From an uncultured Spiribacter sp. (GTDB taxonomy: Bacteria > Pseudomonadota > Gammaproteobacteria > Nitrococcales > Nitrococcaceae), in NCBI GenBank assembly GCA_913056145.1, contig CAJXMI010000012.1, positions 1-35,951 of the forward strand: a stretch of 35,951 nt of DNA, in the 5' to 3' direction. The notes under the pieces were generated by a model that saw nothing but the letters and a program-made list of their open reading frames with translations, did not search any database and was not told where the DNA came from. The position numbers and the translations under genes are program-made. Position 1 is the first letter of the stretch. Each line of letters opens with the position of its first letter. This document shows positions 1 through 35,951 of this stretch, piece after piece.

Positions 1-78
1 GACCTGCTGCCGCTCGACTTGCATGTGTTAGGCATGCCGCCAGCGTTCAATCTGAGCCAGGATCAAACTCTTCAGTTC
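1..78 (-). rRNA. rrs: 16S ribosomal RNA, 5' end only (partial)
   Basis: The reverse complement of these bases reads as the conserved start of bacterial 16S rRNA, including AGAGTTTGATCCTGGCTCAG (the 27F primer region) followed by the conserved block ending in the ATGCAAGTCGAGCG segment. The gene runs off the left edge, so only about 78 bases are present. The 5' end is placed by comparison with the E. coli 16S start and could be off by a few bases. tyrS lies upstream in the same direction, an arrangement also seen in Pseudomonas. Confidence 0.96.
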
Positions 79-180
79 AAGAGTTGTAGTCGGTTAAGCC
101 GACAAATCTTGGCTCGACACAAGGCACCTCATATTTGAGTTGCTCTGGTCGATATCTATGCATCTGCACTGATGTCGACG

Positions 181-223
181 CGAGCACCCACACAAGTTGT
201 CTGGTCCATCTTGTTAAAGAGCG
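181..223 (-). promoter_or_regulatory. rrn antitermination (nut-like) site: boxA plus boxC-like segment
   Basis: On the minus strand 223-212 reads CGCTCTTTAACA, which matches E. coli rrn boxA (TGCTCTTTAACA) at 11 of 12 positions. It is followed by a segment with GACAACTTGTGTGGGTGCTCG character, very like the E. coli rrn leader after boxA (GACAATCTGTGTGGGCACTCG). In E. coli boxA recruits the NusB/NusE antitermination complex that lets polymerase read through the structured rRNA genes. The position, inside the leader and upstream of 16S, is the expected one. Confidence 0.88.
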
Positions 224-252
224 CCGGGCCTGTTCGGCCGGCAGGGCTGCGC

Positions 253-280
253 ATTCTACTGCTGCGCCGCCTTTCGTCAA
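253..280 (-). promoter_or_regulatory. rrn promoter P3 (closest to 16S)
   Basis: On the minus strand TTGACG (280-275) and TAGAAT (258-253) are separated by 16 bp. The bases after the -10 box are GC-rich (GCGCAGCCC), the kind of discriminator associated with stringent control of rRNA promoters. Transcription would start near position 246, upstream of boxA. Confidence 0.7.
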
Positions 281-299
281 CCCCGGATTTCGAGGTCTG

Positions 300-321
300 G
301 CAGAGGAGGTTACTCCTCTGC
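300..321 (-). repeat. 9-bp inverted repeat between rrn promoters P2 and P3
   Basis: Positions 300-308 (GCAGAGGAG) pair perfectly with 313-321 (CTCCTCTGC) around a four-base loop. It lies just downstream of the expected P2 start, so it would form near the 5' end of transcripts from P1 and P2 but not P3. No T-run follows on either strand, so it is not a classical intrinsic terminator. It could be a leader processing stem or a protein site; the role is unknown. Confidence 0.6.
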
Positions 322-330
322 GGGCGGCGC

Positions 331-358
331 ATTGTAAACCTTTGCGCTGCCCGGTCAA
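331..358 (-). promoter_or_regulatory. rrn promoter P2
   Basis: On the minus strand TTGACC (358-353) and TACAAT (336-331) are 16 bp apart, the best -10 match of the three. A very GC-rich discriminator (GCGCCGCCCGC) follows, as in stringently controlled rRNA promoters. Confidence 0.75.
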
Positions 359-415
359 CTGTTATTTTGTGCCGCTTGGCGGCTGGAAGTTGACCCCGCC
401 GAAGCGAGAAAGGGA

Positions 416-443
416 AGTCTACAGCATCCCGACTGACTGTCAA
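416..443 (-). promoter_or_regulatory. rrn promoter P1 (furthest upstream)
   Basis: On the minus strand a consensus -35 TTGACA (443-438) is followed after 16 bp by TAGACT (421-416). An A/T-rich patch at 452-466 sits directly upstream of the -35 box where an UP element would be; it overlaps the tyrS stop codon and last sense codons. The -10 box is weaker than in P2. Confidence 0.55.
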
Positions 444-450
444 CGGGCTG

Positions 451-1659
451 TCATAAACTTTTCTGTACGTGGACCCGGGCGAAGCGACGCTTGCCCACCT
501 GCAGGACGTACTGCGCCCCGGCCGGCAGCACACAGTCGCGTGACTCAACCCGCTCACCATCGACGCGCACGGCCCGCTGCTTGAGCATTCGCAACGCCTC
601 GGCGGTACTTGGCACAAGCCCAAGGTCTTTAAGCAACGGCACCAGTGCCAGCCCATCGGCATTGGCCTCGCGCTCGTGCTCGGGCATGTCGCTGGGCATG
701 GCGCCGCGCTGGAAGCGGGCCACGAATTCTTCGTGGGCCTCTCGGGCGCAGGTTGCATCATGAAAACGGGTGACCAGCTCATCCGCCAGTTCGAACTTGG
801 CATCACGCGGGTTCATTCCGGCGTTTACGCGCGCGCGGATGCCTTCAATCTCGGAGAGCGAGCGAAACGACAGTAACTCGAAGTAGCGCCACATCAGCTC
901 ATCGGACACCGACATGATCTTGCCGTACATCTCGCCCGCCGGCTCACGAATGCCCACGTAATTACCCAGCGACTTCGACATCTTCTGCCCGCCACCCAGT
1001 CCCTCGAGCACCGGCGTGGTCAAAAGAACCTGTGGGGCCTGGCCATATTCACGCTGCAGCTCGCGGCCCACCAGCAGGTTGAACTTCTGATCGGTGCCAC
1101 CCAGCTCGACATCAGCGCGCAGCGCGACCGAGTCATAGCCCTGGATAAGGGGATAGAGGAATTCGTGAATGGCGATTGACTGATTGCCGTGATAGCGCTT
1201 GTGAAAGTCATCGCGCTCCAGCATTCGGGCCACCGTGTAGCGCGACGCCAGCTGGATCATGTCGGTGGCCGACATCCCCGCCATCCAGCTCGAGTTAAAG
1301 ACCACTTCGGTGCGCCCGGGGTCGAGGATGCGAAAGATCTGCTCGCGGTAGGTCTCGGCGTTATGTGCCACGTCCTCCGGTGTGAGCGGCTTGCGCGTGG
1401 CATTGCGCCCGGTCGGGTCACCGATCATCCCGGTGAAATCCCCGATGAGAAACAGCACGTGATGCCCCAGATCCTGAAACTGCCGGAGCTTGTTGATGAG
1501 CACCGTGTGCCCCAGGTGCAGATCGGGAGCCGTGGGGTCGAAGCCGGCCTTTATACGCAGCGGCCGCCCACTGGCCAGACGCTCGCGCAGCTCGTCCTCG
1601 CGAATGATCTCATCAGCCCCTCGCCGCAGCTGCTCCAGCACGGCCTCAACACTGCTCAT
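451..1659 (-). CDS. tyrS: tyrosyl-tRNA synthetase
   Basis: This class I aminoacyl-tRNA synthetase charges tRNA-Tyr with tyrosine in the cytoplasm. The catalytic signatures are visible: HLGH at residues 48-51 (HIGH motif) and KMSKS at 226-230. The last 60 or so residues form an S4-like RNA-binding domain. Length (402 aa) suits the TyrZ-type enzymes of many gammaproteobacteria. I chose the ATG at 1659 because GAGGG lies 8 bases upstream; an in-frame ATG at 1689 would add ten unconserved residues and precedes the ribosome-binding site. A TAGACT -10-like element at 1697-1702 is a weak promoter candidate. It is divergent from the M23 peptidase gene and faces the rRNA operon. Confidence 0.96.
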
Positions 1660-1761
1660 CGACATTTCCCTCAAATGCATGCCTGCCAAACGCCAAAGTC
1701 TACCGAAATCCGGCGCCTCGCGCGTTGACCGCGAACCCGCGCGCCGCTATCGTTCGATCGC

Positions 1762-3159
1762 ATGACCAAACGGGTTGAAACAATGACAGCAAGTCCGCGA
1801 CATCGCCGGCATTTTCTGGGGCAGCGGCCGGTGCGGAACGCATTACTGGGCGTCGGCGTCCTCCTGGTGGGGGCGGGCCTGCTGCTGCCACTTGGCGATG
1901 CCACCTCGACCCTGCCGGCGGCCGACACACAACAAATCACCCTGCGCCTGTCGGATCCGGCCGCGGCGGCCACAGCGCGGCCATCACAGCCGGCACCGGC
2001 ACCCGCCTCGGCAAACCCCGTCAACACCGCTGAGTCGCAGGCGCCCACTATCGACTGGCAGCGGCTGCGCGTGCGCAGTGGCGACAACCTCGCCGCCGTG
2101 TTCAAGCGTGCCGGGCTCACCGCCCGCGACGTGCACGAGGTGGTCAACGCAAGCGATGAGGCGACCCGGCTCACGCGCCTCTACCCTGGCGACGAGATCC
2201 TGCTGCATATCACCGCCGATAGCGGTCTGCAGCGGCTGCGCTACGAAATCGACGACACGCGCACCCTGGTTGTGGAGCCCACACCGGCTGGCGGGACCTA
2301 CACAACCCGGATCGAGACGCGCGAACTGGAACGGCGTGTGGCCGTGGCCGAGGGCCGGATCAACACCTCGCTCTACCACGCCGGCGCTGAGGCCGGGCTG
2401 GACGACCGCCTGATCATGGAGCTCGCCGGCATTTTCGGGTGGGACATCGACTTTGCGCTCGACATCCGCCGCAATGACCGCTTTACCGTGATCTATGAAA
2501 CGTTGTTTCGGGATGGTGAAAAGGTTCGCAATGGCCGGATTCTGGCGGCGGAGTTCGTCAACCGCGGTGATCGCTTTCGCGCGCTGCGCTTCGAGGACGC
2601 CGACGGCCGCAGCGACTACTACACGCCGGAGGGCCGCAGCATGCGCAAGGCATTCCTGCGCACGCCCACCGACTTCACTCGGGTGAGCTCGGAATTCAAC
2701 CCCAACCGCGTGCATCCCATCTACGGCACCGAGCGGCCACATGTAGGCACCGACTACGCCGCCCCACCCGGCACGCCCATCGTGGCCGCCGGCGACGGCA
2801 AGATCATCCATCGCGGGCGCAAGGGCGGCTATGGCAACACCGTCATACTCCAGCATGGCACCCGCTACACCACCCTGTATGCCCACATGCGTCGCTTTGC
2901 GAGCGGGCAGTCCACCGGGGACCGCGTCCAGCAGGGCGAGGTCATCGGCTATGTCGGCAGCACCGGGCTGTCCACCGGCCCCCACCTGCACTACGAATTC
3001 CGTGTGGACGGCGTGCATCGCAATCCGCGCACCGTCGAGCTGCCCACCGCAGAGCCCCTCGACAGGCGCTATCAGGCGGACTTCCGCGCCAGTACGGACG
3101 CCTGGATCGCCCGCCTTGATCGCATGAGTCAGACGCGCATCGCCCAGGCCAGCGATTGA
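1762..3159 (+). CDS. M23-family murein endopeptidase (MepM/YebA-like)
   Basis: A 465-residue envelope protein with a basic N-terminus, one hydrophobic anchor or signal segment (about residues 27-47), a middle part with a LysM/OapA-like region (TIDWQRLRVRSGDNLAAV and on), and a C-terminal LytM (M23) zinc peptidase domain. Catalytic signatures are HVGTDYAAP near residue 326 and HLHYEF near residue 408. Family members cut peptide cross-links in peptidoglycan so the sacculus can grow. It ends 13 bases before anmK, which recycles wall sugars. The start is uncertain: a possible promoter (TTGACC at 1725, TATCGT at 1748) would make the ATG at 1762 nearly leaderless, and ATG 1783 is an alternative; neither has a clear ribosome-binding site. 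Confidence 0.9.
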   Translation: MTKRVETMTASPRHRRHFLGQRPVRNALLGVGVLLVGAGLLLPLGDATSTLPAADTQQITLRLSDPAAAATARPSQPAPAPASANPVNTAESQAPTIDWQRLRVRSGDNLAAVFKRAGLTARDVHEVVNASDEATRLTRLYPGDEILLHITADSGLQRLRYEIDDTRTLVVEPTPAGGTYTTRIETRELERRVAVAEGRINTSLYHAGAEAGLDDRLIMELAGIFGWDIDFALDIRRNDRFTVIYETLFRDGEKVRNGRILAAEFVNRGDRFRALRFEDADGRSDYYTPEGRSMRKAFLRTPTDFTRVSSEFNPNRVHPIYGTERPHVGTDYAAPPGTPIVAAGDGKIIHRGRKGGYGNTVILQHGTRYTTLYAHMRRFASGQSTGDRVQQGEVIGYVGSTGLSTGPHLHYEFRVDGVHRNPRTVELPTAEPLDRRYQADFRASTDAWIARLDRMSQTRIAQASD

Positions 3160-3172
3160 GCTGCCGCCACCC

Positions 3173-4264
3173 GTGATGACCCTCATCGGCCTGATGTCGG
3201 GCACCAGCCTGGATGGGGTGGATGCCGTGCTGGCCGATTTTGACGCAGCCGGGCGCCCGCATTTGCGTGGGCACTGCCAGCTCCCATGGCCCGAGTCACT
3301 GCAGCAAACGCTGCGGGAGGTCACGGGCAATACCCCGCTCCATCGGGTGCTGGCGCTCGATGCCGCGTTGCCGCGCTACTACGCCGACGCCGTAGCGCAG
3401 TTGTTGCATCACACCGGCCAGACCGCGGCGGGTGTATCGGCAATCGGCCTCCATGGCCAGACGGTCTGGCATGCGCCCCACGCAATCCCCCCGGTCACCA
3501 GTCAGATTGGTGACCCCAGCCGCCTGGCAGCCGCCAGCGGCATTACGGTGGTCGCCGACTTCCGCCAGCGCGACCTCGCGGAGGGCGGCGAGGGCGCGCC
3601 ATTGGCACCGCTATTTCATTCAGCGCTCTTTGCAAGCGCGGAGGCACGCGGCGTTCTCAACCTGGGGGGCATTGCCAACCTCACCCTGCTGGGGCCCGGC
3701 GGAGTTGTGCTGAATGGCTTTGACTGCGGGCCCGCCAACACCCTGCTGGATGCCTGGGCGCGCCGGCATCGGGGCATGCCCTTTGATAGCGAAGGCGCCT
3801 GGGCCGCCGGCGGCCAGGTTGACCACGCCCTCCTGGAGCGGTTGCTTGCCGATCCCTTTTTCCGGCGCCAGCCGCCCAAAAGCACGGGTCCGGAGCATTT
3901 CAGTACGGACTGGCTGGAGCGACATCTCAGCGGGCGCGAGAACCCGGTTGACGTGCAGGCCACACTGGCCGAGCTGACAGCGCGCAGCACGGCCGCTGCC
4001 GTGTCCGGGGCGCCACAGCCGCTGCAGGATCTGGTGGTAGCAGGCGGCGGGGCCGCCAATCTGGATCTGCTGGCCCGCCTGGAGCGCGCGGTGCATCCAC
4101 TGCCTGTGGTTACCAGTGATGCCCTTGGCTATCCGGCCGGCACCGTCGAGGCGCTGGGGTTTGCCTGGCTGGCAAGGGCAGCGCTGCAGGGTGAGCCCCT
4201 TGCGCTTGAGCGGGTGACGGGGGCGCGGCGGCCGGCCCGTCTGGGCGGTATCTATCCGGCCTGA
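3173..4264 (+). CDS. anmK: anhydro-N-acetylmuramic acid kinase
   Basis: AnmK phosphorylates and opens 1,6-anhydro-MurNAc released from peptidoglycan, giving MurNAc-6-phosphate for recycling. The N-terminal LIGLMSGTSLDGVDAVL signature is diagnostic, and LNLGGIANLTL and VAGGGAANLDLL are the expected ASKHA-kinase phosphate and nucleotide-binding segments. At 363 aa it has normal family length. Translation can begin at GTG 3173 or at the adjacent ATG 3176; no strong ribosome-binding site distinguishes them. It follows the M23 peptidase closely and probably shares its transcript. It is convergent with erpA, with only 9 bases between the stops. Confidence 0.96.
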   Translation: MMTLIGLMSGTSLDGVDAVLADFDAAGRPHLRGHCQLPWPESLQQTLREVTGNTPLHRVLALDAALPRYYADAVAQLLHHTGQTAAGVSAIGLHGQTVWHAPHAIPPVTSQIGDPSRLAAASGITVVADFRQRDLAEGGEGAPLAPLFHSALFASAEARGVLNLGGIANLTLLGPGGVVLNGFDCGPANTLLDAWARRHRGMPFDSEGAWAAGGQVDHALLERLLADPFFRRQPPKSTGPEHFSTDWLERHLSGRENPVDVQATLAELTARSTAAAVSGAPQPLQDLVVAGGGAANLDLLARLERAVHPLPVVTSDALGYPAGTVEALGFAWLARAALQGEPLALERVTGARRPARLGGIYPA

Positions 4265-4273
4265 CGCCGCGCC

Positions 4274-4624
4274 TCAGACCCCGAAGGACGACCCACAGCC
4301 ACAGGTGGTGCTGGCATTGGGGTTGCGGATCACGAACTGGGCGCCCTCGATGCCCTCGACATAGTCGATCTCGGCCCCTTCCAGATAGGCGCCGCTCATG
4401 GGGTCGACCAACAACGTGACGCCACCATTTTCGACGACCGCATCACCGGGCTCTTCGTTTTCATCGAACATGAATCCGTACTGAAACCCGGAACAGCCTC
4501 CGCCCGTGATATAGACGCGCAGTTTGAGCGCATCGTTCTGCTCGTCCTCGAGCAGCTGGCGCACCTTGGTGGCTGCACTATCGGTAAAGACGAGGAGTTC
4601 GTCCTGTTCGGCGACTTCAGTCAT
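4274..4624 (-). CDS. erpA: iron-sulfur cluster insertion protein ErpA
   Basis: An A-type Fe-S carrier of 116 aa that passes clusters to apoproteins, in E. coli including the isoprenoid enzymes IspG and IspH. The three conserved ligands are Cys44 (GGGCSGFQY), Cys108 and Cys110 ([11 protein letters not shown]). I chose the ATG at 4624 because GGAGG stands 8 bases upstream and the length then matches E. coli ErpA (114 aa); the open frame extends to 4660 but the extra residues are not conserved. It lies downstream of argC in the same direction with a 69-base gap. Confidence 0.97.
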
Positions 4625-4693
4625 GTCGATTGCCTCCGGTAATAAAGCGGCTTGGTGCATTCTCTGATCGTGTGGTCGTTCCCGTCAATGCGA

Positions 4694-5725
4694 TCAGGGC
4701 AGGACGGCGGTGTGAGCCAACCCCAGGGTCTCGTCAAGGCCCAGCATCAAATTCATGTTTTGAATGGCCTGGCCGGCGGCTCCCTTGACCAGGTTGTCCT
4801 CGACCGCCAGTACCAGCGCCATGTTGCTGTCCACCGGACGATGCAGGGCAATGCGCACCATGTTGCCGCCCCGCACCGTTCGTGTCTCGGGGTGACTGCC
4901 CGGGGGCAACACATCCACGAAGGGCTCATCGGCATAGCGCGATTCGTAGAGCGCCTGCAGATCGATGGCCGGATCAAGCAACGGCGCATACAGCGTGGCA
5001 TGAATCCCGCGGATCATGGGCAGCAGATGCGGCACAAAGGTCAGCCCCACCGGGCCGCCGGCGGCATCCTCAAGGCCCTGACGGATCTCGGGAAGATGCC
5101 GGTGCCCTGCCGCACCATAGGCGTGAAAGTTCTCGGCCGCTTCGCAGAGCAGCGTGTGCTGACGGGGCTGACGGCCTGCACCGCTTGCGCCCGACTTGGC
5201 GTCGGCCACCACGTGGCGGGTATCCACCGCACCCGCCTCGAGCAGCGGCAACAGCCCGAGCTGCACGGCCGTGGGATAGCAACCGGGGTTGGCCACGAGG
5301 CGGGCGGTCCGGATGGCGTCACGATGCCGTTCGGGCAGCCCGTAGACCGCCTCGGCGGCCAGGTCGGGGCAGGCGTGATCCATGCCGTACCACTGCGACC
5401 ACACGGCAAGATCGCGGATGCGGAAATCGGCGCCCAGATCAATGACCCGCGCGCCCCGCGCAATCAGTGCCGGCGCCATTTCCATGGCGGTCCCGTTGGG
5501 GGTTGCAAAGAACACCACGTCACATTCGCCCAGCGCATCCGGGTCGGGCTCGCTGAATGCAAGATCAAGGACGCCACGCAGATTGGGGAAGATGGCATCG
5601 ACCCGCTGCCCGGCCTGTCCCCGCGAGGTGATCACACGAATGCTGACGCCCGGGTGCGCCGCCAGCAGCCGCAACAGCTCGACGCCTGTATACCCGGTGC
5701 CCCCGACGATACCCGCGGTAATCAT
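4694..5725 (-). CDS. argC: N-acetyl-gamma-glutamyl-phosphate reductase
   Basis: This NADPH-dependent enzyme makes N-acetylglutamate semialdehyde in arginine synthesis. The N-terminal [17 protein letters not shown] is the Rossmann dinucleotide loop, and VANPGCYPT holds the catalytic Cys149. Length (343 aa) is typical of the long-chain ArgC type. A GAGGAG ribosome-binding site lies 7 bases before the ATG. It is divergent from the ClC gene across about 46-79 bases depending on the ClC start. Confidence 0.97.
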
Positions 5726-5804
5726 GACCCGACTCCTCTGAGCACTTGCGATTGACGTTGTATGATGCCAGATGATGCCCCATCGGTGCCGCTGGCAGGG
5801 AGCA

Positions 5805-7541
5805 ATGCAAGCGCCAACCCCTCACAACCCCGTCCCCGAGTCCCGCTGGCAGGCCGTCATTGCCCGGGAAAAGCTGCGCCTTTCCAACGGCCGTGCTCCG
5901 GTGCTCATGGCACTGCTGGGGGCGCTGAGTGGTCTGGTGGCGGGCGGGATCGTAATTGCCTTTCGGCTCCTCTACGAAACCGCCCAGACGGGTCTGCTCC
6001 CGGGGGGTGGCGAGGCGTTCGAAAGCCTTGCACCCTGGCAGCGACTGGCCCTGGCCGTTGCCGGGGCCACCCTGATCGGGCTGTACCTGCAGCGCATGGG
6101 CGCCGCCGCCCGGCACACCGGCATTGCCTATGTAATCGAGCGCACCGCCTACCACCAGGCGCTACTGCCGGTGCGCAATGCCGTACACCAGTTTGTGGCC
6201 GGTGCCCTTGCCATCATCAGCGGCCAGTCGGTGGGCCGTGAGGGGCCGAGTGTGCACCTCGGCGCGACGGCCGGGAGCCAACTGGGACAACGCCTTGGTC
6301 TGCCGCACAACAGCCTGCGGGTGCTGGTGGCCTGCGGCACCGCGGCCGCCATCGGCGCATCGTTCAACACGCCGCTCGCCGGCGTGGCGTTTGCGATGGA
6401 AGTGGTTGTCATGGAGTACACCATCGCCGGCTTTCTGCCGGTGATCATCGCGGCCGTGGTGGCCACCGCAACGGCGCATATGGTGGTGGGTGCCGATATC
6501 GCCTTTACCATTCCGGCCCTGAGCATTCAGGGGCTGCATGAACTGCCTCTTGTTCTGGTCCTGGGGCTGGTGGCCGGTGGCCTGGCCGCCGCGTTCATCC
6601 GCTCGCTCCGACTCGCCAATGGCCTCCTGCCGGGCTGGTCGATCACCGCGCGGGCGGCCCTCGGCGGGGCCGTGGTGGGTACCATTGCACTGGCGGTGCC
6701 GCAGGTCATGGGCATTGGCTACGACACCGTGGCGGCCGCGCTGGGCGGGCAGATCGAGCCCGGCATGCTCATCCTCATCATTGCCGCCAAACTGGTGGCG
6801 ACCGCGGCCGTGCTGGGGCTCGGCATACCGGGCGGCCTCATCGGCCCCACGCTGGTGATGGGAACGGCGGCAGGCGCGGCGCTCGGCCTGTTGTTTGCCG
6901 CCCTCGTGCCCGTGGCCATTGGCAGTCCGGCGCTCTACGCGCTGCTGGGCATGGGCGCCATGATGGGCGCGACGCTACGGGCGCCGCTTGCCGCGCTTAC
7001 GGCCATGCTGGAGCTCACGGCCAACCCCGGCATCATCCTGCCCGGCATGCTGGCCATCGCGGCCGGCATGCTGGCCGCACGGGAACTGTTTCGTACCGAC
7101 TCGATCTATCATTTGAGCCTGGGCGAGCGGGGCCTTGATCCGCGGCGCAACCCGCTACTGCAGGCGGCGAGCCGCCTTGGTATTCTCGATCTCGTTGACC
7201 GGCGCTTTGCCGTCCTGTCGGCCACCGCCGGGGCGGCCGAGGTAGCGGCCACACTGGACGCCGAGCCACACTGGCTGATCGTGGAGGGCGTCGCTGGCAA
7301 CGGGCCGCGCCTTGCCAGCGCCGAGGCGCTTGCCGGCCGGCCCGCCTCGGTCACCGCGGTTCGCGCGCTGTCACGGCCGCTCGCCTGCATTGACGAGCGG
7401 GCAAGCCTGCGCGAGGCGCTTGAGCGCATGCGCGACGGCGGCGATGATGCCCTTGCGGTGCAGGCCCGGACGCCATCGGGCCAGCCGCGATGGCGTGGCA
7501 TCCTGACCCGCACGGCCATCCAGCGGGCGTATCTGGCCTGA
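5805..7541 (+). CDS. ClC-family anion channel/transporter with C-terminal CBS-like region
   Basis: A 578-residue membrane protein of the ClC family. [11 protein letters not shown] (Glu146 as the external gating glutamate) and the [13 protein letters not shown] segment identify it. The C-terminal ~130 residues resemble a degenerate CBS pair. Two positions are unusual: the pore motif normally GSGIP reads HTGIA (residues 104-108), and the pair aligned with ClcA Glu202-Glu203 reads Glu199-Val200, so the internal proton-transfer glutamate is missing. That pattern resembles ClC channels rather than H+-coupled exchangers, and the substrate may not be chloride (inference). I chose ATG 5805 because an AGGGAG lies just ahead and a TATGAT -10-like box at 5761-5766 would leave the ATG at 5772 leaderless; the longer start remains possible. 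Confidence 0.9.
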
Positions 7542-7558
7542 ATATCCGCCCGGCGCGC

Positions 7559-7567
7559 TGCTACACT
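7559..7567 (+). promoter_or_regulatory. possible extended -10 promoter for the thioredoxin-like gene
   Basis: TG, one base, then TACACT is an extended -10 arrangement, 18 bases after the ClC stop codon and 44 before the next start codon. No good -35 box is seen, as is usual for extended -10 promoters. It would allow the thioredoxin-like gene and hemJ to be transcribed apart from the ClC gene. Confidence 0.3.
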
Positions 7568-7610
7568 ATCCGCAATCGATTATCGCGGTACTACAAGGAG
7601 GCCGTGACCA

Positions 7611-8123
7611 ATGCGCAAGGAATGGTTCATCGGACTCGCTGCGCTGTTGGTTCTGGGTGCCGTCAGCTTTGTCTGGCTGGCGCCGCGCGGCGGCGAGCCG
7701 GCACCCGAGGTGGCCTTTCGGATGCTGGACGGCCAGCCGGTCAGCCTGTCCGAGTATCGCGGCGAGCCGGTGCTCATCCAGTTCTGGGCCACCGACTGCC
7801 CCACCTGCATCAGCGAAATGCCCGAGCTGGTCAAACTCCACGAGACACTCGGCCCCGCCGGGCTCAACCTGGTGGGAGTGGCCATGGACTATGACCCCGA
7901 GGAGCGTGTCCGCAACCTGGTCACCCGGCGAAATCTGCCCTATCCCATCGCGCTTGATGACGGCGCCGCCGTGGCGGGCGCCTTTGACAACGTGCGCGTC
8001 ACGCCGACCTCCATCCTGATCGACGGCGAGGGCCGCATTGTCTGGCAGCGGATTGGCCTGCTCGACTTCGAGCGCCTGCACAACGAAATCCGCGCGCTGC
8101 TGCCCGGGGAGCAATCGGCATGA
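7611..8123 (+). CDS. membrane-anchored thioredoxin-like protein (TlpA/ResA type)
   Basis: A 170-residue protein with an N-terminal uncleaved-signal-like helix (about residues 6-24) and a periplasmic thioredoxin fold. The active site is Cys63-Pro-Thr-Cys66 in FWATDCPTCISEMPEL, and the cis-proline loop appears as RVTPTSIL. Relatives reduce apocytochrome c or copper-centre cysteines, or act as periplasmic thiol reductants; the exact partner cannot be read here. AGGAGG sits 9 bases before the ATG. Its stop overlaps the hemJ start by four bases (ATGA), so the two are translationally coupled. Confidence 0.92.
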   Translation: MRKEWFIGLAALLVLGAVSFVWLAPRGGEPAPEVAFRMLDGQPVSLSEYRGEPVLIQFWATDCPTCISEMPELVKLHETLGPAGLNLVGVAMDYDPEERVRNLVTRRNLPYPIALDDGAAVAGAFDNVRVTPTSILIDGEGRIVWQRIGLLDFERLHNEIRALLPGEQSA

Positions 8124-8548
8124 CCTATCTCTGGATCAAGTCGTTCCACATTATCAGCGTTGTGACCTGGTTTGCCGCGCTGTTCTACCTGCCGCGGCTG
8201 TTCGTCTATCACGCAATGGCCGAGGACGAGACCGGGCGCGAGCGCTTCAAGGTCATGGAGCGCAAGCTCTATCGCGGCATCATGAACCCCAGCGCCATTG
8301 TGGCGGTGGGCCTTGGCATTTTGCTCATTGTGTTGCAGCCGGTATGGCTCGAGCAGGGCTGGCTGCATGTCAAGATACTGCTGGTAGCCGCTCTGGTGGG
8401 CTATCACCTTTACTGCGGACGGCTATTGCGGGCCTTTACCGAGGACCGCAATCCACACGGCCACGTCTGGTACCGCTGGTTCAATGAGGCGCCCGTGGTG
8501 GTGCTGATTGCCGCCGTGGTGCTTGTTGAGTTAAAGCCCTGGGCCTGA
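8120..8548 (+). CDS. hemJ: protoporphyrinogen IX oxidase HemJ
   Basis: A 142-residue integral membrane protein of the HemJ (UPF0093) family, which oxidises protoporphyrinogen IX to protoporphyrin IX near the end of haem synthesis. The start MTYLWIKSFHIISVVTWFAALFYLPRLFVYH, with the conserved His10, is typical, and about four transmembrane helices are visible. HemJ replaces HemG or HemY in many proteobacteria. It is coupled to the thioredoxin-like gene and lies 86 bases before an Irr-like regulator. Confidence 0.94.
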   Translation: MTYLWIKSFHIISVVTWFAALFYLPRLFVYHAMAEDETGRERFKVMERKLYRGIMNPSAIVAVGLGILLIVLQPVWLEQGWLHVKILLVAALVGYHLYCGRLLRAFTEDRNPHGHVWYRWFNEAPVVVLIAAVVLVELKPWA

Positions 8549-8569
8549 GCGGCGCCGCGTTCCAATGAC

Positions 8570-8598
8570 TTACCCAGAGCGGTTTTTTTTGCTAGTGT
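8570..8598 (+). promoter_or_regulatory. possible promoter of the Irr-like regulator gene
   Basis: TTACCC (8570-8575) and TAGTGT (8593-8598) are 17 bp apart, and the spacer contains a run of eight T. This is the most A/T-rich patch in the 86-base gap after hemJ. The match to sigma-70 boxes is weak, so co-transcription with hemJ is equally possible. Confidence 0.3.
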
Positions 8599-8634
8599 AA
8601 AGAGGACGAATCGGGTCCTGTATAGGTCATCGCC

Positions 8635-9078
8635 ATGAATACGCAATCACAATCCGGCAGTCACGACGCCTACCTGCGCGACCTGCTACAGCAGGCCGGC
8701 CTGCGTGCCACGCGCCAGCGCCTGGGGCTTGCCGAGCTCATATTCGGCCAGGGCGAGCGGCATCTGACCGCCGAAGGCCTGTATGCCGAAGCCCTGCAGG
8801 CGGGGCTCCGGCTGTCGCAGACCACGGTCTACAACACGCTCCATCAATTCACCCGGGCCGGTCTGCTGCGCGAGATCCTGGCCGATCCGCGCCGCATCTA
8901 CTTCGACACCAATGTCGACCCGCACCATCATTTTCTCGATGAGGACACGGGTGACATGGAAGACATTCCCGCCGATGGCGTGGCCGTGAGTGCACTGCCA
9001 ACGCCGCCCCAGGGCAAGGCAATCGAGGGTGTGGACGTGATCGTAAGGGTGCGAAGCGCGGGCTCCACGCCTGCCTGA
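8635..9078 (+). CDS. Fur-family transcriptional regulator, Irr-like
   Basis: A 147-residue Fur-family protein. The winged-helix part spans about residues 12-85 (LRATRQRLGLAELIF, and SQTTVYNTLHQF at 61-72 as the recognition helix). The dimerisation part carries DPHHHFLDEDTGDMEDIP with a His97-His98-His99 triplet, the arrangement typical of Irr, where those histidines bind haem. Canonical Fur has HDHxxCxxCG here; this protein has no cysteine at all. Irr senses haem status and controls iron and haem genes in alphaproteobacteria, so its place next to hemJ makes sense. Assignment as Irr rather than another Fur paralogue is a motif-based inference. Confidence 0.85.
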   Translation: MNTQSQSGSHDAYLRDLLQQAGLRATRQRLGLAELIFGQGERHLTAEGLYAEALQAGLRLSQTTVYNTLHQFTRAGLLREILADPRRIYFDTNVDPHHHFLDEDTGDMEDIPADGVAVSALPTPPQGKAIEGVDVIVRVRSAGSTPA

Positions 9079-9094
9079 CGGGCGGCGCCGTCAG
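9075..9094. terminator. hairpin spanning two convergent stop codons (possible bidirectional terminator)
   Basis: CTGACGG (9075-9081) pairs with CCGTCAG (9088-9094) around a six-base GC-rich loop, and overlaps the stop codons of the Irr-like gene and of ptsP. No T-run follows on either side, so intrinsic termination is doubtful, although convergent genes often end in such stems. Confidence 0.3.
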
Positions 9095-11358
9095 TGCCGT
9101 CCGGCCCTGATCAGCCCGCCCAGGCCATGCCGTTCCAGGGCTACCGTGATCAGCGCCTTGACCGCCTCCGGCGTCTCGCAGGCAAGCGCCTCGTCCAGCA
9201 GCGATCGGCACTCCGCGGCGCTGAGGGTGCGCAGCACCCATTTCACCCGAAGCAGGCGGCCGCTGCTCATCGACAAGCCCTCCATGCCCATGGCCAGCAA
9301 TAGCGGCGCAACACCAGGCTCGCCTGCCATGCTGCCGCAGACCGACACCGGGCAGCCCACGCGCTGGCCGGCCTGGGCCACCTCGTTGACGGCCCGCAGC
9401 ACGGCCGGGTGCAGCTCGTCGTACAGCGACGCCACCCGACTGTTGTTGCGATCAACGGCCAGCAGATACTGCGCGAGATCGTTGCTGCCCACCGACAGAA
9501 AATCGAGTCGGCGGGCCAGGCTCTCGGCCTGATAGACGGCCGCCGGCACCTCCACCATCGCGCCTATGAGCGGCCGGGTTACTGCAACCCCCTCCTCGGC
9601 CAGCTCCTCGCATGCCCGCATCACCAGGGCCTTGGCCTGCTCGGCCTCCTCGAGCCGGGTCACCATCGGGAACATGAGCCGCAGATTGTCGAGCCCCACC
9701 GAGGCGCGCAACATGGCCCGCAACTGCGTGAGAAAGATCTCGGGATGATCCAGCGTCATCCGCACCCCGCGCCAGCCCAGGAAGGGGTTTTCATCGTGGG
9801 TCGGGAAATAGGGCAGCGGCTTGTCGCCACCCACATCGAGCGTCCGCAGAGTCACCGGCAGTGGCGCAAAGGCGGCCAGCACCTCGCGATACAGCACAGC
9901 CTGCTCCTCCTCGCCGGGGAAGCGGTCGCCCATCATGAACGGAAACTCGGTGCGGTGGAGCCCGACGCCGTCGCAACCGATCTCGAGCGCCGGATTGATT
10001 TCGGCCGCGAGGCCGGTGTTCACATACAGCTGAATCTCCGCGCCATCCGGCGTTCTGGCCGGCAGCCCCGTCAACTCGGAGAGCTCAGCCGTCAGCTCGG
10101 CCTCCTCGCGCTGCAGCCGGGCGTATTCGGCGCGCAACGGCTCAGCCGGATCCACCTCGACGCGGCCGCGGTAGCCATCCAGGATCAGGGCCCGGCCATG
10201 CAGGCCGTGGACGGGCAGTTCGCGCACGCCCATGACCGCCGGCACACCCAGCGCCCGGGCCAGAATGGCAATATGCGAGTTTGCCGAGCCGCCTGCGCTC
10301 ACCACGCCGGCCAGGCGCTCGGGCGGTATCTCTGCAAGCTGTGAGGCGCTTAGCTCCTCGCCGACCAGGATCGCCTGCTCGGGCAACCGTGCCTGATCGG
10401 ACTCGACTGACAGCAATCTGGCCAGCAGCCGCCGCCCCATGTCACGCACATCACTGGCACGCTCGCGCAGATAGGCATCCTCCATTGCCTCAAAGCGGCG
10501 GACCTGCTCGGCAATCGTGCGCCGCAGCGCGAACGGCGCCCAATGCCCATCCTCAATGCGCTCGCAGACCCCCCGGGTCAGACTGTCGCCATCGAGCATG
10601 CGCAGATAGACATCAAACAGCAGCTGCTCGCCATCGGGGAGCTGATCGCGCATACGCTCGGCGAGCAGCTCGAGATCGGCCCGCACTCCGTCCACCGCAG
10701 CGCGGAACTCGGCAATCTCGCGCGTCGGGCTCTGGGCGGGACGATCCGGCACGCCATCCAGATCGGCATGGTGCGAAACCACAAAGCCCTCGCCCATTGC
10801 TACGCCGCTCGAGCCACCGATCCCCGTCAGCCCCAGCGCCTGGCCCGGCAGATCACCCACCGCCGCCGCCAGATCGCCGCGCACCCGGGCATGGGCCATC
10901 ACCCCGGCCAGCTGCGCGGCCATGGTGACCAGAAACGCCACCTCGGCATCGTTGAAGCGGTCGCCCACCCGTCGCTGCACGACCAACACGCCAAGCCGCG
11001 ACTGATAATGGATGATCGGCACACCCAGAAACGAGTGGAAGCGCTCCTCGCCCGTCTCGGGGAAATAGCGAAAGCGCGGATGGCGATCCGCGTTCTCGAG
11101 GTTGATGGACTCCTCGCGCTGGGCAACCAGTCCGACCAGCCCCTCGTCCAGCGCCAGCCGCACCCGCCCCACGGCCTCGGAGTAAAGCCCCTGGGTGGCC
11201 ACCAGGCGCAGCTGCGCCGCCTCGGGCTCCAGCAGATACACCGAACACACATCGGCGCTGGTCGCCTCAGCCACCCGCTCCACAATCAGCTCAAGCGCTT
11301 CCTCGAAATCACTGGCCCCATTGACTGCCTGGACGATGCGATGGAGCGTCTCGAGCAC
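9091..11358 (-). CDS. ptsP: phosphoenolpyruvate-protein phosphotransferase PtsP (EI-Ntr)
   Basis: The first enzyme of the nitrogen-related phosphotransferase system: it takes phosphate from PEP and passes it to NPr. At 755 aa it matches E. coli PtsP (748). An N-terminal GAF sensor domain covers about residues 1-160, then the swivelling domain with the phosphorylated histidine (His362 in SANSHIAILARALGVP), then the PEP-binding barrel with LRTLDVGGDKPLPYF and the catalytic Cys674 in VSVCGSMAGEP. The gene follows rppH on the same strand with a 5-base gap, a common pairing. No HPr-like gene is in the window. Confidence 0.96.
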   Translation of the reverse strand: MLETLHRIVQAVNGASDFEEALELIVERVAEATSADVCSVYLLEPEAAQLRLVATQGLYSEAVGRVRLALDEGLVGLVAQREESINLENADRHPRFRYFPETGEERFHSFLGVPIIHYQSRLGVLVVQRRVGDRFNDAEVAFLVTMAAQLAGVMAHARVRGDLAAAVGDLPGQALGLTGIGGSSGVAMGEGFVVSHHADLDGVPDRPAQSPTREIAEFRAAVDGVRADLELLAERMRDQLPDGEQLLFDVYLRMLDGDSLTRGVCERIEDGHWAPFALRRTIAEQVRRFEAMEDAYLRERASDVRDMGRRLLARLLSVESDQARLPEQAILVGEELSASQLAEIPPERLAGVVSAGGSANSHIAILARALGVPAVMGVRELPVHGLHGRALILDGYRGRVEVDPAEPLRAEYARLQREEAELTAELSELTGLPARTPDGAEIQLYVNTGLAAEINPALEIGCDGVGLHRTEFPFMMGDRFPGEEEQAVLYREVLAAFAPLPVTLRTLDVGGDKPLPYFPTHDENPFLGWRGVRMTLDHPEIFLTQLRAMLRASVGLDNLRLMFPMVTRLEEAEQAKALVMRACEELAEEGVAVTRPLIGAMVEVPAAVYQAESLARRLDFLSVGSNDLAQYLLAVDRNNSRVASLYDELHPAVLRAVNEVAQAGQRVGCPVSVCGSMAGEPGVAPLLLAMGMEGLSMSSGRLLRVKWVLRTLSAAECRSLLDEALACETPEAVKALITVALERHGLGGLIRAGRH

Positions 11359-11363
11359 TGGCC

Positions 11364-11912
11364 TCAGCCTCGTTGCGAGCGCGGCTGGATCACGGGAGGC
11401 TGGCCCGGCCCGGAATCAAGCGGGCGCGCCGGCGGCCCGCCCGGGAAGAGCATGGGCGCCAACTGCTCAAGCGCGCGCTCGTATACGCCACGCTTGAACG
11501 ACACGACCTGCCCAAGCGGATGCCAGTAGGACACCCACGACCAGGCATCGAACTCGGGCTGGCCCGTTGCATCCAGACGCACCGCTGCCTCTTCCGCCTC
11601 AAGACGCAATAAAAACCAGATCTGCTTTTGCCCAATGCAGGTTGGCCGCTGCCGCCGACGGATAAGATGCCGTGGCAGCCGGTAGCGAAGCCACCCCCGC
11701 GTCGAGCCCAGCACCGACACATGCCCCGGTGACAGCCCCACTTCCTCATGCAGCTCGCGGTAGAGCGCGGCTTCCGGGCTCTCATTGCGCTGGATACCGC
11801 CCTGCGGAAACTGCCAGGCATCCTGGCCAATCCGCCGGCCCCAGAAAACCTGGCCCACAGCGTTCGCCAGGACTATCCCCACATTTGGACGAAAACCCTG
11901 CGAATCAATCAC
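11364..11912 (-). CDS. rppH: RNA pyrophosphohydrolase
   Basis: RppH removes pyrophosphate from the 5' triphosphate end of mRNA, which opens the way for RNase E decay. The start [17 protein letters not shown] closely follows E. coli RppH, and the Nudix box runs from Gly38 to Leu60 (Glu44, then REL-HEE-VGL at 52-60). The C-terminal tail, rich in Pro, Gly and Arg, varies in the family. The start codon is GTG with no clear ribosome-binding site, so initiation may be weak. It heads the rppH-ptsP pair and is divergent from a HAD phosphatase gene. Confidence 0.96.
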
Positions 11913-11998
11913 TTATAACACCAGTACGGAACCTTCATTGCCTCTCATTCTTCCACAGAGCACAATCAGCCGGCAATCAACAAACCGGAGAAGAGCAC

Positions 11999-12679
11999 GT
12001 GCAACTGGCCATCTTCGATCTTGACAACACCCTGCTCGGCGGTGACAGCGACTACCTGTGGGGCCAGCACCTCATGGAAAAGGGCGCCGTCTCCCGGGCC
12101 CGGTTCGAAGAAGACAACCAGCGCTTCATGCGCGACTACGAGGCCGGGCGACTCGACATCGACACCTTCCTGCGGTTTGCACTCCAACCCCTGGCCGACA
12201 CCCCCTACGCCACGCTCTGCGAGTGGCGTCGGGAGTTCATCGACTCCCATATCCGCCCGCGGGTTCTGCCCGCCGCCCGCGCACTGGTCGATGACCACCG
12301 CGAGCGCGGCCACGGCCTGATGATCATCACCGCCACCAACCGCTTCATCACCGAACCGATCGCTCAGCTGTTCAACATCCCCGTCCTGCTTGCCACCGAG
12401 CCCGAGTTCAGCAATGGCGCCTTCACCGGCCGCCACCGCGGTGTCCCGACCTTTCGTGAGGGTAAAATCACCGCATTGCAGCAGTGGCTGGATGACGAAG
12501 GCCGCATGATGGAGGCGATACACTTCTACAGCGACTCACGTAACGACCTGCCGTTGCTCGAGCATGTCGACCACCCGGTGGCCGTCGATCCCGACGCAAC
12601 ACTCGAGACCACCGCCCGCCAACGCGGCTGGCCGGTCATGACGCTCCGCGAGGGCGAGGCCCCCCGCATCCTGGGCTGA
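11999..12679 (+). CDS. HAD-superfamily phosphatase, subfamily IB (SerB-like)
   Basis: A 226-residue cytoplasmic HAD hydrolase. LAIFDLDNTLL (Asp7 nucleophile, Asp9 acid/base) is motif I, MIITATNRF is motif II, the Lys of REGKITAL is motif III, and HFYSDSRNDLPLLE is motif IV. Helical cap sequence between motifs I and II fits the IB group, which holds phosphoserine and related phosphatases. The substrate is unknown; it is not the housekeeping SerB by length. The GTG at 11999 has GGAG 8 bases upstream. The same gene is found next to rppH-ptsP in Pseudomonas. Confidence 0.9.
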   Translation: MQLAIFDLDNTLLGGDSDYLWGQHLMEKGAVSRARFEEDNQRFMRDYEAGRLDIDTFLRFALQPLADTPYATLCEWRREFIDSHIRPRVLPAARALVDDHRERGHGLMIITATNRFITEPIAQLFNIPVLLATEPEFSNGAFTGRHRGVPTFREGKITALQQWLDDEGRMMEAIHFYSDSRNDLPLLEHVDHPVAVDPDATLETTARQRGWPVMTLREGEAPRILG

Positions 12680-12731
12680 CGTCCCGAAGTCGCCCGGCGC
12701 AAGCGAACGAAATCGCCAATCCAGAACGCGC

Positions 12732-12737
12732 TATAAT
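12732..12737 (+). promoter_or_regulatory. -10 box of the PCu(A)C gene promoter
   Basis: A perfect TATAAT, with transcription expected near 12743 and the ATG at 12767. The bases 17 upstream (GAAATC) are a poor -35 box, so an activator may be involved. Confidence 0.5.
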
Positions 12738-12766
12738 GCCCAGTGAAGCCTAATCCAGGAGTGCGC

Positions 12767-13231
12767 ATGTCCCGCTATCGCAAACACCTGATCCGCCTGA
12801 CGGCGATTGCACTACTGCTGGCCGGGGCCGGCACGGCAACTGCCGGGATCATGGTGCATGATGCCTGGTCACGGGCCATGCCGCCGGGGCATCCGACCGG
12901 TGCCGTGTACTTCGAGCTCGAGAACGACGGCCAGCGGGGCGACGCCCTGGTGGGGGTGCGCACGGAACGAGCGCCGCGCGCCGAGCTGCATCAGACCATT
13001 GAAGACGGTGGCAACAGCCGCATGGTGCATACCCCCCGCGTACGGGTGCCCGCCGAGGGTGGGCTGACGTTCGAACCCGGCGGCCGCCATGTGATGCTCA
13101 TGGGGCTTGAACGGACGCTGACCGAGGGTGAGACCTACACGATCATCCTGGAGCTGGAGCGGGCCGGCGACGTTGCCGTTGAGGTCGAGGTCCTGGCTCC
13201 AACCGCAATGGGCAGCGGCCACAGCCACTGA
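12767..13231 (+). CDS. periplasmic copper chaperone, PCu(A)C family
   Basis: A 154-residue exported protein: a signal peptide (residues 1-27, ending ATA-G) is followed by a cupredoxin-like domain. The family copper motif H-X10-M-X21-H-X-M is exact: His75, Met86, His108, Met110. These proteins bind Cu(I) in the periplasm and help metallate cytochrome oxidases; the cbb3 oxidase at the other end of the window is a possible client (inference). The start is the ATG at 12767, with AGGAG 5 bases ahead. An in-frame ATG at 12743 would fall at the predicted transcription start. Confidence 0.94.
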   Translation: MSRYRKHLIRLTAIALLLAGAGTATAGIMVHDAWSRAMPPGHPTGAVYFELENDGQRGDALVGVRTERAPRAELHQTIEDGGNSRMVHTPRVRVPAEGGLTFEPGGRHVMLMGLERTLTEGETYTIILELERAGDVAVEVEVLAPTAMGSGHSH

Positions 13232-13245
13232 CCCGCCGCGACGCG

Positions 13246-14637
13246 TCAGATCACGCGCGAGAATCGCCGCTGGTTGCGCGCATCCGCCAGGTAGGCATCG
13301 AAGGGCATCGCCACGTTGCGCAGGAAGAACTGCCCGCGGGGCGTCACCGCCAGGCCGTTGTGGCCGACATGGACCAGGCCGTCATCAACCAGCGGGGTCA
13401 GCTCGTCGAGCGCCTCGCGGAAATACTGCCGGAAGACCACGCCGTGGCGCTCTTCAACGGCATGAAAATCCACCCGCCCCTGACACATCACCGCCTGAAT
13501 CACGTCGCGCCGCAGGCGGTCATCGGCCGAGAGCGCGACGCCGCGCCAGATCGGCAGCCGCCCGGCGGCTACGGCCTCCGCATGGCCCTCGGGATCGCGC
13601 TTGTTCTGACTGTAGGCGTCACCGATCTGGCCGATTGACGAAGCGCCGAGTCCAATCAGATCGAGATCGGGCCGCGTGGCATAACCCTGGAAGTTGCGAT
13701 GCAGGGTGCCATCGTTGGCGGCCTGCGCCAGCTCATCGCCCGGCAGGGCAAAGTGATCCATGCCAATGTACTGATAACCGCCCTCGGCGAGCCGCTGCAT
13801 GGCCTCGATGAGCAGGGTGAGCTTGGTCTCGGCCGGCGGCAGACTGGCCTCGCTGATCTGGCGCTGGATACGAAACATCTGCGGCATGTGCGCGTAGTTG
13901 TAGAGCGCGATGCGATCGGGGCGGATATCGAGAACGGCATCGAGCGTGCGCGACAGGCGCTGCGGAGTCTGCAGAGGCAGTCCATACATCAAATCGAGAT
14001 TGACGGAATGAAAGCCCTGCGCCCGGGCCTCGGCTACCACATCGGCGGTGTCGCGCACCCCCTGAATCCGGTTGATGGCCTTCTGCACATCGGCATCGAA
14101 ATCCTGCACGCCCAGGCTGAGGCGATTGAAGCCCAGATCCGCCAGCCGGGCGATGCGGTCACGATCAACCGTCCGCGGATCAACCTCGATCGAGAACTCG
14201 CGGACATCCGGGGCGGCCAGCGGAAAGCGCTCGCGGATCGCCTCGATAAGCCGCGCCAGATCCTCATCGGTAAAGTAGGTGGGCGTGCCGCCGCCCAGAT
14301 GCAGTTGCTCGACGGGCCGGTCGTCATCAAAAAGGGCCGCCTGGAGATCGAGCTCCTGGATCAGGCGATCAAGGTAGCGCTCGGCGCGGCGGTAGTTGGC
14401 GGTGATGACCTTGTTGCAGGCGCAATAAAAGCACACGGTCCTGCAAAACGGCACGTGCACATACAGCGACAGTGGCCGCGGCATGGGGTCTTCGTTGCTC
14501 TCGATAACGCGCTGGCGATATCGCTGCGCGTCGAATACCTCGGTAAACTGCGCGGCGGTGGGGTAGGACGTATAGCGCGGCCCCGTGACGTCATAGCGTC
14601 GCAACAGATCGCGCTCCAACGGTAGCGTGTCGGCCAT
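13246..14637 (-). CDS. hemN: oxygen-independent coproporphyrinogen III dehydrogenase
   Basis: A radical-SAM enzyme that decarboxylates two propionate side chains of coproporphyrinogen III, for haem synthesis when oxygen is low. The cluster motif is CRTVCFYC (Cys65, Cys69, Cys72, with Cys74 following), preceded by RYTSYPTA and YVHVPFC. Length (463 aa) and the full HemN C-terminal domain (AVMCQGRVDFHAVE) separate it from the shorter HemW. GGAG stands about 10 bases before the ATG. I saw no FNR box in the short upstream region. It is convergent with the PCu(A)C gene. Confidence 0.97.
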   Translation of the reverse strand: MADTLPLERDLLRRYDVTGPRYTSYPTAAQFTEVFDAQRYRQRVIESNEDPMPRPLSLYVHVPFCRTVCFYCACNKVITANYRRAERYLDRLIQELDLQAALFDDDRPVEQLHLGGGTPTYFTDEDLARLIEAIRERFPLAAPDVREFSIEVDPRTVDRDRIARLADLGFNRLSLGVQDFDADVQKAINRIQGVRDTADVVAEARAQGFHSVNLDLMYGLPLQTPQRLSRTLDAVLDIRPDRIALYNYAHMPQMFRIQRQISEASLPPAETKLTLLIEAMQRLAEGGYQYIGMDHFALPGDELAQAANDGTLHRNFQGYATRPDLDLIGLGASSIGQIGDAYSQNKRDPEGHAEAVAAGRLPIWRGVALSADDRLRRDVIQAVMCQGRVDFHAVEERHGVVFRQYFREALDELTPLVDDGLVHVGHNGLAVTPRGQFFLRNVAMPFDAYLADARNQRRFSRVI

Positions 14638-14742
14638 GGCAGCCTGTCTCCGTGATCAGTAAGTGACGTAACGATAGCCGTGAATAACGGCAGGTTGGTT
14701 GACCTGGATCAGCCAGCCACGATGAGGGAGCCGCAGCCCGAC

Positions 14743-15213
14743 ATGACACGCAGACGACGAGACCCGCCCGATACGGCGCGCGGCGATTCGCCGCAAGGCG
14801 GACAGGGGCTGCGCGCGGCACTGATGCGCCGGGTCTGGCTGGGCCTCGCACTGATGTTTGTGGGCCTCGGCAGTGCCGGGGTTGTCCTGCCGCTGGTGCC
14901 CACAACGCCGTTCTTGCTGCTGGCGGCGGCCTGCGCCTCGCGCAGTTCACCGGCCCTGCACGCCTGGCTGTACAGCCACCCGCGCTTTGGCCCGTTGCTA
15001 CGGGACTGGCGCGATCACCGCGCGATCCGCCCGCGCGCCAAGCTCACGGCCCTGATCCTGGTGGCGGCCAGCTGGGTGTGGATGTGGATATCGGTGGAGC
15101 CGTTATACGCCCGCCTGGGCGCGACGGCAGTCATGGCCGGCGTTGTGCTGTTTCTGGCCACCCGGCCTCACGGGCCCGGCCGCGACTCAGGCCATCGCGG
15201 CGGCAATGAATAG
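14743..15213 (+). CDS. DUF454 (YbaN-like) inner-membrane protein
   Basis: A small membrane protein with the DUF454 core: RVWLGLALMFVGLGSAGVVLPLVPTTPFLLLAAACASRSS, then HAWLYSHPRFGPLLRDWRDHRAI and two more helices (about three or four in all). The function of the family is unknown. The start is uncertain: GAGGGAG lies 12 bases before the ATG at 14743 (156 aa), while the open frame reaches back to a GTG at 14680. Its last 27 bases overlap the end of the convergent MAPEG gene. Confidence 0.85.
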   Translation: MTRRRRDPPDTARGDSPQGGQGLRAALMRRVWLGLALMFVGLGSAGVVLPLVPTTPFLLLAAACASRSSPALHAWLYSHPRFGPLLRDWRDHRAIRPRAKLTALILVAASWVWMWISVEPLYARLGATAVMAGVVLFLATRPHGPGRDSGHRGGNE

Positions 15214-15564
15214 ACCGATCACGCAGACAAACCCGCCGGTCCACGCCAGGCTTCGCGCCGTGGACTTGTCGAGGATGTAGAACAGCCCGTAGAGGGCCCG
15301 GAACAGCACGAACAACACCGCCAGGCCGTTTACCCAGGCCTGCGCGGCACCCAGCTGATGGGCGATAATGACGGCGGCGGCAAAGGGCGGGAAGGACTCG
15401 AAGGTGTTCAGCTGGGCCCAGTGTGCACGCTGGCGCCAGCCCTCGACCCGCTCAAGCCACTCCCGCGGCCGGGCGTTGTCAAAATCGCCCTGCGACTTGG
15501 CCAGCCCGGCAAAGACAAAGGGCATGAAAATGGCAACCAGGACGCATAGATACGCGAGTGTCAT
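15187..15564 (-). CDS. MAPEG-family membrane protein
   Basis: A 125-residue protein with four predicted transmembrane helices and the MAPEG signature RAHWAQLNTFESFPPFAAAVI. Eukaryotic relatives are glutathione-dependent eicosanoid enzymes; bacterial members are mostly uncharacterised. AGGAG stands 8 bases before the ATG, and the start overlaps the purD stop by four bases. It is the last gene of the long minus-strand run, and its 3' end overlaps the DUF454 gene tail to tail. Confidence 0.9.
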   Translation of the reverse strand: MTLAYLCVLVAIFMPFVFAGLAKSQGDFDNARPREWLERVEGWRQRAHWAQLNTFESFPPFAAAVIIAHQLGAAQAWVNGLAVLFVLFRALYGLFYILDKSTARSLAWTGGFVCVIGLFIAAAMA

Positions 15565-16859
15565 TGCCCATCTCCTTTTAGCGCCACGGCCACCGCGCGA
15601 TAACCAATGTCTGGCCGCATAAAGGCACCGGGCCAGTCGACCCGGCGAGCCAGGTCGTAGGCGGCGGCCTGGGCGTCCACGATGTCATGGCCCAGCGCGC
15701 AGGCACAAACCACACGCCCCCCGGCCGTGACCACGTGTCCCGCATCATCAAGCGCCGTACCGGCATGAAACACCTTGCTGTGGGCCTCCGGTGCAGCCGG
15801 CAGCCCGGTAATCACATGGCCGCGCTCGTAGGCGCCGGGATACCCCCCCGCTGCCAGCACCACGCCCAGACAGGGCCGTGGATCCCACTCCACAGCAACC
15901 TGATCAAGCCGGCCATCAAGCGCCGCCTCGAAAAGGTCCACCGGATCGCTGGCCAGACGCATCAAAATGGGCTGGGTCTCGGGGTCACCCAGGCGGACGT
16001 TGAATTCAAGCACCCGCGGATTGCCGTTGCCATCAATCATGAGACCGGCGTACAGAAAGCCGCAAAAACCACGCCCCTCGGCCACCAGCCCCTTCACCGT
16101 GGGGCGTATGACGCTATCGAGGATGCGCTGATGGACAGCCTCGGTAACCACCGGAGCCGGGGAATAGGCACCCATGCCGCCGGTGTTGGGCCCCTGGTCG
16201 CCGGCATCGCGCGCCTTGTGGTCCTGGGAGCTGGCAAGCGGAAGCACCGTCTCGCCATCGACCAGGGCGATAAAGCTGGCCTCCTCGCCCTCCAGAAACT
16301 CCTCGACCACGATCCGCTCGCTGGCGGCGCCGAACGCGCCACCCAGCATGGACTCGGCGGCCGCAAGGGCCTCATCAAGGGTTCTGGCCACCGTGACACC
16401 CTTGCCCGAGGCCAGTCCGTCGGCCTTGATGACCAGCGGCGCGCCACGCTCGCGGATCCAGGCGCGAGCCTCCGCCAGATCATCAAACGTGCTGTAGGCC
16501 GCTGTGGGGATGGCATGGCGGGCCAGAAAATCCTTGGCAAAGGCCTTTGACGACTCCAGCTCGGCCGCCGCCCGGTGCGGACCCAGACACCGCAGTCCCG
16601 CTGCCTCGAACGCATCCACAATGCCCGCCGCAAGGGGCGCCTCGGGGCCCACGACCGTCAGCTCAACCCCAAGCTCCCGGGCCAGGTCGCATAACGCGGG
16701 GACATCCTCGGCATCCACATCGACGTTGTGCACACCCGGTTCGATGGCTGTCCCGGCATTCCCCGGTGCCACGTACACGGCATCGACCCGCGGCGAGCCC
16801 GCCAGCCGCCAGGCCAGCGCATGCTCACGCCCACCGCCACCGACCACCAGAACCTTCAT
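15561..16859 (-). CDS. purD: phosphoribosylamine-glycine ligase
   Basis: PurD joins glycine to phosphoribosylamine in the second step of purine synthesis. [20 protein letters not shown] opens the N domain, [12 protein letters not shown] marks the ATP-grasp fold, and [13 protein letters not shown] carries metal ligands. At 432 aa it has standard length. The ATG at 16859 has GGAGG about 6 bases upstream; the frame remains open to 16955, but the extra residues are unlike the family and overlap purH. The short gap after purH implies one transcript. Confidence 0.97.
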
Positions 16860-16875
16860 TGCTGCCTCCACCTGT

Positions 16876-18453
16876 TCAATGCCGGAAGTGCCGCATGCCG
16901 GTAAACAGCATTGCAATACCCTGCTCATCCGCCGCGGCAATAACCTCGTCATCACGCATCGAGCCGCCAGGCTGAATAATGGCCGTCACACCCGCGGCGG
17001 CGGCCTGATCGATACCATCGCGAAACGGGAAGAAGGCGTCCGACGCCAGCACCGACCCGGCAAGCGACAGCCCCGCGTCCTCGGCCTTGCGAACACCAAT
17101 GCGGGCACTGTCGACGCGACTCATCTGCCCGGCACCGATCCCGAGGGTGCGGCCGTCACGGCCGTAGACAATGGCGTTGGACTTGACGAACTTGGCCACC
17201 CGCCAGACAAAATCAAGATCGGCCTTGAGCGCCGCATCCACCGGCGCGCGGGTCACGCAGCGCAGGCCCTCGGCCCCGAACAGCGCACTGTCGGTGTCCT
17301 GCACCAGCAGCCCGCCGGCAATGGGCTGTAGCCGCCAGCCGGCGCCGGCCACCGGCCCGCCAGGGATCTCGAGCACCCGCACATTGGCCTTCTGCCCGGT
17401 GATCTCGAGGGCGGCGTCGGTAACCGCCGGAGCCAGGATGACCTCGACAAACTGTCGCTCGATGATGGCGCGCGCGGCGGCCTCGTCGAGCGGGCGGTTA
17501 AAGGCAATGATGCCGCCAAAGGCCGAGGTGGGGTCGGTGGCAAACGCCGCGTCATAGGCAGCGACTGGATTGTCGGCCACGGCCACCCCGCACGGGTTGG
17601 CATGCTTGACGATCACGCAGGCCGGGCGGTCAAAGGCACCGGCACAGGCCCAGGCCGCATCGGCATCGGCCAGGTTGTTGTAGGACAGTGCCTTGCCCTG
17701 ACGCTGGACATGGCCGGCAAAGCTGCCGGCCGGCGCATCGCCTGCACGATAAAAGGCGGCCGCCTGATGCGGGTTCTCGCCATAGCGCAAATCGGCCTGC
17801 TTGTGCCAGGCGCGGTTGAGCTGGCCCGGAAAGCCGCTCTGCCCGCCGGCATCACCCTGCGCCGAGAGGTAGTTGCTGATAGCCGCGTCATAGCGCGCCA
17901 CATGGTCAAAGGCCGCCACCGCCAGCTCAAAGCGCAGCGCATCCGCGAGTCCGCCGGTGGCGGCAATCGCGGCAAGCACCGCGGCATACTGCGTCGGGTC
18001 GGTTGCCACGCCAACGCCGGCGTGGTTCTTGGCCGCGGCGCGCAGCATGGCCGGGCCGCCGATATCGATGTTCTCGATGGCCTCGGCCAGCGTGCAGTCG
18101 GGCCGCGCCACGGCGGCCTCAAACGGATAGAGGTTGACCACCAGCAGGTCGATTGGCGGGATGTCATGCGCGGCCATCACGGCGTCGTCCTCGCCGCGCC
18201 GGCCCAGGAGCCCGCCGTGCACCCGCGGGTGCAGGGTCTTGACCCGGCCCGCCATGATTTCGGGGAAGCCGGTGTAATCACCCACCTCGGTAACCGGGAG
18301 GCCGTTGTCGGCCAGCAGCCGCGCAGTCCCGCCGGTGGAGAGAATCTCTACGCCCGCGTCGGCAAGCCCACGTGCCAGCTCTGCGACGCCGTCTTTGTTG
18401 GAAACACTGATCAGGGCCCGTCGCACGGGCTGAATACGGGCCGCAGCCGTCAT
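16876..18453 (-). CDS. purH: bifunctional AICAR transformylase / IMP cyclohydrolase
   Basis: PurH carries out the last two steps of IMP synthesis. The N-terminal cyclohydrolase domain (about 1-200) shows [17 protein letters not shown] and [13 protein letters not shown]; the C-terminal transformylase domain shows [13 protein letters not shown] and [11 protein letters not shown]. Length is 525 aa, as expected. GGAG lies 9 bases before the start. It sits 18 bases after fis and 16 before purD, matching the fis-purH-purD order of Pseudomonas. Confidence 0.97.
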
Positions 18454-18471
18454 GAAAGGGACTCCGTTACG

Positions 18472-18735
18472 TCAGGATTCGAGGCCGTACTGGCGCAGCT
18501 TTTTGCGCAGGGTGCCCCGGTTGATGCCAAGCGCCTCGGCCGCCCGCGTCTGGTTGCCCCCGCAGTGGCGCATGACCACCTCAAACAGCGGCGCCTCGGC
18601 CTCTTCGATCACCATCCGATGCAGGTCATGGCAGGTGTGGCCGTCCAGCCTGTCGAAATACGCCGTCACGGTATCGCGCACACAGCTGCCGATGGGCCCG
18701 ATACCTGTGCAGTCTTGTTGAGGCTTGTCCGCCAT
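18472..18735 (-). CDS. fis: nucleoid-associated DNA-binding protein Fis
   Basis: An 87-residue protein with the Fis C-terminal helix-turn-helix: MRHCGGNQTRAAEALGINRGTLRKKLRQYGL. Fis bends DNA, activates rRNA promoters and shapes the chromosome in fast growth. The N-terminal arm is a little shorter than in E. coli (98 aa) and contains two or three cysteines. AGGAAG lies 6 bases before the ATG. In most gammaproteobacteria dusB comes directly before fis; here prmA does, 23 bases away. Confidence 0.96.
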   Translation of the reverse strand: MADKPQQDCTGIGPIGSCVRDTVTAYFDRLDGHTCHDLHRMVIEEAEAPLFEVVMRHCGGNQTRAAEALGINRGTLRKKLRQYGLES

Positions 18736-18758
18736 GCCGTTCTTCCTGTGGGATCAAC

Positions 18759-19649
18759 CTATCGATGATAGTCGCCGTGACGCTGCCCGTCGAGCCGCCG
18801 CCAGCCGTCGCGCACGGCACCTGGGCCGAATCCGGCGGCCGGCTCGTAGGCGCCCCTGACCTCGGCCGCCTGGGTGTCGAGCAGCCCGGCGAGCTGCAAG
18901 CGACCGCCCGGTTGCAACGCACCGAGCAAACGCGGGGCAAGCTCGATCAATACGCCGGCCAGGATGTTGGCCACGACGACATCCGCATCGGGTAGCGGCG
19001 CCTCGACTCCCTGCACCACCAGCCTTTCGGCGACGGCATTGCGCGCCGCATTGTCCCGCGTGGCCATCAGGGCCTGCGGGTCGTTGTCGACCGCTATGAC
19101 ACGCGCTGCCCCCAGCTTGAGTGCGGCAATACCCAGCAGCCCCGAGCCACAGCCATAATCAATCACGGTCTGCCCGACAGGGGGCGCTGCCGCCAGCGCC
19201 TCCAGGCACAGCGCGGTGGTGGGGTGGGTGCCCGTGCCAAAGGCCAGACCCGGGTCAAGACGCAGGTTGACCGCGCCCGGGTCGGGCGGCTCGGTGCCAG
19301 TCGGCACCACCCACAGCCCGTGACCAAAATGCAGTGGCTTGAAATCGGCCAGCCAGACCCGCTCCCAGGCCGTATCGGGCACTTCGATTGCCTGCCAGTC
19401 GGCCGGCGCCTCACCGAGTGCCGCCGCAACCGCCGCATGGATTGCGGTCAGATCAGCGTCAGCCTCGAACAGGGCCTCGACCCGCACCCTGTCCCACAGC
19501 CGCGTCTCGCCGGGCGGCGGCTCGAGCACGGCCTCGGCGCCCTCCGCCTCGGCCCAGGTAACAGCGCTGGCGCCCCATGCCTCAAGGGCTGCCTCGGCCA
19601 GTCCGGCCCGCGCGGCGGGCAGCGCAAACACTACCTGCCGCCAGGCCAT
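18759..19649 (-). CDS. prmA: ribosomal protein L11 methyltransferase
   Basis: PrmA trimethylates ribosomal protein L11. The N-terminal L11-recognition domain covers about residues 1-110; the SAM-binding domain shows LAFGTGTHPTTALCLEAL, VIDYGCGSGLLGIAALKLGA (motif I) and VVANILAGVLIELAP (catalytic loop). 296 aa is the normal length. It starts 2 bases after the cobalamin adenosyltransferase stop, with no clear ribosome-binding site, so it is probably translated by coupling. Confidence 0.96.
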   Translation of the reverse strand: MAWRQVVFALPAARAGLAEAALEAWGASAVTWAEAEGAEAVLEPPPGETRLWDRVRVEALFEADADLTAIHAAVAAALGEAPADWQAIEVPDTAWERVWLADFKPLHFGHGLWVVPTGTEPPDPGAVNLRLDPGLAFGTGTHPTTALCLEALAAAPPVGQTVIDYGCGSGLLGIAALKLGAARVIAVDNDPQALMATRDNAARNAVAERLVVQGVEAPLPDADVVVANILAGVLIELAPRLLGALQPGGRLQLAGLLDTQAAEVRGAYEPAAGFGPGAVRDGWRRLDGQRHGDYHR

Positions 19650-19651
19650 GG

Positions 19652-20215
19652 TCAGCGGTTTTCGCCGGGTTGCCAGAGCACGTCGCCGGCCGCTCCCCGG
19701 TTGGCGTCACGCGCCAGCACGAACAGATAGTCGGACAGGCGATTGAGGTAGCGCAGTACTTCCTCGTTGATGGGCGTGATCGAGGCGAGCGCCGCCGTAT
19801 CACGCTCGGCCCGCCGCGCCACGGTTCGCGCATGATGCAGATGCGCCGCGGCCGGGCTGCCGGCCGGGAGCACAAACGAGCGCAGCGGCTCGAGCGCGGC
19901 ATTGACCCGGTCGATCTCCTGCTCGAGCCATGCCGTCTGGCTGGCGACGACCCGCAGCGGCTCGTAGGGTGGATCATCCTGCTCGGGGGTTGCCAGATCG
20001 GCGCCCACGTCAAACAGATCGTTCTGGATTCGGGCCAGCGCCGGATCCATCTGCTCGTCGGCCTGCAAACGGCATAGCCCAAGCAATGCGTTGAGCTCAT
20101 CGACCGTGCCGTAGGCGGTGACCCGCGCGTCGGTCTTGGCAACGCGGCTGCCATCGCCCAGCATGGTCTGGCCGCTGTCGCCCGTGCGGGTGTAGATGCG
20201 GGTGAGCTTGACCAC
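19652..20215 (-). CDS. cob(I)alamin adenosyltransferase, PduO type
   Basis: The enzyme transfers the adenosyl group of ATP to cob(I)alamin, making coenzyme B12. LTRIYTRTGDSGQTMLGDG is the N-terminal ATP-binding loop and HHARTVARRAERD the C-terminal active-site helix of PduO-type enzymes. I start it at GTG 20215, 4 bases after the ppa stop (187 aa); the frame is open to 20272 but the extension overlaps ppa and lacks family similarity. Its partner genes for B12 synthesis are not in the window, so it may serve a B12-salvaging cell (inference). Confidence 0.94.
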   Translation of the reverse strand: MVKLTRIYTRTGDSGQTMLGDGSRVAKTDARVTAYGTVDELNALLGLCRLQADEQMDPALARIQNDLFDVGADLATPEQDDPPYEPLRVVASQTAWLEQEIDRVNAALEPLRSFVLPAGSPAAAHLHHARTVARRAERDTAALASITPINEEVLRYLNRLSDYLFVLARDANRGAAGDVLWQPGENR

Positions 20216-20219
20216 GCGA

Positions 20220-20747
20220 TCAGCCCGAGACGCGGGCGACGGCGTCGTTAATCTCGGCAACGGCGGCGTCATAGCCCTTCCAGCCGTTTACCTTGACCCA
20301 CTTACCCGGCTCGAGATCCTTGTAGCGCTCGAAAAAGTGGCTGATCTGCTCGAGCAGCAGTGCGGGCAGATCGCCCGGCTCGCTCACGTGGTCGTAGAGG
20401 GGCGTGAGCTTGCTGATCGGCACACACAGCAGCTTGGCGTCTTTGCCGCCCTCATCCGACATCTCGAGCACGCCCACCGGACGGCAGCGGATGACCGAGC
20501 CGATCACCAGCGGAAATGGCGTGACAACAAGCGCATCCAGCGGGTCGCCGTCGCCGCAGAGGGTCTCGGGGATATAGCCGTAATTGGCCGGATACCGCAT
20601 CGACGTGCCCATGAAACGGTCCACTTCGATAGCGCCCGAGTCCTTGTCCACCTCGTACTTCACCGGGTCGGCCTGGGCCGGGATCTCGATGATGATGTTG
20701 ATGTCGTTGGGGAGGTTCTTCCCTGCGCTGATGCCCTCGTAGGCCAT
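20220..20747 (-). CDS. ppa: inorganic pyrophosphatase (family I)
   Basis: Soluble enzyme that splits pyrophosphate to phosphate and drives biosynthetic reactions forward. Metal-binding signatures are visible: [38 protein letters not shown], and [14 protein letters not shown]. 175 aa equals the bacterial norm. AGGAG precedes the ATG by 6 bases, and a strong promoter lies at 20785-20813. It is directly downstream of a PPi-type phosphofructokinase gene. Confidence 0.97.
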
Positions 20748-20784
20748 GGTGCTCTCCTGATGAAAAATTCCGATCTGCGACTGG

Positions 20785-20813
20785 ATTATACGCAGCCCGC
20801 GGGGCCCGGTCAG
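20785..20813 (-). promoter_or_regulatory. promoter of ppa
   Basis: On the minus strand CTGACC (20813-20808), a 17-bp spacer and a perfect TATAAT (20790-20785). The -35 box overlaps the stop codon of the upstream phosphofructokinase gene, so ppa and the genes after it can be expressed without it. The expected start is near 20779, giving a leader of about 30 bases. Confidence 0.7.
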
Positions 20814-22069
20814 TCCCCGAACGCGGGCAGGCGTTTGCCAACGCGCTGACCCCGCAGCCGCGCGTAGTCGGGCAGCCCCTCGCGGTAGGGCGGATAGTCC
20901 TCGCCGGCAATCAGCGGGCGCAGGTAGCGCAGGCAGGCGTCGGTCACGAACATGCCGCTCGCATCAATATAGTCAGCGGGCATCCTGGCCTCGACATTGG
21001 CAACATCGGCGAGCGGCACCTCGCCGATCGTCCAGCGATAAGGCCGGTCGGACTCGCGCACGATGGTTGGCATGATCGCATTGCGGCCGTCCAGCGCAAG
21101 CTCGACGGCCGCGCGCCCAAGGGCGTAGGCCTGCTCCACATCGGTGGCCGAGGCGATATGCCGGGCCGCGCGCTGCAGGTAATCGGCGATGGCGTAGTGA
21201 TATTTGTAGCCCAGGGCGTCCTTGACCATGGCCGCCACGGTGGGGGCCACGCCACCCAGCTGGACATGACCGAAGGCGTCGCGCGTGCCCTGGTCCGACA
21301 GAAACTCTCCGGCGGCCGTTTTCACCCCCTCCGAGACCACGATCACGCAGTAGCCGATGCGCTCCACGCAGTCGCGCACCCGCCCCAGAAACCGCTGCTC
21401 GTTAAGGGGGACCTCGGGCAGCAGAATCACATGCGGGGGGTCATCGGGGGTCTCGCACGCCAGGGCGGATGCCGCCGCAATCCAGCCGGCATGCCGGCCC
21501 ATCGTCTCAAGGATGAAGACCCGGGTAGAGGTCTGCGCCATCGAGGCCACGTCCAGGCCCGCCTCGCGCGTGGCCACGGCGATGTACTTGGCCACCGAGC
21601 CAAAGCCCGGGCAGGTGTCGGTGACGGGGAGATCGTTATCCACCGTCTTGGGGATGCCGATGCAGGTCACCGGATAGCCCATGGCCTCACCCAGCTGCGA
21701 GACCTTGTGTGCGGTATCCTGCGAGTCGCCGCCGCCGTTGTAGAAGAAATAACCGATGTCGTGGGCCCGGAACACCTCGATGAGCCGCTCGTACTCGGCG
21801 CGATTTTCCTCAAGGCCCTTCAGCTTGTAGCGCGCCGAGCCAAAGGCGCCCGCGGGGGTGTGCCGCAGCGCGCGAATGGTGTCGGCCGACTCGGCCGCGG
21901 TATCGATGAGATCTTCATGCAGGGCGCCCAGAATGCCATGGGCGCCGGCATAGACGGTGCCGATGGCGTCGGGGTGCTCGCGCGCGGCTTCAATCACCCC
22001 GCAGGCGCTCGCGTTGATAACGGCGGTGACCCCGCCCGACTGGGCATAGAAGGCGTTCTTTGCGGGCAT
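20810..22069 (-). CDS. pfp: 6-phosphofructokinase, pyrophosphate-dependent type
   Basis: A 419-residue phosphofructokinase. The donor-choice motifs point to PPi: NGGGDSQDT (residues 111-119) has Asp where ATP enzymes have Gly104, and PKTVDND (140-146) has Lys where ATP enzymes have Gly124. PPi enzymes work reversibly and save ATP in glycolysis. The first Asp of the usual GGDDS is Gly here, a variant I believe occurs in one clade of these enzymes. GGGGAG lies 7 bases before the ATG. It is followed by ppa, which destroys the same phosphoryl donor. Confidence 0.92.
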
Positions 22070-22229
22070 GCTATGGCTCCCCCCCTTGTGTGCTTGCGAG
22101 GTGGGAGTCTAGCAACTGCAAGCGCCGCCGGCCTCCATACACGCCCAAGCGTGCCTTTCCCCTCGCGACGTTGCCGGCCCGAACGGGTACCATCAATTCA
22201 CGATCTCGTTCCAGCAGGCCATTGCCACC

Positions 22230-22736
22230 ATGTCGACCATCACCCTCTTTCAGCGGCTTCTCGGCATCGCGCTGCTGCGGGCCGGCCCGCAGGACCTGCC
22301 CTATTCAGCCGCCCTGATGGGGGCCGCCATCGCCGCCACCGCCGCCATCAATCTGCCGGTCATACAGCGCTTCACGCCCCAGGCCGAGCCGCTGGTGCAG
22401 ATCGGTCTGCTGGTAGCCTACAGCCTGGCGTTTCTGGGACTGGCCCTGTGGCTGCGGGGGCATGGCGCGCGCTTTGTGCAAACGGCAACGGCGCTGTTTG
22501 GCACCGATGCACTGATCTCGATGGTCGCATTGCCGGTGCTCCTGGTCATCGGCAGGCCGGATGATGCCAACGCGCTCGGCGCGCTGGCCTTCCTGGGCCT
22601 GCTCATCTGGAATATCGCGGTGGTCAGCCACATCCTGCGCGCCGCGTTGTCCGTCGGTGGCGCCGTCAGCCTCGTCGCAAGCCTTGGCTATATCTTTGGC
22701 GCCAGTGCGTTTGTGCGCCTGGTGAGCGGCGTATGA
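22230..22736 (+). CDS. uncharacterised four-helix membrane protein
   Basis: I do not recognise the family. The 168 residues form about four hydrophobic segments (roughly 24-44, 54-75, 92-107 and 114-135, with a last one near 141-163) and few charged residues. No catalytic motif or signal peptide is evident. The stop overlaps the mpl start by four bases (ATGA), and mpl is similarly coupled to ubiX, so the three are one translational unit. No strong ribosome-binding site precedes the ATG at 22230. The coupling suggests an envelope or quinone-related role, but that is inference. Confidence 0.8.
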   Translation: MSTITLFQRLLGIALLRAGPQDLPYSAALMGAAIAATAAINLPVIQRFTPQAEPLVQIGLLVAYSLAFLGLALWLRGHGARFVQTATALFGTDALISMVALPVLLVIGRPDDANALGALAFLGLLIWNIAVVSHILRAALSVGGAVSLVASLGYIFGASAFVRLVSGV

Positions 22737-24103
22737 GTCATATCCATGTACTGGGCATCGGCGGGACGTTCATGGCCGGGCTCGCCGTGCTTGCCCGGGC
22801 CGCCGGGCATACCGTGACGGGCCAGGACGGCGCCCTCTACCCGCCCATGAGCAATGTGCTGGACACCGCGGGCATCCCGGTCACCGAGGGCTTCGCGCCG
22901 GTGCGGGCAATGCACCAGGCCGACACCGTCGTCATCGGTAATGCCCTCTCGCGCGGCAATCCGGCGGTCGAGGCCGCCCTCGATGCCGGGCTCAACTACA
23001 CCTCGGGGCCCGCCTGGCTGGCCACGCATATCCTGCACGAGCGCTGGGTCATTGCCGTTGCCGGCACCCATGGCAAGACCACCACGGCCAGCCTGATCGC
23101 CTGGCTGCTTGAAGACGCGGGGCTGGAGCCGGGCTTTCTGATTGGCGGGCTGCCCGGCAATTTCACCAGTTCGGCGCGGCTGGGTGCGGCGCCGTTCTTT
23201 GTGATCGAGGCCGACGAGTACGACACGGCGTTTTTCGACAAGCGCTCCAAGTTTGTGCATTTCCGGCCGCGTACGCTGGTTCTCAACAACCTTGAGTTCG
23301 ACCACGGCGATATCTTTCCGGATCTCGCCGCCATCGAGCGTCAGTTCCAGCACCTGGTGCGAACCGTTCCAGGCACCGGCGGCATCGTGGTCAACCGCGA
23401 CGATGCCGCCCTTGAACGGGTGCTGGACAGGGGTTGCTGGAGCGAGTGCATTGGCTTTGGCCGCGGCGCCACAGGGGAGTGGCCCCTTGCACCGGCCCCA
23501 ATTGACGATGCCACTCCGGGACGCGCCTGGACACTGGGCGAGGTCCCATTCAAGGCACCGCTTGCCGGCGCCCACAACGCCATGAATAGCGCTGCGGCAC
23601 TGCTGGCAGCGCGCCACGCAGGTGTCCCCATGGCCAATGCTGTGGCGTCACTGGCCGGGTTTCGGGGTGTGCGCCGGCGCCTGGAGCTGCGGGGTACGGC
23701 GGGCGGTGTGCGCGTGCTCGATGATTTTGCGCACCACCCCACGGCGATCGCGGCGAGCCTTGCCGCGGTGCGAACCGAATCCCCCAATGGCCGCGTCATT
23801 GCCGTGCTGGAACCACGCTCCAACACCATGCGGGCCGGCCTGCACGGAGCAGGGCTCGGCACCAGCCTGCAGGGTGCCGATGCCGTTTTCATGCTGACCG
23901 AACCCGGCCTTGAATGGGACACCGCCACGGTCCTTGAGTCACTCGGCGAGCGCCTGACCACGGCTGCGGATGTCAGTACACTGGTGGCGCATGCAATCGC
24001 CGCAAGCCGCCCCGGCGACACCCTGCTCGTGATGAGCAACGGCGCCTTTGGCGGCATACACGAGCGCCTGTTGAACGCCCTGGATGGAGGCCCGTCGCGA
24101 TGA
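22733..24103 (+). CDS. mpl: UDP-MurNAc:L-Ala-gamma-D-Glu-meso-DAP ligase
   Basis: Mpl recycles peptidoglycan by attaching recovered murein tripeptide to UDP-MurNAc in the cytoplasm. [21 protein letters not shown] is the N-terminal Rossmann loop, GTHGKTTT (111-118) the ATP P-loop, and [10 protein letters not shown] the C-terminal Mur-ligase segment. 456 aa is typical. Together with anmK, it shows the cell recycles its wall. It is coupled on both sides by ATGA overlaps. Confidence 0.96.
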
Positions 24104-24723
24104 CTCCCGCACCCATCACCCTTGCCATTACCGGCGCCTCCGGCGGGTTGTATGGCCTGCGCCTGCTCGAGTGTCTGCTCGGCGCCGGCCGGCCGGTCTA
24201 TCTGCTGATCTCGGAGGCGGGGCGGCTGGTGCTGCACATGGAGCATGACCTGGCGCTGCCGGCGCGCCCGGCCGATATGGCACGGGCACTTGCCGAGCGC
24301 TTCGGGACCGCACCGGACCAGCTCGCGGTGTTCGGGCCAAAGGCATGGACCGCGCCGGTGGCCTCCGGGTCGGGCGCGCCGCGGCAGATGGTGGTCTGTC
24401 CCTGCACGACCGGCACGCTGGGCCGGATTGCGGCGGGCACCAGCGAGGCACTCATTGAGCGCGCCGCCGATGTGGTCCTCAAGGAGCGCGGACAGCTCAT
24501 CCTGGTACCCCGTGAGACCCCCCTGTCCGAGATCCATCTTGAGAACATGCTGCGACTCACCCGCATGGGCGCGGTCATGCTGCCGGCCAACCCGGGGTTT
24601 TACCATCGGCCCACGGACATCGCCGGGGTGGTCGATTTTGTGATTGCCCGCATACTGGACCGCCTGGGCATCGATCAGGGGCTGGTGTCGCCCTGGGGGC
24701 AAAACGCGGCCGCGGCCGATTAA
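24100..24723 (+). CDS. ubiX: flavin prenyltransferase UbiX
   Basis: UbiX makes prenylated FMN, the cofactor that UbiD needs to decarboxylate the ubiquinone precursor. [17 protein letters not shown] is the FMN-binding start; [18 protein letters not shown] and [19 protein letters not shown] are family signatures. 207 aa is normal. The start overlaps the mpl stop by four bases, the same neighbour as in Pseudomonas. It ends only 4 bases from the convergent DedA-PAP2 gene, with no terminator between. Confidence 0.96.
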
Positions 24724-24727
24724 GGCA

Positions 24728-26659
24728 TCACTCGAGCCGGGGCGCCTGCCGGGCCTGACGGGCCGCCTCCCTCAGCAGCGTCTCACGCTCGGCCAGGGTC
24801 AGCGGCTCGCGATCAAGCCTCGGCAGCAGCACCCCGCCCCGGATCTCCACACGCTCGATCTGCAGCAGCCATATCGGCCCCGCCGGGGTATCCGCACCCC
24901 GCCACGCACGCACCACGAGCCGTGAGCGCGTCGCCGGCTCGGGCCGAATCAGCACCTGCTCGGGCAGACGGCCGGCATGCCAGCGCGGCAGCACCGGCAA
25001 ATCCGTCAGCGAAGGCCGCGGGCTGAACCAGCGCAACAGCGTGCGCCACTGCCAGTTGCGACCGGGCTGCCAGCCCGCCTCGAACCCCGCCGGCCGGGTG
25101 TCATCGCCAAGCCATTGCGCCGCAAACGCATCGGCCGACCCGGCAATGCCCAGCCGCCGCTGCGGCAGCGTAACCGCGCCCGAGGACCAGGCCGCCAACG
25201 GGATCTGCGGTGGTTCGGCCCGGGTTGGATAGGCACGCAACGGATCGGGCCACTGCACAACCTCGGTGACGGTTGCGGCGGCCACAAGCACCAGCACCGA
25301 GGCCAGCACGGCGCGCGCCTCGGCGCCGGATCGCACCGGGATCCGCCCCACCGCCACGCCAGCCAGTCCGCCCAGCACAATACCGAGTGCCATCCCCGCA
25401 GCCACATCCAGCGGCCAATGCACGCCCAGGACAATCCGGCTGCCGGCAACCGCGAGCACAAGCAGCGCAGCGGCACCAAGCAGTGCACTGCGCAGGGCGC
25501 CCGCACGCAGCGGCACAAGCGCCATCCAGGCCGTAACCAGCGCGCCAATACCCGTGGCATGGGCACTGGGGAACGCGGCCGCAAAGTCAGGCGTTGCCGT
25601 GAGCCCACCCGGCCTTGGCGTGCCGAGCGCGCCCTTCAGCGCATAGGCCAGCAGCACCGGCACCAGCACGGCCGCGAGCGCGAGCGCCGCACGCTGGCCA
25701 TGCCCATGCCGCCAGAGCAGGCCGGCCAGCACCAGCGTGGCCAGAGCCACCGGCACAAACCCGCCCAGCTGGGTCACCCGCCAGGCCGCCAGCCGGACCA
25801 GCGCGGTGCGCTGGGCATCGGCAAGCGCGATCACACCCCGCTCCCAGTCATGCGGTGAGGGCATCACGGCGGCAAGCGCAACGGTTACCACCAACAGCAC
25901 CAGTGCCGTCCACCACAGCCATCCCTCGCGATGGCGCAGGGCGCGCAGTGGCCGATGCAGCGGGCGCAGCCCCAGCCAGCGCCAGTCAGCGGGTGGCCGC
26001 CGGCCCAGGCCGCGCGCCAGGCGATGGCCGGCCAGGCGCAGAGGACGATCGATGCGGGGCAGGAGCCAGCGCAAAAGGAAAAAGCCACCCAGCAGCAACA
26101 CCAACCAGGCAATGAGGCGACCCGCTACCTCCATGGCCAGCACCAGCGAGGCACCAAAGACGATCCCGGGCAGAAGATAGGCGGGCGCCCAGACCAGCGC
26201 CGAGCCGATATTGGCCAGCAAAAAGCGCCCCGGCGCCATGCCCAGCATGCCCACCACGGCGGGTATCACCGGCCGCACCGGGCCCAGGAAGCGGCCGATG
26301 ACGACGCTCTTGCCACCGTGGCGCGCAAACAGCTGCTCGGCGCGCTGAATGGCGCCGGGATAACGGCGGATAAGCGGAAACACTCGCAGGCGGTCGCGGA
26401 AGTGCCGGCCCAGCCAATAGCTCAGGCCATCCCCCAGAATGGCGCCAGCCGCGGCCCAGATGAGCACCGGCAGGATGGGCATGTTGCCGCCGCCCACAAC
26501 GGCACCCGCCATGAACAGCAGCACCGCACCCGGCACGGCCAGGCCCACCAACGCCAGCGATTCCAGAAAGGCGATCAGCCCGATGAACGCGCCCAGCCAG
26601 CCGGGATGGGCCGCCAACCAGTCAAGGACTGGCTCGAGGCCGCTCTCAATCCCGATCAC
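24728..26659 (-). CDS. DedA / PAP2 phosphatase / LssY-like three-domain membrane protein
   Basis: A 643-residue fusion. Residues 1-200 are a DedA (SNARE-associated/VTT) domain with [17 protein letters not shown]. Residues about 250-430 are a PAP2 lipid phosphatase with all three motifs: [17 protein letters not shown] and [12 protein letters not shown]. The last ~170 residues are soluble and resemble the LssY C-terminal domain. DedA proteins scramble polyprenyl or phospholipids and PAP2 enzymes remove their phosphates, so one protein may both flip and dephosphorylate a lipid (inference). Translation starts at ATG 26659, overlapping the hemL stop by four bases. Confidence 0.9.
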
Positions 26660-27939
26660 AGATGGCTGAACACCCGCTCGGCCGCATCCAGGGTGTGACT
26701 GAGCGCCGCCTCGTCATGCGCGGTGGAGACAAAGCCTGCCTCGAACGCCGAAGGGGCCAGATAGACGCCGGCCTCGAGCATGCCGTGGAAAAACCGCACA
26801 AACCGCTCGGCATCGCACCCGGCCACGTCCTCAAATCGCTCGACCGTATCGGCATGGGTAAAGAACAGGCCGAACATGGTCCCGGCCTGATGGGTCGCAA
26901 ACGGGACACCGGCGGCATCCGCCCGTTCGCGCAAGCCCGCCACCAGACGCCGCGTCCAGGCCTCGGCCCGCGCATGCACATCGGGCTGCGAGAGGTTGCG
27001 CAGGGTTGCCAGACCGCTTGCCATGGCCAGCGGGTTACCGGAGAGGGTGCCCGCCTGATACACGGGCCCCGAGGGCGCCAGGTGCTCCATGACCTCGGCC
27101 CGGCCGCCCAGTGCGCCCACCGGAAGGCCGCCACCAATCACCTTGCCAAGGCAGGTGAGATCGGGCTTTACGCCGTACAGCGCCTGGGCGCCCCCAAGGG
27201 CGGCCCGGAAGCCGCTCATGACCTCGTCAAACACCAGCAGGGCGCCGCTGTCATCGCATATCTGGCGCAGTCCCGCCAGAAAGTCAGGCCGCGCCGGCAC
27301 ACAGTTCATGTTGCCCGACACCGGTTCGACCAGCACCGCCGCGATGGTGTCGCCATAGTCTGCAAAGAGCGAGCGCACGGCCTCGAGGTCGTTGTAGGGG
27401 GCGGTCAGCGTCATCTCGGTCACTGCGGCGGGCACCCCCGGTGATCCGGGAATGCCGAGCGTGAGCACGCCCGAGCCCGCCTCGACCAGCAGCGCATCGA
27501 CATGCCCGTGATAGTTACCGCGGAATTTGAGGATGCGGTCGCGGCCGGTATAGCCCCGGGCCAGACGCACGGCACTGAGACAGGCCTCGGTGCCCGAGTT
27601 GACCATGCGAATCCGCTCGATTGACGGCATCAGCTCCCTGACCAGCACCGCCAGTTCGGTCTCGAGCACCGTGGGCGCGCCAAAGCTGGTGCCGTTGGCC
27701 GCGGTCTGGCTGATGGCCTCCACCACCTCCGGATGGGCATGCCCGATCGCAAGCGGCCCGTAGGAGAGGACATAGTCGACGTACTGCTTGCCGTCCTCGT
27801 CCTCGATCCAGGCGCCCGCGCCGCGGCGCATGAAAACCGGTGTACCACCGACAGAGCGAAAGGCACGCACGGCGGAATTGACGCCGCCCACCAAATGGCG
27901 CTGCGCCTCGGCAAAGAGTGTTTCGGATCGGTTGGCCAT
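26656..27939 (-). CDS. hemL: glutamate-1-semialdehyde 2,1-aminomutase
   Basis: HemL forms 5-aminolevulinate, the first committed haem precursor of the C5 pathway. The PLP lysine is Lys266 in [14 protein letters not shown], and FDEVMSGFR (237-245) binds the cofactor ring. The ATG at 27939 gives 427 aa, the usual length, with GGGAG about 13 bases upstream; an extension to 28068 would overlap thiE and is not conserved. Order rubredoxin-thiE-hemL is as in Pseudomonas. Confidence 0.97.
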
Positions 27940-27973
27940 GGCTGCCGTCGGACTCCCGTTACAGAATGAATGA

Positions 27974-28618
27974 TCAGCGCGGGGCGCCAAAACCCTGCGC
28001 CACAAGCGCGCGCGCCGCCTGCTCGACATCGGCCGCGGCAAATACCGCCTGGATGACCGCGACCGCATCGGCGCCGGCGCGGGTCACGGCTGCCACGTTA
28101 TCCGGCTCGATACCGCCAATCGCGACCAGCGGGCCGGCAAAAAACGCCCGCGCCTTTGCGAACAGCGCGAGCGGCGCCCGCACGGCCTGCGGCTTGGTCG
28201 GCGAGGTAAAGACGCTGCCGAACGCCAGATAGTCGGCCCCGGCTTCCGCGGCAGTCCGGGCGCGCTCCAGGCTGTCATAGCAGGATACGCCCACAATGGC
28301 ATCCGCTCCCAGTGCCGAGCGGGCCGCCGGCACCGCCGCATCGTCACGGCCGACATGCACACCGTCCGCCCCCACCTCCGCCGCCAGCGCGACGTCGTCA
28401 TTAACAATAAAGCAGGCCCCGGCGTCACGGCAGCAGGCGGCCACCGCACGCGCCTCGGCCCGGCGGCGTTCGCCATCGGCGGTTTTATCGCGGTACTGCA
28501 CCACGCGGGCGCCCCCACGCAGGGCGGCCGCCACCGCATCAGCCAGGGCCTCGGGCCCGTCCGCCCGGTCGGGGGTGATGACGTAGAGGCCACGAATGCG
28601 CGCGGCGGCGGCAGGCAC
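27974..28618 (-). CDS. thiE: thiamine-phosphate synthase
   Basis: ThiE couples the thiazole and pyrimidine halves of vitamin B1. The TIM barrel shows [43 protein letters not shown] and [11 protein letters not shown], all hallmark segments. In many ThiE proteins the third reads LGQED; here it is VGRDD. 214 aa. The start is GTG at 28618, 3 bases after the rubredoxin stop, so it likely depends on coupling. Confidence 0.95.
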
Positions 28619-28621
28619 TCG

Positions 28622-28792
28622 TTAGATCTCGATCATCTCGAAATCGGACTTGCCCGCCCCGCACTCGGGACAGACGAAGTCATCGGGAATGTCCTCCCAG
28701 CGAGTGCCCGGCTCAATACCCTCGTCGGGCAGGCCGTCTTCCTCTTCATAAATCCACCCGCAGACCACACACATCCAGGAGCGATACTCCAT
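28622..28792 (-). CDS. rubredoxin
   Basis: A 56-residue iron protein with one Fe(Cys)4 site: Cys8 and Cys11 (MCVVCGWIY), Cys41 and Cys44 ([11 protein letters not shown]). Rubredoxins pass single electrons, often to alkane hydroxylases or oxygen/peroxide-reducing enzymes; no partner is visible nearby. GGAGG lies 9 bases before the ATG at 28792. The open frame extends further upstream but would run into cpdA. It leads the thiE-hemL run. Confidence 0.96.
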
Positions 28793-28807
28793 GGCGCCTT
28801 GCCTCCT

Positions 28808-28820
28808 GTTAACCGTTAAC
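28808..28820. repeat. tandem palindromic GTTAAC repeat before rubredoxin
   Basis: Two copies of the self-complementary hexamer GTTAAC lie one base apart, just upstream of the rubredoxin ribosome-binding site. It is the most A/T-rich spot in the gap after cpdA and could be an operator, though no known regulator is indicated. Confidence 0.35.
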
Positions 28821-28868
28821 TGTCCGCGTACCCTAAAGGCTGCGCGCGGTGCTTGGAAGTGGCCGGGG

Positions 28869-29642
28869 TCAATCGTGCGCCACGATCTCCACCGCCGTGT
28901 TGATCGCACCGTCGGGGAGGAGGTCAAGCCAGCGAAACCCGGGCGCAGAGCGATCGATCGTGAACTGATCGGCACCCGCCAGGAACTGCGCGGCGCTGGC
29001 CGGCGTTGCCAGATAGCGGCAGCCGGCAACCTCGCGGTCAACGGCATGGTGCACATGACCAAAGACCACGGCGCGTATCCGGGGCTCGGCCGCGATGCGG
29101 GCCATGAGCGCATCCGCGTTGTCGAGCCCGATAGCATCGAGCCAGGCAGTACCGACCGCCAGCGGCTGATGGTGCAGCGCCAGCAGCACATGCGCGGCAT
29201 CGGTTGCCGCCAGGGCATCGGCAAGCGCCGTCAGCTCGCGCGCCGGCAGATGCCCCGCCACCTCGCCGCTCACCAGACTGTCCAGCATCACGATGCACCA
29301 GTTGCCCAGATGCAACAGACGCTCAGCAGTGACCCGACCGCCAGCAAAAACCGACTGCAGCCGGGCGCGGTCATCGTGGTTGCCGGGGGTAACGCGCCCG
29401 GGCAAGGCCAGTGTCTCAAGGCGCTGGCGCAGGCGCTGATAGCCCGCCACGCTGCCATCATGCACCAGGTCACCGGTGTGCAGCAGGCCGCTCGCCGTCC
29501 TGGCCCATGGCGTCATGGCCGCCAGCGTTGCCTCGAAGCGCTGCTCGACATTGACCCCGGCCAGCTGCGCGGAGGGGTCGGCAAAGAGGTGTGTGTCGGT
29601 GATCTGCAGCAGGCGACTGCCAGCCGGCGCTACGCGCGTCAC
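28869..29642 (-). CDS. cpdA: 3',5'-cyclic-AMP phosphodiesterase (CpdA-like metallophosphoesterase)
   Basis: A 257-residue calcineurin-like phosphoesterase. Metal-binding motifs appear in order: ITDTHLF (Asp16, His18), [24 protein letters not shown] and FGHVHHAVD. The pattern and length match CpdA, which hydrolyses cAMP; other small phosphodiester substrates cannot be excluded. The start is GTG at 29642, overlapping the deacetylase stop by four bases. Confidence 0.88.
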
Positions 29643-30706
29643 GTCCCGCCCTCGCCGTATACCCAGAGCTGGCTGAACCAGAAAAATCCGCCCTCACCAT
29701 CCGGCATGGTGCAGTTGTAGCGACTGCGTCCCACCGGCAGGTCGGCCGTGCCCTGAACGGCGAAGCGCCGGGTGTCCGCCAGCCACTCCGGCGTGAGTCG
29801 CTCCCCGCCGTAGAAGCAGCCGAGCGCATGGGTCGCCAGGCCATCGCCCTGCAGCGTGAGCACCAGCCGCGGTGCCTGCGGCGAGTGGCGAACGGGGCTC
29901 GTCGGTGACTGCTCGATGACCGGCAGCGCGCGGGTATCAAGGCGCAGCGCGAAGGGCTCGGGTTGGCCATAGCGCTCATTGAGGGCAAAGCGCGGCAGTG
30001 CCAGCGGGTTGGAGGTAGGCCCGATTGCGCCCGACTGCTGACCAAAGGCCACGTAACCCAGGTCGTCCACCAGGGCCATCACCGCGTCATTGTATTCACC
30101 ATAGGGATAGGCGAGCAGCGGCGGACGGGTATGCACGGCAGCCCCCAGCTCCTCGGTGAGACGTGCCTGGGCGCCATTCAGATCGGCCGTCACGCGGGCC
30201 GCCCAGTCGGCATGCGCCTCGCCGTCGCGCCGCTCGAAAAGCGGCGCATGGGTGCTGGAGTGATTGGCAAAGCGGGCGCCCTGCCGGGCCATTCGGCGCA
30301 TTTGCGCCCAGTCGAGGTAATTGGCGTAGCCGGCATCGACCGGCTCGGTATTCACGAACACGGTGTAGGGCCAGTCCCGCTCGGCCAGCAACGGATGCGC
30401 CACCTCGCCAACGCTGCGGTAGCCGTCATCAAAGGTAATGGCCACAGCGCGCTCGGGGAGTGTGTCATCACCCTGCAGTGCCGCGACCACCTGCCCCAGC
30501 GGCACCACCCGGTAGTCATTGGCGGCCAGGTAGTCGAGGTGCGCCCTGAACTGCTCCTCGGTAACCCGGGTACTGGGCTGACCGGCCGTGCCCACATGGT
30601 GGTACATGAGCACCACGGCGTGGGGGCCGGCCGCCGCATTGGCCACGCCGGCCCATGCCAGCATGAGCAAAAGCGCGCCGCACGCACCCGTCAGTCGACG
30701 GGCCAT
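29639..30706 (-). CDS. exported polysaccharide deacetylase (CE4 family) with extra C-terminal domain
   Basis: A 355-residue protein with signal peptide (1-25, cleavage near ANA-A), then a NodB-type deacetylase domain: VVLMYHHVG, ITFDDGYRSV (Asp93-Asp94), ANHSSTH (His149, His153 metal ligands) and AYPYGEYN. These enzymes remove N-acetyl groups from cell-surface polysaccharide such as PGA. About 100 C-terminal residues, with two cysteines, form a further domain I cannot name. ATG 30706 follows AGGA by 5 bases and lies 7 bases after the yfaZ-like stop. Confidence 0.9.
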   Translation of the reverse strand: MARRLTGACGALLLMLAWAGVANAAAGPHAVVLMYHHVGTAGQPSTRVTEEQFRAHLDYLAANDYRVVPLGQVVAALQGDDTLPERAVAITFDDGYRSVGEVAHPLLAERDWPYTVFVNTEPVDAGYANYLDWAQMRRMARQGARFANHSSTHAPLFERRDGEAHADWAARVTADLNGAQARLTEELGAAVHTRPPLLAYPYGEYNDAVMALVDDLGYVAFGQQSGAIGPTSNPLALPRFALNERYGQPEPFALRLDTRALPVIEQSPTSPVRHSPQAPRLVLTLQGDGLATHALGCFYGGERLTPEWLADTRRFAVQGTADLPVGRSRYNCTMPDGEGGFFWFSQLWVYGEGGT

Positions 30707-30713
30707 ACCCTTC

Positions 30714-31280
30714 CTAGAAATCGACGCGGAAGCCGCCGTAGACACCATCCTCAAAGTCGCGGTCATTGCCCTTGTCGTCATAACTCAGCTCGATATTGCG
30801 CCAGCCGAGATAGACCCGGGCGTCCTGAAGCACCTTGAACTCGCCCTGCACGGCATAGCTCTGGTAACCGTCGATATCGCTCATCGAGGTGACCGACGGC
30901 GCGTAGTAGAGCGAGGCGGCAACACCGGCGCGATTGTACTGCGGCAGCGTCCAGTTGAGCTTGCCGCCGATGGCAATGGCCGCACCATCGGCCTTGCGGA
31001 CATCGTCATTGGCCACGATGAGCTTGCCGCCGATACCGAGCAGCAGGGCGTCCCGCCCGGGCTCGGGGTTGTCCACCAGATGCAGCTCGCCCTCCAGCAG
31101 CTCGCCGTCGTCATCGTGCACGAGAACGCTTGCACCCGCCTCGAGGCCCTCGGGCGGCAGGTCGCGAATATAGCCGGCCTGAAACGCATCACCGCTCAGG
31201 TTGAGATCGAGGGTGTCCGCCGCGGCCGGAAGTGCCAGCGCCGTCAGCGCCAATGCCGTCAGGGTGTACCGAAACGTCAT
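30714..31280 (-). CDS. YfaZ-family outer-membrane protein
   Basis: A 188-residue secreted protein with signal peptide (1-21, ALPAAA-D) and alternating hydrophobic strands ending in a terminal Phe (GGFRVDF), the mark of an outer-membrane beta-barrel. It resembles the YfaZ family, whose function is poorly known. GGGG stands a few bases before the ATG. A TATCAT -10-like box is at 31321-31326. It heads the run with the deacetylase and cpdA genes and is divergent from ccoN. Confidence 0.83.
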   Translation of the reverse strand: MTFRYTLTALALTALALPAAADTLDLNLSGDAFQAGYIRDLPPEGLEAGASVLVHDDDGELLEGELHLVDNPEPGRDALLLGIGGKLIVANDDVRKADGAAIAIGGKLNWTLPQYNRAGVAASLYYAPSVTSMSDIDGYQSYAVQGEFKVLQDARVYLGWRNIELSYDDKGNDRDFEDGVYGGFRVDF

Positions 31281-31354
31281 GCCAGTCCCCTTTGTGTCGT
31301 ATTTGCCGTATCCAGCCTGAATGATACACCGCTCACAGGGATTGTTTGGAAGGT

Positions 31355-31368
31355 TTGACCTGCATCAA
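31355..31368 (+). promoter_or_regulatory. FNR/Anr binding site upstream of ccoN
   Basis: TTGAC-CTGC-ATCAA matches the consensus TTGAT-N4-ATCAA at nine of ten fixed positions. If TAATAC at 31411-31416 is the -10 box, the site is centred 61.5 bases before the expected start, a standard activating position. Oxygen-limited induction of cbb3 oxidase by FNR-type regulators is well known. It could also repress the divergent yfaZ-like gene. Confidence 0.85.
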
Positions 31369-31390
31369 CACAACATCGGACCTGACAGCC

Positions 31391-31407
31391 GAGACTTGAC
31401 GTGTCTC
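31391..31407. repeat. GAGAC-N7-GTCTC inverted repeat in the ccoN promoter
   Basis: Five-base perfect arms separated by seven bases, between the FNR site and the TAATAC box. Its position, just upstream of the -10 element, would suit a second regulator. It may be chance. Confidence 0.35.
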
Positions 31408-31410
31408 ACC

Positions 31411-31416
31411 TAATAC
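31411..31416 (+). promoter_or_regulatory. probable -10 box of the cco operon
   Basis: TAATAC, with expected start near 31423. The bases at -35 do not match the consensus, as is usual for FNR-activated promoters. Confidence 0.5.
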
Positions 31417-31436
31417 CAACAAAGCAAGGTTCTTTC

Positions 31437-32858
<1,422 letters not shown>

Positions 32859-32869
32859 GGAGCTGCATC

Positions 32870-33478
32870 ATGTCGCATGAAATCGTCGAAAAGAACGCGG
32901 GCCTCATGGCGGTGCTGATCTTCATCGTGATCAGCATCGGCGGCCTCGTCGAGATCGTCCCGCTCATGTTCTCGCAGCAGACCACCGAGGCCGCCGAAGG
33001 CGTTGAGCCCTACTCGGCCATCCGCTTCGCCGGCCGCGATATCTACGTGAGTGAGGGTTGCTACAACTGCCACTCGCAGCAGATTCGGCCGTTCCGGGCC
33101 GAGACCGAGCGCTACGGGCACTACTCGGTGGCCGGCGAGTTCGTCTATGACCGCCCGTTCCAGTGGGGCTCGAAGCGCACGGGGCCCGATCTGGCCCGCG
33201 TGGGCGGGCGCTACACCGATGACTGGCACTACGTGCATCTGATCAACCCGCGCGATGTGGTGCCGCAGTCGAACATGCCCGGCTACCCGTGGCTTGCCGA
33301 GCGCACGGTTGACGCGGCACAAACCGCAAAAAGCATGCGCGCCCAGCGCACGATGCTGGGCGTGCCCTACAGCGACGAGGACATCGCCGCCGCTGCCGAG
33401 CTTGAGGGAGTGACCGAGATGGAGGCCCTCATCGCCTATCTGCAGGGCCTGGGCACTAACAAGGTGGCAAGCCGATGA
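32870..33478 (+). CDS. ccoO: cbb3-type cytochrome c oxidase subunit II (mono-haem)
   Basis: A 202-residue membrane-anchored c-type cytochrome with one N-terminal helix (about 12-34) and one haem site, Cys64-Tyr-Asn-Cys67-His68. Met145 in SNMPGYPW is a likely sixth haem ligand region. It relays electrons from CcoP to CcoN. GAGGAG lies 7 bases before the ATG, and the stop overlaps ccoQ by four bases. Confidence 0.97.
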
Positions 33479-33648
33479 TCAGCGGCATCTTCACCACCGT
33501 GCTGCTGGTTCTCTTTCTGGGCATCGTTGTCTGGGCGTTCAGCAGCAAGCGACGGCGTGACTTTGACGAGGCTGCCAACCTGCCCTTCCAGGATGAGGAG
33601 CACAACGCGCGGCATCCCGACAAGAATAACGGAGGGGACCGGCCATGA
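33475..33648 (+). CDS. ccoQ: cbb3-type oxidase small subunit CcoQ
   Basis: A 57-residue peptide starting [22 protein letters not shown], one transmembrane helix, then a charged tail ([20 protein letters not shown]). CcoQ stabilises the core oxidase. Sequence features and place between ccoO and ccoP identify it; it is linked to both by ATGA overlaps. Confidence 0.93.
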
Positions 33649-34565
33649 GTCTGTTCTGGAGTGTCTTCATCATTGTCCTGGTGCTGGGCAATATCTTTGC
33701 CTGCTGGTGGCTCATTCGCTGGACGGCCAAGCCGCGCAAGGGCGAGGCGGCCGCCCACGAGACCACCGGCCATGTCTGGGACGGCGATCTCACCGAGTAC
33801 AACAACCCCATGCCGCGCTGGTGGCTGTGGCTGTTCTACATCACCATTGTGTTCGGCCTGATCTATCTGGCGCTCTACCCGGGGCTCGGCAACTTCCAGG
33901 GCCTGCTCGGCTGGAGCCAGTACAGCCAGTACGACGAGGAAGTGGCCGCCGCCGAGGCGCGCTTTGAGCCGCTCTACGCCCGCTACGCCGAGGTGGACAT
34001 TGCCGAGCTGGCGCAGAATGACGAGGCCATGGGAACCGCCGGACGGCTCTTTGCCAACAACTGCGCCACCTGTCATGGCTCGGATGGCCGTGGTGCGCGT
34101 GGCTATCCCAACCTTGCCGATGCCGACTGGCAGTGGGGCGGCAGCGCCGAGGCCATCCGGCATACCCTTATCAACGGCCGCCAGGCCGTGATGCCCGCCT
34201 TTGGCGCAGCCCTCGACGACAGTCAGCTCCAGGCCACCGCGGCTTATGTCTACAGCCTCAACGGCCGCAACGCACCGGAGCGGCTGGTGGCTGCCGGGCG
34301 CGAGCAGTACCAGACCCTCTGCGTGGCCTGTCACGGCGTGGAAGGCAAGGGCAACCCCGCTCTGGGCGCACCCAACCTGACCGACGAGGTCTGGCTGTAC
34401 GGTGGCTCGCTCGACACCATCGAGCAGACGCTGCTCAACGGCCGCAACGGCCAGATGCCGGCCTTTGCCGAGACCCTCGGCGAGGATCGGGTGCATCTGG
34501 TATCCGCGTATGTCTACCGCCTCTCGGGCGGTCAGGAGGCCCGCGATGAGCTTGCCGCACGCTGA
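33645..34565 (+). CDS. ccoP: cbb3-type cytochrome c oxidase subunit III (di-haem)
   Basis: A 306-residue electron-entry subunit. Two N-terminal helices (about 4-26 and 58-80) anchor two cytochrome c domains with haem sites CATCH (140-144) and CVACH (226-230). MPAF appears after each site as the axial methionine region. GGAGGGG lies 7 bases before the ATG. Its last 20 bases overlap the next gene. Confidence 0.97.
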   Translation: MSLFWSVFIIVLVLGNIFACWWLIRWTAKPRKGEAAAHETTGHVWDGDLTEYNNPMPRWWLWLFYITIVFGLIYLALYPGLGNFQGLLGWSQYSQYDEEVAAAEARFEPLYARYAEVDIAELAQNDEAMGTAGRLFANNCATCHGSDGRGARGYPNLADADWQWGGSAEAIRHTLINGRQAVMPAFGAALDDSQLQATAAYVYSLNGRNAPERLVAAGREQYQTLCVACHGVEGKGNPALGAPNLTDEVWLYGGSLDTIEQTLLNGRNGQMPAFAETLGEDRVHLVSAYVYRLSGGQEARDELAAR

Positions 34566-34872
34566 GCCCGACACCCAGCGGCCATCGGCGCCGGCACGGC
34601 GCGAATCCGTCTATCCGCCCCGCCGCGCCTGGCTGATCGGCGCCTGCCTGTGGCCCGGGTTTCTGGCGGCGGGGCTCGCAACGATGCTGTTCTTCTCGGG
34701 GATCGATCCCGAGACCCTCCGTGTGCAGACCCTCCCCGACTGGGACATCAGCCGCACGGCGGGCTACAGCATCGGTTTTCTGATGTTCTGGGCCGTTGCC
34801 TCATTCTCGAGTGCGCTCAGCGTGCTGCTGGCCCGCGCCCCCCGCAACGAGACCGATAAGAGGCCGACATGA
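34546..34872 (+). CDS. small two-helix membrane protein between ccoP and ccoG
   Basis: I do not recognise this as CcoH, CcoS or another named cco gene. Its 108 residues have a proline/arginine-rich cytoplasmic start (1-28) and two transmembrane helices (about 29-51 and 74-96). AGGAGG lies 6 bases before the ATG at 34546, which supports a real gene although it overlaps ccoP by 20 bases. The stop overlaps ccoG by four bases. It is most likely an accessory or assembly protein of the oxidase, by position only. Confidence 0.85.
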   Translation: MSLPHAEPDTQRPSAPARRESVYPPRRAWLIGACLWPGFLAAGLATMLFFSGIDPETLRVQTLPDWDISRTAGYSIGFLMFWAVASFSSALSVLLARAPRNETDKRPT

Positions 34873-35951
34873 GCTCCGTGCCAGATTCGATGTATGCGGC
34901 GCACGAGAAGATCTACCCGCGCGAGGTCAACGGGCGTTTTCAGCGCCTGCGGCGGGTTATGGTCTTTGTGCTCCTGGGGCTCTTCTATGGCCTGCCCTGG
35001 GTGCAGATCGGCGGCGACCCGGTGATCCTGTTCAACCTCCCGGCGCGGGAGTTCCATGTCTTTGGCCTCACGTTCTTTCCGCAGGATTTCTATTATCTGA
35101 CCCTGCTGCTCATCATCTGCGCATTGGGGCTTTTCTTCGTGACCTCGCTGGCGGGCCGCGTATGGTGCGGCTATGCCTGCCCGCAGACGGTCTGGACCGA
35201 GGTGTTCCTGTGGATGGAGCACTGGACCGAGGGCAAGCGTGCCCGGCGCATGAAACTCGACAAAGGCCCCTGGAACCGCGAGAAGATTCTGCGCAAGGGC
35301 GCCAAGCAGGTGCTCTGGATTACCTTTGCGCTGTGGACGGGGTTTACCTTTGTTGGCTTTTTCAGCCCCATCGATGGCCTGCTGGCTCGCGCAACCGTGT
35401 TCCAGCTCGGCCCCTGGGAGACCTTCTGGGTCTTTTTCTACGGCTTTGCCACCTATTTCAACGCCGGTTTCCTGCGCGAGCAGGTGTGTCTGTACATGTG
35501 CCCCTATGCCCGCTTTCAGGGGGCCATGTTCGACCGCGAGACGCTGATCATTTCCTATGACGACGACCGCGGCGAGCCCCGCGGCGGGCGCAAGCGCGGG
35601 ACAGACCCCAAGGCAAGCGGGCTGGGCGATTGCATCGATTGCAGCCTGTGCGTGCAGGTCTGCCCCACCGGCATTGATATCCGCGAGGGCCTGCAATACG
35701 AGTGCATTGCCTGCGGCGCCTGCATTGATGCCTGCGATGAGGTCATGGACAAAATGGACTACCCCCGCGGGCTGATTCGCTACACCACCGAGAACGCGCT
35801 GGAGGGCAAATCCAGCCGGGTGATACGGCCGCGCACCATTGTCTACACGGTGCTGTTGCTGGCCCTGGTAACGGCGGGAATTACCGGGCTGGTGCTCCGC
35901 GAACCGGTTCGGCTCGACATCCTCACCGATCGCAACACCCTCTATCGCGAG
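34869..35951 (+). CDS. ccoG: cytochrome c oxidase accessory protein CcoG (3' end outside the window)
   Basis: The first 361 codons of a CcoG/RdxA/FixG protein, a membrane polyferredoxin known in other bacteria to reduce Cu(II) to Cu(I) for cbb3 assembly. RVWCGYACPQTVWTEVF and LREQVCLYMCPYARFQGAMFD are the family's membrane cysteine motifs, followed by two 4Fe-4S sites, CIDCSLCVQVCP and CIACGACIDAC, near residues 255-292. Four to five helices are visible. The frame stays open to the edge. It begins within the previous gene's stop (ATGA). Confidence 0.96.
   Translation, partial: MSSVPDSMYAAHEKIYPREVNGRFQRLRRVMVFVLLGLFYGLPWVQIGGDPVILFNLPAREFHVFGLTFFPQDFYYLTLLLIICALGLFFVTSLAGRVWCGYACPQTVWTEVFLWMEHWTEGKRARRMKLDKGPWNREKILRKGAKQVLWITFALWTGFTFVGFFSPIDGLLARATVFQLGPWETFWVFFYGFATYFNAGFLREQVCLYMCPYARFQGAMFDRETLIISYDDDRGEPRGGRKRGTDPKASGLGDCIDCSLCVQVCPTGIDIREGLQYECIACGACIDACDEVMDKMDYPRGLIRYTTENALEGKSSRVIRPRTIVYTVLLLALVTAGITGLVLREPVRLDILTDRNTLYRE

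Follow-up and report, generated by a model that had tools for sequence, protein, structure and literature searches.

Sensing of iron through haem by Irr is usually taught as the alphaproteobacterial replacement for Fur, and the full consensus of the boxes that Irr occupies, known as ICE, is of the TTAGAA-N3-TTCTAA type. In R. sphaeroides and Rhizobium leguminosarum, Irr binds haem at an HxH motif and uses ICE boxes, and in R. leguminosarum its DNA binding is lowered by haem (passages of PMC7762939 and PMC3413700). Irr proteins that lack a Cys-Pro motif, such as that of R. sphaeroides, can still bind haem (passages of PMC3413700; also PMC7762939). In Bradyrhizobium japonicum the histidine cluster of Irr lies at residues 117-119 (an extract of PMC11442138), and in S. 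meliloti TTCTAA is the element that was mutated in the ICE (an extract of PMC7540006). A review passage describes Irr as confined to alphaproteobacteria "with few exceptions" (PMC7762939), which agrees with the remark in the initial annotation of this DNA that Irr is best known from them; beyond them Irr looks little described, and the open-licence papers listed by literature searches include no report on Irr in the gammaproteobacterial lineage considered here.

In this paper we describe an irr gene and its neighbours in a window (the whole stretch of DNA that was analysed, 35,951 nucleotides) from an uncultured Spiribacter sp., together with the candidate binding sites of its product in related genomes. 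The features of the locus are as follows.

7611..8123, + strand: TlpA/ResA-like thioredoxin-fold gene (PF08534/PF00578, ORF coordinates)
8120..8548, + strand: hemJ, protoporphyrinogen IX oxidase, 142 aa (TIGR00701, PF03653)
8590..8601, + strand: extended -10-like element TGCTAGTGTAAA upstream of irr (alignment of 19 loci from 15 genomes)
8604..8618, no strand: conserved imperfect inverted repeat GGACGAATCGGGTCC, consensus GKAC-N7-GTCC, 16 bases upstream of the irr ATG
8635..9078, + strand: irr, Fur-family iron response regulator of the IrrA type, 147 aa (NF045678, PF01475, tree grouping)

The 3' end of the TlpA/ResA-like ORF overlaps the start of hemJ by 4 bases, and these two genes would be co-transcribed. 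HemJ scores 154.2 bits on TIGR00701 (cut-off 138.05), and the ORF coordinates, together with the HemJ and IrrA models, confirm the original description of a Fur-family ORF with an HHH triplet and no cysteine lying 86 bases past hemJ. Three haem genes are found in the 36-kb window, namely hemJ (8120), hemN (13249-14637) and hemL (26659-28068); the start of hemN is at 14637, that of hemL at 28068 or shortly below, and that of ccoN at 31401. The genome (1.87 Mb, 87.7% complete) carries three FUR-domain genes: irr, a gene on contig C16 that we take to be Fur, and a gene on contig C20 whose product has seven cysteines and is presumably Zur-like.

The window protein belongs to the Irr family. It scores 178.7 bits on the IrrA model NF045678 (cut-off 150, E 5.1e-53) and 166.8 bits on the sister model NF045677 Irr, just below the cut-off of 170, and its FUR domain (PF01475) scores 67.5 bits. 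The best model outside Irr is PerRA (NF047462), with 60.3 bits against a cut-off of 200, which IrrA exceeds by 118 bits; the other PerR-type models give 47.8 (PerRB), 36.5 and 32.3 bits, all of the PerR-type scores being below their cut-offs of 180-250. Fur model PRK09462 gives 35.6 bits against a cut-off of 146, and two further Fur models score lower, so that the curated models uphold the first description of the protein as Irr-like and make it Irr rather than Fur or PerR. The best solved-structure match is 5nl9, which we take to be Leptospira PerRA, a Fur-family regulator that shares with the window protein a histidine-rich metal region and has an HHHH stretch of its own. The genome's own Fur has the Fur-family domain and the HxH columns in common with the window protein but is only 27% identical to it in the alignment, and has four cysteines where the window protein has none. 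The nearest named relatives are two Ectothiorhodospiraceae MAGs (88% identity) and Spiribacter salilacus (82%), followed by alphaproteobacteria at 51-61%. Those nearest relatives, and the NCBI taxonomy (Gammaproteobacteria, Ectothiorhodospiraceae), bear out that the host is a gammaproteobacterium.

The phylogeny that the initial annotation called for gives a divided answer. In a tree of 79 proteins, 27 alphaproteobacterial Irr (taken from 77 loci among the best 80 of 584) and 24 same-order sequences form one group with support of 100/98 and a long stem (0.76), and 26 other same-class sequences lie outside it. Within the group the alphaproteobacterial sequences make up a subgroup of their own (97/94, in a tree with few columns and an unsettled bootstrap). 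When the outgroups and the long sequence L027 were left out, the split was kept with an SH-aLRT of 99, and the alphaproteobacterial subgroup had 87. Both outgroup sequences are on very long branches in the 79-protein tree, and the single sequence of the own Fur falls inside the Irr group with a branch length of 10; this position is taken as a long-branch artefact. Because of it, the case against Fur is that of the family models, the tree being insufficient for it; the grouping with alphaproteobacterial Irr, apart from the same-class relatives, stands.

The HHH triplet occupies residues 97-99, within DPHHHFLDEDTGDMEDIP, and the protein, having zero cysteines, lacks the Cys-Pro haem regulatory motif of the Bradyrhizobium type. 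HxH is present in all 13 Spiribacter Irr, and both of its histidines are invariant across a 13-protein alignment that includes the own Fur and the Zur-like protein. Cysteine-free proteins were counted at 24 of the 77 alphaproteobacterial loci (among the best 80 of 584; L065-L141, assigned by title, L070 and L071 being titled Proteobacteria only) and at 19 of 28 same-class loci, and the Cys-Pro dipeptide occurs at 36 of the 77 alphaproteobacterial loci (again among the best 80 of 584) and at 0 of 13 Spiribacter loci. The two signs by which the protein had been recognized as Irr-like are therefore both present, but neither is diagnostic, given how widely each is shared.

Among 54 genomes of the same order, 29 are above the IrrA cut-off: 13 of the 14 Spiribacter genomes, the single genomes G202, G405 and G419, every one of the 12 genomes in family f185, and one in family f184. 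The sole IrrA-negative Spiribacter genome is 74% complete. The five g274 genomes have Fur-level matches or none. The GTDB class Gammaproteobacteria includes the betaproteobacteria, and of 369 genomes sampled across that class, 151, counting the window's own, give a match below E 1e-24, with the next matches at about 1e-19. Related proteins in so many genomes could make Irr-like sensing a broad gamma- and betaproteobacterial trait, but nearly all are below the Irr cut-offs, and just 2 of the 369 genomes are above that of IrrA. All 26 same-class relatives that were profile-scanned (of 28 loci) are hit by the two Irr models as well as by PerRA and PerRB; L020, the one whose scores were read, has 136.8 bits on IrrA, under the cut-off, and 103.8 on PerRA. 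Since the weaker same-class proteins, judged by L020, lie between Irr and PerRA, their designation as Irr was dropped, and they are termed relatives here.

Next to irr, hemJ was found at 18 of 138 irr loci (tblastn, E 1e-4; flanks of 1.5-3 kb, some ending at contig ends). Three of these loci, having identical scores, are taken as duplicates of genomes already counted, which leaves 15 genomes in three genera (13 Spiribacter, G405 and G419). The adjacency is conserved there, at 15 of 30 same-order loci, and occurs at 0 of 28 other same-class loci and at 0 of 77 alphaproteobacterial loci (among the best 80 of 584).

The 86-base gap between hemJ and irr contains a promoter-like -10 element that is similar in most Spiribacter, followed by the inverted repeat at 8604..8618, a candidate operator of irr. 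With 0-1 mismatch, the GKAC-N7-GTCC repeat is found at irr in G405 and at 12 of 13 Spiribacter loci; the thirteenth, L054, has GTACTAGATAAGTCC in the alignment and went uncounted in the repeat scan, where a longer ORF start was taken. At irr in G419 and G202 the repeat is absent. Given the promoter-like element and the repeat, irr probably has its own transcription start in this gap. The GKACTNANTNAGTCC repeat at the irr promoter was considered as an Irr box and rejected for want of genome-wide enrichment: exact matches occur in 3 of 14 genomes, and with 2 mismatches, or with 1 in a looser form, the reversed control is higher in 14 of 14 genomes (forward counts). Away from irr, two exact matches are inside an ORF that we take to be leuD-like (L142) and at a place without a convincing gene (L143).

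A palindrome of 15 bp, TTGGAATNATTCCAA, has a 7-1-7 layout and is near the rhizobial ICE; it is the variant common to several sites before iron genes, and in Spiribacter it recurs 9-37 bp upstream of sdhC, dps and a metal-binding-protein gene. The control for all box counts was the pattern read backwards. An ICE-like palindrome with 2 mismatches had 43 sites in Spiribacter and its control 69, so the ICE pattern as such shows no enrichment. The pattern TTRGAAYNRTTCYAA, shaped on hits within the same genus, had 31 sites with 1 mismatch in 13 of the 14 Spiribacter genomes, and the control 20. The 31 sites lie at the metal-binding-protein gene (7), sdhC (5), dps (4), ZIP-like genes (2), another ABC binding protein (2), the fur/bamE gap (2), HiPIP (1), a rhodopsin-like gene (1) and other or unclear places (7), bamE and rhodopsin being our presumed names. 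Of the 31, 7 are at genes that have no link to iron. Pfam and NCBIfam back the SdhC, the ZnuA/TroA-type protein, the Dps-like ferritin, the HiPIP and the ZIP protein among the box genes; the second ABC binding protein has no specific family match.

Genome-wide, the excess of box counts over controls is not convincing, and the evidence is that the palindrome recurs at promoters of orthologous genes. All five sdhC sites of the 1-mismatch search stand 27 bases before the ATG. With up to 2 mismatches to TTRGAAYNRTTCYAA, the box is present 27-29 bp before the sdhC start in 9 of 14 Spiribacter genomes, at 9 of 12 Spiribacter copies of the metal-binding-protein gene (a count that excludes a boxless second copy in G417, L284, and weak homologues) and at 9 of 12 dps promoters in the genus. 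When promoters already found by the 1-mismatch search are set aside, the numbers are 4 of 9 for sdhC, 2 of 5 for the metal protein and 5 of 8 for dps. In the genome of the window, sdhC, the ZIP-like gene and the ABC binding protein each have 1 mismatch to TTRGAAYNRTTCYAA, the metal-binding protein 2 and dps 3. Paired changes in the dps boxes were dropped as support, being mixed on recount: at box position 4, 5 of 12 dps sites are changed on both arms and pair, and 6 are unpaired.

Outside Spiribacter the pattern of boxes is uneven. None of the 11 sdhC copies has the box, whether or not the genome has Irr, so that its absence in Irr-less genomes says nothing, and neither of 2 copies of the metal-binding-protein gene has it. 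At dps it is found at 3 of 5 copies, that is, both copies of G405 and one in G202, and is absent in G419 and G399; G405 has it at neither sdhC nor the metal protein, and G419 has Irr, yet its sdhC and dps are without a box. In the whole order, exact TTGNAAYNRTTNCAA gives 34 sites in 20 of 54 genomes, against 64 control sites in 51 of 54; the 20 include a single one of the 12 Irr-positive f185 genomes. As a separator of Irr-positive from Irr-less genomes this search fails, the control having more sites and the Irr-less G401 and G402 having matches, which lie 135-137 bp upstream of what is presumably an H-NOX-like gene. Other sites are at HiPIP in G407, at SUF regulator genes in G381 and G382, and at bfr in G381 and in G405, there 3 kb from irr. 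G202 has an ICE-like TTAGAATCATTCTAT in the interval that separates irr from rubrerythrin.

The recognition helix of the window protein starts with SQTT, as against SLAT. A helix of the form xxAT is found at 76 of 77 alphaproteobacterial loci (among the best 80 of 584; the other has SLST), in 12 of 12 f185, and in G202 and G419, and xxTT in 13 of 13 Spiribacter, in G405 and at both f184 loci. Where the box is known, xxAT goes with a TTA box, in G202 and in S. meliloti, whose element is TTCTAA (an extract of PMC7540006), and xxTT goes with a TTG box, in Spiribacter, G405 and genus g282. For f184 the helix was read from G384 and G380, and the bfr and SUF boxes from G381 and G382, which are of the genus of G384. 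We hypothesize from these few lineages that helix and box type change together. Tentatively, and with more doubt than confidence, we suggest that an alphaproteobacterial-type Irr runs an iron-economy regulon beside Fur in this order with its DNA code rewritten, SLAT having become SQTT (Spiribacter, G405) or AYTT/AQTT (f184), and the box TTAGAAT having become TTGGAAT/TTGNAAT, apparently in two lineages, with the SLAT relative G202 keeping a canonical ICE. The pairing of helix and box may be a small and directly testable change of specificity within one family.

Compared with Irr of R. leguminosarum and R. sphaeroides, the Spiribacter protein has the same family model, HxH and no Cys-Pro, and its predicted targets likewise serve to store or use iron. 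It differs in that its host is a gammaproteobacterium in which Fur is kept and irr adjoins hemJ, in its helix (SQTT rather than xxAT) and in its candidate box (TTGGAAT rather than TTAGAAT). With B. japonicum Irr it shares the family; unlike that protein it is without a Cys-Pro motif, and the box searches gave no sign that it controls a haem biosynthesis gene in the window.

On balance we think it probable that this Irr-family gene encodes a genome-wide regulator of iron economy and not a local switch for hemJ. The palindrome is read as an altered operator for this Irr, with a regulon that is plausible from the sequences compared; we infer that Irr is its reader and haem the signal, and likewise the direction of regulation. 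When haem, and hence iron, is scarce, dimers of apo-Irr would occupy TTGGAATNATTCCAA near the transcription start, where they would repress genes for storing and using iron (dps, bfr, sdhC, HiPIP) and adjust metal uptake (the TroA/ZnuA-type binding protein and ZIP) and, in some species, fur. With a rise in haem, haem would be bound at or near HxH and Irr would come off the DNA. This release is expected to be reversible as in R. leguminosarum, and not a haem-driven degradation as in Bradyrhizobium, because the protein, being cysteine-free, lacks the Cys-Pro haem motif.

The initial annotation had instead put forward a local haem feedback, in which Irr directly controls the adjoining hemJ, and with it hemN, hemL and ccoN, in response to haem. 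Such a circuit would fit the adjacency conserved across three genera (15 genomes), the three haem genes within one 36-kb window, and the repression of hemB by Irr in Bradyrhizobium (an extract of PMC11442138), but the expected boxes did not appear. With up to 3 mismatches, neither the window nor any of 17 related loci has an ICE-like box in its tlpA-hemJ-irr region; such hits lie elsewhere, at 609 and 23358 of the window and 2.7 kb past irr in L063. A matrix built from 32 box sites (training minimum 11.0) was trained on the same genus and is therefore used only to show absence in the window: over 7500-9100 its best score is 1.6, and the eight top-scoring sites of the window all lie elsewhere than upstream of hemN, hemL or ccoN. 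The best site of the whole window (10.3, at 1775) is just inside an endopeptidase-like gene. One weak site in the hemJ-irr gap of G419 (9.5, L035:1452) favours the local circuit, although it is below the training minimum; among the two best sites at each of 12 hemJ-irr loci of further genomes it is the only gap site near the training range. Against the circuit, too, are the conserved promoter-like element that separates hemJ from irr, and the lack of hemJ beside irr at the 77 alphaproteobacterial (among the best 80 of 584) and 28 same-class loci. We regard local feedback as very improbable, and the hemJ-irr adjacency and the histidine triplet as poor guides to target genes and signal.

A Fur-family box of 7-1-7 layout is common to the proteins of that family, and the half site of the palindrome is unlike the gammaproteobacterial Fur box, GATAAT. 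The first of these points suits the reading that the protein which binds TTGGAATNATTCCAA is Fur, or one that responds to manganese or zinc, in place of Irr, or that the palindrome arises partly by chance and the irr regulon lies elsewhere; the second opposes it. The genome does have a Fur (C16) and a seven-cysteine member (C20) to bind such a site, two sites lie in the fur/bamE gap, control counts are high, two Irr-less genomes have matches, and G419 has Irr with boxless sdhC and dps. The nearness of the half site to the rhizobial ICE element TTCTAA (an extract of PMC7540006), the recurrence at a fixed distance at orthologous promoters and the joint variation of helix and box tell the other way, and we judge this reading unlikely, though it deserves to be taken seriously. 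Less probable still is that the window protein is an Irr relative sensing manganese or peroxide, PerR- or Mur-like, with histidines that bind metal and not haem. The HxH columns shared with Fur and the Zur-like protein, the HHHH stretch of 5nl9, the same-class relatives between Irr and PerRA (L020, 136.8 and 103.8 bits) and the metal-binding-protein gene among the box genes are compatible with it; the preference for IrrA over PerRA by 118 bits speaks against it, as does the binding of haem by Irr without a Cys-Pro motif in R. sphaeroides (a passage of PMC3413700).

If Irr acts as a genome-wide regulator of iron economy as favoured above, a lineage carrying Fur alongside Irr, in which genes of storage and respiration bear candidate boxes, makes it possible to ask how the two regulators divide their tasks. 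Speaking against such a regulator, the palindrome also occurs at genes that we presume to be pqqB-like in three f184 genomes, and at several coding or unclear sites.

Three haem biosynthesis genes, hemJ (8120-8548), hemN (13249-14637) and hemL (26659-28068), lie inside 20 kb of the window, and none of its eight best box matches, as scored with a matrix trained on 32 candidate Irr boxes, is located upstream of hemN, hemL or hemJ. The ccoN gene is also present in the window, and hemN is adjoined by the following gene:

12743-13231, a PCuAC-family (PF04314) periplasmic copper chaperone

At a guess only, this chaperone could be tied to assembly of the cbb3 oxidase.

Directly upstream of irr, the Fur-family gene at 8635-9078, one composite feature was identified:

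8590-8618, promoter-like element, then the imperfect inverted repeat GKAC-N7-GTCC

Both the element and the repeat are also present in the corresponding gap of 13 other genomes, and the repeat showed no enrichment elsewhere in the genomes searched.

In the Irr-positive relative G202, the ICE-like sequence TTAGAATCATTCTAT (L005:1928-1942), that is, one resembling the Irr box of rhizobia, sits between irr and a rubrerythrin gene; in Bradyrhizobium, a rubrerythrin-like gene is named as an Irr target (PMC3413700). When the palindrome pattern was read backwards as a control in the order-wide search, matches were obtained in 51 of the 54 genomes, mostly one per genome, as if they marked a single conserved place.

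A match to the IrrA model at E < 1e-24 was found in 151 of 369 same-class genomes, own genome included (L006-L033 are examples), of which only 2 reach the IrrA cut-off. All 26 such proteins scanned match both Irr models and the PerRA model, and they apparently form an unnamed Fur subfamily.

Sites of the ICE-like or TTGNAA type were also seen at other genes of relatives, under gene names assigned in this analysis. Two Irr-less relatives (L336 of G401 and L338 of G402) carry such a palindrome 135-137 bp upstream of an H-NOX-like gene, that of L336 being without a match in an NCBIfam search. In f184, a family of the same order, three genomes belonging to a single genus (L329, L331, L332) have palindromes of the TTGNAA type 155-190 bp upstream of pqqB-like genes, and in G407 (L213) an ICE-like site lies 16 bp upstream of a rhodopsin-like gene.
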